From Photobacterium sp. DA100 (lineage in GTDB: Bacteria; Pseudomonadota; Gammaproteobacteria; Enterobacterales; Vibrionaceae), in NCBI RefSeq assembly GCF_029223585.1, contig NZ_CP119424.1, positions 2,046,001 to 2,110,000 on the forward strand: a stretch of DNA of 64,000 nt. Reading direction: 5' to 3'. The position numbers and the translations under genes are program-made. Positions 1 through 64,000 of this stretch are shown here, in pieces (within the stretch, counting starts at the first letter, position 1; every line of letters begins with the position of its first letter). Under the pieces are notes generated by a model, which did not search any database, had not been told where the DNA came from, and saw only the letters and a list, made by a program, of their open reading frames with translations.

Positions 1-2239
1 CGCCTTCGGCCATACCATAGGCGAGGTAAACCGGACCAACAGGGGTATCCAGCCCCAGGAACACACTGCCGGCGCTCAGGCTCGAGTCAAAGTCAATGTC
101 TGACTGGTTATCCCAAACCCCACCTTGCTCCAGCGAGGCGCCGACATACACGGGCACCGACACGGCACCGAAATTGTTATCCATCAGCCGGTAGCTGTAT
201 ACCAAGGCACCAAAGAGTTTGTAGCGTCCGTTAAGCTCATAGCGGTGATAGCCGGACATATTGAACAGCCCCCCCAAATCCTGCACATAAACCGGCAGCA
301 CGTCATCACTGTCATAGCCGCCGGCCTGCAGCACACTGACAAGGCTGTGCCTTTCATAGCTGAAGGGCTTGAGCAATTTCAGTTCGGCATAGACACTATC
401 GCTGGAGACCGTCTCTTCATCGTTGATGGAACTTCGACTAGATCCCAGCCCTACCTCGGTCCGGAGCATAAAACCTTCACGCGGGAAGAACAGGCTATCC
501 AAGTCATCATAGACAAATGACACATACGGGCCGTGAACCGTATAGTCCTGTTTGTTATTGATATTGATTTCGCTGACCTCGCCGACCCCGCCGCGGTAAC
601 CAACCGACAGCGAACTCCATGGCTGCAAGTTCCAACCCCACTCCGCGTAGCCGCTGTAGACACTGTATTCCGTTTCGACCGAGCTGCCCGGCTCACGGTC
701 AATCAAGTCCGCCTGCTCGCGAGACAAGATGAACTCGCGGACTTCGCGGTTCCAGCTGATACCGAACGAGGTATAGGTGTTTTTCTGGTAATCGAGCGGA
801 AAGTAGAAACTGGTATCGATTTTCTTCCAGCTTCCCAGCAGCCATTCGAACTGCCACTCCCCTCCCATGTCAGTCAGGTTGGTGTAGATATACTGGGTAC
901 CGAAAGCAAAGTCCGAGCGGTTGGCAAAGTCATCCTCGAAAGCAAACTTGAGGTTCAGGTAGCCCGGTCCCCAGGACTTCTCCCGCACATCCATCACCAG
1001 CACATTTTCTTCGTCCTGCTGCTCGATTTGGTAGGTGATCCGCTCAAAAATATCTTGCCGGTTGAGCCTTTTCACCGCTTCGTCCATCTCCTCGTTGGTG
1101 ATCACCCGATCCGTCGCGATATCCATGACTTCAAGCAGCGCCTGATCGGAGCGCTGGGTGTAGTTTTTCACCTCGATCCGGTCGATGTAGTAGGCCGGAC
1201 TGGCTAGCAGCCGGGAGCGGCGGTCAAGCTTGTCATTGAGGTAGGTTTGGTAGTCTTGCTCCGACAGCTGGTAGCGCTGGAGCCGAGGCAGGGCATCGAG
1301 CGCCACCTTGCGCCCGGCAACGTAGGCCTGGTCCATTTTGTCGAAGTGGGGCGCCAGCATGAAGGACACATCCGGCTGGAGGTATACGTCCCCCTCCGCC
1401 ATCAGTGCCATTTGCTGATCGGCACTGGTATTAGTCATGAAGGTGGTGAGCTGGCCGATGATATTGAAGGCGCTATTAAGCTGGGGCTCTTCAAAGAGTG
1501 CATCTCGGAGATCCACCGCGATGATCACATCGGCGCCCAGTGCCTGCGCCGCATCGACCGGCATATTGTTGACGATCCCGCCATCGACCAGGATCTGGTT
1601 GCCAATTCTTACCGGCTGAAGCGCCCCCGGAACGGTCATCGAAGCCTGCATGGCCGTGGCCAGGTGCCCTCTATCCAGCACTACCGGCTGAACAGTAACG
1701 ATATCTGTCGCCACGGCCCGGTAGGGCACCGCCAACTCATCGAAACTCTCAAGGGCGGGGAGGTTGTCGGTGAGGTTACCGAGCAAGGTGGCCATGCCCT
1801 GGCCCTGGAAGGCTCCGGGTTTAGACTGGTAGTTCCCTTTGAGATCAATGCCGATATCGGTATAGATCTGGTAATTGTCATTTTGCTGCTTGCGGCGCAG
1901 CTCGAGATCATTTCGCCCGACGCGATCCTCGTAGCCACTCTGCCAGTCGGCGTCCATCGTCTTGTACCGTACTTCCTCGGCAGACAGGCCCATGGCATAC
2001 ATACCGCCGACATAGGCGCCCATACTGGTCCCGGTGATCACGTCAACCGGGATCCGGTTCTCCTCCAGCACCGAGAGCACCCCGATATGGGCGGCCCCCT
2101 TGGCTCCCCCGCCACTGAGTACCAGCCCGATTTGCGGACGGGGCTCAGCCGCCGCCGCGCTAAAGGTTCCCGAGATAACGCCGACGAATGCGAGCACTGC
2201 CCCGCCCCGCCAGCGCCGATAAATATTCAGCCACTCCAT
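1..2239 (-). CDS. Patatin-like phospholipase with C-terminal POTRA/Omp85 barrel (PlpD-like, type Vd autotransporter), 3' end outside window
   Basis: The frame is open from an ATG at 2239 to the window edge (about 746 codons, no stop), so the C terminus is missing. The N terminus is a signal peptide ending near SAAAAEP. A patatin lipase domain follows: oxyanion loop SGGGAKG, nucleophile elbow GTSMG and catalytic Asp in DGGIVNNMP. About residue 340 on reads as a POTRA-like segment (YIDRIEVKNYTQRSD), then amphipathic strands typical of Omp85-family barrels (FYFPLDYQKNTYTSFG, FFPREGFMLRTEVGLG). In the family this is a secreted patatin carried by its own outer-membrane barrel, a phospholipase A with a membrane-anchored passenger. 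It lies downstream of rctB in the same direction but behind a strong terminator, so it probably has its own promoter. Confidence 0.85.
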   Translation of the reverse strand, partial: MEWLNIYRRWRGGAVLAFVGVISGTFSAAAAEPRPQIGLVLSGGGAKGAAHIGVLSVLEENRIPVDVITGTSMGAYVGGMYAMGLSAEEVRYKTMDADWQSGYEDRVGRNDLELRRKQQNDNYQIYTDIGIDLKGNYQSKPGAFQGQGMATLLGNLTDNLPALESFDELAVPYRAVATDIVTVQPVVLDRGHLATAMQASMTVPGALQPVRIGNQILVDGGIVNNMPVDAAQALGADVIIAVDLRDALFEEPQLNSAFNIIGQLTTFMTNTSADQQMALMAEGDVYLQPDVSFMLAPHFDKMDQAYVAGRKVALDALPRLQRYQLSEQDYQTYLNDKLDRRSRLLASPAYYIDRIEVKNYTQRSDQALLEVMDIATDRVITNEEMDEAVKRLNRQDIFERITYQIEQQDEENVLVMDVREKSWGPGYLNLKFAFEDDFANRSDFAFGTQYIYTNLTDMGGEWQFEWLLGSWKKIDTSFYFPLDYQKNTYTSFGISWNREVREFILSREQADLIDREPGSSVETEYSVYSGYAEWGWNLQPWSSLSVGYRGGVGEVSEININNKQDYTVHGPYVSFVYDDLDSLFFPREGFMLRTEVGLGSSRSSINDEETVSSDSVYAELKLLKPFSYERHSLVSVLQAGGYDSDDVLPVYVQDLGGLFNMSGYHRYELNGRYKLFGALVYSYRLMDNNFGAVSVPVYVGASLEQGGVWDNQSDIDFDSSLSAGSVFLGLDTPVGPVYLAYGMAEG

Positions 2240-2301
2240 GACACATCCTACAGCTTGGATTAATAGCAATAATATACCCAAGTTAGCTGAACAGCAGGCA
2301 T

Positions 2302-2340
2302 AAAAAAATCCGGTCAGTAGGTTGCTGGCCGGATTTTTTT
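2302..2340 (-). terminator. Rho-independent terminator after rctB
   Basis: The stem AATCCGGYCAG pairs with its complement and is flanked by A and T runs on both sides. It lies about 20 bp past the rctB stop on the minus strand and before the patatin gene. The A tract on the other side makes it potentially bidirectional. Confidence 0.85.
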
Positions 2341-2358
2341 ATTATTTATAATGACAAC

Positions 2359-4359
2359 TTAGCTACCGCGGGCGATATCGTCCAGCGCATTCATCACCTG
2401 CTCGTTGATGTGGCCTTCATACACCAATTTACAAACCTTGCGTCTTACCGCAAGGCCTGAAATCAGCCGCTCAATCGACAAATGTCCCTCATCATGCTGG
2501 CCGTTATACAGCTCGATGGTCTTGCTCAAGGTCTCATACGGCACCACCTCTCCGTTGACCTTCAGCCAGTCAAGCTTCTCCAGCAAGCCGTGGCACTCTT
2601 CACTGATCGAGGCAATAGAATGACCACTCATCGCCGATAACGCCGTTATACTGCGTTGCAGGGCCTCTGAGGAGGTATATTTCGACAATGTAATGGTCAA
2701 TTCATCAGCATTGATCTCAACCAGGTGCTTGCGCAGCTTCACCCGGCGGCCCAGACGCCCCTTGGGACGGGATTCTTTGCGCTGGATCGGTTCGAACTCA
2801 CCATCGATGATCTCGGAAAGCTGATCAAGCTCCTGCTTGGGCAAGATCTCGTTCCGCAGCGGGTTCGGCATGGTCGGGGCCATGGTCCGCTTGCCTTCAT
2901 TGGTGGTTTTCGCCCGTGAGTAACGGATGACCTCATCGACATCGCAACGGATATCAATCTGGTAATCACAATAGCGCTTGCCTTCCTCGTGTGGCGTAAT
3001 GGTCAAATGATAACCCCACAAGTTTACGGCAAACACGTGCTCGGTGATCTTATCCTCCGCCAGCTTGCGCAGCTCGCGGATCAAATCGGTAGAAAAACGG
3101 CGCCACTCGATGTTGCGAGCCAGTTTCTGGTTCAGTTCGCTGAGCATCATCGAGTCATTGAGGCGGCGCGACATCCGGCTACGGAAGAATGAATACAGCT
3201 GGAATACCAAAGTATGCTGGCGCAAGATTTCCGGAGGAAACAGGAAGAAGTAGTCCCGGGTCAACAGCTCGTCAAAGAACGACGGCTCCCACACCAGAAT
3301 ATACAAATTCGGCTTGATCCGGATCTCGCCGTCCTCCCCTTCCTTCGGTGCTTCCTCGGACGCGGTAATGGTACGGGCAAGGAAGCGGAAACGGTCACTC
3401 TTGAACCCTTCCGGCATATTCTCGCTCATCCACCGACCGGTAAGTTCATGCAGCTGGAAGTCAGTAAATTCAATGCGATCAATACTTTCCCGAATCGAAT
3501 CACGGGCCGGACCACTGTCTTTCTTGCCCCTCAGAGCCAAGATATCGGTGATGTAAACGGGTGTCTTGTTGCCCATATTGCGCGACTGGATCTCATAATC
3601 GGCGATATGGTGATCATGGTACTGTACCGTGAGGGTGAACAAAGCAAACAAGGTCATCAGATCGTCGACGGTCATGATCGACTTCGATGATCGTGTCTCG
3701 ATGATCGCCTTGGTCCCGCTGATGGCAACCATCGATTTCTGATAACTCTTCTTCGTCCGCGGCGGAGCCAGCGCCTGGTCGATGATCCCCGCCCAGCTCG
3801 TCGGGGAGATCACAATTTGATCCGCTTCATCAGGCATGGTTGGGGGAGTCCCCAGACCATGCTCACTCAGCAGCTGACGGTTGACATGGTTTTGTGCCAA
3901 GGCTTTGGAGCGCTTTTGCTTTTCTTTGGCTTTTGATTGCTCAGAGTTCAGGCTGCCAGTACCGAGCTGAGAGATCAGCATGGCAGGGTTGATGAAATGA
4001 TGCAGCATGGTTTTGCCCGCCAGACCTTCCTCAAACCTGACGGGTTGTTGTTTGAACAAACCAATATTGACCGCAGCCCGCAGCCGTTGCTGGATCGCAG
4101 CTCGGGTTAATTGGCCTTCAGTGGCCTCAACGAGCTCCGTGGTTGAAACCATGCCATCGTGACTCGATAGGCCACGAAGCGAAATGAGGTTCAATAGTTC
4201 AATGATGCTCTTGGTTACCCCTTTGAAATGCTGGTATTGCGGTAGCCAGTCGATCAAGTTCGCCGGGATCGAGAACAAATGCCCGTCTTTGTGGGATCGT
4301 GGAGCGGGGATCAATATTTTGTCGATGTTCTTATTGTTTGATGTAAGCGCGGAGTTCAT
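2359..4359 (-). CDS. rctB: Chromosome II replication initiator RctB
   Basis: The 666-aa protein is close to the 658 aa of V. cholerae RctB and can be recognised along its length, e.g. HKDGHLF, YQHFKGVTKSI, ALAPPRTKKSYQKSMV, LRGKKDSGPARDSIR, FLFPPEILRQHTLVFQLYS and HLVEINADELTITLSKYTSS. RctB is the Vibrionaceae-specific initiator of the secondary chromosome. It binds iterons and 39-mer repeats through central winged-helix domains and opens the origin. The ATG at 4359 fits the family start, although the first 15 residues differ from Vibrio. The gene is transcribed away from the origin, and its promoter lies inside the AT-rich origin segment, so autorepression through RctB sites is expected from V. 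cholerae. Confidence 0.97.
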   Translation of the reverse strand: MNSALTSNNKNIDKILIPAPRSHKDGHLFSIPANLIDWLPQYQHFKGVTKSIIELLNLISLRGLSSHDGMVSTTELVEATEGQLTRAAIQQRLRAAVNIGLFKQQPVRFEEGLAGKTMLHHFINPAMLISQLGTGSLNSEQSKAKEKQKRSKALAQNHVNRQLLSEHGLGTPPTMPDEADQIVISPTSWAGIIDQALAPPRTKKSYQKSMVAISGTKAIIETRSSKSIMTVDDLMTLFALFTLTVQYHDHHIADYEIQSRNMGNKTPVYITDILALRGKKDSGPARDSIRESIDRIEFTDFQLHELTGRWMSENMPEGFKSDRFRFLARTITASEEAPKEGEDGEIRIKPNLYILVWEPSFFDELLTRDYFFLFPPEILRQHTLVFQLYSFFRSRMSRRLNDSMMLSELNQKLARNIEWRRFSTDLIRELRKLAEDKITEHVFAVNLWGYHLTITPHEEGKRYCDYQIDIRCDVDEVIRYSRAKTTNEGKRTMAPTMPNPLRNEILPKQELDQLSEIIDGEFEPIQRKESRPKGRLGRRVKLRKHLVEINADELTITLSKYTSSEALQRSITALSAMSGHSIASISEECHGLLEKLDWLKVNGEVVPYETLSKTIELYNGQHDEGHLSIERLISGLAVRRKVCKLVYEGHINEQVMNALDDIARGS

Positions 4360-4449
4360 TTGTCATTAGCCGTAGATGCATCATTTTTCCGTGAAAGATT
4401 AATAGAAATAGAACAAGAAAGAAAGCTCTTTTGTTGGCTTTTTTTAAAC

Positions 4450-4527
4450 TGATCTTTTTGTTTATTTTGATCTTATTGATTTACTGATCTTATGATCCGG
4501 TTGGTGATTTTATCGTAAGGCACTGAT
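4450..4527. other. AT-rich unwinding element with repeated TGAT/ATCA tetramers
   Basis: Seven TGAT tetramers (ATCA on the minus strand) start at 4450, 4468, 4477, 4485, 4493, 4505 and 4524 in very AT-rich DNA. In V. cholerae, RctB is reported to bind single-stranded ATCA repeats on one strand of the opened origin. The same array here marks the likely duplex-opening site, between rctB and the iterons. Confidence 0.7.
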
Positions 4528-4561
4528 AAATATAAATATAAAAAACAGCATGTTCGAAAGA

Positions 4562-4683
4562 ATGATCAAAGAGACTTCGGAAAAATGATCAACAGCATCC
4601 TGAAACGATGATCATACACGGTCTGGAAATATGATCATCATCAATCAGCAAGCATGATCAACATGTCCATGAAAGCATGATCA
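4562..4683 (+). repeat. Six RctB iterons (ATGATCA core) at 23-bp period
   Basis: ATGATCA occurs in direct orientation at 4562, 4585, 4608, 4631, 4654 and 4677. Every interval is exactly 23 bp, about two helical turns, so all six sites face the same side of the helix. The cores are the RctB 11/12-mer iterons, and their GATC is a Dam target. Further copies at 4799 and 4938 fall outside the phased array, in the regulatory segment. Confidence 0.93.
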
Positions 4684-4698
4684 TCGCGTCTTCACAGG

Positions 4699-4707
4699 TT
4701 ATCCACA
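4699..4707 (+). promoter_or_regulatory. DnaA box in ori2
   Basis: The sequence TTATCCACA is a perfect strong DnaA box, located 15 bp beyond the last iteron. DnaA is required together with RctB at ori2 in V. cholerae. Confidence 0.85.
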
Positions 4708-5051
4708 GGCCGTTCTGAGCCCGCGGGCGAAAATTTGTACGACCAATGAAAATTGTCACTACTGAAGCTGGCATGAACGGCTTTTTGGGGCCGGAAAAAT
4801 GATCATGGCAGGGCAAACAGACGCTTGTTCTGGTTCCCTTTTCGCATTTCTCCTTCCTTGTGGTGTAATTTTAAACAAAATTGATTTGACACTTTCCGTA
4901 TTCTGCCGGTGTTTTATCATGTGTCCGGAGTGGATGCATGATCAAGACTTTGGCCGTGTATTTCAATTGTGCAATCCAGTATGGATTCACAGCGGGTAAT
5001 GAGGCATTTTTCCATGCATGCTTTGCTGCTTAGCCCTTATCAGGCCTACAC

Positions 5052-5090
5052 TCGCCGTAAATTAGCCGAGGTATTCCATGCTTTCGGCAG
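5052..5090 (+). repeat. 39-mer-type RctB regulatory repeat, copy 1
   Basis: The block begins with GCCGTAAATTAGCC and ends with CTTTCGG, 34 bases from the G of GCCG to the last G. A second block with the same ends and spacing starts near 5421. In V. cholerae, 39-mers of this kind bind RctB and inhibit initiation by handcuffing to iterons. Confidence 0.8.
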
Positions 5091-5419
5091 GATTGGTGCG
5101 AGGATCGATTTACAGCTTCTTTTACTTGATCATTTTTCCGATCTTTTGCTGCCGCCAATGACGATTGTTTGGGCCTTGTTTTTGCCTTGATCATGCTTCG
5201 TGATCTGGCGGATTCATCAGGAACGATGATCAAGCGGGTGTTCACTCTATCAGGCCAAGATCATGATTCATGAGGATTTCAGGTTGATCGTCGAAAGCCC
5301 TGTTTGGCTGTGTCTGCCCGATCATAATGAAATTATTCAATTTCACTATTGTTTTGGAAAATTTACCGCGCCGGCTGTTGTTATTGAGCCGTGAGGATGA
5401 AATTTAGTCAGTGTGGCAC

Positions 5420-5458
5420 CTGCCGTAAATTAGCCAACTATTCTCACGCTTCCGGTGA
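5420..5458 (+). repeat. 39-mer-type RctB regulatory repeat, copy 2
   Basis: It shares GCCGTAAATTAGCC with copy 1 and ends in CTTCCGG at the same internal spacing. It ends about 20 bp before the parS2 site at 5477 and upstream of parA2, so RctB bound here could also affect the par promoter region. Confidence 0.8.
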
Positions 5459-5476
5459 TATAGCCCTAATCGTCAA

Positions 5477-5489
5477 TTTACATTGTAAA
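5477..5489. other. parS2: parS2 centromere site (TTTACATTGTAAA)
   Basis: A perfect match to TTTACANTGTAAA, the published consensus for ParB2-binding sites of Vibrio chromosome II. It lies between ori2 and parA2, where V. cholerae also has a site. Confidence 0.88.
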
Positions 5490-5639
5490 ATGGTGACGCC
5501 GTAACACTTTTGTTTTTTGTCACAAACAGGGGGATTCTGTTAAGTTTGCCAGCAGAAAATATATCGAAAACGTCGGTTTTTTGCTCTCTATTTTGCTTTA
5601 TGCTGAGATAAATATCACACGGTGCTGTTCAGCTTTTTA

Positions 5640-5667
5640 TTGTTTTGGTGTTTTTTTGCTGTACAAT
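5640..5667 (+). promoter_or_regulatory. Putative parA2-parB2 promoter
   Basis: A TTGTTT hexamer at 5640, a 16-bp spacer and TACAAT at 5662 lie about 30 bp before the parA2 ATG. The match is moderate and read by eye. Confidence 0.4.
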
Positions 5668-5698
5668 AAAGCAAAATGTTTCAAGGTGAATAAAGACA

Positions 5699-6913
5699 AT
5701 GAACAGGGAACAAACCATAGACAACTTGCTCAATATTGCCGAGCAGACGAAACAGGTCCAGGCGGACCGAATTGAAATTGTATTGGAAGAGCGTCGTGAG
5801 GAAGCCTTCCCTCCCATGTCGAAAGCTTTGATGGAAAGCCGTTCCGGCCTTACTCGCCGCAAGCTGGACGATGCAATTTCCCGCATGGAAGCGAATGGCC
5901 ACCAATTTACTAAAAATAATGCCAACCACTACTCCATTAGCCTGGAAGAAGCGCACCAATTGATGGAAGCGACAAAAAAGCCCGCTTTCCATGAGCGTGA
6001 AGGTGCTGGACGCAAGCCTTGGATTGTTAATGTCCAGAACCAGAAAGGCGGCACGGGGAAGTCGATGACAGCCGTTCACCTAGCGGCCTGCCTCGCGCTT
6101 GATCTGGACAAGCGCTACCGTATTTGTCTGATTGACCTTGATCCGCAGGGGTCATTGCGTTTGTTCCTTAACCCGCAGATCAGCGTGGGCGATCAGGATA
6201 CGATCTATTCAGCTGTGGATGTGATGCTGGAAAATGTCCCAGAAGGACAGGCGATCGACAAGGAATTCTTGATGGGCAATGTAGTGATGCCTACCCAGTA
6301 CCCTAACCTGAAGACCATCGCTGCGTTCCCTGAAGATGCCATGTTCAATGCCGATGCCTGGCAGGATCTGGCGGAAAACCAGGACTTGAATATCGTTCGC
6401 CTGCTGAAAGAAAAAGTCATCGATCCGATTGCAGATGAGTTCGACATCATCATGATTGACACCGGTCCACACATTGATCCTCTGGTGTGGAATGCCATGT
6501 ATGCGTCCAACGCCTTGATTATTCCTTGTGCGGCGAAGCGTCTTGACTGGGCGTCAACGGTCAACTTTTTCCAGCATTTACCAACAGTTTACGAGATGTT
6601 CCCTGAAGATTGGCACGGTTTGGAGTTTATCCGCCTGATGCCGACAATGTTCGAGGATGATAACAAGAAGCAGGTATCGGTTCTGACCGAAATGAACTAT
6701 CTGCTCCGTGATCAAGTGATGATGGCGACGGTTCCGCGTAGCCGGGCTTTCGAAACTTGCGCCGATACATACAGCACTGTGTTCGACCTTACGGCAGCAG
6801 AATTTGAAGGGGGGAAAAAGACCCTTTCGACAGCACAAGAAGCGATCCAACGTGTTGGCCTCGAGTTAGAGCGTGTGATGCACTCTCACTGGGCCAACCT
6901 GAACCGGGAGTAA
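5699..6913 (+). CDS. parA2: Chromosome II partition ATPase ParA2
   Basis: The 404-aa protein has an N-terminal winged-helix-like region (SRSGLTRRKLDDAISRME, about residues 47-64), as in P1-type ParA proteins. A Walker-type ATPase domain follows, with the deviant P-loop KGGTGKS at 116-122, LIDLDPQG (Walker A') and IIMIDTGP (Walker B). The size and N-terminal extension match V. cholerae ParA2, which forms filaments on DNA and positions the chromosome II origin by acting on ParB2-parS2 complexes. It is followed by parB2 after 7 bp, so the two form one operon. P1-like ParA proteins also repress their own promoter. Confidence 0.95.
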   Translation: MNREQTIDNLLNIAEQTKQVQADRIEIVLEERREEAFPPMSKALMESRSGLTRRKLDDAISRMEANGHQFTKNNANHYSISLEEAHQLMEATKKPAFHEREGAGRKPWIVNVQNQKGGTGKSMTAVHLAACLALDLDKRYRICLIDLDPQGSLRLFLNPQISVGDQDTIYSAVDVMLENVPEGQAIDKEFLMGNVVMPTQYPNLKTIAAFPEDAMFNADAWQDLAENQDLNIVRLLKEKVIDPIADEFDIIMIDTGPHIDPLVWNAMYASNALIIPCAAKRLDWASTVNFFQHLPTVYEMFPEDWHGLEFIRLMPTMFEDDNKKQVSVLTEMNYLLRDQVMMATVPRSRAFETCADTYSTVFDLTAAEFEGGKKTLSTAQEAIQRVGLELERVMHSHWANLNRE

Positions 6914-6920
6914 TTAGGGG

Positions 6921-7895
6921 ATGGCGATTAAAACGAAAGATCTCAATGCCCGTTTGTTCGGCAAGGCAGACAAGCGCCGGGCAACAACGCCAACAGAAGC
7001 ACAGACCGCAGCCCGCGACAAGGCGTCGGTGATCGAACTGGCCGTCGCCGGTGAAGAAACCGTCGCATTTGAACTGGTGAAAATCCAGGCCAATCAGGTT
7101 GCTGATAAAACACGTGTATTTGCGGAAAATGCCCGTGAACAAGCTTTCCTCAACGAGCATGCACTTGCTGATATCCTGACGACACTAAAAGAGCGCGGAC
7201 AGCAATATCCAGCCGTGGGCCGCTGGTTGGATGATGGCAGGATTGAAGTACTGGACGGTAGCCGCCGTCGTATGTCATGTATTCTGGCGGAAAAAGATTT
7301 CCTCATCTACGTGGGGAAGGGGATCAACAGCGATCACGCCAAATTCCTTTCTGACGTTGCGAACGCCCACAAGCCATTGTCGCTATTTGAACGTGGCAAG
7401 GAAATGCAGGCGCTGCTTGAATCCGGCAAAGTAGCCGATCAGAAAGAGCTTGCTAAGTATTGCCAGTGCAGTGAAGCTTTGGTCAGTGGCGCTTTGAAAG
7501 CGGCATCTTTGCCGATGGAGCTGTTGATGGCCTATCCGAGTGTCGGTGAGCTTGGCCGCCCGACGATTGTCAAACTGCACCGTTTGTTCTTTGGTCTTAG
7601 CAACGACCAGCAACAACAGTTTGTCAGTGAGATTTCATCCGCTGACGACGCGATGTGGAAGTCGATCAATGCCTCAGGTATCACTCGTATCACCCGTGAA
7701 GTGACCAGTAAACTTGAGCAGATCGGCGAGACGCTGCAGCCAAAAATTGAGGTTGAAAAACCAAAGCCGCAAGAATTGGTGAAGGGGAAAATCAGCTACC
7801 TGCGCGACGGCGACAAGCTCCAGCTTAAACTGAAGAAGCTCAGTGAGCGCCAGGCCGAAGATATCCTTGCTTACCTAGCCGACTACTTGAAGTAG
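6921..7895 (+). CDS. parB2: Chromosome II centromere-binding protein ParB2
   Basis: The 324-aa protein starts at an ATG preceded by TTAGGGG. It has a ParB/KorB-type fold: an N-terminal nuclease-like segment with WLDDGRIEVLDGSRRRMSCI, then a helix-turn-helix region around VADQKELAKYCQCSEALVSGALKAA, and a C-terminal dimerisation region rich in Lys and Glu. Lineage-specific ParB2 proteins bind parS2, and seven such sites or near-sites occur in this window (5477, 10901, 10970, 13385, 13403, and weaker ones at 20992 and 51135). It is the last gene of the operon and is followed by a strong terminator. Confidence 0.95.
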   Translation: MAIKTKDLNARLFGKADKRRATTPTEAQTAARDKASVIELAVAGEETVAFELVKIQANQVADKTRVFAENAREQAFLNEHALADILTTLKERGQQYPAVGRWLDDGRIEVLDGSRRRMSCILAEKDFLIYVGKGINSDHAKFLSDVANAHKPLSLFERGKEMQALLESGKVADQKELAKYCQCSEALVSGALKAASLPMELLMAYPSVGELGRPTIVKLHRLFFGLSNDQQQQFVSEISSADDAMWKSINASGITRITREVTSKLEQIGETLQPKIEVEKPKPQELVKGKISYLRDGDKLQLKLKKLSERQAEDILAYLADYLK

Positions 7896-7927
7896 CCTCG
7901 CTACGAAAAACCACACACTGTCACGAT

Positions 7928-7956
7928 AAACCACGCCACTAGGCGTGGTTTTTTTT
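7928..7956 (+). terminator. Terminator of parA2-parB2
   Basis: The stem AAACCACGCC / GGCGTGGTTT with a 4-base loop is followed by a run of eight or more T, 33 bp after the parB2 stop. Confidence 0.92.
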
Positions 7957-8013
7957 CGCACCGCTATCGGCATGTTGGTATTATCAAGGTGTTGTTCGTC
8001 ATTGAGTCATAGC

Positions 8014-10155
8014 ATGTCCCAACTTTCTCAATTTTGCCGTACCCTCTCATCGATTGCGGCCAGTCAAAATATCCGTTATCTCGTCGTTGCCAAGGGAACT
8101 GAAGCGTGGGCGATGGAAGTGTTAGCTGCTTTCAATCCGCTCTACCCCGACCGGCTTTTCTGCGGAGAGGCAATTGCTGCGGGTATTGAAAGCATTCCAT
8201 TCAAGAAGGCCAAACAGTGGCTGGGCCGGGAATGCCAGATGCTCACTGTCAATGGCCATCAAGGCTTGGATGCGCAGGCGCTCGGCGCACTGTCGGGGAC
8301 GGTTGTCGGTGGCGGGATCTTGCTATTGCTGCTGCCGCATGATTGGTTTGGCGATTCCAAGTCCAACTTCAACAAGCGGTTGCGTCAGTTGTTGCTTCAA
8401 CCCGAAGTCATTATGTTGGAAGCCGGTGCTGAGCTTCCGGTATTGCCCTGTCCTAGCTCGGCAGCCAACCACGCAGCAGGTGGTGAGATTGCGGATCAGC
8501 AATCCGCCAGTGCTTGTGGTGACCCCCTTCCATATGGCGCCCTCACCGCATGCCAGTTTGGTGCGGTTGAAGCAGTCCGCCGGGTTGTCACCGGGCATCG
8601 TAAACGGCCTTTGGTGTTGACTGCCGATCGTGGTCGGGGGAAGTCGGCGGCGCTAGGATTGGCTGCCGCTAGCCTATTGGCTGAGCGTGCGATCAATATT
8701 GTGGTCACCGCACCTTCCTATCTGGCCTGCCAAACGGTTTTTCGCCATGTCGCCGAGCAATTCGGACTGGCATTTAGTGAGCAGAAAAAGCTCGAGGTCG
8801 GTAAAGGATCGATTGCATTTTTTGCCCCCGATGTCCTCTTGGCGGAGCCACCGTCGGCTGACTTTGTGATTGTCGATGAAGCGGCGGCCATTCCTGCCCC
8901 TGTCCTTAATTCGCTGCTCCGTGAATTTAACCGTATTGCTTTTTCCAGTACCGTTCATGGTTACGAGGGGACCGGTCGTGGTTTTGCCGTCAAGTTCCGC
9001 CAGCAACTCGACAGCGTCATGCCGCAGTGGCGATCGTTCGAGATGCAGCAAGCTATCCGCTGGGCGGATCATGACCCACTGGAAAAATGGATTTTCAATG
9101 CCCTGTTGCTCGATGCGGAGGTCTCCTGTGAAGGGCTTGATCCCCAAACGGCACAGTATGAACTGGTTGATAAAGCCCGGTTGCTACACTCTCCCAACCT
9201 GCTTTCGTCTTTGTTTGGTTTGCTGGTCAATGCCCATTACCAAACATCGCCGGCTGACTTGGTGAACTTGCTCGACGATGATAGCTTGCATATTTGGGTG
9301 TGTCGCAACGGCGACTGGGTCTTGGGGTGCTGCTTGATTGTCGACGAAGGCGGATTTACTGACGAGCTAGCCCGGCAGATCCAACTTGGCACGAGAAGGC
9401 CGCGGGGCCATTTAATGGCCCAATCGCTGGCAGCCCATATCGGGATCTTGGATGGCGCGATTCAACATTCCGGCCGTGTTTTACGTATTGCTGTTCACCC
9501 AGACTGTCAGCAACAGGGGATTGGCCTGCAACTGTTGTCCTGCGTTCGTCAGTGGGGCCAGACTCGCTACGATTTTCTCGGCACCAGTTTTGGCTATGTC
9601 CCCGAACTACTTGGTTTTTGGCAGCAAGCAGGATACCAAGCGGTTCGTTTGGGTTTACAGAAAGACGCCTCGAGCGGTTACCCTTCTCTGCTATGTGTCC
9701 AACCGTTTGGCATATCCAGTCAGCGGTGGTTTCCCAAAGCCAGGGTATTCTTCTCAGCGGGTTTGCTGGCCAACGCCTGCGAAGCGTTCAGCGACATGCC
9801 CGCCGATGATTTCTTGCCTCTGTTGGTCGATGCGCTATCGTGCCAAGTACTTCCGACATCGTTCGCCCGGGAATGGGAGGAAGAGCAGCTTTCATTATAT
9901 TGCCAAGGGGGATTGGGGTATGAGCTCGTGCTTCCGTCACTGCAGCAATATTTGCTGCAGCGTCTAGCCAGTGCTGATCGGCTTTCTGAGCTGGCCGCTT
10001 TTAGCCTTCCTGTCGCCAAAGTCATTCAGCGAAAGTCGTGGCAAGAAATCGTTCAGCTTTACCAGCTCGCTGGCCGCAAACAAGCCGAGCAACGACTTCG
10101 AGCGCTTATCAGTGCTGATATTCAAAATATTTTTATTGCAAGGAGCGAGTCATGA
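8014..10155 (+). CDS. tmcA: tRNA(Met) cytidine acetyltransferase TmcA
   Basis: The 713-aa protein would make N4-acetylcytidine at the wobble position of elongator tRNA(Met), using acetyl-CoA and ATP. An N-terminal DUF1726-type domain is followed by the helicase-like ATPase with P-loop LTADRGRGKSAALG (about residues 203-216) and Walker B DFVIVDEAAAIPAP. A GNAT domain follows with LRIAVHPDCQQQGIGLQLL, then the C-terminal tRNA-binding part. The frame extends upstream to 7945, but that start lies inside the parB2 terminator. The ATG at 8014 gives an N terminus (MSQLSQFCRTLSS) that aligns with E. coli TmcA; an ATG at 7972 is an alternative. Its stop overlaps the next start (ATGA). Confidence 0.93.
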   Translation: MSQLSQFCRTLSSIAASQNIRYLVVAKGTEAWAMEVLAAFNPLYPDRLFCGEAIAAGIESIPFKKAKQWLGRECQMLTVNGHQGLDAQALGALSGTVVGGGILLLLLPHDWFGDSKSNFNKRLRQLLLQPEVIMLEAGAELPVLPCPSSAANHAAGGEIADQQSASACGDPLPYGALTACQFGAVEAVRRVVTGHRKRPLVLTADRGRGKSAALGLAAASLLAERAINIVVTAPSYLACQTVFRHVAEQFGLAFSEQKKLEVGKGSIAFFAPDVLLAEPPSADFVIVDEAAAIPAPVLNSLLREFNRIAFSSTVHGYEGTGRGFAVKFRQQLDSVMPQWRSFEMQQAIRWADHDPLEKWIFNALLLDAEVSCEGLDPQTAQYELVDKARLLHSPNLLSSLFGLLVNAHYQTSPADLVNLLDDDSLHIWVCRNGDWVLGCCLIVDEGGFTDELARQIQLGTRRPRGHLMAQSLAAHIGILDGAIQHSGRVLRIAVHPDCQQQGIGLQLLSCVRQWGQTRYDFLGTSFGYVPELLGFWQQAGYQAVRLGLQKDASSGYPSLLCVQPFGISSQRWFPKARVFFSAGLLANACEAFSDMPADDFLPLLVDALSCQVLPTSFAREWEEEQLSLYCQGGLGYELVLPSLQQYLLQRLASADRLSELAAFSLPVAKVIQRKSWQEIVQLYQLAGRKQAEQRLRALISADIQNIFIARSES

Positions 10156-10895
10156 ATTTTGTTGTCGACACCCATAGCCACACAGTCTCCAGTGGTCATG
10201 CTTATAGCACGGTACTTGAGAACGCCAAGGCTGCTGCGGAAAATGGTTTGCAGTTACTGTGCTTAACCGATCACGCCTCTTCTATGCCCGGAGCACCTCA
10301 CTTCTGGCATTTTGCTAATCAAAAGGTGATTCCTCGCTTTCTCCATGGGGTAGGTATCCTTCGCGGGGTCGAGGCAAATATCACCAATACTGATGGTCAG
10401 ATTGATGTTTTGCCCAAAGTGGAGGAGCATCTGGATTGGGTTCTGGCCAGTTTTCATGAACCGGTATTTGCGCCTTCGACATCGGCTGCGCACACTGAAG
10501 CTTTGCTTAATGTGATCAAATCGGGGCGCGTCGATGCGCTGGGTCATTTGGGTAACCCTAATTTTGATTTCGATTTTGAACGTGTGCTGGCCGCCGCGGC
10601 CGAGGCCAAGGTTTTGGTCGAGATCAATAACTCTTCGCTATCTGGATCTCGCATTGGCAGCCAGCCACGGTGCGAGCGTATTGCCGAAATTGGCAAAGAG
10701 GTCGGTGTTAAGTTCACAACCGGGTCGGACGCGCACTTTGCTTATGATGTCGGTAAGTTTGACTCGGTAATGGCGCTATTTGAGAAAACGAAAATCGACG
10801 AATCGGCAATTGTTACCACTAGCGCTTCTCGTTTTCTGGGATTTCTTGAGTCTCGAGGCCGGACACCGATTAGTGAATTTCAGTCTTTGTGCTAG
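10152..10895 (+). CDS. ycdX: PHP-domain phosphatase, YcdX family
   Basis: The 247-aa protein carries the trinuclear-metal PHP motifs: DTHSHTVSSGHAYST at the N terminus, LCLTDHA, LRGVEANI, the SFHEP segment and TGSDAHF near the C terminus. E. coli YcdX is a zinc-dependent phosphatase linked to swarming; the physiological substrate is not known. The start overlaps the tmcA stop by 4 bases, so the two are translationally coupled. It is followed at once by a parS2 site and a terminator. Confidence 0.88.
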   Translation: MNFVVDTHSHTVSSGHAYSTVLENAKAAAENGLQLLCLTDHASSMPGAPHFWHFANQKVIPRFLHGVGILRGVEANITNTDGQIDVLPKVEEHLDWVLASFHEPVFAPSTSAAHTEALLNVIKSGRVDALGHLGNPNFDFDFERVLAAAAEAKVLVEINNSSLSGSRIGSQPRCERIAEIGKEVGVKFTTGSDAHFAYDVGKFDSVMALFEKTKIDESAIVTTSASRFLGFLESRGRTPISEFQSLC

Positions 10896-10900
10896 GTGAA

Positions 10901-10913
10901 TTTACACTGTAAA
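10901..10913. other. parS2: parS2 centromere site (TTTACACTGTAAA)
   Basis: Perfect TTTACANTGTAAA palindrome, 5 bp after the PHP phosphatase stop and before its terminator, one of a pair spaced 69 bp apart. Confidence 0.9.
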
Positions 10914-10933
10914 TTTCTGAGTGAGTTATATGG

Positions 10934-10959
10934 AAAAGGTGGGGCTACCCACCTTTTTT
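10934..10959 (+). terminator. Terminator of tmcA-PHP phosphatase
   Basis: A 10-bp stem AAAAGGTGGG / CCCACCTTTT with a 4-base loop and T run, lying exactly between two parS2 sites. Confidence 0.9.
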
Positions 10960-10969
10960 ATTGGCAAAA

Positions 10970-10982
10970 TTTACACTGTAAA
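10970..10982. other. parS2: parS2 centromere site (TTTACACTGTAAA)
   Basis: Perfect palindrome identical to the site at 10901; the two flank the terminator at 10934-10959. Confidence 0.9.
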
Positions 10983-11135
10983 TTCTCCAGTTATGAGCTT
11001 TGCGATTTACATTTGTATTATTTTGCCCTGTTGACTAGGTTTAAAGAATCCCGCTTTTTTTGATGCTTGCGACGTATGCTGAGCGCCCTGCCGTTTTTCG
11101 TTGTGGCAGGTATAAAATAATAATAAGGAGAAAGC

Positions 11136-11540
11136 ATGAGTTTGGTTAAAGATTTTCCCCCAGCACTTAAAGAAATGTTTCACCCTGCTGTGTGCCAAGA
11201 CGCCGACGCTGAAAAATGTTTCTCTGTTGGACGTGGCGGTATAGCTGGCCGCTTATATGGTCATTTGCTTAGTAGTGGTGAAACGATCGATAGCCAGGAC
11301 TATGGTGTCAGAGTGATTGCTAATCGGTTGAGCCGCCAGTGCATCTATATTGAATCACCGACATCGCTGCCGCTCACTGCCTGCTACCAGCTGTATCTTC
11401 AACCGGTCGGTATGCTCGAAGGTTTTCTGCAAAATGACCATGTATCGGTCAACAAAAAGCACCCTTCACATAAAAGCTATATCTTTGTTACCGATAGCTG
11501 GTTGAGTGAACAGCAGATTCGCGCTGTTGCTTTGGTCTGA
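11136..11540 (+). CDS. Uncharacterised 134-aa protein
   Basis: I do not recognise this protein. It starts at an ATG preceded by AATAAGGAG, a strong ribosome binding site. It has no signal peptide or membrane segment, and it has hydrophobic strand-like stretches (SRQCIYIESP, LTACYQLYLQPVG, SYIFVTDSWLS) that suggest a compact alpha/beta cytoplasmic protein. It stands alone between the parS2 pair at 10901-10982 and the FapA-like gene. The good ribosome site and the absence of a competing frame make it a real gene. No function can be given. Confidence 0.7.
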   Translation: MSLVKDFPPALKEMFHPAVCQDADAEKCFSVGRGGIAGRLYGHLLSSGETIDSQDYGVRVIANRLSRQCIYIESPTSLPLTACYQLYLQPVGMLEGFLQNDHVSVNKKHPSHKSYIFVTDSWLSEQQIRAVALV

Positions 11541-11625
11541 ATTGTCTTCAATGTTTATCTATTGTTAATATGCAATTACTTGCATTTTGGCGTGTATAAA
11601 CATTTTTCAGATAAAAGTGTGACTT

Positions 11626-11646
11626 AACAGTTACTTGGTAACTGTT
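11626..11646. repeat. Inverted repeat upstream of the FapA-like gene
   Basis: AACAGTTAC and GTAACTGTT form a perfect 9-bp inverted repeat around TTG. No T run follows, so a dyad operator is more likely than a terminator. It is 72 bp before the start at 11718. Confidence 0.5.
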
Positions 11647-11717
11647 TCGTTACTGTACTATTAAGGAGCAACCATAACATTTTTAATGTTCGCTAATAGC
11701 AGGCAAAAGGAGTTGAT

Positions 11718-13370
11718 ATGGCAGAGCTTTTTCTGCGTATCTCTGAAGATGGACAATCAGTGTTATTCGCGGCGAGTCCTACCCAAGAATCGGCCCCGAC
11801 CAGGGAATTGTTGCTTGAGCAGCTCCATTCCGTTGGTGCAGAGAGCTTTTACTTATTTGAAAAAGCGATAGATTCTGCACTAGCCATAACAAGCCAGGCT
11901 GTTGAGTTACCAACCGGCAGTACCAGTGCTGAAACTGTTGTTATTGCCGAGCGGCGTGATGCCAGCTTGGTGGTGAAAGCTGACCCCGACTTCATGCGCG
12001 CCTCAATCACGGTGACAGCGCCATATGGCGGAAAAGCTGCAACCGGTGCTGATATTCTTGAGGCCCTCAAGCAGAACCGGATAGTGAAAGGGATACGCAA
12101 ATCGCAGCTGCACCAATTACTTGAGCAGGCGTCCAGGCTCACTCCCGGAGAGAAGCTGACGCTGCCGATTGCATTCGGGCGTTTGCCCGAGCATGGTGTC
12201 GATTCCCGTTTCGAGCCCCTGGTCGATGATGCCAGCCACCGTATCCTAAAGCCTCAGGTAACTGACGATGGCAAGGTCGATATGCGTGATCTGGGCGATT
12301 TGATCACCGTTAAAGCTGGCCAGCCATTGATGAAACGCGTTCCCGCGACGGAGGGGGTTCCCGGGTTCACGGTGCAGGGCAAAGCATTGCCAGCCAAACC
12401 CGGTAAAGACAGTGAGTTTCAGCCCGGTGATGGCACGATGATCAGTGAACTTGATACTAATTTGCTGCTGGCCGAACAATCGGGCATTCCGGTACGCAAG
12501 CCAAGGGGAATGCAGGTAGACGAGGCACTTACGCTAAAAGGGGTCAATGTCGCAACAGGCCATATTGACTTTGATGGCAGTATTCTGATCACCGGAGATG
12601 TCACTCCAGGGATGCGGGTTTCGGCAACCGGCAATATTACGGTTGCTGGGTTTGTTGAGTTGGCAGATTTAAAAGCCGGGGGGGACATCTCCATTATCAA
12701 AGGGATCATAGGTCGCAAACACGATGGTTCCAAGCTTGGTTGCTCTATCGAAGCCAAAGGCAATGTGACCAGCAAGTTTGCCCAATTCGCCGAAATCACT
12801 TGTGGCCAGAATGCGCAGTTTACGCTCCATGTGCTTCACAGCGTGATACGCGCTGAAGGCGAAGTTATCGTGATGGATCAGTTCAAACGCCAAGGTACCT
12901 TGAGTGGTGGGGTCACGGAGGCTGGCTACAGTATCCGCGTGGTCAACCTAGGTGCCCTGGCCGGGATCCCGACGGTGGTGAATGCCTTTACCAAGCATGA
13001 GTACCTGCAACATCAGCTTCAAGCTAAGCACCGCGAGTATCAGCTAGAAGCTCAAAACGTCGAAAAGATCAGGGAGGCTCAGCTGAAATTGTTGAAACTA
13101 CCTGAACACAAGCGACCGGCCGAGCTAGCCGAGCGTATCCACCATGCCGCGGAACAGCATAAATCGCAAATCACCACACTTCAAACAGACTATCAGCAGC
13201 TGCGCGATGAATACGAAGAGCTGCGCTCTCGTGTCATGATTACGGCCTACAATCGGGTATACTCCGGGGTACAAAGTCGGTTGGAAAAAGAAAATTTGCT
13301 GATCACCCAAGAGCACGGCCCGTCAAAACTCCATATCTTCGAGCAGGTACTTCAGTGTACGCCATTATGA
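11718..13370 (+). CDS. FapA (DUF342) family protein
   Basis: The 550-aa protein starts at an ATG preceded by AAAGGAG. The middle matches the FapA/DUF342 beta-helical domain: LGDLITVKAGQPLMKRVPATEGVPGFTVQGK, VATGHIDFDGSILITGDVTPGMRV, TVAGFVELADLKAGGDISI and GIIGRKHDG. A long coiled coil follows (about 435-510, HREYQLEAQNVEKIREAQLKLL). Family members include flagellar assembly protein A of V. vulnificus, reported to interact with EIIA-Glc. Whether this copy acts in flagellar assembly is uncertain, because no flagellar genes lie nearby. Two parS2 sites follow the stop. Confidence 0.85.
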   Translation: MAELFLRISEDGQSVLFAASPTQESAPTRELLLEQLHSVGAESFYLFEKAIDSALAITSQAVELPTGSTSAETVVIAERRDASLVVKADPDFMRASITVTAPYGGKAATGADILEALKQNRIVKGIRKSQLHQLLEQASRLTPGEKLTLPIAFGRLPEHGVDSRFEPLVDDASHRILKPQVTDDGKVDMRDLGDLITVKAGQPLMKRVPATEGVPGFTVQGKALPAKPGKDSEFQPGDGTMISELDTNLLLAEQSGIPVRKPRGMQVDEALTLKGVNVATGHIDFDGSILITGDVTPGMRVSATGNITVAGFVELADLKAGGDISIIKGIIGRKHDGSKLGCSIEAKGNVTSKFAQFAEITCGQNAQFTLHVLHSVIRAEGEVIVMDQFKRQGTLSGGVTEAGYSIRVVNLGALAGIPTVVNAFTKHEYLQHQLQAKHREYQLEAQNVEKIREAQLKLLKLPEHKRPAELAERIHHAAEQHKSQITTLQTDYQQLRDEYEELRSRVMITAYNRVYSGVQSRLEKENLLITQEHGPSKLHIFEQVLQCTPL

Positions 13371-13384
13371 TATTGTCATTTTGA

Positions 13385-13397
13385 TTTACAGTGTAAA
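13385..13397. other. parS2: parS2 centromere site (TTTACAGTGTAAA)
   Basis: Perfect TTTACANTGTAAA match, 15 bp after the FapA-like stop and 18 bp (start to start) from the next site. Confidence 0.9.
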
Positions 13398-13402
13398 TTG
13401 GA

Positions 13403-13415
13403 TTTACACTGTAAA
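13403..13415. other. parS2: parS2 centromere site (TTTACACTGTAAA)
   Basis: Perfect match, with only 5 bp between it and the site at 13385-13397; the closest pair in the window. Confidence 0.9.
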
Positions 13416-13448
13416 TCTCATTCGACGAAACAGCATACGCGCGACATC

Positions 13449-15386
13449 CTAGTGGCGTGTGGGGACCTGCCCCGTACTTCCCCGCAGTTCCTTCAACTTC
13501 TGCTCGGTGTAGAAACCTTGGAATCCACTAACGAAGAGATCCGATAATCTCTCTAGCTGGGTTTCGGTTTCTACCCGGGTCGCAATTGTCAGTATATTGA
13601 GGCTGTGTGCCGTCCGGCAGATAGATGAGAGCAGTTGCTTTTTAAGTTCATCATTCAATTGATGGGTATAGGAGTAATCGACCTTGGCATAGTCGGGACG
13701 GAATTCCTCGAGGTAAGCCAGTGATTTGAAATAGCGGCCATAGCCGTCCACCCCAAAGCGGAATTTGTGGAACCGGATTAACGAGCATAACAGGCTGCAT
13801 GCATCAGGGGTACGAATAAAGCAGGCTTCGGGAATGTCGAAATGCAAACGTTCTGACAGGTGCTGGTTCCTCGTCAATGCCTGGCCGAGCCAGCGATTGA
13901 AAGCGGGATCGGTAATACTGTTGGTGGTGAGGTTGATGGCATAGGGGCCCCGGGCGGGGTCTGCGTTCAATATATTGATATGGTGGGCGATGACATGTTT
14001 GTCGAGCAGCACACCTGCCCCGACATCTTCTATCGCGCCTAAAAACTGATTGGCGTAGTAGCGCGCCTGCTTGGCCTTCAGCGACGAGAACACCTCGTAA
14101 TGATACGGTTGCTGGCGTTCGTCGATCACCGGCTGATATTGGTAAACCACCGTATTGTTTTCGATAGCTTCGAGCAATAAGGACTTCCACTGCTGCTTGC
14201 CGAAACTGGGTACCTGGTGCGGGTTATCGGGCAGCTGGAGTGGCTGGCCGGGATTGCGTGTTGCCTGTGCCAAGATGTTATCCAGCTGGCCGAGGACGTG
14301 GCTGGCAGAGCTGGCCTGCTCAATGATCAACAGGCCCAGGAAGACGCTATCGGATGTTTCGCCGTGGTGGGCTTTTTCCTGCCGTTGATGAACCTCCAGC
14401 ATGGCTTGGCCAATCTGCTTGAGCTTGTCTGTGGAAATATTGGGTAGTAATACCGCAAATTCATCATAGGAGAGCCGGGCAAGGTAAACCTGGGCATGGA
14501 CAATATTGCTGTTGAGGTCGTCGGCGAACTGGCGGGTAAAACAGTCCCCGGTTTCGAAGCCATGCTGCTGATAGACCTGGTCAAGCAAGGTGGACTTAAG
14601 CAGAACTAAACCCGCCTGCTGCGGGTTGTCGAGCCAGGCATCGAGCTGGTTGATAAAGTAATGGCGATTTCCAAGCCCGGAAACCTTGTCCTGATAGGCT
14701 TGGGTTTTTAGCTTGTTGGCTTCGAGAGCCTGGCGCCGGAAGATATCCTCTAGCTGCAGGTTAAAATGCGTGATCATGTTGACCCAAGCCTGGGCCTCGA
14801 GGCTGTTTGTCCCAAACGGCGGAAGTGTCTGCGTGGCGGAGACTGGATGCCGGGCTAATTGCACCAGGGGACGGAGTTTACGCCTGAGCGCAACGAAAGT
14901 GATTAGCATTGCTGCCAAATAGATGGCGCCCCCAAGCAGTGCGCCTGGTAGCAACTGTTGCCAGAACCTCGGTGTGAGGGCGGCGGCTGGCATGGAGACG
15001 GTTATGCTAACAGTTTGAGCACTGTTGCCGAGTAGTGTCCGTTGCAGTGATAACGGGGGCCAAAACCCGCTTAGTAATAATGATTGCTGTTGAGGCTCTC
15101 GGTCTGGCAGGACCGTTGAATAGTGCTGGTCGTGCGCCAACACATGCAGCCGCGTTTCCCCTCCCGGCGAGAGAGGGGGAAGCTGTTGCAAGAGCGATTG
15201 ATAATCTGGCTGCTTATCGCTGGACTCGAGTCGGTGCTGCAGCAGTGAGATATGCGAGCGAAATTGCTGTTGGGTCTGGTCGATGAGGTTGGTACGGATC
15301 CCCATCGCATACAAGGCGATAAAGCACAGTAACAGTGCCGTGAAGCAACTTGCAAACCAGGCATAGGTATAGCGGAATAAAGTCAT
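13449..15386 (-). CDS. LapD-like membrane protein with degenerate GGDEF and EAL domains (probable c-di-GMP receptor)
   Basis: The 645-aa protein has TM1 (about 8-29), a periplasmic domain, TM2 (about 148-168), a HAMP-like segment, then GGDEF and EAL domains. The GGDEF active site reads SYDEF (306-310), so cyclase activity is unlikely. EAL reads EVF (431-433), and the DDFGTG loop reads GVDGYG, so phosphodiesterase activity is also unlikely. The membrane topology and double degeneracy resemble LapD, which binds c-di-GMP with its EAL domain and signals outward to the periplasm. No lapG or large adhesin gene is adjacent. It lies 213 bp downstream of the DctD-like gene in the same direction. Confidence 0.82.
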   Translation of the reverse strand: MTLFRYTYAWFASCFTALLLCFIALYAMGIRTNLIDQTQQQFRSHISLLQHRLESSDKQPDYQSLLQQLPPLSPGGETRLHVLAHDQHYSTVLPDREPQQQSLLLSGFWPPLSLQRTLLGNSAQTVSITVSMPAAALTPRFWQQLLPGALLGGAIYLAAMLITFVALRRKLRPLVQLARHPVSATQTLPPFGTNSLEAQAWVNMITHFNLQLEDIFRRQALEANKLKTQAYQDKVSGLGNRHYFINQLDAWLDNPQQAGLVLLKSTLLDQVYQQHGFETGDCFTRQFADDLNSNIVHAQVYLARLSYDEFAVLLPNISTDKLKQIGQAMLEVHQRQEKAHHGETSDSVFLGLLIIEQASSASHVLGQLDNILAQATRNPGQPLQLPDNPHQVPSFGKQQWKSLLLEAIENNTVVYQYQPVIDERQQPYHYEVFSSLKAKQARYYANQFLGAIEDVGAGVLLDKHVIAHHINILNADPARGPYAINLTTNSITDPAFNRWLGQALTRNQHLSERLHFDIPEACFIRTPDACSLLCSLIRFHKFRFGVDGYGRYFKSLAYLEEFRPDYAKVDYSYTHQLNDELKKQLLSSICRTAHSLNILTIATRVETETQLERLSDLFVSGFQGFYTEQKLKELRGSTGQVPTRH

Positions 15387-15599
15387 AGTCTATCTCAGCA
15401 AGCGTGAAGAGAAAGTGGATGAATGGAAGCGTTCAGGCGACTGAGGTTGTCAATTCTTGCTTTGGCTAAGGTACCAAACTTTGCCGCTATCTCTGCGCCA
15501 AGGAGCGGGGAACATGTTGTTTTCGGAAGATAGTTCGAAAAAAAGTGCAATGTAGCCACGGTTTACATCTGTCTCTGCCCATGGCTACTGCTGGTGTGC

Positions 15600-16871
15600 C
15601 TATGCTTTAAACTCGTTTTTATCGATGTGGTATTTTTTCATTTTGTCATACAGAGTCTTGCGGGCTAGCCCAAGCTCCTGCTGTACCTCCTTGAGCCTGC
15701 CATGGTGACGGTTGAGGGCATCATGGAGCACCTTGCATTCAAAATCGGCTACCCGCTCTGCCAGCGTGCTGGCTTGTTGGGTATGGTTGGGAGCCTGATG
15801 ATGGGAATCGAGGGCTTTTGCTCCCATTAGTGCATAGCGCTCGGCAAACTGCCGTAGCTCTCTGACATTGCCGGTCCAGTGCTGTTCTGCCAGCCATTGC
15901 TCCAGCTGACTGTCGATCTGAGGCGGCTCAATGCCAAACCGGCTGCAGTCCGTGCGCAGGAAATTATGGAATAGCAAAGGAATATCAGCCTGTCGTTGGT
16001 TTAGGGGCGGCAAATCCAAGGTGATAAACCCCAGCTTGAAATAGAGGGTATGAAGAAATCCTGACGCACTTTGGTGGTGGCCGTCGACATCAGCACTGAC
16101 GATCACCCTAACGGTGTGTTCGCCCCGGCAAAGGGGCGTAATGAGATCTTGCAGTGTAGGTTGCAGTTGCTGCGGGGTGCGGTCGATATGCTTGAGGTAA
16201 AGGGTGGCAAACGGCGTTGTACCGCCGGCTATTAACTCGTTGAGCTGCATCTCGGCCCCGGAGGCGCTGCAATCAATCGTGACAAATGGCTGATGGGGCT
16301 GTAGACCGTGGTCATGGACGAAACGGGCAACCAAGGCCTTGCCGCAACCGCTCGGGCCGTGAATAAACAACGGCGAGTGGGTTTTTGCTTGGTGAGACAA
16401 GATGCGCCTGAGCTGTTTAATGGCCGGATCGTTGCCCAAAATCCGTGGGCCCGGTCCGCTTTGTACTTCAAGCTCTCTGCGCAGTTCGCGGTTTTCCAAA
16501 ACAAGTTCTCGCTTCTCGGCTGCCCGCTTGACCACATCTAGCAGATGCTCGGTGGAAAACGGTTTTTCCAGAAAGTCGTAAGCGCCGAGCCGCATGGCTT
16601 CAACTGCCATGGAGATATCCCCATGGCCGGTGAGCATGATAACGGACAGCTCGGCGTCTAGTGTCAGCGCCTGCTTGAGAAAAGTGAGGCCATCAATGCC
16701 AGGCATGTTGATATCGGAAATGATCACCCCGCTAAATTGGTTCGTCAGTTGCTCCAGAGCGGGTTTGGCACTGGCAAAGAGCGCGACGTCGTAATCCTCT
16801 AGCTCGAGGGTCTGGCCGAGGGCATCGCGAATAGATTTTTCGTCATCGATAAACATGACTGGGGTATTCAT
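15600..16871 (-). CDS. DctD-like response regulator with degenerate AAA+ domain
   Basis: The 423-aa protein has a normal receiver (phospho-acceptor D53 in ISDINMPG, K104 in LEKPF) and a Fis-type HTH at the C terminus (KEVQQELGLARKTLYDKMKKY). Between them the NtrC-type AAA+ domain keeps a P-loop (GPSGCGKA, 172-179). It lacks the GAFTGA sigma-54 contact loop: NELIAGGTTPFATLYLKHID stands where ELFGHxxGAFTGA...TLFLDEI is expected, so the Walker B acidic pair is KH. The FREDLYYRL arginine region is also altered (FLHTLYFKLG). It therefore should not activate sigma-54 polymerase in the usual way. Its start overlaps the sensor gene by 4 bases. Confidence 0.85.
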   Translation of the reverse strand: MNTPVMFIDDEKSIRDALGQTLELEDYDVALFASAKPALEQLTNQFSGVIISDINMPGIDGLTFLKQALTLDAELSVIMLTGHGDISMAVEAMRLGAYDFLEKPFSTEHLLDVVKRAAEKRELVLENRELRRELEVQSGPGPRILGNDPAIKQLRRILSHQAKTHSPLFIHGPSGCGKALVARFVHDHGLQPHQPFVTIDCSASGAEMQLNELIAGGTTPFATLYLKHIDRTPQQLQPTLQDLITPLCRGEHTVRVIVSADVDGHHQSASGFLHTLYFKLGFITLDLPPLNQRQADIPLLFHNFLRTDCSRFGIEPPQIDSQLEQWLAEQHWTGNVRELRQFAERYALMGAKALDSHHQAPNHTQQASTLAERVADFECKVLHDALNRHHGRLKEVQQELGLARKTLYDKMKKYHIDKNEFKA

Positions 16872-18700
16872 GGTCTGATCTCGCTGTCTAAAGGCAAAGA
16901 GAGGGTAAATTCAGCGCCGCCGCCGGGGTGGTCGCTGACGCTGAGTGTGCCGCGGTAGGCGTCGATGATTCGTTTGGAGATAGTCATGCCAAGGCCCAAC
17001 CCGTCATCCTTAGTGGTGTAAAACGGGGTGAAAACCTGTTGCTTCTGCTCTTGGTTCAGGCCGGGGCCGTTATCCCATACCCGGCAGACAACGTGGTTGG
17101 AATCGGATTCGAGCCGAATGCCGACCTGTGGCTCCGGCCGGCCTTGGAGCGCGTGAAGGCTGTTTTGCAAAAGATTCACCAGCACCTGCTCGAATTGGAC
17201 GGCGTCGATGTTGATGATCAGATCCTCGGGAATATCTTCAAGCCGCAGTATGACTCCTTGCTTGATCAGCGCATTGCGCATCAGCGACAAGGCCGAGCGG
17301 ATTGAGTCCGCCGGGTTGGTGCGAGGTGAGTTTTGCCGGAAGTCACGCTTGCGGGCAAAGACTTTGAACCGGGCGATGATGTCTGCGATCAGCTGGTTAA
17401 GCTCGATGATTTCGTCAAGGTTGTGGCCAACAGTGCTATATCGCTGTTTCTCCAATAGCTTACGGCTGTTCTCGGCATAGGTTCGGATCGCGGCGAGGGG
17501 CTGGTTGATCTCGTGGTTGATGCTTGCCGAGAGCTCGCCGAGCATGGCGAGCTTGGCTGCCTGCAGCAGCTCGTCTTGGGTTTGTTTAAGCTCCGCCTGG
17601 CTGTGCTCGTATTGGCTGAGGGTGATCTTGAGCTGCTGGTTGGTCTCTTGCAGGCGGCGGGTGCGCTGGCTGACCCTTTTTTCCAACCGACTGTTGAGGT
17701 TGGTAAGCGCGACTCTGGCCCGGTAGGTCTGCCACCATGAGTGTACGGCGATGCACAGCAGGGTGTAGATCAGGATAAACAGCAATAGTACCTGACCCAT
17801 ATATTCGAAGGCTCTGGCCTGCGGGGTAAAGCCGTATATTAACCACCCGGCCTTATTCATATTGTGCTGGGCGGTAATGTAAGTCATGGCTGCTGTGGCA
17901 GGGTTTTGTCGCAGCGGCTGAACTCTGCTCTGATTGAATGCTGCCAGGCTGTCGGCAGCGGTAAGGGCGGTTATTTGGACACTGCCATATTGACGCGACT
18001 GCTGGACTTGGGCCAGTACGGTTTCGCTGAGTCTTGCCAGCGAGTGGTAAAGCCAAGCTGGCTCTGAACTGTAGAAGATAATACCAAGTTCATCGGTAAT
18101 GGCATATTCAATGTCCTCATACTGCCAGATATCAGAAAGCATTGAGAGGTCGATTTTGATAGCCAGTACCCCCACCGCTTGCTGGTTATGGATTACAGGA
18201 GCGGAAAAATAATACCCACGCTTGTCAGAGCGGGCACCCAGAGCGAAGTACTGGCCATTTTGGCCTGCGGCAGCCTGCTGAAAGTATGGACGGTAGCTGA
18301 AGTTTTGTCCGACAAATGAATCGGGCTGCTGCCAGTTGCTTGAGGCCAGCGTCGTGCCTGCCATGTCAATCAAATACAGGGTGTCGGCCCCCAGGGTCTG
18401 GTTCCACTGCGCCAACAATTGGTTGATAGAGAGGAACGACTCGGCCATGGGGGGGACTGAGGAGGTATCGCTCATCGCTTGAAGGGGGGCAAGCAGCCGC
18501 GGATCACTGGCAAGGACTGCGGGCAATTGGCTGTAACGCTCGAGCTGAGCGTCGATTTTGGTGCCAAGCTGGGTGACATCGGTGTTGATTTTGTCGCTGA
18601 GATGCTGCTGGATCTGCAAGAAGGTCAGCCAGCCGATAAGCATGGCCCCGATAATCCCAGTCAGCAGGGCGAAATAAAAGAATTTTAGTTTGCTCGACAT
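16868..18700 (-). CDS. DctB-like sensor histidine kinase
   Basis: The 610-aa protein has TM1 near the N terminus and a large periplasmic double-Cache-type sensor region (about 35-300, with SYRPYFQQAAAG and GYYFSAPVIHNQQAVGVLAIKIDLS, as in DctB). TM2 is near 310, followed by a coiled coil, the H box SINHEINQPLAAIRTYAENS, and ATPase boxes N (LLQNSLHALQG), G1 (VWDNGPGL) and G2 (GLGLGMTISKRI). DctB proteins sense C4-dicarboxylates, but no dctPQM or dctA transporter is nearby, so the ligand is open. The frame extends to a GTG at 18721; the ATG at 18700, behind AAAAAGG, is preferred. It is translationally coupled to the regulator. Confidence 0.88.
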   Translation of the reverse strand: MSSKLKFFYFALLTGIIGAMLIGWLTFLQIQQHLSDKINTDVTQLGTKIDAQLERYSQLPAVLASDPRLLAPLQAMSDTSSVPPMAESFLSINQLLAQWNQTLGADTLYLIDMAGTTLASSNWQQPDSFVGQNFSYRPYFQQAAAGQNGQYFALGARSDKRGYYFSAPVIHNQQAVGVLAIKIDLSMLSDIWQYEDIEYAITDELGIIFYSSEPAWLYHSLARLSETVLAQVQQSRQYGSVQITALTAADSLAAFNQSRVQPLRQNPATAAMTYITAQHNMNKAGWLIYGFTPQARAFEYMGQVLLLFILIYTLLCIAVHSWWQTYRARVALTNLNSRLEKRVSQRTRRLQETNQQLKITLSQYEHSQAELKQTQDELLQAAKLAMLGELSASINHEINQPLAAIRTYAENSRKLLEKQRYSTVGHNLDEIIELNQLIADIIARFKVFARKRDFRQNSPRTNPADSIRSALSLMRNALIKQGVILRLEDIPEDLIINIDAVQFEQVLVNLLQNSLHALQGRPEPQVGIRLESDSNHVVCRVWDNGPGLNQEQKQQVFTPFYTTKDDGLGLGMTISKRIIDAYRGTLSVSDHPGGGAEFTLSLPLDSEIRP

Positions 18701-18868
18701 ATGAAGGCCTTTTTCTGCCACTGTAGCAAATTCCCGGCAGGGAAACGTCGAGCTTGATTGCAGAGTCGGAGCGGGTTAGCGCTGTTGGCAATTTACTTGT
18801 GTTTCAACCAGACAAAGCGCACAATTTTAGCGTTGTTACAAACATCTAGAGAATAAGCGGAGATAACA

Positions 18869-19513
18869 ATGGAATTGTCTGATATTCGTCGCGACTATAC
18901 ACAGGGTGGTTTGCGTCGTCATGACTTGCCGGAACAGCCGGAGCAACTTTTCAGTACCTGGTTGGATCAGGCGATAGAAGCGAAGCTGACCGATCCCACG
19001 GCAATGACGGTGGCGACAGTTGATGCGCACGGGCAGCCTTATCAGCGTATTGTGTTATTGAAGCACTTTGATAAAGACGGGTTTGTCTTCTATACCAACC
19101 TTGGTAGCCGCAAGGCGATCCAGCTGGCTGACAACAGCAAGATTAGCCTGCATTTTCCTTGGCACCCGCTTGAACGCCAGGTCCATATTACGGGCTGTGC
19201 CGAAAAGCTCTCCAAAATGGAAGTGCTGAAGTACTTCTCGTCACGTCCCAAAGAGAGTCAAATTGCCGCGTGGGCGAGTAAGCAAAGTTCCCGCCTTTCG
19301 GCAAGGCAAGCGCTGGAAAGCAAATTTTTTGAGCTGAAAGAAAAATTTGCCAAAGGTGAAGTGCCTGTGCCGACGTTCTGGGGTGGCTACCGCGTGAAGA
19401 TTGATACAATTGAGTTCTGGCAGGGCGGTGCGAACCGTCTGCACGATAGGTTTTTGTATACCCGTAAGCAGGATGAAAGCCAGCAGTGGGAAATTGAACG
19501 CCTGGCGCCGTAA
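18869..19513 (+). CDS. pdxH: Pyridoxamine 5'-phosphate oxidase
   Basis: The 214-aa protein matches PdxH in length and motifs: [11 protein letters not shown] at the N terminus, the FMN-binding core [24 protein letters not shown], and the [10 protein letters not shown] segment. WGGYRV and [14 protein letters not shown] near the C terminus bind substrate and FMN. It oxidises PNP or PMP to pyridoxal 5'-phosphate with FMN and O2 in the cytoplasm. The gene is monocistronic, divergent from the DctB-like sensor, and closed by a terminator. Confidence 0.97.
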
Positions 19514-19531
19514 AGGCGTGGTACTGAACTG

Positions 19532-19562
19532 AAAAGAGCAGCGGTGAGCTGCTCTTTTTTTT
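19532..19562. terminator. Bidirectional terminator between pdxH and small ORF
   Basis: The stem AAAAGAGCAGC / GCTGCTCTTTT with loop GGTGA has a T run on both strands. It serves pdxH on the plus strand and the 57-aa ORF on the minus strand. Confidence 0.88.
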
Positions 19563-19734
19563 ACGCTGCCATTTTCTGCTGGCTGGTCACGATGCTCACA
19601 CCTTCCGGGTGGCGGACTTTCAACGCTTTTTCGGCACTGGCGATGGACTCAATCTCGTTCACTGCCTGGATTTGGTACTTGCAAGGAATGTTGAAATGGG
19701 GATGGACAACGTAGGTGATAGTAAATTGCTTCAT
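19561..19734 (-). CDS. Small uncharacterised protein, 57 aa
   Basis: An ATG at 19734 opens 57 codons ending at TAA 19561-19563. The product begins MKQFTITYVVHPHFNIPCKYQ and ends TSQQKMAA. It has no signal or membrane segment. It reads as one compact beta-alpha domain with a C-terminal HPEGVSIVTSQQ strand. It is convergent with pdxH and shares its terminator, which supports a real transcription unit. The ribosome site is weak (CTGGA). I do not recognise the family; small proteins of this look are common as single genes in Vibrionaceae. Confidence 0.6.
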   Translation of the reverse strand: MKQFTITYVVHPHFNIPCKYQIQAVNEIESIASAEKALKVRHPEGVSIVTSQQKMAA

Positions 19735-19905
19735 GATATTTCCAGCTGATTGTCGGCTCTACGGCCGGTTAATTTAAAAACTGGGCGGATTATAGAAAAT
19801 CGGCCCAGTACAAAAATTGATCTGGAAACAGGCTTTGGGTTGCAAAAAGGCAAACTAAGTCTGCGAGTTTTGCTGTTTATTGCCAGTGCGCTTGGGTATA
19901 CCGGC

Positions 19906-20616
19906 TTACTCTTTCAAAATTACCGACAGTTGGCGCTTGAGCATGCTTTCTGGGATATGGGAGCCGAAACCGAAATCGAGTGCAATGTCGATGAGTTCGT
20001 TTTTCGAGCGTGCATTGAACTTTTCGCGCAGGCGAATAACGTAATTCTCCACCGTTTTGACCGAAACACCGAGTACCTTGGCGATATACTGTGGCTTTTT
20101 GCCGTAAAGCAGAAGGAACAGTACCTCCGACTCACGGGTGTTGAGGTTGATGGCACTGTGGTTGAGGTCGAGGTTGAACGAAGCCTGCTCTTTCGGATCA
20201 ATTCCCGCCGCCCGGCAAATCCAGTGGCCAACCTCAAGTACCGCCGTATCCTTGAGTTCGACACCCGAAAAAATGGTACCGACGATTTCGTTTTCCTCGT
20301 TTTTCCACGGTGTTTTAGTGAATAAGTGTGCACGCCAGCTTCCGTCCGAATAAGGGTGAATATCCAGCACCCGCATCCGTTTTCCTGTCGTCACAACTAG
20401 GTTGTCTTGCTCTTGGAATGCTTCAGCACACTCAACGGTTGGGCTCGGCATATCAAAATCGGTGCGGCCGATGCAGTCTAAATGATGATCTACACCAATG
20501 ATGTTCCCGTACTCGGAATTAGCATAAACGAAGACCGAATCCTTATCTTTACATCCCCAACATCCTGGGAGCTGATTAAATATATGTAGTAAAGAGGGTT
20601 CTACTTTATTTTTCAC
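19906..20616 (-). CDS. PAS-LuxR family transcriptional regulator
   Basis: The 236-aa protein has an N-terminal PAS-like domain (about 10-125; FNQLPGCWGCKDKDSVFVYANSEYGN, GTIFSGVELKD). A C-terminal GerE/LuxR helix-turn-helix (about 155-215) reads LNTRESEVLFLLLYGKKPQYIAKVLGVSVKTVENYVIRLREKF. It is a cytoplasmic transcription factor, probably sensing a small ligand or redox signal through PAS. The first residues WGCKDKD hold a Cys in the PAS core. No autoinducer synthase is near, so a quorum-sensing role is not supported. Confidence 0.85.
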   Translation of the reverse strand: MKNKVEPSLLHIFNQLPGCWGCKDKDSVFVYANSEYGNIIGVDHHLDCIGRTDFDMPSPTVECAEAFQEQDNLVVTTGKRMRVLDIHPYSDGSWRAHLFTKTPWKNEENEIVGTIFSGVELKDTAVLEVGHWICRAAGIDPKEQASFNLDLNHSAINLNTRESEVLFLLLYGKKPQYIAKVLGVSVKTVENYVIRLREKFNARSKNELIDIALDFGFGSHIPESMLKRQLSVILKE

Positions 20617-20730
20617 TACGTGTGCCTGAGTTAATAGATATAGAGCATTTACAACATTGAAGTTTAATTGAATAGACAGAGGTTACAATATGTCAGTGAC
20701 GGGTTTTTGGGCACATTTGTAAAAAATGAT

Positions 20731-20757
20731 AAAAAAAAGCCGGCCCAATAGGCCGGC
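20731..20757 (-). terminator. Orphan strong terminator on minus strand
   Basis: A perfect 7-bp GCCGGCC / GGCCGGC stem with a 5-base loop, followed on the minus strand by eight T. No recognised gene lies upstream of it on that strand before the AEC terminator, so it may end a small RNA or leader transcript. Confidence 0.75.
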
Positions 20758-20940
20758 AAAGACAAGAGTTTGACTCCGAAGAGCACAATCCTGTACGACG
20801 TGTAGAAGAGGTATCCAATCAGATTCATATCCTCTGGTATGAGGGTGTATACCAAAGTAAACCCGCTTGGCATGTATCCAAAGTTGGATACTGTAAACAG
20901 AAAACGGAAAACACCGTCTGCTGTCTACGGAAAATACTAT
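20731..20940 (-). ncRNA. Candidate small RNA ending at the orphan terminator (5' end uncertain)
   Basis: The interval between the LuxR-type gene and the AEC transporter is about 800 bp with no convincing gene. On the minus strand a transcript from about 20900-20940 would end in the terminator at 20731-20757. The segment holds the dyad GTATCCAA-AG-TTGGATAC (20873-20890) and another GTATCCAA at about 20812. A 69-codon frame here runs through the terminator and looks spurious. The rest, 20960-21320, shows only AT-rich DNA and one degenerate parS2-like site at 20992 (TTTACATTGT, then mismatches). Confidence 0.35.
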
Positions 20941-21320
20941 AACAATAGTGATAGAGGTGAGTAAGGGGGGAAATCACCTATTGACATCGAATTTACATTG
21001 TGGTCCACAGTTCTGGCGCGGCTTTATGAAGTGCGAAGCATAATAATGCTGCGCGACCGAAGTAGGCCTTTCCGAGGTCAGAAATGGAGCCTTATCAGTC
21101 GGAAAAACGACAGGTTATTCAAATGCTTTGCATAGTTTCTTGCGTATAAATTATCCATTTTTTTGGGCGTGCTGTTGGTTTTTCTGTATAGGCATAAAAG
21201 TGCATGCCTAGATATGCATGCATCTGCAATCCATGGGTTTTATATTGGCTGAAAATATTGATCCGATGGTATTTTTATTAATAACATTGGTTGAGTTTTT
21301 ATAATATTTATTTTTTTAAA

Positions 21321-21358
21321 CAAAAATAAAGCGACTAATTACACATGAAATTAGTCGC
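21321..21358 (-). terminator. Terminator of the AEC transporter gene
   Basis: A perfect 10-bp inverted repeat GCGACTAATT / AATTAGTCGC with an 8-base loop, followed on the minus strand by TTTATTTTTG, 65 bp past the stop at 21423. Confidence 0.8.
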
Positions 21359-21422
21359 TCAGTAGCACCTTAATATCCTTCTTGGTTGTAAGGGTAAGAT
21401 AATTGCATGTACTACTTTGGGG

Positions 21423-22382
21423 TTAGTTTACTAATTTAAAAGTTCTCAGCAGGGTGATTCCTAGGCTGCTGGTGAATATGGAACCCAGTGTCGTGACTGC
21501 TATTATGTTGGCGGCAAGGTAGGCGTTTCCGCCCATACTCCTGGCCATGACATAGCTGGCTGCCGCCGTTGGCGCGGCACTCATGAGGAATATCAGCCCT
21601 AGCTCCAACTCACGAAAGCCAAAAGCAATCCCTGCCAGGGTAATAAGTAGTGGCGAGACAAGGAGCTTGCCGACACTGGCAAATTGGGTGTTTGCCGGCT
21701 CTTGGCGTAATTGATTGAAGTCGAGGCTGGCTCCAGTACAGAGCAGTGCCAGCGGCAGTGTCATCCCCGCGAAGTAACCTCCGGACTTGGTGATGAGCTC
21801 AGGTAGGGGAACGGCGAACAGTGAAAATGGCAATGCGCAGAGGATGCTGATGATCAGCGGGTTTTTGATGATCGAGCGAAGGAGAAACCCCGCATTAAGG
21901 CTCGGGAGATTCGGGTTCGAGCGCGACAAGGTGATAACAGCAAGGACATTGTAGGCTACCGTGATGACGGCAACATAGAGCGATCCCAAGGCGAGGCCGG
22001 TCTCGCCAAACGCGTTGCTGGCGTAGGCCAAGCCGATGATGCCGGTGTTGGCGCGGAAAGCGCCCTGGACAACTACCCCGCGATCTTTTTTTTGTGTTAT
22101 CGCCCGGCTGGCCACTAGCTCGAACAAGATATAGGTAAGAATGTTGGCAGCTAGCGCAAACAGTAATAAGTCAGGGTTACCAATTTCTGAGATGTTGGCG
22201 CGGGCAACGCTTAAAAACAGCATTGCCGGTAGAGTCAGATTGAAAACCAGCTTGGAGCCGGTTTCGATGAAATCTTCGGTCAGCATGCCGATGCGCTTGA
22301 GGTAGATCCCGAGGCCTAGCATCAGAAAGATGGGGCCGGTGATGGAAAATGAATAATGTAATTGTGCAAGCAGCTCTGTCAT
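21423..22382 (-). CDS. AEC-family (auxin efflux carrier-like) permease
   Basis: The 319-aa membrane protein has about ten hydrophobic segments in two halves and the family pattern GLGIYLKRIGMLTEDFIETGSKLVFNLTLPAMLFLSV near the N terminus. QGAFRANTGIIGLAYASNAFG in the middle and PLALLCTGASLDF are also typical of the AEC/membrane-transport-protein family. Bacterial members move malate, malonate or other organic acids; the substrate cannot be told here. The gene stands alone, with its start region next to the distal cluster of RctB-type sites, the first of which lies 60 bp upstream. Confidence 0.82.
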   Translation of the reverse strand: MTELLAQLHYSFSITGPIFLMLGLGIYLKRIGMLTEDFIETGSKLVFNLTLPAMLFLSVARANISEIGNPDLLLFALAANILTYILFELVASRAITQKKDRGVVVQGAFRANTGIIGLAYASNAFGETGLALGSLYVAVITVAYNVLAVITLSRSNPNLPSLNAGFLLRSIIKNPLIISILCALPFSLFAVPLPELITKSGGYFAGMTLPLALLCTGASLDFNQLRQEPANTQFASVGKLLVSPLLITLAGIAFGFRELELGLIFLMSAAPTAAASYVMARSMGGNAYLAANIIAVTTLGSIFTSSLGITLLRTFKLVN

Positions 22383-22441
22383 GGTCGCCTATCCTTGTTA
22401 AGAAGGATATTTGTAACACAAATGGCGGTGAGATAGGAAAT

Positions 22442-22846
22442 ATGATCAAGGATCACTGTTCCGATCTTGGCCTGCAGGACCTGATACTGAGTCAAGATGC
22501 TGAATTTATATGGAACGATGATCAAGAGGTGCGGCTTGACGGCCGATGTATTTCCGACTGGAACGATGATCAAGCGAGATCATGATCTTGGTATTTTTCC
22601 CCCGAACAATGATCAAGCGAATGTCCGTTGCCCGCAGGGCAAAATCGCAGCAACCAATCACTCAATGCAGCCATGGTTGATCGGATATACCCTAAATGAT
22701 TGAAAATCAGGCAATTAAATGGGCTGGGATAACGGGCTGCCGCCCCCGGGAAGGCTCGGTGGGTTTCAGCTCCTGGTTTTTAAATCAGCAAAATAACATC
22801 AGAATGACATTGGCCGTAAATTCTCGTCACTTGATCATAGTTCCGG
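22442..22846. repeat. Distal cluster of RctB-type iterons with a 39-mer-like element
   Basis: ATGATCA cores occur at 22442, 22518, 22566 and 22609 (plus) and TGATCAT at 22832 (minus orientation). Several share an extension, GGAACGATGATCAAG or GAACAATGATCAAG. The block at 22813-22846 begins GCCGTAAATT and ends TTCCGG, with the same 34-base span as the two 39-mers at ori2, and contains an iteron inside. These sites lie about 18 kb from ori2 in a 534-bp gap between the AEC and AraC genes. V. cholerae is known to have RctB-binding sites on chromosome II away from ori2; this is a likely counterpart. Confidence 0.75.
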
Positions 22847-22916
22847 AGTATGGCTCTTTGGGGAAATATGGTATGCTCCTACTACGAATCACCGCCATAT
22901 CCTTCGATCATTTAGC

Positions 22917-23708
22917 ATGAAAACAAAGCTAAACTCGCCATTGTTCAAACCCTCTGAAATCGTCAAGCTGCCGGAGCAGATGGATCACCACAACCATGGT
23001 TACAACCAGGTGGTGATTGGTCTGTCGGGACAGACGGAATTTGATATAGAAGGGTCGGGCAACCTGGTCTGTCCCGGTCAGGGCTGTCTGGTAACGGCGG
23101 ACTCCGAGCACGCGTTTTCTGGTATCGGCAATAATGAAATATTGGTATTGAATGTAGCCTCAGACCAGTACTTGGCCTCTTACTCTCAAGATCATCTTGC
23201 CCAGTTGTTCGAGCACTCGGGCTATTTCCATCTCGATCGCCAAGCACAGAACTTGATCCAGGCGCTAACCGCAGAAATGGCTGCTCACCCCGATGATCTG
23301 CTGCTCAGCAGAGCGTGCACCGATACCTTGATGTGTGTACTGCATCGTCACTTCAAACCGCTCAAAGACGATCGCCAAACCTATCGTTTGAACATGGATG
23401 TCATTGATCAATATATCCTTCAGCACCTGACCCGGAAAATCTCCGTAGCCCAGTTGGCGGGCTTGGTCTTTCTGGGCGAAAGCCAATTTCATTTTCTGTT
23501 CAAAGAGCAAACGGGCGTGACGCCTCACCAGTATGTGCTGAAAAAGCGCCTGGAACTGGCGCGGGATCTGATAGAAGAGTCCCAGCTCAGCGTCGCTCAG
23601 GTTGCCCAAAGCACCGGGTTCGCCAGCCAGAGCAGTTTCACCCAGGCGTTTACCCGGTTATACGGCAAACCGCCGGCGCGCTATCGCCGTGAAAATCCGG
23701 CTGGCTAG
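22917..23708 (+). CDS. AraC-family regulator (cupin sensor), probable regulator of the proline genes
   Basis: The 263-aa protein has an N-terminal cupin-like sensor domain (about 20-110; DHHNHGYNQVVIGLSGQTEFDIEG) and a C-terminal double HTH (about 160-260; ISVAQLAGLVFLGESQFHFLFKEQTGVTPHQYVLKKRLELARDLIEES, then VAQSTGFASQSSFTQAFTRLYGKPPARYRR). It lies upstream of putA in the same direction. Because the putA product here lacks the RHH repressor domain, an AraC regulator next to it is a reasonable candidate controller of proline use; that is inference. RctB-type sites lie on both sides of the gene. Confidence 0.85.
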   Translation: MKTKLNSPLFKPSEIVKLPEQMDHHNHGYNQVVIGLSGQTEFDIEGSGNLVCPGQGCLVTADSEHAFSGIGNNEILVLNVASDQYLASYSQDHLAQLFEHSGYFHLDRQAQNLIQALTAEMAAHPDDLLLSRACTDTLMCVLHRHFKPLKDDRQTYRLNMDVIDQYILQHLTRKISVAQLAGLVFLGESQFHFLFKEQTGVTPHQYVLKKRLELARDLIEESQLSVAQVAQSTGFASQSSFTQAFTRLYGKPPARYRRENPAG

Positions 23709-23864
23709 TTTCGCTAAACCAACCCTATCCGTCCCATTCCTTTTGTTGACGTTTTGTTGCTGACTGCACCAATTCAGCCTTATCTGCCTGTTGTTTATTC
23801 TGCTAAAGGCTGTTCATGATGGCCATGGGCAGCTTCTTCGTGTCTATGTCTCTTTGATCGTCCC

Positions 23865-23893
23865 TGATCATTGATCCGTCTGTTCTTGATCAT
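23865..23893 (-). repeat. Two further RctB-type iterons between the AraC gene and putA
   Basis: TGATCAT occurs at 23865 and 23887, spaced 22 bp apart. The second reads CTTGATCATTGTTCCGAAG, whose complement is the GGAACAATGATCAAG form seen in the cluster at 22442-22846. The remaining 444-bp gap (23709-24153) shows no gene. Confidence 0.65.
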
Positions 23894-24153
23894 TGTTCCG
23901 AAGCTGTGTGTTAAATAGGCAATAATTGGCGTCTGGTTACGGAAAAATGCATGTTTTCTAAAAAATCTCCGTCAATTTTTGTTAAAGGCCGGACTTTTTC
24001 TAAAAAGTATCGGAGAATATAGCAAGACTATCGGAGTGGTGGAAAATAAAATCCCCTCAATGGTAACACTGATGTAACATTTTCTTGGGTGGGAGGCAGC
24101 GAGTAATGGAAAATGCTGTTTGCCTGATCCGGTACACTATTGAGGGAATCACT

Positions 24154-27100
24154 ATGTTCAATGCGGCAGAAGTACTTCAGCCTGGTTTTATTGAGCGTCC
24201 ACTGGATGAGCTCTGGTCCTTGATTTCACCCCTATACAGCGTGGATGAATCACAGTGGCTCGCGCAGTTGATGCCGCTGGCTGAGCCAACAGAGCAGGAG
24301 AGGCAGTATACTGCCGAGCAGGCGACAAGCTTGATTGAGCGGGTCCGCGCCGATCAGAATGCAGTCCAGATGATCGATGCCCTGTTGCTGGAATACAGTT
24401 TGGACACCAAAGAAGGGATCTTGCTGATGTGTCTGGCTGAGGCCTTGATGCGAATCCCCGACGCTGCCACAGCCGATGCCCTGATCCGTGACAAGCTCAG
24501 TGTGGCGGATTGGAAGTCTCACCTGAAAAATTCCGACTCGCTGTTTGTGAACGCCTCTACCTGGGGCCTGATGCTGACCGGCAAGGTGGTCAGTCTCGAT
24601 GCCAAGGAAGATGGTGCCCCGAGCCATGTCATCAACCGCCTCGTTAACAAGATGTCCGAGCCGGTGATCCGCCAGGCCATGAACCAGGCAATGAAGATCA
24701 TGGGGCACCAATTTGTCTTGGGCCGGACCATTGCCGAAGCCATGAAGAATGGCAAGAGCAAGCGTGATAAAGGCTTTACCTATTCGTTTGATATGCTGGG
24801 CGAAGCGGCTTTGACAGCCCAGGATGCCCAGAAGTATTTCAAAGACTATGTCATGGCTGTCGAGGCTGTCGGCCGTGACAGCTATGCCAGCGAAAGTGGC
24901 AGCAATACCCGCTCGCCGGATCCGACGGTGTCGATTAAGCTTTCCGCTCTGCACCCGCGTTATGACGTGGCTAACGAAGCCCGTGTGCTGGACGAGATGT
25001 ACCTGTCGGTGCTGTCTCTGCTCAAGCGCGCCCGCGAGCTCAATGTCGGTATTACCATTGATGCCGAGGAAGCCGATCGTCTAGAGCTCTCGCTGAAGCT
25101 GTTTGAAAAGCTCTACCGCGCCGAGGAGGTAAGGGGATGGGGTCGTTTTGGCCTGGTGGTACAGACATATTCGAAACGCGCACTGCCGGTGCTGGCGTGG
25201 CTGGCGGCATTGGCCAAGGAGCAGGGCGATGTGATCCCGCTGCGCTTGGTGAAGGGGGCTTATTGGGACAGTGAGCTGAAGTTGTCCCAGCAGAGCGGTT
25301 ATAGTGCCTATCCCGTCTTTACTCGCAAGGAAGCCACCGATGCTTCCTATTTGGCCTGTGCCCGCTTCTTGCTGGCAACTCACCTCAACGGCCTGTTTTA
25401 TCCTCAGTTTGCCAGCCATAATGCGCACACGGTGTCGGCGGTGATGGCGATGGCAAAATCGCACCGCAACTTCGAATTCCAGCGTCTGCACGGCATGGGC
25501 GATGCGCTCTATAACCATGTCATGGAGATGCACCAGACCAATGTCAGGATTTATGCACCGGTAGGCAGCCACAAGGATCTGTTACCGTACTTGGTTCGCC
25601 GCCTGCTGGAAAACGGTGCCAACAGCTCATTTGTGCACCGCCTGGTTGACGCGAACTGCCCGGTGGAAAGCCTGATCCAGCATCCGGTCGACATCCTGAA
25701 ATCACGCCCTACCTTGCACAACAGCTTGATCCCGTTGCCGCCGCAGATCTTCGGCGAACAGCGCAAGAATTCGGCCGGGGTCAATATTGATATTGCTTCG
25801 CAGTGGCAGCCATTCAGTGAGTCCGTGCAGGCGTTTGCCCACCATCAGTGGCAAGCCGGCCCGATTATCAATGGGGCGGCGCTAACTGACAGTGGCAATA
25901 CTGTGGCCGTGACCACGCCATATGACCGCCGCGAAAGCGTAGGCTGTGTTGCCTTTGCCAGTGCCGAACAGGTCAATGAAGCGATCTCAATCGCCGCACA
26001 GAGCTACCCGCAGTGGTCATCACTGCCTGCGACCGAACGTGCGCAGTGCTTGCTGCGTCTGGCTGATTTGCTGGAAGACAATACCGGGGAATTAGTGGCG
26101 CTTTGCCATCGCGAAGCCGGCAAGACCATCCAGGACAGTATTGATGAGATCCGTGAAGCGGTAGACTTCTGCCGTTTCTATGCCCATCAAGCTGCAGAAG
26201 AGTTCTCTCAGCCCAAGCCGGTGATGGGCTTTGACGGCACTACCCGCCAGCTAAGCTACCAGGGGCGCGGGGTCTTCGCCTGTATCAGTCCGTGGAACTT
26301 CCCGCTGGCAATTTTCCTTGGCCAGGTTTCTGCCGCGCTGGTTGCGGGCAATACCGTAGTGGCCAAACCGGCTGAGCAGACTTCGCTCATCGCCTTCCGC
26401 GCCATCGAGCTCATGCTAGAAGCGGGTGTGCCTGCCGGTGCGATTCAGTTGCTGCCGGGAACTGGGGCCGAGGTCGGTGCGCCGTTGACGGCCGATGCCC
26501 GTATCGCCGGGGTGGCATTTACCGGTTCGACCGAAACCGCCCAGCGGATCAACCGCAGCTTGGCTGGGCGTGATTGCGAGCCGGTACCGCTTATCGCCGA
26601 GACCGGTGGCCAGAATGCCATGATTGTTGATAGTACTGCGCTGCCAGAGCAGGTGGTGCGTGATGTGGTGCGCTCGGCCTTTGCGTCGGCGGGCCAGCGC
26701 TGTTCGGCACTGCGTGTGCTGTTTATCCAGCAGGACATTGCCGATAGGGTGATTGGCCTTATCAAGGGAGCAATGGCCGAGCTGTCGGTTGGCCGTCCCG
26801 AGCTGCACAGCACCGATGTGGGGCCGGTGATTGATCGTGTGGCCCGCGACAAGCTGCAGACCCATATCCAGTCGCTGAAAAACCAGGCCAAGTTAGTGGC
26901 GCAGGCAACCGTGCCTGCGAGCTGCCAGCACGGTGATTTTGTCCCGCCGTCGGCGTTTGAAATACCTTCTATCGATATTCTGAAAAATGAACACTTCGGC
27001 CCGATCCTGCACATCGTCCGTTTCAAAGCGAGCGAGCTGGATCAGGTGATCGACCATATCAACCAGACCGGTTTTGGCCTGACCATGGGGGTACACAGCC

Positions 27101-27288
27101 GCAACGAGCGTACCTACAGCCATATCGAGCGCCGTGCCCGTGTCGGTAACTGCTATATCAACCGGGATCAGGTGGGGGCGGTCGTTGGCGTTCAGCCGTT
27201 TGGCGGCCAGGGGCTATCCGGCACCGGCCCGAAAGCCGGCGGTCCGCACTACCTGTACCGCTTTACTCAAGACCGTGTTGAAGCCTAA
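24154..27288 (+). CDS. putA: Bifunctional proline dehydrogenase / L-glutamate gamma-semialdehyde dehydrogenase
   Basis: The 1044-aa protein oxidises proline to P5C with FAD and then to glutamate with NAD+, channelling the intermediate. The PRODH barrel spans about 170-480 (SIKLSALHPRY, RLVKGAYWDSE, FASHNAHTVSAV, VRIYAPVG) and the ALDH module about 570-1040 (SPWNFPLAIFLGQ, FTGSTETAQRI, catalytic Cys in SAGQRCSALR, QPFGGQGLSGTGPKAGG). Unlike the 1320-aa E. coli PutA it has no N-terminal ribbon-helix-helix DNA-binding domain and no trailing C-terminal ALDH-like domain; the latter is encoded by the next gene. The ATG at 24154 follows TGAGGGA; an upstream in-frame extension to 24085 is not needed. 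Confidence 0.96.
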   Translation: MFNAAEVLQPGFIERPLDELWSLISPLYSVDESQWLAQLMPLAEPTEQERQYTAEQATSLIERVRADQNAVQMIDALLLEYSLDTKEGILLMCLAEALMRIPDAATADALIRDKLSVADWKSHLKNSDSLFVNASTWGLMLTGKVVSLDAKEDGAPSHVINRLVNKMSEPVIRQAMNQAMKIMGHQFVLGRTIAEAMKNGKSKRDKGFTYSFDMLGEAALTAQDAQKYFKDYVMAVEAVGRDSYASESGSNTRSPDPTVSIKLSALHPRYDVANEARVLDEMYLSVLSLLKRARELNVGITIDAEEADRLELSLKLFEKLYRAEEVRGWGRFGLVVQTYSKRALPVLAWLAALAKEQGDVIPLRLVKGAYWDSELKLSQQSGYSAYPVFTRKEATDASYLACARFLLATHLNGLFYPQFASHNAHTVSAVMAMAKSHRNFEFQRLHGMGDALYNHVMEMHQTNVRIYAPVGSHKDLLPYLVRRLLENGANSSFVHRLVDANCPVESLIQHPVDILKSRPTLHNSLIPLPPQIFGEQRKNSAGVNIDIASQWQPFSESVQAFAHHQWQAGPIINGAALTDSGNTVAVTTPYDRRESVGCVAFASAEQVNEAISIAAQSYPQWSSLPATERAQCLLRLADLLEDNTGELVALCHREAGKTIQDSIDEIREAVDFCRFYAHQAAEEFSQPKPVMGFDGTTRQLSYQGRGVFACISPWNFPLAIFLGQVSAALVAGNTVVAKPAEQTSLIAFRAIELMLEAGVPAGAIQLLPGTGAEVGAPLTADARIAGVAFTGSTETAQRINRSLAGRDCEPVPLIAETGGQNAMIVDSTALPEQVVRDVVRSAFASAGQRCSALRVLFIQQDIADRVIGLIKGAMAELSVGRPELHSTDVGPVIDRVARDKLQTHIQSLKNQAKLVAQATVPASCQHGDFVPPSAFEIPSIDILKNEHFGPILHIVRFKASELDQVIDHINQTGFGLTMGVHSRNERTYSHIERRARVGNCYINRDQVGAVVGVQPFGGQGLSGTGPKAGGPHYLYRFTQDRVEA

Positions 27289-27316
27289 TGGCTGTCGAGA
27301 AAATTAAGGAGTGATC

Positions 27317-28009
27317 ATGACTATTCAAACATTGGTAAATACAAGCTCGGCGGCATGGGAAGGCTGGAATAACCTTGGCTATCAAGCACGGACGCGCATT
27401 CTGCGCCACTGGACCGATCAACTGGCGGCCGAATGCCGCGCCATGGTGGAGTATCAATGCCGCCAGGCCGAGGAACATGTCGCCCCGACATTGTTGATGC
27501 CGGGCCCGACGGGCGAAACCAACGAGCTGTACTGTGCCGGGCGGGGCTGCTTTGTGGTGACCGCCGACAATGAAACACCGTTGGTGGCATTTTTCGGCCA
27601 GCTAGCAGCGGCATTGGTCACGGGCAACACGGTGTTTGTTTGCCTGCCTGCAGACTACCCGGTCAAGGCCAAAGACGTCGCTGCGCAGCTCGAGCAGAGC
27701 GGCTGTGCTGGCGGTGTGATCACCGCGATTGATAACGATCAGCTTGCCGATCTGGTCAGCCATCCCGCTGTGGCTGGCGTGGCCTATGCCGGCAAGCTGT
27801 CAACAACCCAGGCGCTTGGGCGCCAACTTGCTGCCCGAGACGGCTTGCTTGCTCAGCTTATCAGTGAAACTGATACCGAGCAGCTGCCGGTTATCGGCAG
27901 TCCGACATACTCACTGCGTTTTGTGACCGAGAGGACACGGACGATCAACATTACTGCGGTTGGCGGCAACGCCACCTTGCTTGAGTTGGGGAGCGGTGAG
28001 GAACATTAA
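27317..28009 (+). CDS. Free-standing PutA C-terminal ALDH-superfamily-like domain
   Basis: The 230-aa protein resembles the non-catalytic ALDH-superfamily domain that ends long PutA proteins. LMPGPTGETNELYCAGRGCF followed by FFGQLAAALVTGNTVFV corresponds to the GPTGE-N-L ... QLAAVLAVGS region in the E. coli PutA C terminus. It lacks a catalytic Cys motif and a complete Rossmann fold, so it is not an active dehydrogenase. In long PutAs this domain covers the substrate tunnel. It starts 28 bp after putA behind TAAGGAG and is followed by putP, so it is probably co-transcribed and may bind PutA in trans. It is often labelled as a 1-pyrroline-5-carboxylate dehydrogenase. Confidence 0.75.
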   Translation: MTIQTLVNTSSAAWEGWNNLGYQARTRILRHWTDQLAAECRAMVEYQCRQAEEHVAPTLLMPGPTGETNELYCAGRGCFVVTADNETPLVAFFGQLAAALVTGNTVFVCLPADYPVKAKDVAAQLEQSGCAGGVITAIDNDQLADLVSHPAVAGVAYAGKLSTTQALGRQLAARDGLLAQLISETDTEQLPVIGSPTYSLRFVTERTRTINITAVGGNATLLELGSGEEH

Positions 28010-28096
28010 CCAGAGGGTGGGCCGCTGCATGCAGGAATTTAGCTTGCAACCTGCTGGCGGCCGAGCAACCCATCGCTGATTATCAGCGCTAAAACC

Positions 28097-28124
28097 AAAT
28101 GCCCCTGCTATGGACAGGGGCTTT
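28097..28124 (+). terminator. Hairpin between the PutA-domain gene and putP (possible attenuator)
   Basis: GCCCCTG and CAGGGGC pair around a 7-base loop, with AAAT before and TTTAT after. The T run is weak, so this could be a partial terminator or RNA-processing site that sets the putA:putP ratio. Confidence 0.45.
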
Positions 28125-28143
28125 ATGTGAGGGAACTCAAACA

Positions 28144-29640
28144 ATGATAGAGAATAGCTTTGCTATTACAGCAACGTTTATCGCCTACCTGATCGGTATG
28201 CTGGCCATTGGCTACATTGCGTATAAGCGAACGTCAAATTCAGCCGATTACTTCCTTGGCGGACGTACATTGGGACCTTGGCCCGCAGCGCTTTCTGCCG
28301 GTGCATCGGATATGAGTGGCTGGCTGCTGCTCGGTCTGCCGGGCTACGCCTATGCGGCGGGTATCGAGTCTCTGTGGCTGGCTGGCGGCTTGCTGCTGGG
28401 GACCTGGCTCAACTGGCTGATCTGTGCCAAGCGCCTGCGTACCTACAGTATTACTACCGATAATGCACTGACCATGCCGGAGTTTCTGGCCCGTCGCTTC
28501 AACGATAAATCCAAGCTGATCCAAACTATTTCAGCATTCTTTATCTTGCTGTTTTTCCTCTTCTATACCAGCTCGGGTTTGGTTGCCGGTGGAAAGCTGT
28601 TCGAGACGGTGTTCGGTCTTGACTATGCCGTTGCGGTGATTGTCGGTACGGTGTGCGTGGTGTCTTACACCTTGTTCGGTGGTTTCCTGGCGGTGTCTTG
28701 GACCGACTTGGTGCAGGGCCTGCTGATGGCGGCGGCATTGATGATTGTGCCTATTGCGTCGATGAACGGCAGCCCGGTAGATCTGGCACTGGCGCTGGAA
28801 GCGAAAAACCCTGAATTGATGACCCTGTTCAACGATGTGAAGGGCGAGCCGCTATCGGCTATCGCGATTATTTCCCTCGCGGCCTGGGGCCTGGGCTATT
28901 TTGGCCAGCCGCACATTCTGGCGCGATTTAAGGCGACCCGCAGCAATGCCGATATCGCTACTGCCCGCCGCATTGCGGTTGGCTGGACGGCGCTGTCGAT
29001 GGCCGGTGCGATCCTTGTCGGTCTGGTTGGTATTTTGTACGTTGATAACCAGCTGGCCGGTAACCTTGACGACGGCGAGCGTATTTTCATGCTGCTGGTG
29101 AACTCAATGTTCCACCCGGTAATTGCCGGTATTTTGCTGGCGGCGATCTTGGCTGCCATTATGAGTACGGCTGACTCCCAGTTGCTGGTATCGTCATCGG
29201 CGCTGGCGGAAGACTTCTACAAGCAGGTGTTCCGCCCGCAGGCGTCGTCGGAAGAGATTGTGAAGGTAGGCCGTATCGCGGTGATCGTGCTTTCTATCAT
29301 TGCCCTTATGTTGGCGATGAACCCAGACAGCACGGTACTTGGCCTGGTGTCTTATGCTTGGGCGGGCTTTGGCGCGGCATTTGGCCCGGCATTGTTGATT
29401 AGCTTGTTCTGGAAACAGATGAACCGCAATGGCGCATTGGCCGGTATTGTGGTCGGTGCGATGACCGTGGTGATCTGGAAGCAGCTCAGCGGCGGTATTT
29501 TCGACTTGTACGAAATTGTCCCAGGCTTTGTCTTTGCCACCATTGCGATTGTGGTGGTGAGCAAGATGACCGGTGGTGTCTCGCAAGACGTTGCTGCACA
29601 GTTCGACACTTACCAGAAGAATCTCGTCGAGTTCAAGTAA
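28144..29640 (+). CDS. putP: Sodium/proline symporter
   Basis: The 498-aa SSS-family transporter has about 13 membrane segments. PutP hallmarks are visible: SADYFLGGRTLGPWPAALSAGASDMSGWLLLGLPG (residues about 37-71), YTLFGGFLAVSWTDLVQG, and GYFGQPHILARFKA in the middle. SNADIATARRIAVGW and ILAAIMSTADSQLLVSSSALAEDFYK are characteristic of proline symporters. The start at 28144 follows GAGGGAAC; 15 upstream in-frame codons overlap a hairpin and are excluded. It supplies proline for PutA and also for osmoprotection. Confidence 0.96.
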   Translation: MIENSFAITATFIAYLIGMLAIGYIAYKRTSNSADYFLGGRTLGPWPAALSAGASDMSGWLLLGLPGYAYAAGIESLWLAGGLLLGTWLNWLICAKRLRTYSITTDNALTMPEFLARRFNDKSKLIQTISAFFILLFFLFYTSSGLVAGGKLFETVFGLDYAVAVIVGTVCVVSYTLFGGFLAVSWTDLVQGLLMAAALMIVPIASMNGSPVDLALALEAKNPELMTLFNDVKGEPLSAIAIISLAAWGLGYFGQPHILARFKATRSNADIATARRIAVGWTALSMAGAILVGLVGILYVDNQLAGNLDDGERIFMLLVNSMFHPVIAGILLAAILAAIMSTADSQLLVSSSALAEDFYKQVFRPQASSEEIVKVGRIAVIVLSIIALMLAMNPDSTVLGLVSYAWAGFGAAFGPALLISLFWKQMNRNGALAGIVVGAMTVVIWKQLSGGIFDLYEIVPGFVFATIAIVVVSKMTGGVSQDVAAQFDTYQKNLVEFK

Positions 29641-29668
29641 TCCCCCGGGGTGATTGACTATCTCTAAG

Positions 29669-29698
29669 GCGGCGTCTGTTTTCAGATGCCGCTTTTTT
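29669..29698 (+). terminator. Terminator of the put operon
   Basis: The stem GCGGCGTCTG / CAGATGCCGC (one G-U pair) with a TTTT loop and T run, 28 bp after putP. Confidence 0.88.
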
Positions 29699-30014
29699 AT
29701 GCCCTTGGCAGCTGCATCTTTATCCATCTTTTCAATGCCTTCTGGCTATAAATTCATGCTCTCAATGCAAAGGGATATTGCGCTCATGAACAGCGTGATG
29801 CTTATTCCGCATTTTCGTTTTTGACGAGATTAACGCGTTTCATTTCATTGCTTATCCCTCACAATTTATGGGCTTATTAATGCTATTGCTGCCTTGCCTA
29901 AGCCTTTCCAGCTTGCGTGTCGGGATTCGGCCAATAGGTATGAACAGCCGTTTACTCACGGTGATGTATGGCGGTTGCGTAAGGTAGCTTGGCGTGAATG
30001 GAATGGATAACATT
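29699..30014. other. Intergenic region before the chitinase gene
   Basis: No gene or clear promoter is seen. It probably carries the control region of the chitinase gene, but I could not define a site. Confidence 0.4.
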
Positions 30015-31988
30015 ATGAAAATAAATCAGAAAAAAGCAGTGTTAAAGACCAGTCTCACTCTTGCCCTTATTGGCATGGCAAGTGCGGCAGCCAATGCCGA
30101 GCCCTATGAGATGTTGCTCAGTGATGTGCTGGCCGATGAACAAGCCATTATCGCAGAGCAGCCCGAAGGGCTGGCATTGGTGATGGAGTCGATCCGGACG
30201 CTGGATAACGGGCGCGTCGAGGCGATTACCGTCGGCAACTCGAATAATCCGGAGAATGTCAAACGGGTCGAGTCGATTGTCAGTGAGCAGGATTGGAACT
30301 TCCTCTTTGTTGAGCGCCACGCGCAATATACCTATCTCAATTTCCTCAAGGGCATCGGCAAGTTCCCGGCGTTTTGCGGGAATTATGATGATGGCAGAGA
30401 TGCCGAGGCGATTTGCCGTAAATCGCTGGCGACCATGTTTGCCCACTTTACCCAGGAGACGGGTGGGCATAATGCCTATAGCGAATATCCAGAGTGGCGC
30501 CAGGGGCTTTACTATTTGCGCGAGGTGGGCTGGAGCGAAGGCACTTCCGGCGGATACGGTATTTGTGATCCGGGCTTGTGGCAGGGTGAGGCCTATCCGT
30601 GCGGTCAGTTTGAAGATGGCTCCTACAAGAGCTACTTCGGCCGTGGTGCCAAGCAGCTCAGCTACAACTACAACTATGGTCCATTCTCCCACGCCATCTA
30701 TGGCAATGTCGAAAAGCTGCTCAACGAACCTGAGCTGGTGGCAGACTCTTGGCTTAATTTGGCCAGCGCCGTGTTCTTCTATCTTTACCCGCAGCCACCC
30801 AAACCCAGTATGTTGCATGTGCTCGACGGCACCTGGCAGCCGAACCAGGCTGATTTGAACGCCGGCCTGGTGCCCGGGTTCGGGGTGACCACCATGATCA
30901 TCAACGGCGGCGTTGAGTGCGGAGGGTCAAGTGAGCATATCCAGTCGCAAAACCGCATCGATTACTATCGTGAATTTGCCAAGTACCTCGACGTACCTAT
31001 TGCCGAGGGTGAAGTGTTAGGCTGCGCCAATATGCAGGCCTTCGATGCTGGCGGTGCCGGCGCACTCAACGTTCACTGGGAAGAAGACTGGGGTTGGACA
31101 CCGGATACACCGACAGGCCAAACCTACAAGTGCCAGCTGGTGGCCTACCAAGGTCCATTTTCTGCCTTCGTCGAAGGGGACTACCGCAAGTGTGTCGAAG
31201 ATAAATTCGATGTCAATATCATCAATGATCTCGAGGGCGTGCCGCCTACTGCTGATGCCGGGGGCGATATAACCCTGTTCTCGGATAATACCCGGGTCAC
31301 GCTTGACGGCAGCGGCTCGCATGATCCTTATGGTGAAATTGTCAGCTATCAATGGCAGCAGGTTTTGGGCAATACCCTTGAAATTGCCGCTGCCGATCAA
31401 GCGAAAGCTTCTGTCGTTGTGCCCAAGGTCGAGACGGAGACCCTGTACCATTTCGAGCTAACGGTGGTGGATGATGATGGCCAAACAGCATCGGATACCA
31501 TGACGATCACTGCGAAAGTCGTGCCGGATAATTTCCCGCCTACGGTCACGCTCGCCGGGCCGCAATCAGTGAAAGCCTCGGAGCCGGTTGTTATCACCGC
31601 GACCGTCGAGGACCCGGATGATACCGAGTTCAGCTTTAACTGGCGTGCGTCAAACGGTATCTCGCTGGATGTGGCTGAAGATAATCGCTCTGCCAGTTTT
31701 GTTGCACCTGTGGTTGAGAGTGAAACGACCGTTACGGTCTGGCTGGATGTTACGGATAGCGTCAATGAGCCCGTAACTGCCTCACACAACCTCGTCATCA
31801 AGCCGGCTTCAACCGGTGAATACCCGGCTTGGGAGCTGGGCAAGAATTATGTTGAAGGCGATCGGGTGACGAACTTGGGCGAGAACTATGAATGTAAGGA
31901 ATTCCCGTACAGTGGCTGGTGCGGTGTCGCTGAGGCCTACAAGCCAGGAGAGGGGCATGCATGGCAGGATGCCTGGACCAAGCTATAG
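30015..31988 (+). CDS. Secreted GH19 chitinase with PKD-like and chitin-binding domains
   Basis: The 657-aa product has a signal peptide (cleavage after ASAAANA, about residue 28). The GH19 catalytic domain spans about 85-345 and carries the Glu in FAHFTQETGGH (E148), YFGRGAKQLSYNYNYG and TTMIINGGVECG. Two PKD/Ig-like modules follow (PTADAGGDITLFSDNTRVTLDGSGSHDPYGEIVSYQWQQ, about 405-490; PPTVTLAGPQSVKASEP, about 500-590). A C-terminal CBM5/12-type domain ends it (YPAWELGKNYVEGDRVTNLGENYECKE). It would hydrolyse chitin outside the cell. In-frame starts at GTG 29994 and ATG 30003 are possible; 30015 gives the best signal peptide. No chitin-uptake genes are adjacent. Confidence 0.9.
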   Translation: MKINQKKAVLKTSLTLALIGMASAAANAEPYEMLLSDVLADEQAIIAEQPEGLALVMESIRTLDNGRVEAITVGNSNNPENVKRVESIVSEQDWNFLFVERHAQYTYLNFLKGIGKFPAFCGNYDDGRDAEAICRKSLATMFAHFTQETGGHNAYSEYPEWRQGLYYLREVGWSEGTSGGYGICDPGLWQGEAYPCGQFEDGSYKSYFGRGAKQLSYNYNYGPFSHAIYGNVEKLLNEPELVADSWLNLASAVFFYLYPQPPKPSMLHVLDGTWQPNQADLNAGLVPGFGVTTMIINGGVECGGSSEHIQSQNRIDYYREFAKYLDVPIAEGEVLGCANMQAFDAGGAGALNVHWEEDWGWTPDTPTGQTYKCQLVAYQGPFSAFVEGDYRKCVEDKFDVNIINDLEGVPPTADAGGDITLFSDNTRVTLDGSGSHDPYGEIVSYQWQQVLGNTLEIAAADQAKASVVVPKVETETLYHFELTVVDDDGQTASDTMTITAKVVPDNFPPTVTLAGPQSVKASEPVVITATVEDPDDTEFSFNWRASNGISLDVAEDNRSASFVAPVVESETTVTVWLDVTDSVNEPVTASHNLVIKPASTGEYPAWELGKNYVEGDRVTNLGENYECKEFPYSGWCGVAEAYKPGEGHAWQDAWTKL

Positions 31989-32015
31989 CTGATATGACTA
32001 GAAGCTGATATTTAT

Positions 32016-32045
32016 GCGGTGCTCAGCGCCTGAGTGCCGCTTCTT
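32016..32045 (+). terminator. Terminator of the chitinase gene
   Basis: An 11-bp stem GCGGTGCTCAG / CTGAGTGCCGC with two G-U pairs and loop CGC, followed by TTCTTT. The rest of the 316-bp gap before the porin gene is AT-rich with no gene. Confidence 0.65.
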
Positions 32046-32304
32046 TATCTGAAGAGCAAAGTTTTGCTGGTATATTTGACTATAAAACGAGCACTTGAAC
32101 GCAAAAGGGAAAAATAATTCTCGGTAGGTATGTTGTAGCTAAGCGATTGACTTTTTGGTGTTATTTTTATCTGGCTTAGTTTTTTTAACGCAAAATTCCG
32201 CTTACTCGTGTACTAGTTTGCTATTACATTGTTGCGGGGGTTCTGATAGTTTGTGCTGGTCACCACGCACTATTGTCAACACTATCACTAGAAGAACCTG
32301 TTCC

Positions 32305-33414
32305 ATGAAGTTGAAAATTTCCTCTGCCATCATCTCCACACTTTTACTGGCTGGCCAGGCATCCGCCATTACTCTTTATGAAGATGAGCAAAATAAATTC
32401 GATGTCGGTGGCGTTTTTGTCCTCGACGCTTTCCAACCGGTCTGGGGCGAAGACGATATCTTCTCTGCCACCCGCAGTATCCTCAACCTGGGCTTTGAGC
32501 GCCAGCTGCAAGATGGCTGGACGCTGGATGCCAAGTTCGAGTGGGATCAATTTCTGAATAATCCGACGTCTGGCAGCAGCAACTTCCGTAACCGCTTGGG
32601 CTACGTCACCATCAATAACGATGAGCTGGGTAGCCTGCGATTCGGTAAACAGTGGTCGGCATACCATGATGTTGCCCGTTACATGGATAACCTGATCATC
32701 ATCGACCCTGATGCGACACCGATTTACTCTGAAGGTACTGACGGCGGTTTCGCGGCAACGGGCCGCGGTGATAACCTGGTGGCTTACCGCTACAGCAACA
32801 GCGGCGTGAATGTTTCGGCGCACTACGGTTTTACCAGCAACGGTGAATCCGGCAGCTTTGAAGATGAAAACAACCAAGTTCAAAGCGATACGGTCAAGCG
32901 TGATTACAACTACGCGCTATCGACCAGCTACGACTTTGACTCGGGCCTGAGCTTGGGTGTGGCTTACCTGGAAAACAAGGTTGAAGTTGCGCAGGCCTCT
33001 GAGGTTAACGGCTTGGAAGACGGCGACAAGCAAACAGCATTGACTGTTGGCGGTCAGTATGTTGCTGGTGGCCTGAAGGTGGCAGCGGTTTACACCAAGG
33101 GTGAAAATATCCACAAAGCGGGCCTACAGGGCGGTCCTCGCGCAGAATGGGCAGATGCCAACGCAGTAGACGTCTATGCGCACTACGCGTTTGGATCAGG
33201 CCTGCGTCCGTACGCTTATGCTTCACACGTTGATTTCGACGGTGAAAATGGCGTAGATGGTGACCGCCAGGTATATGCAGTGGGTTTGTCTTACGCCTTC
33301 ACGCCGAAAACCGTGCTGTCTTTCGAAGCCAAGCGAAACGAGCTGAACGAGTTCAGTGGTGAGCCTGGCCGTACCGATAACGGCGGTGGTTTCAACTTCG
33401 CGTACGTATTCTAA
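32305..33414 (+). CDS. OmpU-like general porin
   Basis: The 369-aa outer-membrane protein has signal peptide MKLKISSAIISTLLLAGQASA and mature start ITLYEDEQNKFDVGG. The 16-strand trimeric porin pattern includes GSLRFGKQWSAYHDV and RGDNLVAYRYSNSGVNVSAHYG, and a C-terminal strand ending GGGFNFAYVF with the terminal Phe recognised by the BAM machinery. The frame is open 50 codons upstream, but the ATG at 32305 starts the signal peptide. Acidic extracellular loops fit a cation-preferring porin. It is the only porin in the window and is convergent with sdaA. Confidence 0.9.
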   Translation: MKLKISSAIISTLLLAGQASAITLYEDEQNKFDVGGVFVLDAFQPVWGEDDIFSATRSILNLGFERQLQDGWTLDAKFEWDQFLNNPTSGSSNFRNRLGYVTINNDELGSLRFGKQWSAYHDVARYMDNLIIIDPDATPIYSEGTDGGFAATGRGDNLVAYRYSNSGVNVSAHYGFTSNGESGSFEDENNQVQSDTVKRDYNYALSTSYDFDSGLSLGVAYLENKVEVAQASEVNGLEDGDKQTALTVGGQYVAGGLKVAAVYTKGENIHKAGLQGGPRAEWADANAVDVYAHYAFGSGLRPYAYASHVDFDGENGVDGDRQVYAVGLSYAFTPKTVLSFEAKRNELNEFSGEPGRTDNGGGFNFAYVF

Positions 33415-33434
33415 TTCTGCTTTCAAGCACTAAT

Positions 33435-33463
33435 AAAAGGCTGGCATGGTTGCCAGCCTTTTT
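33435..33463. terminator. Bidirectional terminator between porin and sdaA
   Basis: A 12-bp stem AAAAGGCTGGCA / TGCCAGCCTTTT with loop TGGT and T runs on both strands. Confidence 0.92.
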
Positions 33464-33470
33464 CATGCCG

Positions 33471-34841
33471 CTATTCGCATGGAGGAGCCAGGTGGATCAT
33501 CGCCAGGCCGCCGAGTGAGGTTTCGCGGTATTTCTTGTTCATGTCCTTGCCGGTTTGGTACATGGTATCAATCACCTTGTCGAGCGAGATGCGCGATTTG
33601 CTGTTGCGCTTGAGGGCCATGCGCGAGGCGTTGATCGCTTTCATTGCGCCCATGGCATTGCGCTCGATACAAGGGATCTGAACCAAGCCGCCAATGGGGT
33701 CACAAGTCATGCCCAGCGAGTGCTCCATGGCAATTTCAGCCGCCATGCAGATCTGCTCGTTGCTGCCGCCGCGGATCGCCGTCAGGCCGGCTGCCGCCAT
33801 TGAGGATGACACACCAATTTCACCCTGGCAGCCCACCTCTGCACCGGAAATAGACGCATTCATCTTGTACAGCATGCCGATGGCGGCGGATACCGCAAGG
33901 AAGTCTTTGATTTGCTTGCCATTAAGCTCGTGGATGAACTTGTTGTAGTACATCAGTACAGCTGGGATCACTCCTGCCGCCCCGTTGGTTGGCGAGGTAA
34001 CGACCTGGCCACCGGCGGCATTTTCTTCGCTGACGGCAAAGGCAAACACGTTTACCCAATCCAGGACCACCATAGGATCGTTCTCGATCTCTTGGTTGGA
34101 CTCGAGCTTCTTCAGCAGTGCCGGGGCGCGGCGTACCACATGCAGGCCACCTTCCAGTATACCTTCGGTCTCAAAACCGCGGGCCATGCAGTTCGCCATC
34201 ACCTGCCAGATCTGGTTTGCCTTGGCATCCAGCTCTTCCTGGCTGCGGAAGGCTAGCTCATTGCGCAGGAACATGGCGCCAATACTTATCCCCTCTCGCT
34301 CGGTGATTCTGAGGATATCTTCCGCCGAGTTGAATGCGAAAGGTACCTTGACTTCGCTGGTGGCTTTGCCGTTTTGTAGCTCGTCGGCAGTAGCAATGAA
34401 ACCACCGCCTATCGAGTAGTAGGTCTCGATAAATAGCTGCTTGCCTGCGTGGTCGAAGGCGGTAATGGTCATGCCGTTTTCATGCAACGGCAGATTATCA
34501 CTGTGAAACAGCATGTCGGTATCGACATTGAAAGCGATGAGCTTTTTACCCGCCAGTAGCAAGGTTCTGTTGGCAATCCCATCGGCCATCGCTTGGTTGG
34601 CGGCCTGGATATCAATCGCATCGGGCTTGTTGTGCATCAACCCCAGGATTGATGCTCGGTCGGTGTGGTGGCCTTTGCCTGTTAGCGACAAAGAGCCGTA
34701 CAGATCCACTTGTACCCGGGCCACATCGTCCAGCATGCCATCCACTTTCTGGCAGAAATCAAAACCGGCCAGCATCGGCCCGTTGGTGTGGGAGCTGGAC
34801 GGGCCTACACCCACTTTGTAGATATCAAAAATAGATAGCAT
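33471..34841 (-). CDS. sdaA: L-serine dehydratase (iron-sulfur, single chain)
   Basis: The 456-aa enzyme deaminates L-serine to pyruvate. The N-terminal domain starts MLSIFDIYKVGVGPSSSHTNGPM, as in E. coli SdaA/SdaB. The catalytic part has GGQVVTSPTNGAAGVIPAVLMYY, and the Fe-S cysteines are in EQICMAAEIAMEHSLGMTCDPIGGLVQIPCIERNA. The length matches single-polypeptide type 2 enzymes (454-455 aa). No serine transporter (sdaC) is adjacent. A perfect 32-bp dyad lies about 120 bp upstream, in the region shared with the divergent protease gene. Confidence 0.95.
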   Translation of the reverse strand: MLSIFDIYKVGVGPSSSHTNGPMLAGFDFCQKVDGMLDDVARVQVDLYGSLSLTGKGHHTDRASILGLMHNKPDAIDIQAANQAMADGIANRTLLLAGKKLIAFNVDTDMLFHSDNLPLHENGMTITAFDHAGKQLFIETYYSIGGGFIATADELQNGKATSEVKVPFAFNSAEDILRITEREGISIGAMFLRNELAFRSQEELDAKANQIWQVMANCMARGFETEGILEGGLHVVRRAPALLKKLESNQEIENDPMVVLDWVNVFAFAVSEENAAGGQVVTSPTNGAAGVIPAVLMYYNKFIHELNGKQIKDFLAVSAAIGMLYKMNASISGAEVGCQGEIGVSSSMAAAGLTAIRGGSNEQICMAAEIAMEHSLGMTCDPIGGLVQIPCIERNAMGAMKAINASRMALKRNSKSRISLDKVIDTMYQTGKDMNKKYRETSLGGLAMIHLAPPCE

Positions 34842-34962
34842 GGTCTTTCCTTAAAAAATCACATCTATTAATAAGTTTGGCAGAAAGAAACAAGCCGACA
34901 CGGGAAAAGCAGGAAAAAACCGAAACAATAGTAGGAAATTGGCTAGAACATTGAGAGAGAAA

Positions 34963-34994
34963 AGAATAAGAGACAAAAATTTGTCTCTTATTCT
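34963..34994. repeat. Perfect 32-bp dyad between sdaA and the protease gene
   Basis: AGAATAAGAGACAAA and its exact complement are separated by two bases. It lies in the divergent 346-bp intergenic region, 122 bp before sdaA and 194 bp before the protease start. It is AT-rich with no strong T run, so an operator or cruciform-forming element is as likely as a terminator. A second short repeat, AAGCG / CGCTT, lies at about 35137-35152. Confidence 0.6.
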
Positions 34995-35187
34995 ATTTTC
35001 ATCAATTGTTGAATTTGTATTTTCTCGGTGAATGGTTTGAGGTTTCTTGTTTGATATAGAAGTTATTTTCTGAAAGGTGATCCCAAAATTATTAATTTAT
35101 TTTGATGGCTAATTCTAAAAGTTATTAATTTAAATCAAGCGACAAAACGCTTGGTGGGAATGATAATAACATAACTAGGAATATATC

Positions 35188-37002
35188 ATGGAAATAAAGA
35201 AAACCTTTTGCTCCTATATTGCAGCGTCAATAATTTGTTCTTTATATTCAATGTCAGTGACAGGGGCTGAACCGGAAAATATTGCCTCGCCTGACTTTGC
35301 CTTTGCTAATACCAGCTTGACCTATGGCGATAACGGCTACCAGGAAGATCCGCTGGGGATGATCAGAGCGTTTGACGGAAACCCTTATACTTCATGGCAC
35401 CCCGCTCTTCGCAAGGACTCTTGGCTTGGGCAGCTGTTTCCCGAAGCCATGGCGGTAACGGGGTATTCAGTCAAAGGCAATATTGAACATTTTAAAATTC
35501 AGGCTAGTCACGATGGGATTGCTTGGCAAACCCTCGATACCCAGCGTGAGCAAACCATCAGCTCGCAACTAACCTACTTTACAATACCGGAAGAAAAGGT
35601 AGGGGCTTATCAGTATTATCGCCTATATACCATTGGGGATAATTATTCAGCCAATATAAATATGCTTGAACTATATGGCCATCGCGGAGAAAGCAGTGGT
35701 GGTGTGCCTGAAGATGTTACGATGCCGCAGTTTGCCTCTGCCAGTTCCAATGCCTGGGTTATGACAGATACGGCCTTTGAATATTTACCGAACCTTCACA
35801 CCTTGGCATTCGATAATATTAGCGGCGGTTATAACTTTTCGGAAAATACCTATTGGCGCCCCGTTAGCCAGGATAATGAATGGTTGGCTCAGTCATTTAC
35901 TCGTCCTCAGCGAATTGTCAGTTATACCCTTGAGGCCCCCTCGCAATACATGGCCCCAGAGCACTGGTTGCTGCAGGCCAGTATTGACGGCAGTACATGG
36001 TTGACGCTGGATGAACGCCAGAACCAGGAGCTGGGAAAGGAAAAGCAAAGCTACGAGATAGCATTTGAGCAGCAGGGCAGCTACCCATACTACCGTTTGT
36101 ATTTCCCCTCTAATGTGAAACCGATTGGGGTCAGTGAAGTTGAACTGCTAGCGGCCGGTGCGACAGCCGCGCCCGTGCCACAGGATGATGCGGTGATGGT
36201 GGTGATCAGGGATGCGTTTGGCGACGCGCCATGGTACGAGGAAGGCTCGCACGGTGGCTTTGTCATGGCCATTGCCCAAGGTCACTACAATGCTGAGTTG
36301 GATGTGGATGAGAGTGTCGAGTTCCGGACATCCAACATCAATGATGACAGGCGCGACAGTGCGCCGATAGATCTGTCCGAAGAGGCTTTTAAGGCCGATG
36401 TCATCAATATGAGCTCCAGTAGTACGACCTATGATGCCGGCAAGAAAGCGGTTAAATCGCTCAATGACTATTACCCGCAGCAGCCGCTCAAAATTACCTC
36501 GGCTGGTAATGCCTCGACGGTCTGCACTGCTGAAGCGGCTGAACTGGGTCGCCAGGTGGGATTGAGTGCCTCCGCGCTGGAAGCGCACTTTGCTGGTGTC
36601 CCCCAGTCCGAGTGGGAGCACTATTACAAAGCCTGTGATATGACGGTCGTGGCAGCCATCGATGCGCAGCAAGAGGAGAGCTGGATTGTCGTGGCGGGCT
36701 ATCTGGGTGATCCGGACCGCCCACAAAAGCCGCTGGGGATCCTGAAAGACCGCGGAGTTGTCGCCCCCTATAAGATTGATGGCCGCGACGGCACCAGCTT
36801 TTCGGCCCCCTATGTGAGCGCGCTGGCTGCCATGATACTGCAACGCGCCCCCGAGCTAACGGCAAGTGAGGTTGCGGCAATCATATTCGCCACCGCTGAC
36901 GATCTGGGTGAGCCCGGGGTCGATGAGGTATGGGGGCACGGACGCGTCAATCCTGCAAGAGCGATGCAATATATGGACGAGCAGGGATACGGATACCCTT
37001 AA
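35188..37002 (+). CDS. Secreted subtilisin-like (S8) protease with two N-terminal discoidin-type domains
   Basis: The 604-aa product has signal peptide to about residue 27 (SVTGAEP). Two F5/8 type C (discoidin-like) domains follow, at about 45-165 (AFDGNPYTSWHP, IEHFKIQASHDGIAWQTLD, YYRLYTIGDNYSANINMLEL) and 180-325 (WLLQASIDGSTWLTLDERQ, YYRLYFPSN). The C-terminal third is a subtilase: Asp in VVIRDAF (about 342), His in GSHGGFV (about 355), Asn in SAGNAS (about 438) and Ser in GTSFSAPYVSALAA (about 537). The Asp-His distance is unusually short, and the usual propeptide is not evident. It may attach to carbohydrate or cell surfaces through the discoidin domains. Confidence 0.75.
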   Translation: MEIKKTFCSYIAASIICSLYSMSVTGAEPENIASPDFAFANTSLTYGDNGYQEDPLGMIRAFDGNPYTSWHPALRKDSWLGQLFPEAMAVTGYSVKGNIEHFKIQASHDGIAWQTLDTQREQTISSQLTYFTIPEEKVGAYQYYRLYTIGDNYSANINMLELYGHRGESSGGVPEDVTMPQFASASSNAWVMTDTAFEYLPNLHTLAFDNISGGYNFSENTYWRPVSQDNEWLAQSFTRPQRIVSYTLEAPSQYMAPEHWLLQASIDGSTWLTLDERQNQELGKEKQSYEIAFEQQGSYPYYRLYFPSNVKPIGVSEVELLAAGATAAPVPQDDAVMVVIRDAFGDAPWYEEGSHGGFVMAIAQGHYNAELDVDESVEFRTSNINDDRRDSAPIDLSEEAFKADVINMSSSSTTYDAGKKAVKSLNDYYPQQPLKITSAGNASTVCTAEAAELGRQVGLSASALEAHFAGVPQSEWEHYYKACDMTVVAAIDAQQEESWIVVAGYLGDPDRPQKPLGILKDRGVVAPYKIDGRDGTSFSAPYVSALAAMILQRAPELTASEVAAIIFATADDLGEPGVDEVWGHGRVNPARAMQYMDEQGYGYP

Positions 37003-37007
37003 TAGTG

Positions 37008-37032
37008 AGGCGGCCTAATGGCCGCCTTTTTT
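37008..37032 (+). terminator. Terminator of the protease gene
   Basis: AGGCGGCC / GGCCGCCT with loop TAAT and a T run, starting 5 bp after the stop. Confidence 0.9.
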
Positions 37033-37056
37033 CGCTGTTCAGCGCCTAATTACGGA

Positions 37057-38187
37057 TCAATGATCAAGGAACAGGTAGTTCTGCCAGCTTTTCATTCTGA
37101 TCAGGACTTTGCGCATTACCGAGACATGTTCGAAGCTATCGGAATAGACCGCTATTTCGACATTGGCCCCTTGTGGCAATTGATACTCACTGAGGTCATC
37201 GTTGATTTTCAGTTTGACCAGGGGGCGTCCCTGGCGCAGCAGCAAATCGCTGCCGTAAAGCACTCCCGCGGCCTGGATCTGGCTTTCGCCGATAGCCGGC
37301 AACACTTCGACCACCTCGCCCTGGAAGGTTTTGCCGGGCAAGGCCCGGAAAATAAAGTCGGCCTTGAAGCCGGGGCGCAGTCTTAGTAAGGAGTTCTGCC
37401 TGAACGCGCCGATAAAGTACTGCTCTTCCTGGTGGACAAACGTCATCACCGGTTTGAGTGGCAGCGGGACGGCCATCATGCCGGGCCGCAATGTTACTTG
37501 GGTGACATAGCCGGCGGTAGGGGCATGAACTACGGTTTCCTCAAGGTTGAATTGGGCCTGGATAAGCTGGGCGCGGACCTTGGCGATAGCGGTGTTTTCA
37601 CCCATGATCTGTGACTCGTAGGCCAACTTGGCACGTTGCTCTTCTGCCCTCGCCGCAGACAGTGACGCCTCCGCGCTGCGGTAGAACTGGCGGCGGTTAT
37701 CCACTTCCGATTTGGTAAAGGCACCGCGCTTGTAGCCTTTCTCGTAGCGCTGGTATTGGCTCAGGGTCCTATCCCGTTCGGCGATTGCCCGTTCCGTGCT
37801 GGCTTTGGCCGCATGGTAAGCCGCCTCTAGGCCCATGACATTTTGTTTCGCTTCGGCCAACGCCGCTAATTGTAACTGGACCTCGGCTTCATACGGCGTG
37901 GGATCGACACGGAACAGGATATCGCCCTTTTTGATAGGTGTATTGGCGACAACCGGTACCTCGACCACTTTGCCCCTTACGCCGGGGACTATCGGGGTGG
38001 TGACGAAAAACTGCCCGCCCATGTTGCTGTGCGGGTGGTTGTAGTTCATCAGTAGAATCAAGGCTCCGATGAGAATAATGCCGCCAAGTACTGCCGTCGG
38101 TACCGTCCACTTGTTGAGCGGGATATTGAAGATCTTGAACACCGCAATACACAGGGCGGCGTAGGTCAGAATAAGTAATAGATCCAT
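37057..38187 (-). CDS. HlyD-family membrane fusion protein (YiaV/YibH-like)
   Basis: The 376-aa protein has two N-terminal membrane segments (about 3-20 and 30-48), then a biotinyl-lipoyl-like half-motif (TPIVPGVRGKVVEVPVVANTPIKKGDILFRVDPTPYEA). A long coiled-coil hairpin follows (about 95-210, with AEAKQNVMGLEAAYHAAKASTERAIAERDRTLSQYQR), then the second lipoyl half (VHAPTAGYVTQVTLRPG) and a beta-barrel domain. The gene order DUF3302-HlyD matches E. coli yiaW-yiaV and yibI-yibH. No inner-membrane pump is adjacent, so the partner and substrate are unknown. It overlaps the upstream gene by one base. Confidence 0.87.
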   Translation of the reverse strand: MDLLLILTYAALCIAVFKIFNIPLNKWTVPTAVLGGIILIGALILLMNYNHPHSNMGGQFFVTTPIVPGVRGKVVEVPVVANTPIKKGDILFRVDPTPYEAEVQLQLAALAEAKQNVMGLEAAYHAAKASTERAIAERDRTLSQYQRYEKGYKRGAFTKSEVDNRRQFYRSAEASLSAARAEEQRAKLAYESQIMGENTAIAKVRAQLIQAQFNLEETVVHAPTAGYVTQVTLRPGMMAVPLPLKPVMTFVHQEEQYFIGAFRQNSLLRLRPGFKADFIFRALPGKTFQGEVVEVLPAIGESQIQAAGVLYGSDLLLRQGRPLVKLKINDDLSEYQLPQGANVEIAVYSDSFEHVSVMRKVLIRMKSWQNYLFLDH

Positions 38188-38570
38188 TAGTGCTCATCCC
38201 CCTGTGTGCGGTCTGGCGGTGTCTCGTTGTTGGACTGTTTGATCTCCATCTCTGCGACTTTTTCGGTCAGGTGTTCGACCCGCTCTGAGAGCTTGAGGAT
38301 CTCGTGATGCAGCTCGTTTTGCTCGTTCTGGAGTTGGGTGAACCCCCAACCCCGGTCTTCGCGCCATAGCGTGGCCCAAATCCACAGGAACGGCCAAAGC
38401 GCATGCAGGGTAAACAAGCTGACCCAGCCGGCATAATGGATGGCATCTTGGTGGGGGTGGTTGCGTTTTTTTGAAATTTCATAGGGAATATCGTGGATAG
38501 CGATGATCCCGTAGAACAGGAAAACCGCGACAAAGCACAATACGCCCAGGGCAAAATAGTCGAGAAACAT
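38187..38570 (-). CDS. DUF3302 inner-membrane protein (YiaW/YibI-like)
   Basis: The 127-aa protein has two membrane helices (LDYFALGVLCFVAVFLFYGIIAIHDIPYEIS and YAGWVSLFTLHALWPFLWIWATLW), typical of DUF3302. A cytoplasmic coiled-coil tail follows (NEQNELHHEILKLSERVEHLTEKVAEMEIKQ, about 77-107). It precedes the HlyD-family gene and overlaps it by one base, a pairing conserved in enterobacteria. The molecular role is unknown; co-operation with the fusion protein in export is inferred. The coiled-coil tail looks longer than in the E. coli homologues as I recall them. Confidence 0.85.
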   Translation of the reverse strand: MFLDYFALGVLCFVAVFLFYGIIAIHDIPYEISKKRNHPHQDAIHYAGWVSLFTLHALWPFLWIWATLWREDRGWGFTQLQNEQNELHHEILKLSERVEHLTEKVAEMEIKQSNNETPPDRTQGDEH

Positions 38571-38886
38571 CCTTGCTCCTTGTCCTTATCAGATCGGCGG
38601 TGACGTTGTGCCGGCTTCCGGGTAAGGCACATTCCAGTCATTATCAAATTTAGCATTGATTTACTTTTATGCTTGTTTTACTTGGTTTTATTTCGATATC
38701 GGCAATGTGAACAAAAGGGGGGATGGCGTATACTCGTCAGGAATTTGTGCTCCAGTTATTGGCCTGTTGGTCGATATATGTAGTCGACGAGAAAAGGATA
38801 GCCGCTCAGGGGAAAGCGGTGGCTATCTCACCGAATATTGTCATGGTGTTCGGTAACCAGGAATAAACACTGACCGTAGAGGGGAT
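38571..38886. other. Intergenic region with a hairpin at 38797-38827
   Basis: No convincing gene is seen. A hairpin GATAGCCGCT / AGCGG-T-GGCTATC (one bulge) lies about 60 bp before the Sel1 gene; it could be a 5' UTR structure or an operator. Confidence 0.35.
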
Positions 38887-40182
38887 ATGCCTTACCTATT
38901 GATTGCTACTGGCCTGTCAGCGGGCCTACTGGCGTGGATCCTGTACCGTTTGTTTGCCTCCAAGGCGAAGCAACAGCAGTCTTTGGAAGAAAAGCGGAAA
39001 AAAGAGGCCCGGTACCAGCAAGTGTTGGAAAAAGCCAAAGTGGCCGAGCGCGAGGACAAAATATTCAAGGCGCAGACGGGGCATGTGCCAAGTCAGCTGT
39101 CTTTGGCGAAGGAGTATGAATTAACCAATACTCGCGAAGCTATCTACTGGTACGAAAAAGCCGCCAAACTCGACAATATTATTGCCCAGAATGCCCTGGC
39201 ACGCTTGTGCCGGGCCGACATCGACGATCCTGACGGCGAGGCAAAGTCGCGATACTGGGAGCAGGTGGTCAAAGCCAAGCGTGGCGAGGCGAAAGAGCTG
39301 TTCGAGCTTGGCTTGCTATTGATCCGTGGCCTGGGAACTGATATCGACGTCGAAGCCGGATTGGAACAGGTGCGGGAGGCGGCGGACAAAGAATGGCTGG
39401 CCGCTATGCTGTTCCTCGGTGATTGGTATCTTTCTGAGTTTTCGCAACCGCATCAGCCGGTGGAGGCCTTCTTGTGGCGTTTTAGGGCCGCGAGGCTGGG
39501 TGATATCAACGGTTTTATGAAAACCGCATTTTGTTATCAGGCCGGGATCGGCGTGAGCAAGGACAGTGCGCGCGCCATGTACTGGCTGGAGCGGGCGGCA
39601 GAGCGAGGAGAGGGAGAAGCGCAGCTGCTGGTGGCCAAAATGCATAACCGGGACACGATGTCCGATGCTGCCATCGCTTATATCTGGTATTCCTTGGCAT
39701 ACGCTAATGGCTTTAAGCAGGCGAGGAAAGCCCGGGATGGCGTGGTACAGCAATTTGATATCGATACCATCCTTGGGGTGCAGAATGTGGCAAACAGGAT
39801 CTACAAAATGCTCAAGCAGGGGGCGGGGGTAGAAGCCCACTCGGTGATGCACTTGCTTGACAAACTTTACGATAGAAGCGGTTATCGGCCGACGGAAGAG
39901 ATGCTTGATTCGATAGCGTTGGGAGAGCTGGCCAGTGAGATGTCGACGCTACAGCCAATTGATAATGCGCAGCAAGCGAAAAATCGGGTGCAGGGGCTTG
40001 ATGGCGAGGCGCGCTCTGAATCGTCTGATGAGCTGAAAACTGACATATTGTCTGCCGATGCTGTTGATAGCGCCCCTGGCCAATCGGCCATGTCGGGCTA
40101 TCAGCAGCAATCGTGGCAGATGTCTTGGGATAGCCTGCTGTCAGGCGATATCCGGCAGGATAAGCCCGAGAAAAAGCAGTGA
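38887..40182 (+). CDS. Membrane-anchored Sel1-repeat protein
   Basis: The 431-aa protein has one N-terminal membrane helix (PYLLIATGLSAGLLAWILYRLF), a basic/acidic coiled coil (about 28-58) and several Sel1-like repeats between about 70 and 290 (REAIYWYEKAAKLDNIIAQNALARL, KELFELGLLLIRGLGTDIDVEAGLEQVREAA, SARAMYWLERAAERGEGEAQLLVAKM, AIAYIWYSLAYANGFKQA). The C-terminal 100 residues look disordered. Sel1 repeats mediate protein contacts; no partner is visible. The gene is monocistronic. Confidence 0.82.
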   Translation: MPYLLIATGLSAGLLAWILYRLFASKAKQQQSLEEKRKKEARYQQVLEKAKVAEREDKIFKAQTGHVPSQLSLAKEYELTNTREAIYWYEKAAKLDNIIAQNALARLCRADIDDPDGEAKSRYWEQVVKAKRGEAKELFELGLLLIRGLGTDIDVEAGLEQVREAADKEWLAAMLFLGDWYLSEFSQPHQPVEAFLWRFRAARLGDINGFMKTAFCYQAGIGVSKDSARAMYWLERAAERGEGEAQLLVAKMHNRDTMSDAAIAYIWYSLAYANGFKQARKARDGVVQQFDIDTILGVQNVANRIYKMLKQGAGVEAHSVMHLLDKLYDRSGYRPTEEMLDSIALGELASEMSTLQPIDNAQQAKNRVQGLDGEARSESSDELKTDILSADAVDSAPGQSAMSGYQQQSWQMSWDSLLSGDIRQDKPEKKQ

Positions 40183-40189
40183 CGATGAC

Positions 40190-40218
40190 AAAAAAGGCCC
40201 TGGATGAGGCCTTTTTTG
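40190..40218. terminator. Bidirectional terminator between Sel1 and HAD genes
   Basis: AAAAAGGCC / GGCCTTTTT around an 8-base loop, with A and T runs on both sides. Confidence 0.88.
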
Positions 40219-40887
40219 TTACAGGGCTTGGATATAGTCAAGCAGCTGGGGCATCTCGGTCAGGGTGATCACCCGCGGATCATTGATTTCTGGCGCATGG
40301 GGGGCGGCATAGTGGAAGGTGGGGATCCCGGCATTGAGGCCCGCCTGGACGCCCCGCGCGGTGTCATCGACGAAGACGCAGTCCTGCAGCCGGTAACCCA
40401 TATTCATCGCGGCAAAGTGCAGTAAGTCCGGGTCTGGCTTCCAGCTACTGGCTTCAAAGCCGCTGAATAATTTCCCTTCGAAGAAATGCAGCATGTTGGT
40501 CAGGCCGAGGGTGTGCTCCATTTTATGGACAGGGCCGTTGGAGGCAATACACATGTCGATCCCCTGCTGGGTCAGTTTCTGGAGCAGATCGGGCACCCCG
40601 GCAATCGGCGTCAGGTGTTCGTTGAAGAGTTTGCGGCATTCTTCCCGGTACATCGGCTCAAGGATATCGATAGGCGCCGTTACCCCGGTACGGCGCCGGG
40701 TTTCGGCCAGGATATCGACAATCTTGCCGCCTTGGAAATGCTCGATACATTCATCGAGGCTGAGCTGTCCGCCGAGCCGGGAAAAGATGTTCACCAATGC
40801 CTGGTTACACAGCCGCTCGCTGTCTACCAAGGTGCCGTCGCAGTCAAAGATGACACAGCGGGTGTGATAGGGCTGATCCTGTCTCAT
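40219..40887 (-). CDS. HAD-superfamily phosphatase, YieH-like
   Basis: The 222-aa protein carries the HAD motifs: FDCDGTLVDSE (motif I), CIASNGPVHKM (motif II), SSWKPDPDLLHFAA (motif III Lys) and CVFVDDTARGVQAGLNAG (motif IV). The cap domain is helical (subfamily IA). It resembles E. coli YieH, a 6-phosphogluconate phosphatase, across its length, including FSRLGGQLSLDECIEHFQGGKIVDIL. It is a soluble Mg2+-dependent phosphatase; the substrate here is not proven. The gene stands alone. Confidence 0.85.
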   Translation of the reverse strand: MRQDQPYHTRCVIFDCDGTLVDSERLCNQALVNIFSRLGGQLSLDECIEHFQGGKIVDILAETRRRTGVTAPIDILEPMYREECRKLFNEHLTPIAGVPDLLQKLTQQGIDMCIASNGPVHKMEHTLGLTNMLHFFEGKLFSGFEASSWKPDPDLLHFAAMNMGYRLQDCVFVDDTARGVQAGLNAGIPTFHYAAPHAPEINDPRVITLTEMPQLLDYIQAL

Positions 40888-41039
40888 AGTTTTATCCTGT
40901 CTATCTCGCTGCCTTGATTGTTAATCCAGCCCTACGATTCCGACAATACGAAGATCGGTATTTTGCTAGCTACATCGCCAACTGTTTGTGAAATAGCGAA
41001 AATAATTTGAATCAGCGCGCATTGAACCGGCCGCCAGCA

Positions 41040-41510
41040 TTAGCTCGGCTGGTGCTGGTTGATGAAAGCCTCGAGAATAGCGGTGCCTGAGCCGGCTTGC
41101 TGTTGCTCGGCCTGCAAAAACGCCCAAATAGCATCTTCATGCTGGGCCACTAAATGGTACAAGCTTTGGTGCTCGGCCGCCGCTTTGGCTTGCTGGCGGT
41201 AGCGAAGGGCATAGGGTTCGACCCAGTTGACCAAGGTGTCGACCAAGCTTTCCCAGTCTCGATGCAGCCACTGCTCGGCGTCTTGCTGGCCCTTTTGCTC
41301 CATCTTGGCGTCATGGTCTGGGCAGGGAATACCGATAGACGTTAATTCTGTTTTTAGTTTGGTCGCAGTGATTTGCTCGACATTTATCAGAAGTTGCCAT
41401 TTATGGATGTGGCTATCGTCACTATACTTGTTGGCAAAAGCAGTGAAAAAGGCAATGCCATACAGTTCACCAAGGTAGGCAGAATAAAGCGGGTTTGTTT
41501 CCATGGGCAC
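41040..41510 (-). CDS. Uncharacterised helical protein, 156 aa
   Basis: I do not recognise the family. The sequence is almost entirely helical and acidic, with MPMETNPLYSAYLGELYGIAFFTAFANKYSDDSHIHKWQLLINVEQITATKLK at the N terminus. It looks like a four-helix bundle, with E15, H35 and E45 placed roughly as ferritin-like metal ligands could be, but no ExxH pair is convincing. No signal or membrane segment is present. Its start is 68 bp from the divergent acetyltransferase gene, so the two may share a control region. Confidence 0.65.
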   Translation of the reverse strand: MPMETNPLYSAYLGELYGIAFFTAFANKYSDDSHIHKWQLLINVEQITATKLKTELTSIGIPCPDHDAKMEQKGQQDAEQWLHRDWESLVDTLVNWVEPYALRYRQQAKAAAEHQSLYHLVAQHEDAIWAFLQAEQQQAGSGTAILEAFINQHQPS

Positions 41511-41578
41511 AAGCCTGTGTTGATAGTCTTTGAGGTAAATGCCTGCTGAGGCAGTAGTGGCGATTATAAGGGGTGGCT

Positions 41579-42241
41579 ATGACTTCATCCATATTTCCAT
41601 CATGGCTTGGCGGCTATGAGGTCAGGGAACATGTGAGGAACCCGAATATTTCGGTCGGGGAGCATACGTATTATTCGGGCTATTATCACGACAAGCATTT
41701 TGAGGATCATTGTGTCCGGTATTTGCTTGGCGATCACTCGAGCCGGGCGGTTTGGGAGTCTGGGATTTTCGGCGAGGTCGACCAGCTGATTATCGGCAAG
41801 TATTGCTCGATTGCTTCGGGGGCGACTTTTATGCTGGCGGGGAACCAAGGGCACCGCCATGATTGGATATCATCGTTTCCTTTCGATGTTGGTAAGTTCG
41901 GTGACAAGGTCAAATCGGGTTTCGAGCGTGCCGGTGATACGGTGATCGGCAATGATGTCTGGATCGGCAGTGAGTGCGTTATTATGCCAGGCGTGACGAT
42001 TGGTGACGGGGCGGTGATTGGCGCGCGGGCTGTGGTGACCAAAGATGTGGCACCTTATGCGGTGATCGTAGGTAACCCCGGTCAGGAGATCAAAAAGCGC
42101 TTTAGCGATGCGCATATTGCCAAACTGCTGGAGATGAAATGGTGGGACTGGCCGCTAAAGCGGTTGCAGGAGAACATGGACTTGATGTGCAGTACGGATA
42201 TCGACGCCCTGTTCGAGCGATACCAGCATTTTGAACAGTAG
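41579..42241 (+). CDS. Xenobiotic acetyltransferase, CatB type (left-handed beta-helix)
   Basis: The 220-aa protein has the hexapeptide-repeat fold (VDQLIIGKYCSIASGATFML, GDTVIGNDVWIGSECVIMPGVTIGDGAVIGARAVVTKDVAPYAVIVGNPGQEIKKRF) and the XAT catalytic His in NQGHRHDWISSFPF. CatB-type enzymes O-acetylate chloramphenicol or related compounds with acetyl-CoA, and similar chromosomal copies are common in Vibrionaceae. No attC site or integrase is near, so this is not a cassette. The ATG at 41579 follows AAGGGG. Its true substrate, and any effect on resistance, cannot be told from sequence. Confidence 0.88.
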   Translation: MTSSIFPSWLGGYEVREHVRNPNISVGEHTYYSGYYHDKHFEDHCVRYLLGDHSSRAVWESGIFGEVDQLIIGKYCSIASGATFMLAGNQGHRHDWISSFPFDVGKFGDKVKSGFERAGDTVIGNDVWIGSECVIMPGVTIGDGAVIGARAVVTKDVAPYAVIVGNPGQEIKKRFSDAHIAKLLEMKWWDWPLKRLQENMDLMCSTDIDALFERYQHFEQ

Positions 42242-42263
42242 TCTGTGTGTGTTGGATATCGAG

Positions 42264-42296
42264 AAAAACCGGTCAGCTTGCTGGCCGGTTTTTTTG
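42264..42296. terminator. Terminator between acetyltransferase and AraC genes
   Basis: AAAACCGGTCAGC / GCTGGCCGGTTTT (one G-U pair) with T and A runs on both strands, convergent genes. Confidence 0.88.
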
Positions 42297-42308
42297 TGCC
42301 TGCAGGGC

Positions 42309-43322
42309 TTACAGAAAGTGGGTTGGGCTATGGCCGGTCCAGCTTTTGAACGCGCGCGAAAAGCTGCTGAGATCGGCAAACCCAAGCCGGAAGGCGATAT
42401 CAGTCAGGTTGATATTGGGCTGGTTTAGCAGCAGCAAGGCCTTTTCCAGCTTGTACTGCTCCAGCACTTGCCGGTAGCTCGAGCCTAAGTCGGCGAGGCG
42501 GCGGTTAAGGGTTCTGACGCTCATCAGCATCTGTGAGGCGATTTTTTCCCGCGAGATAATTTTCAGGTTGCTTTCGTTGTCTAGCAATTTGTAGATCAGC
42601 AGGATGATATCGTGGCTCTCCAGTTGGCTGACCGCTTGGCGCAAGCGAGGAATGGCAACGGAATAGATATCGGGATCCCGTCCTTTTAGCCTGATCGTAT
42701 CGGCATTTGGGGGAAAGCAAATCTTCAGCAGTGGCGAGCCAGTCTCAATCTGGCAGCCCATTAACTGTTCGAATTTGCCTTGCAGCTGGGGAGTGAAGGG
42801 CCAGCGGGTGATTTTCAAAACCAGGTTATTGATGCCTCCGGTGGCTTGCTGGATCATCTCGATTAAGGTGGCGACGTACATCATAAACCCCCGATCGGAA
42901 ACTTTTGATTTGTCATTGAAGGGATCACGGTTGATCACCCACAGCTCGCTGTTTCCCTGGGGTGTTTTGTGGTGTTTGAGCCGGATGGGGGAGCCTATCA
43001 AGATACAGTACTGGCAGGCGTCCTGAATCAAGGTCTTGAGATCGTTGGCTGTCCATAGCGCCAGCGAGTAGCAGCTGAAGGTGAGCGGCGAGGCATGCTT
43101 GGCGGCAAAGGCTGGGAAAAGCGGTTCGCCACTGTCCTGGCACAGTTGGTTGAACTGGCTACTGAAGGCTCGGAGATCTGCCGGCTGTATTCGAATGCGC
43201 TCGCTCTCTGCCGTATCAGGAAAATACAGGCTCGGATCGAGGCCAAATTGCTCCGCCGCTTGGTGAAGCATTTCCCGCCATCCTTTATGGATAGACATGG
43301 AAGCACAGGGAACTGGTGGCAT
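42309..43322 (-). CDS. AraC-family regulator with Arabinose_bd-type sensor domain
   Basis: The 337-aa protein has the long N-terminal domain of the OruR/ArgR-like AraC branch (about 20-200; PLTFSCYSLALWTANDLKTLIQDACQYCILIGSPIRLKHHK). The C-terminal AraC HTH (about 235-335) reads REKIASQMLMSVRTLNRRLADLGSSYRQVLEQYKLEKALLLL, then LTDIAFRLGFADLSSFSRAFKSWTGHSPTHF. Such regulators often control catabolism of amino acids or lipids. The start may instead be the Met at 43298 (MSIHKGW). No obvious target gene is adjacent. Confidence 0.83.
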   Translation of the reverse strand: MPPVPCASMSIHKGWREMLHQAAEQFGLDPSLYFPDTAESERIRIQPADLRAFSSQFNQLCQDSGEPLFPAFAAKHASPLTFSCYSLALWTANDLKTLIQDACQYCILIGSPIRLKHHKTPQGNSELWVINRDPFNDKSKVSDRGFMMYVATLIEMIQQATGGINNLVLKITRWPFTPQLQGKFEQLMGCQIETGSPLLKICFPPNADTIRLKGRDPDIYSVAIPRLRQAVSQLESHDIILLIYKLLDNESNLKIISREKIASQMLMSVRTLNRRLADLGSSYRQVLEQYKLEKALLLLNQPNINLTDIAFRLGFADLSSFSRAFKSWTGHSPTHFL

Positions 43323-43475
43323 GGAAGTACGATAGGTTATGTGACTTAATGAGTATCGTATTCATTAAATAGTCTGCGTGCATTCAGGCGGCAGTAAAAG
43401 TGTGACTGGGGTGAAAATTGTCATCCCCACATTCAGCTCTGATTCAGAAGAAGTCCGTTGAAGGTTGCAATTGGC

Positions 43476-44408
43476 TTAGCTGGAAGTTTGCCTGAGCTGA
43501 CGCCATATCCGCTGCAGGGCAAGTTCCAGCGGGGTATGCTGGAGCTTTGTTTGCGGCCAGTCAGAACAACGGAGCGGCAATTGCCCGCCCTGCTGCCACA
43601 ACGATCGCATGTTGATGAAGCGGCGGAATAATGGGGAGAACAATGAAATGGCCTCCATGACCGTCCAGTGCAGGGGGGTGACAGTAACGGGCTTGCCGGT
43701 ACTGAGGGCCAAGCCGCGGGCGATGTCCTTGATGCTGGCCTGGTGACCCGGATAGTAGTTAACCGACAGCGGGGGGCTGAATCTTGACTCGGCAGAAAGC
43801 TGCTGGACCAGGTTCTCGGCCAGATCTGGCAAGTAGGTCCAGTAGTGGTTGGTGCTGTAGGCGCTGGGGGACTGCAGGATTAACTTGTGGTTGGTTTCTT
43901 TGACCAAGATATTGAGGTAGCTGTGAGCTTGGGAAAAATTCAGGTTGTGCCCGTAGCACAATACCTGGATATTCGCGCCGGCGCTGGCGGCCGTTTCTAG
44001 TTTAGCGCTGACTTTGGGGGGCAATACGTAGGTTACGGGCTGTTTTTTATGCCAGAACGCAAGGCTACTGAACAGGGGCTGCCGGGTATCGTAGACATTG
44101 GTGGTGATCACCAAGTTGCGCCGGTACTGGGCCACCAGTTTCAAGATGTCGTCGAGAGAAAAAAACACCCGCCCGCCCTCAATGGGATCGGGCAGGTGCA
44201 GGAAAACCGTGTCTGTTTCGGCGATCAAGTCGTTGAGTAGAGCGCTATCTTGCGGGGTAAGCTCGGCCAGGGTCATGTTGGCCGATAACGAAATGGGTTG
44301 GCTGGGGTCGGCGACGGTGGCGGTGATTTGCCAATTGAACCGCTCGAGAGATTGGCAAAGCAGGGTCCCCATTTCATGTTCTGCACCTAGAACCAAGGCT
44401 CTTCTCAT
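43476..44408 (-). CDS. NAD(P)-binding Rossmann-fold (extended SDR/NmrA-like) protein
   Basis: The 310-aa protein begins MRRALVLGAEHEMGTLLCQSL; GAEHEMG is a modified glycine-rich dinucleotide motif. The segment DTVFLHLPDPIEGGRVFF is typical of the fold. YSTNHYWTYLPDLAENLVQQL and SIKDIARGLALSTGKPVTVTPL fit the substrate-side region of SDR epimerase/NmrA-like proteins. The classical YxxxK pair is not evident, so an enzyme activity is uncertain. The ATG at 44408 follows GGAGGGAA. It is divergent from a LysR gene 102 bp away, which likely controls it. Confidence 0.72.
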   Translation of the reverse strand: MRRALVLGAEHEMGTLLCQSLERFNWQITATVADPSQPISLSANMTLAELTPQDSALLNDLIAETDTVFLHLPDPIEGGRVFFSLDDILKLVAQYRRNLVITTNVYDTRQPLFSSLAFWHKKQPVTYVLPPKVSAKLETAASAGANIQVLCYGHNLNFSQAHSYLNILVKETNHKLILQSPSAYSTNHYWTYLPDLAENLVQQLSAESRFSPPLSVNYYPGHQASIKDIARGLALSTGKPVTVTPLHWTVMEAISLFSPLFRRFINMRSLWQQGGQLPLRCSDWPQTKLQHTPLELALQRIWRQLRQTSS

Positions 44409-44510
44409 ATTTCCCTCCAACCTTGCGATTCATTTCAAAATCATAGTCATAAGTTAAGAGCTTTTTCTCGTTATAGTGAATAGACAAAAACACATAGTGG
44501 GTATTTGAGA

Positions 44511-45422
44511 ATGCATAACATGGAGTGGGACAGCATTCGTATTTTTCTTGCTGTTGCCGAAGAGGGGAGCATGTCAGCCGCAGCACTCAAGCTAGGCATG
44601 TCCCAGCCGACGGTTAGCCGACATGTTTTGGCCCTGGAAGAAAAAGTAGGCTTCAACTTGTTTGATCGTTCGACTCAGGGCCTGGGGCTGACTGCGGCCG
44701 GAAAGGAATTGCTCGGTACTGCCAAAGAAGCGGCAAAAGGGGTGGACGGGTTTATTTATAAAGCCTCGGAACACAGTGGCAAGCAGGTGGGTCATGTAAG
44801 GCTGGCAGCCAGTGACGCGATATCGTATTACTGGCTGCCTTCACTGCTTAATGCGTTTCGGCGCCAATTCCCGGCGATTGAAATTGAGATCCTGGTGGCG
44901 AATAAGGAGGTTAATCTCAACAAGCGCGAGGCGGACCTGCTGATCTCCAAGGTGAGGCCAGAGCAGTCGGACTTGGTGGTGAGCTTGCTGCACAGTGAAC
45001 CTATCGGCTTTTATGCCCACCGGGACTATCTCAAGGAATTTGGGTATCCTACTTCGGTGGTGGAAATGCACAACGACCACCATCAGGTTATCGGTTATGA
45101 TCAGCAGCGGGTATACATTGACACGGCCTGCCAGTTCGGCAACCGGCTCAACAAGTCACAGTTCAACTTTCGAACCGACAGCTTTAAGATGCAACTGGAG
45201 CTGGCACGGGCGAAGGCCGGGATTGCGGTCGTATTTCACTCCGTCGCCGAGCGCTATCCTGAACTGGAGCCGATTCATTTCCCGGAGATTGAACTGCCCG
45301 ATGCTAACTGGTGGTTGGTCTGTCACCATGACGTTCACATCAACCCGCGGATCCGTTATCTGATGGCGTTTATCAGCGAATGGTTTCGTTCTTCACATGA
45401 TAAAATTCGGCTAATCAGTTAG
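44511..45422 (+). CDS. LysR-family transcriptional regulator
   Basis: The 303-aa protein starts MHNMEWDSIRIFLAVAEEGSMSAAALKLGMSQPTVSRHVLALEEKVG, a winged HTH of the LysR family. It has the effector domain from about 90 (VGHVRLAASDAISYYWLPSLLNAFRRQFPAIEIEI). The alternative start at 44520 (MEWDS) is equally possible. It is divergent from the NAD(P)-binding protein gene, the usual LysR-target arrangement. The effector is unknown. Confidence 0.87.
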   Translation: MHNMEWDSIRIFLAVAEEGSMSAAALKLGMSQPTVSRHVLALEEKVGFNLFDRSTQGLGLTAAGKELLGTAKEAAKGVDGFIYKASEHSGKQVGHVRLAASDAISYYWLPSLLNAFRRQFPAIEIEILVANKEVNLNKREADLLISKVRPEQSDLVVSLLHSEPIGFYAHRDYLKEFGYPTSVVEMHNDHHQVIGYDQQRVYIDTACQFGNRLNKSQFNFRTDSFKMQLELARAKAGIAVVFHSVAERYPELEPIHFPEIELPDANWWLVCHHDVHINPRIRYLMAFISEWFRSSHDKIRLIS

Positions 45423-45582
45423 TTACATTATTTCTGCTGCTCTACCGATGTTGAGCAGCTGCCGCCTCTACATATCGGAGTCTTTTTTCCCCTTTTCTGC
45501 CCCTGCTTCTTTCTATAATTTGTTTAGTGCTATCAACAATTCTTTGTGTGTTTTTATTGCATGTGGTTACAAAATAGGCGTG

Positions 45583-45596
45583 CGAAAACGTTTTCG
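45583..45596. promoter_or_regulatory. LacI/PurR-type operator-like palindrome upstream of ackA
   Basis: CGAAAACGTTTTCG is a perfect 14-bp palindrome with the central CG step typical of LacI-family operators (PurR, CytR types). It lies 222 bp before ackA in the 395-bp gap after the LysR gene. A second inverted repeat, TTATTCAA / TTGAATAA with a 6-base A spacer, is at 45665-45686. Confidence 0.45.
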
Positions 45597-45817
45597 TTGC
45601 TTCAAACTTGATCTGAACCAGTGAAAATTCAATTTTTTTCAAAATTGTCGAAACAAAAGTTGAGTTATTCAAAAAAAATTGAATAATGTAATCAAAAGCT
45701 ATAAATCAGAAGAAAATGCTGCTCCACACTTTTTCTTCTGGCCAGGTCTTGAAGACCGGATAGACGTGTAACGGAACATTTTGTTCTAGAGCCCAAATTA
45801 ATCTGATGAGATAACCC

Positions 45818-47011
45818 ATGAGCAACTCTCTAGTACTTGTAATCAACTCTGGCAGTTCTTCACTTAAGTTTGCCCTTATCGATACTGTTAGCGGTGAAGC
45901 AACCCTAAGCGGCCTTGGCGAATGTTTCGGCCTGCCTGAAGCGGTAGTAAGCTGGAAAATTGATGGTGAGAAGCACGAGCACATGCTTGAAGCGGAAGGT
46001 AACCACCACCAGCAAGCCGTTGACCGCATTGTAGCCCTGCTTGAAGAGCTAGGCATGAAGCAAGACATCGTTGCTATCGGTCACCGTGTTGTACACGGCG
46101 GTGAGAAATTCACTAAGACGGTTAAGATCGACGAAACTGTACTGGAAGAGATCGACAACCTGAGCGATCTGGCTCCGCTTCACAACCCTGCTCACGTTAT
46201 TGGTATGCGTGCAGCGATGAAAGCGTTCCCAAGCCTGTCTCAGTACGCGGTTTTCGACACTGCTTTCCACCAGACAATGCCTGCTAAAGCGTACACAGGT
46301 GCTATCTCTCAGAAGCTATACAAAGAGTACGGTATCCGCCGTTACGGTTTCCACGGTACTAGCCATTACTATGTTAGCCGTGAAGCGGCAAAAATGATCA
46401 ACAAGCCGGTTGAAGACAGCAACTTCATCTCAGTTCACCTGGGTAACGGTGCTTCTGTTTGTGCGATCAAGAACGGCAAGTCGGTTGACACCAGCATGGG
46501 CTTCACCCCGCTTGCGGGTCTAATGATGGGTACTCGTTGTGGTGACCTTGACCCAAGTATCATTGAGTTCCTACTGAAGAAAGGTTGGTCTCAGCAGGAA
46601 GTGTTCGACGAGCTGAACAAAAAGTCGGGTCTACTAGGTGTATCTGGCCTGACAAGCGACTGTCGCGGCATCATCGAAGCGATGGAAAACGGCCACGAAG
46701 GCGCGACACTGGCGTTTGAAATCTTCTGCTACCGCGTGGCCAAGTACATCGGCTCATACATGGTTGCCCTAGACGAACTAGACGCCATCATCTTCACTGC
46801 CGGTATCGGTGAGAACTCTCAGCCAATCCGTAGCAAGATCCTTGAGAACCTGAAGATCTTCGGCTACCGTGAAGACGAAGAAGGCAACGCGGCTGCACGT
46901 TTTGGCAACGCGGGTGTTATCACCAAGCCAAACACGCCAATGGCTATGGTTATCCCAACCAACGAAGAGTGGGTAATCGCCAAAGAGTCAATGGAACTGC
47001 TGCACGCTTAA
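45818..47011 (+). CDS. ackA: Acetate kinase
   Basis: The 397-aa enzyme interconverts acetate + ATP and acetyl phosphate. Motifs: LVLVINSGSSSLKFALID (phosphate 1), HRVVHGGEKFT, FDTAFHQTMP, RRYGFHGTSHYYVSR, HLGNGASVCAIKNGKSVDTSMGFTPLAGLMMGTRCGD, and FTAGIGENS near the C terminus. Codons are strongly biased (GGT, CGT, AAC, GAC preferred), more than in neighbours, suggesting high expression. No pta is adjacent, so this looks like a second, orphan ackA on chromosome II, as V. cholerae also has; the main ackA-pta pair would be on chromosome I. Confidence 0.96.
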   Translation: MSNSLVLVINSGSSSLKFALIDTVSGEATLSGLGECFGLPEAVVSWKIDGEKHEHMLEAEGNHHQQAVDRIVALLEELGMKQDIVAIGHRVVHGGEKFTKTVKIDETVLEEIDNLSDLAPLHNPAHVIGMRAAMKAFPSLSQYAVFDTAFHQTMPAKAYTGAISQKLYKEYGIRRYGFHGTSHYYVSREAAKMINKPVEDSNFISVHLGNGASVCAIKNGKSVDTSMGFTPLAGLMMGTRCGDLDPSIIEFLLKKGWSQQEVFDELNKKSGLLGVSGLTSDCRGIIEAMENGHEGATLAFEIFCYRVAKYIGSYMVALDELDAIIFTAGIGENSQPIRSKILENLKIFGYREDEEGNAAARFGNAGVITKPNTPMAMVIPTNEEWVIAKESMELLHA

Positions 47012-47047
47012 TCGGTTCTGATCCTGCGGGATTAACCCTGTATTTGT

Positions 47048-47083
47048 AAACGGCCCGGAGTGTTTATGCTCCGGGCCGTTTTT
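47048..47083 (+). terminator. Terminator of ackA
   Basis: A 13-bp stem AAACGGCCCGGAG / CTCCGGGCCGTTT with an 8-base loop and T run. Confidence 0.93.
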
Positions 47084-47239
47084 ATTTTTGCCGGTTGTAT
47101 TGGCAAGGGGCGCTGACCGCTCAACCCGGATCAGTCCTCGCCGGGGACCACTCTGCGGCTTTGATGTTGCGGTTGGTGCGAATCAGATTATCGGGATCCC
47201 ACTTGGTTTGCCAGGGCCTCACGGGCTTGGTTTTCTGGC

Positions 47240-48163
47240 TTAAGGATAAAACCGCTCTCGGGCTTGGCATAACTTCTGCTCAAAAGCACCCAGTAAATGG
47301 CGGTTAATTTCTTTGGTTAGGGGATCCATATCTTTTTCCAAGGGAATGATGACTTGGAGTTGATAATCGACCAGATTGTCGAAGGGCCTTGCTACCGTGC
47401 CCAGGGGAATGTCCATGGCGGAAATGCAGTTGATGATTGCCAGTCCTTTGCCGCCGGCTACCAGACGGCTGGCCATATCACTCAATGAGACGGACCAAGT
47501 TTTGCTGGGCGTGATCTGAGCCTCATGGAAGAGATCGGAGATCGAGGTGCGAATGTATTCGTTCGGCTCACCGCCAATTAGCGTCTCGCCATTGAAATCG
47601 GCTATTTGGATAAAAGGTTTTCGGGCAAGAGGGTGTGCCTCGGGAAGCAGGCAGATATTGGGGATGGTATAGAAAACGCTCTGATAACGAGGGTCCTCCG
47701 TCAAGTCGGTGGTGATTGCAAAATCAAATCGCTGGGCAGCCATTTCGGCAATAATCTGGGTTGAGCGGTAGGAGTAGAGCCCGATATCCAAGCCGGGAAA
47801 CTGGCTGTCGATAGCAATGGCCAGCTCAGGCAGTAAGTTTACCGCAAAGGCGGGCATACTCACGATGTTAAATTGCCCGACCACCTGTTTTTTGAGCCGG
47901 TCGGCAAAGCCTTTTAAGTGGGTTAAACCGGCATAGACTTTCTCGACCTCATCGTAGAACAGTTTCCCTTTTCGGGTGGGGAGCAGGCGGTTGTTTACCC
48001 TGTCGAACAATGCAAACCCCAGTCTCTGTTCTAGTTGTTTGATTAACCGGCTAATCGCAGGCTGCGTGATCAGCATTTTTTCAGCAGCCTTGGTCGCACT
48101 CCTGGTACGCATTATCCACAAAAACGCCTCTATCTGGCTGTCGGTAAACCCTCGTGATGCCAT
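47240..48163 (-). CDS. LysR-family regulator, divergent from the abg-like genes
   Basis: The 307-aa protein has the LysR HTH FLWIMRTRSATKAAEKMLITQPAISRLIKQLEQRLGFALFDR, followed by the effector-binding domain (QFNIVSMPAFAVNLLPELAIAID). It resembles regulators of the NocR/OccR branch, which respond to amino acid-type ligands. It starts 145 bp from the peptidase gene on the other strand and is its likely regulator, in the way AbgR stands next to abgABT in E. coli. Confidence 0.86.
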   Translation of the reverse strand: MASRGFTDSQIEAFLWIMRTRSATKAAEKMLITQPAISRLIKQLEQRLGFALFDRVNNRLLPTRKGKLFYDEVEKVYAGLTHLKGFADRLKKQVVGQFNIVSMPAFAVNLLPELAIAIDSQFPGLDIGLYSYRSTQIIAEMAAQRFDFAITTDLTEDPRYQSVFYTIPNICLLPEAHPLARKPFIQIADFNGETLIGGEPNEYIRTSISDLFHEAQITPSKTWSVSLSDMASRLVAGGKGLAIINCISAMDIPLGTVARPFDNLVDYQLQVIIPLEKDMDPLTKEINRHLLGAFEQKLCQARERFYP

Positions 48164-48308
48164 AACATTTCCTTATGCTTCGATAGTGCTAAGTCATTAG
48201 ATATCTACTTTTAAACCAGTATACAGTAACTCAATAGTCATGGGTTACGAGTATACCGGTTAGGCCATTACAAGTTGTTATGGCTGATATGCTAATCAGG
48301 AGAGCAAG

Positions 48309-49490
48309 ATGATCGAAGCGCTTCAAATGAACAATGAGATGTTCACAGCATGGCGGCGGGATATACACCGCCACCCAGAGCTCGGATTCGAGGAATCCCG
48401 GACGGCACATCTGGTCGCTGAAAAACTCAGGGCGTGGGGGGTTGACGAGGTACATACTGGGATTGCGAAAACGGGGGTGGTCGGTGTGCTGAAAGGCAGG
48501 CAGGCGTCGAACCGGGCGATAGGCCTGCGCGCGGACATGGACGCGCTGCCTATGGATGAGGCCAATCAATTTGATTATGCCTCATGCCTCCAGGGAAAAA
48601 TGCACGGCTGTGGTCATGATGGCCATACCGCGATTTTGCTGGCAGCCGCGTGGTATTTGTCACAGCAGCGTAATTTCAGTGGCACGGTGTATTTTATATT
48701 CCAACCCGCCGAAGAAGGCTTGGCTGGGGCAAAAGTGATGGTTGAGGAAGGGCTTTTTGAGCGCTTTCCCTGCGACAGAGTCTATGGATTGCACAATATG
48801 CCCGGGATCCCCCAGGGCAAGATCTGGTTTAGGGAAGGCCCGTTGCTGGCCAGCTCCGATCGCTTTGTTATTGAGATCACCGGCCGGGGAGGACATGCCG
48901 CCATGCCCCATATGGCGACTGACCCGACAATCGTGCTGAGCAATATCATCATGGCAGCCCAAACCATCATCAGCCGGAATACGTCTCCTTTGGACGCTGC
49001 GGTGATCTCCTTTACCGATGTCCATGCCGGCTCCGGTACCCATAACGTTATCCCCGATCATGCCTCTCTCAAAGGGTGTCTGCGTGCGTTCGATGAACAT
49101 GTGCGGCGTGAGTCTATCGAGCGGCTGGGGCGACTGGTCGGGCAGGTTGCGGCGTCCTACGGTGCCTCGGCAGAGTTTATTGTAAAACCAGGTAGTTATC
49201 CTGCAACGGTGAACGACAAGGGGGCCGTAGCGGTCGCCAAATCGGCTGCCGACGCTGTCGTTGGTTGCGATAGCGTCGATGCCAAGTGTCTGCCGTTATC
49301 GGGCAGTGAGGATTTTTCCTTTATGCTCCAGCAAGTTCCTGGGTGCTATGTGCTTGTGGGCAACGGCAGTGAAGGGAGCCGAGGGGGGATTAGCGTCCAT
49401 AACCCAAGCTATGACTTCAATGACGAAATTATTCCGGTCGGAGCGTCATTTTTTGTCGAGGTGATCCAGCAAGAGCTAGCCATTAAATAA
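48309..49490 (+). CDS. M20-family amidohydrolase (hippurate hydrolase / N-acyl-amino acid type)
   Basis: The 393-aa protein starts behind AGGAGAGC. It has M20D motifs: WRRDIHRHPELGFEESRTA, GLRADMDALPMDE, MHGCGHDGHTAILLAAAWYL (metal His and Asp), FIFQPAEEGLAGAKVMVEEG (metal and catalytic Glu), GRGGHAAMPH in the dimerisation domain, and LPLSGSEDFSFML near the end. Enzymes of this family cleave N-acyl amino acids, indole-amino acid conjugates or aminobenzoyl-glutamate. It is 19 bp before an AbgT-family transporter, so the substrate is likely an imported N-acyl or aroyl amino acid. Confidence 0.9.
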   Translation: MIEALQMNNEMFTAWRRDIHRHPELGFEESRTAHLVAEKLRAWGVDEVHTGIAKTGVVGVLKGRQASNRAIGLRADMDALPMDEANQFDYASCLQGKMHGCGHDGHTAILLAAAWYLSQQRNFSGTVYFIFQPAEEGLAGAKVMVEEGLFERFPCDRVYGLHNMPGIPQGKIWFREGPLLASSDRFVIEITGRGGHAAMPHMATDPTIVLSNIIMAAQTIISRNTSPLDAAVISFTDVHAGSGTHNVIPDHASLKGCLRAFDEHVRRESIERLGRLVGQVAASYGASAEFIVKPGSYPATVNDKGAVAVAKSAADAVVGCDSVDAKCLPLSGSEDFSFMLQQVPGCYVLVGNGSEGSRGGISVHNPSYDFNDEIIPVGASFFVEVIQQELAIK

Positions 49491-49509
49491 CATATTGACG
49501 GAGGAAATC

Positions 49510-51027
49510 ATGGAAGAGACCAAACTCCAATCCAGCCGCTCCTTTTCAGTTGTAATGGAATTGATTGAAAAGTTTGCCAATCGCTTGCCGCATCCGTTCG
49601 TGATGTTTTTTCTACTCTATCTTGCGGCGATTGTTTTTTCGGCGATATTCAGTGTCACGCTGAGTCCTGTGATTCACCCTGCCACCGAGCAAGAAATCGC
49701 CGTTCGTTCGCTGTTGTCATGGGAAGGGCTCGACTATCTGGTGACACACACGGTGTCGAACTTCACTGGCTTCAGGCCGCTGGGTGTGGTGATTGTTCTG
49801 ATGTTGTCGTTGGGGCTGATCCAGCAGACGGGGCTGGCCGATGCGGCTATCAGGCGGCTGCTTGTTGGCGTCTCTGTAAAATGGATGACGCCTGCCGTGG
49901 TTATGACTTCTATCGTCGGTAACCTTGTGTCCGATGCTGCGGTGTTTTTGATCCCTCCGCTTGCCGCCATGATGTTCAAGACGGTGGGGCGCAACCCACT
50001 GGTCGGCATTATCGTCTCCTTTGTCGCGGTATTTGCGGGCTTCTCGGCCAACGTCTTCATTGCCGGAACCGACCTGCTGATGTCAGGGATTTCGACCGAG
50101 GTTGTGCAATCGGTACGCCCTGAACATGAGGTCAGTGTTCTGGCGAACTGGTTCTTTATGTGCGTGTCGGTACCTTTGATCACATGCATCATCACGGTGA
50201 TCACCCACAAATATGCCGAGCCTGCCTTGCAGCGTTTCAGCCATTCAGGCGAGGACGCAGCCGAGCCGGTAACCGCAGAGTTGTCTGACACCGAGCAAAG
50301 AGCACTCAGAAGGACGGGCATCGTCGCCCTGCTGTTCATCATTGCCGTCGCCTTGTTGGTCTTGCCTGAGTCCTCTGGGCTGAGAAATGCGGACGGTGGC
50401 TTGCTGCCATCCCCCTTCATGCGCGGATTGGTGCCAATTCTAATGCTGTTTTTTACCCTGTGCGGCATAACATACGGGGTATCTCAGGGGTCCATCAAGC
50501 AAGCGTCGGATATTCCGTCGCTGATGGGGGCGGCCATTCGGGATATGAGCGGCTTCATCGTGATTGTGTTTATGGTGGCACAGTTTATTGCGGTCTTTAA
50601 TTGGTCTAACTTGGCCATTGTCGGGGCGGTCAATGGCGCCCAGTGGCTAATGGCAATTGAAATGCCCGCACTCTTAGCGTTGCTGTGCTTTATTTTATTC
50701 GCTGCCGTGCTCAACCTGTTTATCTACAGTGGTTCGGCGCAGTGGGCGTTGATGGCGCCGGTGTTTCTGCCGATGCTGATGCTGATGGGGCTCGAGCCAG
50801 AAGCGGTACAGGCGGCTTATCGAATCGCCGATTCATCCACCAATGTGATTTCCCCCATCAACCCCTACTTGCCGCTGATCTTGGCTTTCATTCACAGCTA
50901 TAGCCCGCGGTTTACGATTGGCAACCTGCTGGCAACAGCACTGCCGTATTCGCTGGCGATCCTCTCCGGTTGGATAGTGCTGTTCTTTGTCTGGTACGCC
51001 TTAGGGTTGCCGTTTGGGATATATTGA
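49510..51027 (+). CDS. AbgT-family transporter
   Basis: The 505-aa membrane protein has about 12-13 segments with AbgT signatures: ANRLPHPFVMFFLLYLAAIVFSA, SVKWMTPAVVMTSIVGNLVSDAAVFLIPPLAAMMF, GFSANVFIAGTDLLMSGIS, and IADSSTNVISPINPYLPLIL. AbgT imports p-aminobenzoyl-glutamate in E. coli; other members export sulfonamides. The ATG at 49510 follows CGGAGGAA. It forms an operon with the M20 peptidase, which supports an uptake-and-cleave role for an aroyl or acyl amino acid. Confidence 0.9.
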   Translation: MEETKLQSSRSFSVVMELIEKFANRLPHPFVMFFLLYLAAIVFSAIFSVTLSPVIHPATEQEIAVRSLLSWEGLDYLVTHTVSNFTGFRPLGVVIVLMLSLGLIQQTGLADAAIRRLLVGVSVKWMTPAVVMTSIVGNLVSDAAVFLIPPLAAMMFKTVGRNPLVGIIVSFVAVFAGFSANVFIAGTDLLMSGISTEVVQSVRPEHEVSVLANWFFMCVSVPLITCIITVITHKYAEPALQRFSHSGEDAAEPVTAELSDTEQRALRRTGIVALLFIIAVALLVLPESSGLRNADGGLLPSPFMRGLVPILMLFFTLCGITYGVSQGSIKQASDIPSLMGAAIRDMSGFIVIVFMVAQFIAVFNWSNLAIVGAVNGAQWLMAIEMPALLALLCFILFAAVLNLFIYSGSAQWALMAPVFLPMLMLMGLEPEAVQAAYRIADSSTNVISPINPYLPLILAFIHSYSPRFTIGNLLATALPYSLAILSGWIVLFFVWYALGLPFGIY

Positions 51028-51076
51028 AAATGATCACTTGGAGCCTGGTGGCGTCGGTAAAAGTTGCATGAGGGGG

Positions 51077-51102
51077 AAAACGGCTCGCTGTGAGCCGTTT
51101 TT
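51077..51102 (+). terminator. Terminator of the abg-like operon
   Basis: AAAACGGCTC / GAGCCGTTTT with a 5-base loop and T run. Confidence 0.88.
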
Positions 51103-51134
51103 CGGTCCTTGGCGGAGCCAACTTTCAGGGGCGA

Positions 51135-51147
51135 TTTACAGTGTGAA
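51135..51147. other. parS2-like site with one mismatch (TTTACAGTGTGAA)
   Basis: It differs from TTTACANTGTAAA by a single base in the right arm. It lies intergenically after a terminator, like the perfect sites, but 46 kb from ori2; ParB2 binding is uncertain. Confidence 0.5.
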
Positions 51148-51257
51148 TTGGTTGGTGTTATTCACCTTTCCGAAATCGTATTAATTGTATTATTATACTT
51201 CTTGTCTGAGCTGTTCGTTGGCTCGGTACGGTATTGCCTTTCAACCGGATAAAGCCC

Positions 51258-53132
51258 ATGTCTCACACTTTGCTGCCGAACATCATTGAATTTCTTACCC
51301 ATGTCGACCCTTTCGATAAACTGCCCAAGGACTGCCTCGAAAAAATTGCCGGCTGTATCAAGATCAACTACCTAGGGCAGGGGGAGCGGATTGCTTTCTC
51401 GACCGATCAGGAAGAGTGTTACCTCTATATTATCCGCTCCGGCGCGATGGAGCAGCGCAAGTCCGACGGGGTACTCAGGGCCAAGCTGGGCGAGCAAGAT
51501 ATCTTCGGCTTCAGCTTCCTGCAAACCGAAGGGGACAGCAGCCAGGCAGAGATGGCCTATACGGCGACGGCGATGGAGAACACCCTGCTCTATTTGATCC
51601 CCCATGCCAAGCTCAAACATATCCTGCGCTCGTACCCGGAATATGCCCAGCACTTTGCCGCCCAGGCCCAGGTCCGGATCCAGTCGGCCCTGAGTGTGGT
51701 GTGGTCGGATGATGAAAAGGGGTTGTTTTTCAAAACGGTCGCAGAGGTGGCCAGCGACAGGGTCGCCGTCGTGCCGGCGGCTATGTCTATCCAGCAGACG
51801 GCTCATCGAATGACGATAGAGACCCCTTCGCCGGTTGCGGTGGTGAAAGACGGCAATACGATTGTCGGGGTGATGACCGATCGCGATTTGGCAAAAAGGG
51901 TGTTGGCCAAAGGCGTTGACCCTGAACGGCAAATCCGCGAAGTGATGACCCCGAACCCGCTGACCGTCGCCCCGGATGATCTGGTGATGAAGGCGGCATC
52001 ACTGATGATGCAGCACAATGTCCGCAGCTTACCGGTGGTCAAGGACGGGCTGGTGGTTGGGGTATTGTCGACCACGCATCTGGTTCAGAAGCACCGGGTA
52101 CAGGCGATTTTCCTGATTGAGAAGATCAACTACTCCGACTCGCTGGAGGAGCTGGTAGAACTGGCCCCTGAGCGGCAGGCGATTTTCGAAGCCCTGATCG
52201 AGGGTAACGTTGGCTCGGAGATCATCGGTCAGGTGATGGCGATGATTATGGATTCGTTCAACCGCCGTATCCTGCAATTGGTTGAGCAGCGGATGGGGCC
52301 GCCGCCTTGTCAGTATACGTGGGTGGTTGCGGGTTCCCATGCCCGAAATGAAGTCCATGCCCTGTCCGATCAAGATAACGCCATTATCTTGTCCGATGAT
52401 GTGACCGATGATCAGCGGATGTACTTCAAGCTGCTGGCAATGGATGTCTGCAAGTGGATGGATGCCTGCGGTTACAGTTTGTGCAGCGGAAACTACATGG
52501 CATCGGTGCAGAAGTGGTGCCAGCCTTTGTCGGTGTGGAAGGCGTATTATACCAAATGGGCGGAAAACCCCGAGTATGAGCGACTGCTCAATATCACGGT
52601 ATTCTTGGAAGTGAGGGCCATTTTTGGCCAGACGGCGCTATCGCAAGAGCTGCAGGCTCACCTGATGAGCTTGCTGGGGAAAAACAGTAGCTTTTTGAGT
52701 ATCTTGGCCAAAGAAACGGTGGCAACACAACCGCCGCTGGGGATCTTCAATAAGTTCGTACTGGAGAAAAATGGCGAGCACAGCAATACCCTCAACATCA
52801 AGAAATATGCGCTCAACCTGATTGTCGACCTGGCGCGGATCTACAGCCTGGCGGTCGGTTGCACCCTGACCGGTACCGAGGAGCGTTTCCACTATGCCTG
52901 CGAGCACGGCAGCCTGAGCGAAGAGAGCCTCAAGGATATTATCGGTGCCTACCGCTTTATTACTCGGGTACGCTACAGCCACCAGCTTCAGGCGTTGAAG
53001 AAAGGCGAAGTGCCGGATAACCATATCTCTCCGGATATGTTCGGTAGCTTTGAGCGCAAGCACCTCAAGGATGCGTTCCGGATCATCGCCGAACATCAGG
53101 ATGCGGTGAAGCTGCGCTTCGGACAGGCCTAA
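51258..53132 (+). CDS. cNMP-binding / CBS / DUF294 nucleotidyltransferase-like protein
   Basis: The 624-aa protein has a cyclic nucleotide-binding-like domain (about 15-135; LYIIRSGAMEQRKSDGVLRAKLGEQDIFGF), and a CBS pair (about 160-285; VAVVKDGNTIVGVMTDRDLAKRVLAKG, MQHNVRSLPVVKDGLVVGVLS). A DUF294 nucleotidyltransferase-like domain follows (GSHARNEVHALSDQDNAIIL, resembling the GlnD active site, about 360-380), then a C-terminal DUF294_C helical region. It is a cytosolic signalling protein of unknown output; such genes commonly pair with a DnaQ-like exonuclease near acs/actP, and the exonuclease does follow here after 21 bp. acs and actP are not in the window. Confidence 0.88.
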   Translation: MSHTLLPNIIEFLTHVDPFDKLPKDCLEKIAGCIKINYLGQGERIAFSTDQEECYLYIIRSGAMEQRKSDGVLRAKLGEQDIFGFSFLQTEGDSSQAEMAYTATAMENTLLYLIPHAKLKHILRSYPEYAQHFAAQAQVRIQSALSVVWSDDEKGLFFKTVAEVASDRVAVVPAAMSIQQTAHRMTIETPSPVAVVKDGNTIVGVMTDRDLAKRVLAKGVDPERQIREVMTPNPLTVAPDDLVMKAASLMMQHNVRSLPVVKDGLVVGVLSTTHLVQKHRVQAIFLIEKINYSDSLEELVELAPERQAIFEALIEGNVGSEIIGQVMAMIMDSFNRRILQLVEQRMGPPPCQYTWVVAGSHARNEVHALSDQDNAIILSDDVTDDQRMYFKLLAMDVCKWMDACGYSLCSGNYMASVQKWCQPLSVWKAYYTKWAENPEYERLLNITVFLEVRAIFGQTALSQELQAHLMSLLGKNSSFLSILAKETVATQPPLGIFNKFVLEKNGEHSNTLNIKKYALNLIVDLARIYSLAVGCTLTGTEERFHYACEHGSLSEESLKDIIGAYRFITRVRYSHQLQALKKGEVPDNHISPDMFGSFERKHLKDAFRIIAEHQDAVKLRFGQA

Positions 53133-53153
53133 CAAGTAAGGAAAGCCAGAATA

Positions 53154-53900
53154 ATGAAACGTGTGCTGTCGTATTTCAAGCCGCTGAACCGCCTTTCCAG
53201 GGGGCAGGCCAAATGGCGTGACACTTATGCTACCCGAGCCAGTGCCGAGCGGGTTGTCAACTTGCTCGGTCCGGGGCTGCCGGCCCCGGACAGCACCTTG
53301 CTGGATCTTGATATTCTCTGCCTCGACTTTGAAACCACGGGCCTGAACCCCGGCAAAGATCAGATCCTGAGTATCGGTTATGTCGAGATGCAAAAGGGGA
53401 TGCTCAACCTCAGCAGCAGTGAAGAAACATTTATCAAGGACAGCTGCGGCATCAATGCCCATACGGCCATTATCAATCAAATTACCCCGGAAATGCTGAC
53501 ATCTGGCCAAGCGCTCGATGAGGCGATGGAAGCCTTGTTTGAAAGGATGGCGGGCAAGGTGGTGCTGGTCCATGGCCTGACGATCGAGAAGTCGTTTCTC
53601 GAGCACTATGTGCAACAAAGGGGTGGGATCCCGTTGCCGCCACTATTGTGGCTCGATACCTTGCTGATTGAAAAGATGCTGGTGACCAACCGCCACATGC
53701 GCGAAGAAGGGGATTATCGGCTGTCCTCTATCCGTCAGCGCTATGGCCTGCCGGAGTACCCGAGCCACGGGGCGCTGATAGATGCAGTTGCAACGGGGGA
53801 GTTGTTGTTGGCATTGATGACCAAGTGCTTCGGTCATAGTTCACCAAGGCTGGAGGAGGTGTATGATCTGCACCACTATGAGCTGACGATGAGTCAGTGA
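53154..53900 (+). CDS. DnaQ-like 3'-5' exonuclease (DEDDh)
   Basis: The 248-aa protein has Exo I LDFETTGLNPGKDQILSIGYVEM (about 61-83), the INQITPEML segment, Exo II VLVHGLTIEKSFLEH, and Exo III HGALIDAVATGELL with the His before the Asp, so the DEDDh set appears complete. It resembles Pol III epsilon-like proteins but lacks the epsilon C-terminal alpha-binding tail. It is in one operon with the DUF294 protein. The substrate is unknown. Confidence 0.87.
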   Translation: MKRVLSYFKPLNRLSRGQAKWRDTYATRASAERVVNLLGPGLPAPDSTLLDLDILCLDFETTGLNPGKDQILSIGYVEMQKGMLNLSSSEETFIKDSCGINAHTAIINQITPEMLTSGQALDEAMEALFERMAGKVVLVHGLTIEKSFLEHYVQQRGGIPLPPLLWLDTLLIEKMLVTNRHMREEGDYRLSSIRQRYGLPEYPSHGALIDAVATGELLLALMTKCFGHSSPRLEEVYDLHHYELTMSQ

Positions 53901-53931
53901 GGCTGTCTCTGCGGGGCCGAGAGTGGCCCTG

Positions 53932-54078
53932 TTACACCGAAGCGCTATAGATGCTGTAAGCGATAAATAGGATGATAAGAAAAAAAGCCCCCAATGTTGC
54001 TTCTACAAGCCTTGTCAGAATGCTTTTCTTGGAAATAAACAATAAATATACAGCGATAAAAATCAAGAATGCCGTCAT
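53932..54078 (-). CDS. Small membrane protein, 48 aa
   Basis: An ATG at 54078 opens 48 codons giving two hydrophobic helices (TAFLIFIAVYLLFI and ATLGAFFLIILFIAYSIYS) joined by SKKSILTRLVE. A longer frame upstream is possible but has a non-hydrophobic, unlikely N terminus. Small two-helix proteins of this kind are usually inner-membrane proteins of unknown role. It is convergent with the exonuclease gene. Confidence 0.5.
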   Translation of the reverse strand: MTAFLIFIAVYLLFISKKSILTRLVEATLGAFFLIILFIAYSIYSASV

Positions 54079-54347
54079 GTAAGATTCTCTTGTTGTTCGA
54101 AAGGCCGCATCCTTGTCGCTTAATACCAATGTCCGATTTCTTGTGTTGGTTGCAATATTTTGCTGCCGCAATTATACATATTGAACGCTGTTTTTAAAGC
54201 GGGGTAAGTTATCGCGGTGATCTGTTTTTCACTATAACCACTAGTCAGCGATGACGGCTTTGACGCGCTAGACGGATATCTGGCTTTCTCCTGAAAGTGA
54301 GAAACTGACTTATAGTTAAGATGAATTCCGCTGAGTGAGATCGGCTA

Positions 54348-54566
54348 ATGAAATATCGGCCAAGAAGTAGCATAAGGCTTTACCTGCAAGTCATTATGGT
54401 GGGGGGGCTGTTCCTGTCCCTGATTGGGTGCGAGAGCAGCACGTTCTCGCGCAGTGATGCCGAGCCGCCGATGAACCGCCACTACATGGAGCTATACCGC
54501 ACCACGGAAATAATGGACAGGCCTCCACCACAAATCTATCGCTACCCGCGCCCTCCGGTAAGTTGA
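54348..54566 (+). CDS. Small predicted lipoprotein, 72 aa
   Basis: The product has a basic start (MKYRPRSSIRLYLQV) and a hydrophobic stretch with lipobox LIGC (cleavage before C28). The mature part is about 45 residues, polar and Pro-rich (DRPPPQIYRYPRPPVS). It would be lipid-anchored after SPII cleavage. The ribosome site is weak. I do not recognise the family. Confidence 0.6.
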   Translation: MKYRPRSSIRLYLQVIMVGGLFLSLIGCESSTFSRSDAEPPMNRHYMELYRTTEIMDRPPPQIYRYPRPPVS

Positions 54567-54622
54567 CGTTGCTCGGTATCGGCTACTTGCATTCTTCCAT
54601 CAGCGGCTACTAATCGGCAGAT

Positions 54623-54650
54623 AAAAAAAGCCCCAGCCAATGGCTGGGGC
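54623..54650 (-). terminator. Terminator of the alginate catabolic operon
   Basis: GCCCCAGCC / GGCTGGGGC around AAT, with seven T on the minus strand, 140 bp past the eda stop. Nothing else of note lies between. Confidence 0.88.
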
Positions 54651-54789
54651 AAACGGATCAATTAATGTAGTAACTTTGGCAAGTAACTAGCGATACCAAC
54701 CTAAATAAAAACTTGGTCAGTCTTCTCGGCTGGTATCAAAAAGCAAAAATGATCGACTAAGATCAGAAATTTCATCGGGGGTGAAGCAC

Positions 54790-55413
54790 TTACTGCACCT
54801 TGGCAACCGCATCTTTGACGAGCAGGCCCAGTTCGTCCCACTGCTTGTTGTCAATCAGGTCGCCCGGAACCATCCACGTACCACCACAAGCCAGTACCGA
54901 AGGAAGGGCTAGGTAGTCATCGATGTTGCCTAGGCTCACACCGCCTGTTGGCATGAATTTAACTGGGTAAACCGCAGTCAGTGCTTTTAGCATAGACACA
55001 CCGCCAGAAGGCTCGGCTGGGAAGAACTTGAGGGTACGCAGGCCCATCTCCATGGCTTGTTCAACCAAGCTAGGGTTGTTTACGCCAGGAACGATAGCAA
55101 CGCCTTTTTCCTGGCAGTACTTAACGGTTGTTGGGTTGAAACCTGGGCTTACGATGAAGTCAACGCCAGCGTCAATCGCTTCGTCAACTTGCTCTTTGGT
55201 CAGCACCGTACCAGCGCCGATTAGCATCTCAGGGAATTCTTTGCGCATGTTGCGGATTGCGTCGGCTGCCGCTTCGGTGCGGAAAGTAATTTCAGCACAA
55301 GGCATGCCGTTGTCTACCAGGGCTTTACCTAGTGGGATTGCGTCTTCAGCGTTTTTGATAGCAATGACCGGAATGACTTTCAGTGCAGCTAGTTTGTCGT
55401 TTAGGTTGCTCAT
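54790..55413 (-). CDS. eda: 2-dehydro-3-deoxy-6-phosphogluconate (KDPG) aldolase
   Basis: The 207-aa class I aldolase cleaves KDPG to pyruvate and glyceraldehyde 3-phosphate. Motifs: EITFRTEAAADAIRNMRKEFP (Glu45 region), GAGTVLTKEQVDEAIDAGVDFIVSPGFNP, and the Schiff-base Lys in LKFFPAEPSGGVSMLKAL. The C terminus reads FMPTGGVSLGN. It is the last gene of the operon, 24 bp after kdgK, and finishes uronate breakdown into central metabolism. Codon bias is strong, as in ackA. Confidence 0.95.
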   Translation of the reverse strand: MSNLNDKLAALKVIPVIAIKNAEDAIPLGKALVDNGMPCAEITFRTEAAADAIRNMRKEFPEMLIGAGTVLTKEQVDEAIDAGVDFIVSPGFNPTTVKYCQEKGVAIVPGVNNPSLVEQAMEMGLRTLKFFPAEPSGGVSMLKALTAVYPVKFMPTGGVSLGNIDDYLALPSVLACGGTWMVPGDLIDNKQWDELGLLVKDAVAKVQ

Positions 55414-55437
55414 AATTCTTTACTCTCACTCAGTGTG

Positions 55438-56364
55438 TTAAATCGTTGGCATTGCGTCGGCAGGGATCACAGCCCCACGGTACTGGATAACCGTTGATGC
55501 AACCTGGTGGCCTGCATGAGCGGCTTGGGTTGCCGAGCCGCCGGTGAAACGCTTGGCTAGGTAGCCACCGCTGAACGAGTCGCCTGCAGCGGTGGTGTCG
55601 ACAACCTTGTCGGCCACTAGGGCAGGGACAAATACATTCTGCTCTGCGGTGACAACAAGGCAGGCATCTTTACCGCGCTTGATCGTAATTTCGGTCACGC
55701 CGGCACCCTGGGTACGTTCGATACACTCTTCTAGCGTTTCATCGCCGAACAGCAGCTGCTCGTCGTCGAAAGTCAGTAGTGCGATGTCAGTTAGCGATAG
55801 CATGCGAAGGTAGGCTTCCTGGGCTTCTTTCACACAAGCCCAAAGCTTCGGGCGGTAGTTGTTGTCGAACAACACCTTGCCACCTTTGCCTTTGAAATCT
55901 TCCAAGAAAGTAAATAGCTGCTCGCGGCTTGCTGCCGTCAGGATCGCGAGGCTGATACCACTTAGGTAAATCGCATCAAATGCCATCAGGCTATTTAGCA
56001 GGTCTGTACTTTGCTCTTGTTCAAGCAGGTATTTAGCTGCTGCATCGCTGCGCCAGTAGTGGAAGCTGCGCTCACCCGTGCTGTCGGTTTCGATATAGTA
56101 AAGGCCAGGCAGTTTACCTTCCAGGCGAAGCACCAAGTCAGTACTGATCCCTTCCTTGTTCCAAGCTGCCAACATTTCATCACTGAAGCTGTCGTTACCC
56201 AGAGCTGTTACGTAGGTGGTGTTGATGTCCTTGCCCTTGGTCAGGCGGGACAGGTATACCGCTGTGTTAAGGGTATCGCCACCAAAAGTACGGGTTAGTT
56301 GGTCATTGGCTTGTTGCAGTTCAATCATGCACTCGCCAAGAATGGCAATGTTCATTGTAGCCAT
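55438..56364 (-). CDS. kdgK: 2-keto-3-deoxygluconate kinase
   Basis: The 308-aa protein is a PfkB/ribokinase-type sugar kinase: N-terminal MNIAILGECMIELQQ, FGGDTLNTAVYLSRL (substrate glycines), the LFDNNYRPKLW segment and the C-terminal DTTAAGDSFSGGYLAKRF with the catalytic Asp. It phosphorylates KDG to KDPG. It lies between kdgF and eda in one operon, as in alginate and pectin clusters of Vibrio. ATG 56364 follows CGGAG; MNIAIL at 56355 is an alternative start. Confidence 0.95.
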   Translation of the reverse strand: MATMNIAILGECMIELQQANDQLTRTFGGDTLNTAVYLSRLTKGKDINTTYVTALGNDSFSDEMLAAWNKEGISTDLVLRLEGKLPGLYYIETDSTGERSFHYWRSDAAAKYLLEQEQSTDLLNSLMAFDAIYLSGISLAILTAASREQLFTFLEDFKGKGGKVLFDNNYRPKLWACVKEAQEAYLRMLSLTDIALLTFDDEQLLFGDETLEECIERTQGAGVTEITIKRGKDACLVVTAEQNVFVPALVADKVVDTTAAGDSFSGGYLAKRFTGGSATQAAHAGHQVASTVIQYRGAVIPADAMPTI

Positions 56365-56422
56365 ACATACTCCGAAAAAGGGATGGGGATGAGCGCCGGT
56401 GGCCCTCCCCCCATCAAGGTAA

Positions 56423-56752
56423 TTACTTCAAAAAGTCCTGACGAACGGGTGAGAACATATCTAGCAGGATACTGCCTTCTTCAAGGGCTACTGCACCGTG
56501 AACCGCTAGTTTTTTAGCGATGTACGCATCGCCTTTTTTCAGTACGCGCTTCTCGCCGTCAACTTCCGCTTCGAAGCTACCTTCAACGACGTAACCGATT
56601 TGGTCGTGGATATCGTGGGCATGTGGGTGGCCAATCGCCCCTTTGGCAAAGATCAGGTGTACTGCCATCAGATCTTCAGTGTGACCAACGATTTTACGCT
56701 GGATGCCGTCGCCTAGATCTTCCCACTCAGTGTTGTTGATATCGAAAAACAT
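56423..56752 (-). CDS. kdgF: KdgF-like cupin (unsaturated uronate to DEH conversion)
   Basis: The 109-aa single-domain cupin begins MFFDINNTEWEDLGDGIQRKIVGHTEDLMAVHL and has the metal-binding pattern GAIGHPHAHDIHDQIGYVVEGSFEAEVDGE with three His and a later His. KdgF catalyses linearisation of 4,5-unsaturated uronates from pectin and alginate, producing the DEH/DKI that enters this pathway. The frame continues upstream to 56809, but the ATG at 56752 matches KdgF length and sits behind GGGAGAA. Confidence 0.93.
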   Translation of the reverse strand: MFFDINNTEWEDLGDGIQRKIVGHTEDLMAVHLIFAKGAIGHPHAHDIHDQIGYVVEGSFEAEVDGEKRVLKKGDAYIAKKLAVHGAVALEEGSILLDMFSPVRQDFLK

Positions 56753-56833
56753 TGTGTGATTCTCCCGAAAATAATGTGTTGAAATAATACAATTAAAAAT
56801 AGGGTACAAAGGTTCAGACTTTGTTGTTATTGG

Positions 56834-58600
56834 TTAAGCCGTGCTCGTCTCGGCTGTGGCTTCAGGCTTTTTTCTTGAAGCACTCACCAGCAAAATACCG
56901 ACCGTTAGCACGATAGAGCCACACAAAATAAACAGTCCGCGCCCTGATGGATCATTCGGGATCATAGCCATAGCCAGAATACCAAAGCCAGCTACGCTGA
57001 TTAGGTTACCCAGCATTGAACGCTGCGCTGTATCTAGCGATTGCTGCTCGTCACCACCAGAAACAAGCGGGGTATTCCAGTTTTCAAATAGTTTCTCTAC
57101 TTCTTTCTCACGCTCGACCGTTAGGCCTTTGTAGAAGAATTTAGTCATGATGAACCAGCCACCGGTGAACACAACGTGTGCTGCCAGGCTCAGACCAACC
57201 ACCAGATCACTCCACTCACGCCCTGTTAGCGGTTGCTCGAGGCCAAACAGGCCCTCGATGTGGTGCGCTTTCAGTGCAATACCGAAGATGAAGGAAACCA
57301 CCCCACCCACAACCAGCGTTGACCAACCAGCCCAGTCAGGCGTCTTGCGGATCCACATACCCAGAAGGACAGGGATCAGCATTGGGAAGCCAATCAGGGC
57401 ACCGATGTTCAGTACGATATCGAACAGGCTCAAGTGGCGCAGAGAGTTAATGAATAGACCAATTGAAATGATGATGAAGCCCATCATGATAGTGGTCAGC
57501 TTACTGACAATAATCAGCTCTTTCTGGTTTGCATGAGGTCGGAAGATCGGCTGGTAGAAGTTACAAACGAAGATACCGGCGTTACGGTTCAGACCAGAGT
57601 CCATTGAAGACATGGTTGCGGCAAACATTGCTGACATCAGCAGGCCAACCATACCGGCAGGCATTACATTCTGCACGAAGGCTAGATAAGCGGCATCACC
57701 TGCCTTGTCACCCATTGAGGCGTACTGTGCTGCAAAGTCAGGCATGAATGCACTCACGTACCATGGCGGCAGGAACCAGATAATCGGGCCTACAACCATT
57801 AGGATACAGGCAAGACCTGCGGCTTTACGCGCATTCTCACTGTCTTTTGCTGCAAGGTAGCGGTAAGCATTGATACCGTTGTTCATGACACCAAACTGCT
57901 TAACAAAGATGAATACTACCCAAAGAATGAAAATACTGATGTAGTTTAGGTTGTTACCAATCAGGAAGTTACCCTGGAAGTTGTCAACGATGTTGCCAAT
58001 ACCCCCACCGTGGAAGTACGCTGCAATCGCACAGGTGATAGTTACCGCCATGATGACCAGCATCTGCATGAAGTCAGAGGCAATAACGGCCCATGAGCCA
58101 CCCGTTACCGCCATCAGCATCAGTACGATACCGGTGAAGATAATGGTCGCTTCCATCGGGATGTTGAAAACGGCCGCCACAAAAATTGCCAAGCCATTTA
58201 GCCAAACACCTGCTGAAATCAGGCTGTCAGGCATACTGCCCCAAGTGAAGAATTGCTCTGTGGTTTTGCCAAAACGCATACGGATGGCATCAATCGCTGT
58301 CACTACACGTAGTTGGCGGAATTTTGGTGCGAAATACAGATAGTTGAGGAAATAACCGAAGGCATTTGCCAAGAACAAAATAACGACGGCGAAACCATCT
58401 GTAAATGCTTTCCCTGCTGCACCGGTAAACGTCCATGCTGAAAATTGTGTCATGAAGGCGGTAGCACCTACCATCCACCATAACATTTTACCTCCCCCCC
58501 TGAAGTAATCACTGGTCGAGGTGGTGAACTTCCTGAACATCCACCCGATCGCGATGAGAAATAGGAAATAGGCCAGAACTACGAAAGTATCAATGGTCAT
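56834..58600 (-). CDS. SSS-family symporter, probable oligoalginate/uronate transporter (ToaA-like)
   Basis: The 588-aa protein has about 14 hydrophobic segments with SSS features: DYFRGGGKMLWWMVGATAFMTQFSAWTFTGAAGKA (about 30-64), VTGGSWAVIASDFMQMLVIM, FKQ...GINAYRYLAAKDSENARKAAG and AMFAATMSSMDSGLNRNAGIF. In V. splendidus, related Toa symporters import alginate oligomers for internal lyases. It is the first gene of the operon with kdgF-kdgK-eda and diverges from two PL17 lyases, which fits that role. The substrate range is inferred from context. Confidence 0.88.
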   Translation of the reverse strand: MTIDTFVVLAYFLFLIAIGWMFRKFTTSTSDYFRGGGKMLWWMVGATAFMTQFSAWTFTGAAGKAFTDGFAVVILFLANAFGYFLNYLYFAPKFRQLRVVTAIDAIRMRFGKTTEQFFTWGSMPDSLISAGVWLNGLAIFVAAVFNIPMEATIIFTGIVLMLMAVTGGSWAVIASDFMQMLVIMAVTITCAIAAYFHGGGIGNIVDNFQGNFLIGNNLNYISIFILWVVFIFVKQFGVMNNGINAYRYLAAKDSENARKAAGLACILMVVGPIIWFLPPWYVSAFMPDFAAQYASMGDKAGDAAYLAFVQNVMPAGMVGLLMSAMFAATMSSMDSGLNRNAGIFVCNFYQPIFRPHANQKELIIVSKLTTIMMGFIIISIGLFINSLRHLSLFDIVLNIGALIGFPMLIPVLLGMWIRKTPDWAGWSTLVVGGVVSFIFGIALKAHHIEGLFGLEQPLTGREWSDLVVGLSLAAHVVFTGGWFIMTKFFYKGLTVEREKEVEKLFENWNTPLVSGGDEQQSLDTAQRSMLGNLISVAGFGILAMAMIPNDPSGRGLFILCGSIVLTVGILLVSASRKKPEATAETSTA

Positions 58601-58652
58601 CTTTATCAGCCTTAAGTTTATCGAATTGGCGCTAGTGTAATAACTGAAAAGT

Positions 58653-58675
58653 TATATTGTAATACAAGGTGGGTG
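58653..58675. promoter_or_regulatory. Operator-like block in the divergent alginate promoter region
   Basis: ATTGTAATACAA followed by GGTGGGTG. The core TTGTAATACAA (58657-58667) is a near-palindrome of a form used by GntR-type regulators. On the minus strand it contains TTGTAT, a possible -35 for the symporter operon. The same block, with two changes in 23 bases, recurs at 63386-63408. The region 58601-58908 holds no other gene and presumably both divergent promoters. Confidence 0.6.
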
Positions 58676-58908
58676 TTTTCGTGACCTCAATCAAGTTTAT
58701 TTTCCGTGCTGCAAAGTGATTTTTGATTTTGTTTGTTTTTTTGTCTTTTGTAATCATGGTCTTATGTTTGTATTTTGATATAGATCAATTCGTGTTTTGA
58801 AATGTGATGGCAGTCGAGTTTTTTCAATGCAGTAATGAAATAAAAATCTATTTGTATTATTTTATGCTCATAAAGAGGTGTGGTATACGCTCTAACTTAG
58901 AGGTTAAT

Positions 58909-61050
58909 ATGAACACAACAATACTGCCCGTGTTACTTTCAAATGAAGAACTTGCTGATTTGCATAAAGAAATCGGTCGCCCTTCATTAATGGGCAAAAC
59001 GATTGCTAAGCTGCAGGCTGAGCTTGAGCAATATATGGCGCTACCAATGGACGTTCCTGGTCACGGTGAGGCTGGTGGCTATGAGCACAACAAGCACAAG
59101 CAAAACTACCAATACATCAACCTTGCTGGGCGTTTGTTCCTGATCACGAAAGATGAGCGTTATGCCGAGTATGCTGGCAAGCTATTGGCAATGTATGCTG
59201 ACAAATACCTCACCTTTGATTTCCATATCCAGCGCAATACCAACCCTCCGGGTCGTTTGTTCCACCAAATTCTCAATGAGCACATGTGGTTGATGTATGC
59301 AAGTTTAGGCTATTCTTGCATCAGTGCGTGGCTTTCTCAGGCGCAGCGTAGCCACATCGTGGAGCGGTTATTCAAGCCGATGCTGGAGATGTTTACCGAA
59401 AAGTACGGCCATGATTTTGACCGCATTCATAACCACGGTATCTGGGCGGTGGCGGCTGTCGGGATCTGCGGTATCGCCATTGGTGAGCGCAAGTATCTTG
59501 AGATGTCGGTGTTCGGCCTCAATGGTGACGGCGAAACTGGTGGCTTCCTGGCTCAGATCTCCAAGCTGTTTGCCCCTTCTGGTTACTACATGGAAGGCCC
59601 GTATTACCACCGCTTTGCGATCCGTCCGCTAGCCGTGTTTGTCGAAGTGCTGCACCGCCACATGCCTGAGTTGGACATCTACAACTACAAAGGCCAGGTG
59701 ATTAAGCAGACTACCCAGGCCCTTTTGGCTACTGCCTACCCGAACGGGCTGTTCCCGGCGTTGAACGATGCGTCAAAGACCATGGCTATCACAGACATGG
59801 GAGTCGTGGTTGCCGTCAGCATGTACTTCAAGCGCTACGGCTTTGATAAGAACTTGCTGGGCATGGCCCAGATCCAAAATCAGGTCTGGATGCACCCGTG
59901 TGGCCAGGCCCTTTCCGAAGCGTGTGATGCCGAGGCGACGATCGAACCGCCGTTCTGGCCGAGCGTGGAGCTGAACGAAGGATCAGACGGTACGTGTGGC
60001 GCACAGGGCTTCCTGCGTATGAAGGCGAAAGACAAAGACATCTGCCAGCTTTCCATGAACTATGGCCAGCACGGTATGGACCATGGCCATTTCGATACCT
60101 TGGGGATCGCTTTCTACAACCGAGGTCAAGAAGTACTTCGTGAATACGGTTTTGCCCGCTGGGTGAATGTTGAGCCGAAATTCGGCGGACGCTACCTGGA
60201 CGAGAATAAGAGCTACGCCCGCCAGACCATCAACCACAACAGTGTGACGGTGGATGAGGGTTGCCAGAACCAGTTCGATATCAAGCGTGCAGACAGTGTG
60301 CACGGCAAGCCGCATTTCTTCATGGGTGAAGGTACCGAGCTGCAGGCGATGAGTGCCTTTGCCGACGAGCATTACCCGGGAATGGGGATGCAGCGCACCG
60401 TGATGATGCTGAAATCCGATATGCTGGAGAGTCCACTGCTGATCGATCTGTACCGCCTAACGAGCGATAAACCGCACCAGTACGACTACTCGCACCAGTA
60501 CCAAGGCCAGATCATCCGTACCGACTTCGAGTACAAGACCAATACCGAGCTCCATCCGCTGGGTGATAACTATGGATACCAGCACCTATGGAGCCTGGCC
60601 CGTGGCGAAGCCGGTAGCAATGCGTTGATCAGCTGGCTGCAGGGTAACAGTTACTACACCTGGCTTGGCACCAGCTCAAGCGCTGACAACGAAGTGATCT
60701 TCACCCAGACCGGTGCCAATGATCCGCAGTTTAACCTGCGTTATGAAAACAGTTTTATCTTACGAACCACGGGCAAAGACTTGCTGTTCGCCTCGGCATT
60801 GGAGACCCATGGTTACTTCAATGAAGCGGTGGAAGCCTCCGTCAATGCCCGTGGCAAGCTTCACCAGATTAAAGTGCTGGCTCACAGCGAGACCGGCTCG
60901 GTAGTTGCCATTGAAGGGGAAGGCATCCGCTTCACAGTGATGGTGAGCAACCAGCCTAATGTGACCGACACGACCGAACATCGAATTATCATCAACGACA
61001 AGACTTATAGCTGGAAAGGATTCCTTGCTGTTGAGCAGGAGACGAAATAA
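58909..61050 (+). CDS. PL17 oligoalginate lyase, copy 1
   Basis: The 713-aa protein has the two-domain PL17 architecture: an alpha/alpha toroid (about 1-340) and a heparinase II/III-like beta-sandwich. Family catalytic features are visible: IHNHGIWAVAAVGICG (Asn-His pair), GYYMEGPYYHRFAIRP (catalytic Tyr), and HGMDHGHFDTLGIAFYNRG (His). It would release unsaturated monomers from alginate oligomers. No signal peptide or lipobox is seen, so it is probably cytoplasmic. The frame is open from 58804, but ATG 58909, behind AGAGGT, gives the family N terminus. It is coupled by a 1-base overlap to copy 2. Confidence 0.93.
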   Translation: MNTTILPVLLSNEELADLHKEIGRPSLMGKTIAKLQAELEQYMALPMDVPGHGEAGGYEHNKHKQNYQYINLAGRLFLITKDERYAEYAGKLLAMYADKYLTFDFHIQRNTNPPGRLFHQILNEHMWLMYASLGYSCISAWLSQAQRSHIVERLFKPMLEMFTEKYGHDFDRIHNHGIWAVAAVGICGIAIGERKYLEMSVFGLNGDGETGGFLAQISKLFAPSGYYMEGPYYHRFAIRPLAVFVEVLHRHMPELDIYNYKGQVIKQTTQALLATAYPNGLFPALNDASKTMAITDMGVVVAVSMYFKRYGFDKNLLGMAQIQNQVWMHPCGQALSEACDAEATIEPPFWPSVELNEGSDGTCGAQGFLRMKAKDKDICQLSMNYGQHGMDHGHFDTLGIAFYNRGQEVLREYGFARWVNVEPKFGGRYLDENKSYARQTINHNSVTVDEGCQNQFDIKRADSVHGKPHFFMGEGTELQAMSAFADEHYPGMGMQRTVMMLKSDMLESPLLIDLYRLTSDKPHQYDYSHQYQGQIIRTDFEYKTNTELHPLGDNYGYQHLWSLARGEAGSNALISWLQGNSYYTWLGTSSSADNEVIFTQTGANDPQFNLRYENSFILRTTGKDLLFASALETHGYFNEAVEASVNARGKLHQIKVLAHSETGSVVAIEGEGIRFTVMVSNQPNVTDTTEHRIIINDKTYSWKGFLAVEQETK

Positions 61051-63200
61051 TGACGTATCAACCATTACTGATGAGCTTCGACGAAGCCGCTATCCTTCGT
61101 GAAGATCTGGGTAAAGATACCCTGATGGGCAATGCACTGGCCCGTGACATTGCAAAACTGGAAGACTACATCGCAACGGTTGGTATCGAAGTACCTGGCC
61201 ACGGCGAAGGGGGCGGCTATGAGCACAACCGTCACAAGCAAAATTACATCCATATGGATATTGCCGGCCGTTTGTACCTGATCACCGAGAACGAAGCGTA
61301 CCGTGATTACATCCGTAACCTGCTGGTGGCCTATGCCGAGGTTTACCCGACGTTGGAGCTGAACGTCAGCCTTGACAGTAATCACCCCGGCCGTATCTTC
61401 CACCAGACGCTGAACGAGAACATGTGGATGCTTTACGCGTCTTGTGCGTATAGCTGTATCCACCACACCTTGCCTGATGACGAGCGCCGCCTGATCGAAA
61501 ACGATCTGTTCCAGATCATGGCGGATATGTTTGTCGACACCTATGCGCACGACTTCGATATCATCCACAACCACGGTCTGTGGGCGGTAGCAGGTGTGGG
61601 TATCTGTGGTTACGCTATCCAGAACCTGGACATCGTGGATAAGGCGCTATACGGTTTGAAAGGCGACAGCGTTAGCGGTGGCTTCCTGGCTCAGCTTTCT
61701 CAGCTTTTCTCGCCAGACGGCTACTACATGGAAGGCCCTTACTACCACCGCTTCTCACTGCGCCCAATTCAATTGTTTGCCGAAGCGATTGAGCGTCGTC
61801 AGCCTGAGGTGGGTATTTTTGCCCATAAAGATGGCGTGATTAAAACAACCAGCTACGCGGTCATGTCAACGGCATTCCCGGACGGTACGCTACCGGCTTT
61901 GAACGACTCGTCTAAGACCATGGACATCAACGATGAAGGCGTTCTGATCAGTACCAGTGCTTGTTTCGGTCGCTACGAAGAAGACGCCAACCTACTGGCG
62001 ATGGCTGCTCACCAGAAAGATGTGTGGGTGCATATATCGGGTAAGAAACTGTCTGACGCGGTAGCGAAAGAAGCGTCTATCCCTGCATTTAACTGGGGTA
62101 GCCTGTTTGTGACTGATGGCCCTGAGGGCGACAAGGGTGGCCTGACTATCCTGCGTCACCGTGACAGTAAAGATGAAGATACCATGGCCTTGCTCTGGTT
62201 CGGCCAGCACGGCTCAGATCACCAGTACCACTCGGCACTGGATCACGGTCACTACGACGGCCTGCACCTGAGCATATTCAACAAGGGCCACGAAACCCTG
62301 CACGACTACGGTTTCGGTCGCTGGGTAAACGTTGAGCCTAAGTTCGGTGGTCGCTACATTCCCGAGAACAAGAGCTACTGCAAGCAAACTATCGCTCACA
62401 ACACGGTAGTTGTTGACCGCAAGACCCAGAACGAATTCAACACGGCATTGGCAGAATCCCGTAACGGTGAATTGCACTTCTTCAAGACTGAAAACGAAGA
62501 CTTCCAGGGCATGAGCGGCATCGTACGCGAATACTACGCCGGTGTAGATATGCAGCGTAGCGTGCTATTGGCGAAAGTTGACGGTATCGAAAACCCATTG
62601 ATCATCGACTTATACCGCTTGAGCACTGAAGACGAGCACGAGTATGACTTCCCAGTACACCACAGGGGCCAGATCATCCGCACCGATTTCGACTACCAGG
62701 CAAACGCCAGCTTGAAGCCAATGGGCGAAAGCGATGGCTACCAGCACATCTGGCAAGTTGCGCAGGGCGAAGTATCAGGCAGCTCGCTGGTTAGCTGGTT
62801 GCATGACAACTGCTACTACAGCATGGTGAGCTCTGCGGGTAATAGTGGTGAAGTGATCTTCGGTCGCCTGGGTGCCAACGATCCCGACTTCAACCTGCGT
62901 TCTGAGCCAATGTTCGTACTGCGCCAGAAAGCGAAATCTCATCTGTTCGCCAACGTGCTGGAAACTCACGGTTACTTTAACGAAGCGGTAGAGGCCTCGG
63001 TTGATGCCCGCGGTAAGGTTGCGCGCATTGAAGTGGTTGGTATGGATGATGTAGCTTCTGTTGTTCGCCTGCATCTTGTTGATGGCCAGGCTCTGACCTA
63101 TGCGGTCTCTAACCAAACTGGCGGTCTGCAAGACGGCAAGCACGAAGTACGCTTCGCTGGCGAGAGCTTCAGCTGGGAAGGCCCTTTCGCACAGCTATAA
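61050..63200 (+). CDS. PL17 oligoalginate lyase, copy 2
   Basis: The 716-aa paralogue is co-linear with copy 1 throughout (LMGNALARDIAKLEDYI, HGEGGGYEHNRHKQNYIHMDIAGRLYLIT, IIHNHGLWAVAGVGICG, GYYMEGPYYHRFSLRP, SALDHGHYDGLHLSIFNKG, VNVEPKFGGRYIPENKSY). It keeps the Asn-His, Tyr and His catalytic set and also lacks a signal peptide. Codon choice is more biased to highly expressed codons than in copy 1, suggesting different expression or age. V. splendidus likewise carries two PL17 genes with different block preferences. Confidence 0.93.
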   Translation: MTYQPLLMSFDEAAILREDLGKDTLMGNALARDIAKLEDYIATVGIEVPGHGEGGGYEHNRHKQNYIHMDIAGRLYLITENEAYRDYIRNLLVAYAEVYPTLELNVSLDSNHPGRIFHQTLNENMWMLYASCAYSCIHHTLPDDERRLIENDLFQIMADMFVDTYAHDFDIIHNHGLWAVAGVGICGYAIQNLDIVDKALYGLKGDSVSGGFLAQLSQLFSPDGYYMEGPYYHRFSLRPIQLFAEAIERRQPEVGIFAHKDGVIKTTSYAVMSTAFPDGTLPALNDSSKTMDINDEGVLISTSACFGRYEEDANLLAMAAHQKDVWVHISGKKLSDAVAKEASIPAFNWGSLFVTDGPEGDKGGLTILRHRDSKDEDTMALLWFGQHGSDHQYHSALDHGHYDGLHLSIFNKGHETLHDYGFGRWVNVEPKFGGRYIPENKSYCKQTIAHNTVVVDRKTQNEFNTALAESRNGELHFFKTENEDFQGMSGIVREYYAGVDMQRSVLLAKVDGIENPLIIDLYRLSTEDEHEYDFPVHHRGQIIRTDFDYQANASLKPMGESDGYQHIWQVAQGEVSGSSLVSWLHDNCYYSMVSSAGNSGEVIFGRLGANDPDFNLRSEPMFVLRQKAKSHLFANVLETHGYFNEAVEASVDARGKVARIEVVGMDDVASVVRLHLVDGQALTYAVSNQTGGLQDGKHEVRFAGESFSWEGPFAQL

Positions 63201-63214
63201 TTTTATGTCATAAC

Positions 63215-63244
63215 AAAAGCCGGGCTCGCGAGTCCGGCTTTTTT
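63215..63244 (+). terminator. Terminator of the PL17 operon
   Basis: AAAAGCCGGGCTC / GAGTCCGGCTTTT type stem (one G-U pair) with a T run, 15 bp after the stop. Confidence 0.88.
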
Positions 63245-63385
63245 ACGTTTAAGACCCTGATGCAGAAATGTATCAGGGTTTTGTATTATTAATAGGGTCA
63301 TGATGGATATGTAAACGAGATCTGTATCACGAAATTGTCAAGTTGTAGCCAATGAATTACGAATTTAGCGCCACGCCGCTTTTGG

Positions 63386-63408
63386 TATATTGTATTACAA
63401 GTTGGGTG
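63386..63408. promoter_or_regulatory. Operator-like block over the -35 of the first sRNA gene
   Basis: ATTGTATTACAA then GTTGGGTG, 21 of 23 bases identical to the block in the alginate promoter region at 58653. The dyad core TTGTATTACAA (63390-63400) covers the -35 hexamer of the sRNA promoter. Confidence 0.65.
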
Positions 63409-63418
63409 ATCTTATAAT
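63390..63418 (+). promoter_or_regulatory. Sigma-70 promoter of sRNA copy 1
   Basis: TTGTAT at 63390, a 17-bp spacer and a perfect TATAAT at 63413; start expected near 63425. Confidence 0.75.
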
Positions 63419-63424
63419 GCAGCC

Positions 63425-63542
63425 ATCAATCGAGATAGCCGTTCCTCAAGTGGCTACCCTGAGACTGACTTATTATAACAATCTACTTCCTAACTTAAGC
63501 TTTGCCTTGTCTAACAGCGCTCTAGGACGGAGCGCTTTTTTT
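63425..63542 (+). ncRNA. Candidate small RNA, tandem copy 1
   Basis: About 118 nt from the predicted start to a Rho-independent terminator (GCGCTC / GAGCGC stem, T run to 63542). A 5' hairpin is likely (ATAGCC with GGCTA-C). The middle is unpaired and carries the pyrimidine-rich CTACTTCCTAAC, which could pair with ribosome binding sites. A copy with one internal difference follows 259 bp downstream. There is no open reading frame with a ribosome site. I do not recognise it as a named sRNA. Confidence 0.72.
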
Positions 63543-63648
63543 AGCTAAATTGCAGGGGCGAGCTTTGTTCGTCACCCCCACCCTTTATTCTGCTATCCGT
63601 TAATTGCTGTTTTTTGAAATTGCGTTTTATTATTTTAGGTATAATGTT

Positions 63649-63677
63649 TTGCAATGTCGATTTTCTTCGCTTATAAT
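63649..63677 (+). promoter_or_regulatory. Sigma-70 promoter of sRNA copy 2
   Basis: TTGCAA at 63649, a 17-bp spacer and TATAAT at 63672. The upstream DNA differs from that of copy 1 and lacks the TTGTATTACAA block. Confidence 0.72.
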
Positions 63678-63683
63678 GCAGCC

Positions 63684-63803
63684 ATCAATCGAGATAGCCG
63701 TTCCTCAAATGGCTACCCTGAGACTGACTTATTATAACAATCTACTTCCTAACTTAAGCTTTGCCTTGTCTAACAGCGCTCTAGGACGGAGCGCTATTTT
63801 TTT
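63684..63803 (+). ncRNA. Candidate small RNA, tandem copy 2
   Basis: The stretch from the -10 box to the terminator repeats copy 1 base for base, except for A instead of G in the 5' hairpin (CTCAAATGG against CTCAAGTGG) and an A at the start of the terminator T run. Conservation stops at the -10 on one side and at the T run on the other, so the repeat unit is the transcript itself. Beyond it, 63804-64000 shows no clear gene; a 13-codon frame with a good ribosome site at 63922 is noted separately. Confidence 0.72.
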
Positions 63804-64000
63804 GCCTGTTTTTCGCCTTCCCGAAATTCTTGTCAAAGGTTTCTCAGCATTCTCTCGGTGTCTCTGTGAGTTGATTCAATCGGATACATTGCCTAGTTGT
63901 TACTGAAATGGAGAGAGAGCGATGATTTCTATTTCACTGACCGCTCGGATAGTTGGCTGTTGAGACATCCGTTTGAGATAAGCTGCCAGGTGGGAAAAGT

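Follow-up and report, generated by a model that had tools for sequence, protein, structure and literature searches.

A candidate alginate operator shared by the symporter/lyase region and one of two small RNA genes in Photobacterium

The alginate locus and its two small RNA genes

The window analysed here, the whole 64,000-nt stretch of the Photobacterium sp. DA100 genome, carries a group of alginate-use genes followed by two nearly identical copies of a small RNA (sRNA) gene (Table 1). The symporter, which we take to be ToaA-like, is transcribed divergently from two consecutive oligoalginate lyase genes; the start codon of the KdgF-like cupin gene was chosen by us. Upstream of the first lyase gene, the sequence TTGATATAGATCAA (58775-58788) looks like an FNR/CRP-type box. 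Elsewhere in the window, at 2359-7895, inspection by eye recognised an RctB-like protein with ParA- and ParB-like proteins after it, which suggests a location of the window at the second chromosome's origin.

Table 1. Features of the alginate locus, the sRNA genes and the related elements discussed in the text
Feature	Position	Strand	Remarks
KDPG aldolase, PfkB-type (KDG) kinase, KdgF-like cupin	54790..56752	-	PF01081, PF00294, PF07883
Sodium:solute symporter	56837..58600	-	PF00474; divergent from lyases
Putative operator, symporter/lyase region	58653..58667	.	dyad TTGTAATACAA at 58657-58667 with TATA flank; divergent SSS symporter / first oligoalginate lyase region
GKTGGGTG tail	58668..58675	.	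probably non-functional; varies in relatives at both sites
Oligoalginate lyase 1	58909..61050	+	only NCBIfam match olalg_lyase, 500 bits, below the 1400 cut-off; PF07940, PF05426
Oligoalginate lyase 2	61050..63200	+	olalg_lyase 521 bits, below the 1400 cut-off; followed by terminator 63215-63242
Second invariant 15-mer TTTTGTATTATTAAT	63279..63293	.	follows hairpin; two-mismatch dyad TTGTATTATTA at 63281
Putative operator, sRNA copy 1 promoter	63386..63400	.	dyad 63390-63400, about -35 to -25; 15/15 columns invariant
sRNA copy 1 promoter	63390..63418	+	TTGTAT (63390-63395), 17 nt, TATAAT (63413-63418)
sRNA copy 1, about 117 nt	63425..63541	+	5' hairpin, open linker of about 45-50 nt, intrinsic terminator 63516-63536 and T run
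sRNA copy 2 promoter, operator-free	63649..63677	+	TTGCAA, 17 nt, TATAAT
sRNA copy 2	63684..63801	+	98% identical to copy 1 in this genome; copy 2 also in G025 and G007
FadR-type GntR gene	C2:2112156-2112869		2.2 kb past window end, 2.6 kb from sRNA copy 1
Orphan operator and short transcript in G021	L226 (G021:C23:48000-60500), about 4602 to 4490	minus	TTGTAA-17-TATAAT; predicted transcript from about 4570 to 4490

For both sRNA copies a 5' hairpin, an open linker and an intrinsic terminator are predicted, the start of copy 1 being placed from its -10 element. Two features expected of an Hfq-type sRNA, a promoter of its own (here with a weak -35) and a rho-independent terminator with a T run, are present. 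The predicted folding energy of neither copy is unusual when compared with shuffled sequences (z of 0.39 for copy 1 and -1.18 for copy 2). As copy 1 folds no better than its shuffles, the claim that an RNA is encoded here rests on conservation, promoter and terminator. A search against Rfam returned no match in the window, the best E value around the locus being 1.8 on the opposite strand; assignment to a known Rfam family was rejected, since the gathering score was not reached.

The sRNA family is narrowly distributed. It was detected by blastn in five of 119 genomes, this one included, and a covariance model recovered the same five among 329 genomes of the family. All five belong to the 14 lyase carriers among the 119 genomes, the other 105 having none. 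Two copies are found in this genome (G000), G025 and G007 (P. lutimaris), and one in G042 (P. rosenbergii) and G045. The operator accompanies copy 1 in all five genomes and copy 2 in none of the three that possess it, bearing out the original prediction that copy 2 lacks the shared block. In 26 of the 80 named loci described below, together with four further stretches, the covariance model retrieved the known sRNA copies only; the sequence of L114 stops too soon after the lyase gene for a copy to be visible.

A shared block and a widespread dyad

The 23-bp blocks TATATTGTAATACAAGGTGGGTG (58653-58675) and TATATTGTATTACAAGTTGGGTG (63386-63408) are identical at 21 of 23 positions, as the original prediction had stated. 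Allowing up to three mismatches, these two are the sole matches in the 64,000-nt window, compared with none in 100 shuffles and a chance expectation of about 5e-6 matches per window for one given block. The remaining same-strand pairs of 23-mers with at most two mismatches in the window derive from the two paralogous lyase genes and the two sRNA copies. Scanning the 6.01-Mb genome, the check that had been proposed alongside the prediction, located the 19-bp core TTGTAWTACAAGKTGGGTG at two exact places and at one place with three mismatches, with no third place having fewer than three; the block is not a common repeat. Its interpretation as a dispersed repeat was rejected on this two-copy count and the low chance expectation.

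The two halves of the block differ in their conservation. At the lyase/symporter site of relatives the dyad is kept and the GKTGGGTG tail varies, and in the alignment of copy 1 promoters the tail (GTTGGGTG) has two of its eight columns invariant across five Photobacterium genomes. Searching the 119 genomes with the block including its tail, at no more than one mismatch, gave 16 matches in 13 genomes against 14 for a reversed control. GKTGGGTG was therefore rejected as part of the operator, and the original view of it as half of a functional block was not supported by comparison. Because the dyad is invariant, the tail is not and the block including the tail is no commoner than its control, the operator probably consists of the dyad, the likeness of the two tails being a matter of chance. 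That the entire 23-bp match is a coincidence or a dispersed repeat would accord with the variable tail and the 16 matches against 14, but is very improbable given that the genome holds two copies only, that the expectation is 5e-6 per block in the window and that relatives have kept the dyad at both sites.

The dyad itself extends well beyond these genomes. Loci surrounding genes for oligoalginate lyase were assembled from Vibrio, Aliivibrio, Photobacterium, Shewanella, Psychromonas and others; the set comprises the best 80 of 98 named loci, cut at 10 kb and totalling 1.62 Mb. The dyad TTGTANTACAA has 120 matches in 65 of these best 80 of 98 loci, whereas 19 palindromes of the same composition average 2.8 matches there, with a maximum of 14; the counts are not independent, because the loci are related. 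Judged by a crude rule for ORFs, most of these dyads in the best 80 of 98 loci (114 of 120) lie within 350 nt of an ORF start, five are orphans and one falls inside an ORF. Two of the five orphans correspond to sRNA copy 1 of P. rosenbergii and P. lutimaris. The GTA-N-TAC of the dyad (120 dyads, best 80 of 98 loci) satisfies the operator consensus NyGTM-N0-1-KACNy, which the available text of PMC4494728 gives for the FadR subfamily of GntR regulators. In seven Vibrio loci (L127, L134, L135, L138, L146, L182 and L190), exact dyads occur in pairs spaced by 129-153 bp, roughly 5 kb ahead of the lyase match.

Among the 14 lyase carriers, an exact dyad precedes the first lyase gene in G007, G021, G025, G042, G045, G051, G056, G080 and G104, and one with a single mismatch does so in G062. 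It was not found at the lyase locus of G082, where the contig ends, nor near the distant lyases of G101 and G114. The exact dyad TTGTANTACAA occurs at ten places in the DA100 genome: TTGTAWTACAA at six, compared with none for its reversed control, and TTGTASTACAA at four, compared with five, the S-centred form thus being no commoner than its control. Five of the ten belong to the symporter/lyase region, sRNA copy 1, a second SSS symporter, an SDR and a DUF4962/heparinase-type lyase; of the others, two are intergenic elsewhere and three are inside genes. Some start codons of the genes behind these dyads were chosen by us. The SDR, so classed by Pfam, looks like a DEH reductase (dehR-like). Comparison supports TTGTANTACAA as a putative alginate-gene operator far beyond this genome. 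The prediction that the same operator is also found at sRNA copy 1 is likewise upheld by comparison (120 dyads across the best 80 of 98 loci, and 15 of 15 invariant columns at copy 1).

The copy 1 promoter and a candidate repressor

The copy 1 promoters of all five sRNA carriers found (G000, G025, G007, G042 and G045, which are close relatives) were aligned. Every one of the 15 columns of TATATTGTATTACAA is invariant in the five genomes, as are all six of the -10 element and 110 of the 117 in the sRNA; invariant columns number 48 of 140 upstream and six of 39 in the bases that follow. No run of 15 invariant columns arose in 20000 column shuffles. The TACAA half of the dyad is located in the promoter spacer, so that its conservation would not be demanded by the -35 alone. 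The dyad does sit at the -35 position, as had been predicted. The -35 it covers, TTGTAT, matches the consensus at three of six positions, and the promoter scan did not list the copy 1 promoter. On account of this weak -35, the second part of the prediction, repression by covering it, is plausible rather than evident, and the promoter may need an activator.

Further elements are found upstream. The second invariant 15-mer, TTTTGTATTATTAAT, lies 107 bp from the operator block in three genomes and 117 bp in two, and could possibly act as an auxiliary operator at a distance of some ten or eleven helical turns, or belong to a terminator. The hairpin before it (63250-63293 with the 15-mer included) varies in sequence between genomes and folds well in three of five, the 15-mer remaining unchanged. 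The sequence CGAGATCTGTATCACG (63316-63331) is presumably CRP-like. All five copy 1 promoters keep its TCACG half unchanged, and the 110 bases 5' of copy 2 do not contain it; it is a guess that this half-site would fit CRP activation near -101.

A GntR-family regulator had been expected at the dyad. The genome has nine FCD-domain matches, and one of these proteins is encoded close to the window, in an island of alginate genes that also encodes a KdgM porin, another symporter and additional lyases. Its PF00392 (63.4 bits) and PF07729 (FCD, 83.8 bits) matches are both above cut-off, and none of the NCBIfam regulators LldR, NanR, GlcC, PdhR, ExuR and UxuR was reached, the best being LldR at 82.2 bits against a cut-off of 311. 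Orthologues at least 68% identical are present in 12 of 119 genomes; these coincide exactly with the 12 that have a lyase of 64% identity or more, and the two genomes whose lyases share 34-35% identity are without one. G028 has a partial match (93 residues, 88%) yet no lyase match, and G051, G062, G080 and G104 carry paralogues 58-62% identical. The relatives were searched with this one GntR protein out of the nine FCD matches. Across the best 80 of 98 loci, cut at 10 kb, dyad and GntR gene track imperfectly, with both present in 51, the dyad only in 14, the GntR gene only in seven and neither in eight. A FadR-type gene of the expected family thus co-occurs with the system in 12 of 119 genomes and probably encodes the repressor proposed to act at the dyad. 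For this gene with its leader (L049:3154-3870, minus strand), the bases just 5' of the start codon, AGTATACTGTAGTCATATAGTCATACATATAGTTAT, are identical in G000, G025 and G045 and lack the dyad; they are possibly an autoregulatory or RNA element.

Proposed regulation, alternatives and significance

The reading that we consider probable is that a FadR-type GntR repressor acting at the dyad jointly controls the symporter and lyase genes and a trans-acting sRNA copy 1, with copy 2 standing outside this control. Comparison shows a conserved operator, an sRNA gene and their co-occurrence with the GntR and lyase genes, and we infer from these the identity and sign of the repressor and its binding. 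Without alginate, the GntR protein would occupy the promoter region between the diverging symporter and lyase genes as well as positions -35 to -25 of copy 1, keeping both off. An alginate breakdown product would then bind the repressor, and the symporter and lyase genes and sRNA copy 1 would come on together. For the subsequent steps we infer the inducer, a part for Hfq and the existence of targets: sRNA copy 1 would be a trans-acting RNA, probably of the Hfq type, whose conserved open linker contains CUACUUCCU, a stretch that could base-pair with ribosome-binding sites; during alginate use the RNA would tune mRNAs, most likely ones encoded elsewhere than in the alginate locus. Copy 2 would supply nearly the same RNA from an operator-free promoter, and so a separately set baseline.

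Target predictions yielded no candidate beyond background. A 13-nt seed with wobble pairing produced 25 matches in the five genomes, eight of which are the sRNA genes themselves, leaving 17 non-self matches compared with 20 for the reversed control. One match is located just 5' of where an ORF starts and is confined to two close genomes (L215 and L206). Folding of full-length sRNA duplexes gave long duplexes without meaning. Short duplexes of sliding pieces, 17 with 20 nt and one with 28 nt, were also computed for 15 gene starts of the alginate locus and reached a best z of -1.67, using 40 mononucleotide shuffles and with five of the 15 start positions a few bases off.

A comparable arrangement is found in G021, which has the alginate locus and in which the sRNA studied here was found neither by blastn nor by covariance model. 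An orphan dyad occurs there between the third symporter gene and the SDR gene, and a transcript of about 75 nt is predicted to follow it in the direction of the lyase genes, with a strong terminator, no ORF longer than 13 codons and a sequence unrelated to the sRNA. Its place corresponds roughly to the sRNA slot of the five genomes, with the same operator. The geometry was sought in 91 stretches, made up of the best 80 of 98 named loci and 11 further ones, by checking each dyad for a -10 matching at least four of six positions at 16-18 nt together with a terminator. Nineteen rows resulted, and the eight with a perfect TATAAT at 17 nt represent the five sRNA genomes (two listed twice) and G021. 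Among 329 family genomes, the 133-nt G021 region has a full match in G021 only; in 30 of the remaining 328 there are pieces of about 20-54 nt, many of which fall on its terminator. The G021 RNA body is not conserved elsewhere, so the case rests on geometry and position in one genome. We tentatively propose that the Photobacterium alginate regulon keeps a slot for an operator-driven sRNA 3' of the lyase operon, in which the RNA itself can be replaced. If so, the selected feature would be an alginate-triggered RNA signal, the sequence and targets of the RNA would be free to change and the duplicated copy would be one released from operator control.

Two alternatives accept a functional dyad at copy 1. 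It may be an activator site, or be bound by another GntR/FCD protein, in which case the sRNA would belong to the alginate regulon under another sign or regulator. The one-in-nine tracing of FCD matches, the weak -35 and the invariant CRP-like half-site upstream are consistent with this. Nevertheless, we regard it as unlikely, since an activator at -35 to -25 would be expected to collide with RNA polymerase, and the neighbouring GntR gene shares the alginate island and has orthologues that track the lyase genes. It is also conceivable that the RNA does not act in trans, the gene being a relic of promoter and terminator, a decoy, or a transcription buffer that separates the lyase operon from the convergent genes. 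Although the target searches without result and the unrelated sequence occupying a similar slot in G021 agree with such a role, we consider it quite improbable: the RNA body, unpaired linker included, is invariant at 110 of 117 positions between diverged flanks, and three genomes have retained a second copy with a different promoter.

The GntR repressor model with a trans-acting sRNA has precedents in its parts. A GntR repressor of alginate genes is already known (AusR of Zobellia), and an sRNA under a uronate-pathway repressor has its precedent in KdgR and rsmB. In Pectobacterium, the repressor KdgR, which governs the uronate-polymer pathway, reportedly also controls the small RNA rsmB (a study listed among the references of PMC5442451). 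KdgR is an IclR-family protein and rsmB a protein-titrating RNA, in contrast to the FadR-type GntR protein and apparently base-pairing RNA proposed here. AusR of Zobellia galactanivorans is described, in the available text of PMC7874173 and PMC8286568, as a GntR-family repressor of alginate catabolism that is released by a metabolite and acts at several promoters, properties proposed here from motif, proximity and co-occurrence. The AusR host is a Flavobacterium, the available text mentions no sRNA for AusR and the likeness is one of description, made without an operator sequence. The sRNAs GibS and DonS of Bacteroides thetaiotaomicron, linked to polysaccharide utilization loci (PULs) in the accessible portions of PMC7366714 and PMC11697453, are likewise small RNAs tied to polysaccharide use; they come from another phylum and are likened by description, not by operator, sequence or regulator. 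Closest in gene content is the alginate locus of Vibrio sp. C42 (PMC13390454), with an SSS symporter, lyases, kdgF, kdgK, eda, dehR and GntR genes, for which the available text reports deletion mutants and the alginate induction of most locus genes. Its main text is without sRNA, EMSA or TTGTA (0 occurrences; PMC13390454). Searches of the openly licensed literature found no description of the sRNA or of its operator.

If the proposed operator is correct, TTGTANTACAA would allow alginate regulons to be mapped in Vibrio, Shewanella, Photobacterium and their relatives. The regulatory model, if true, would link marine polysaccharide breakdown to post-transcriptional control in gammaproteobacteria by means of a simple switch, and the twin copies, differing in the presence of the operator, would offer a natural comparison between regulated and unregulated expression of nearly the same RNA.
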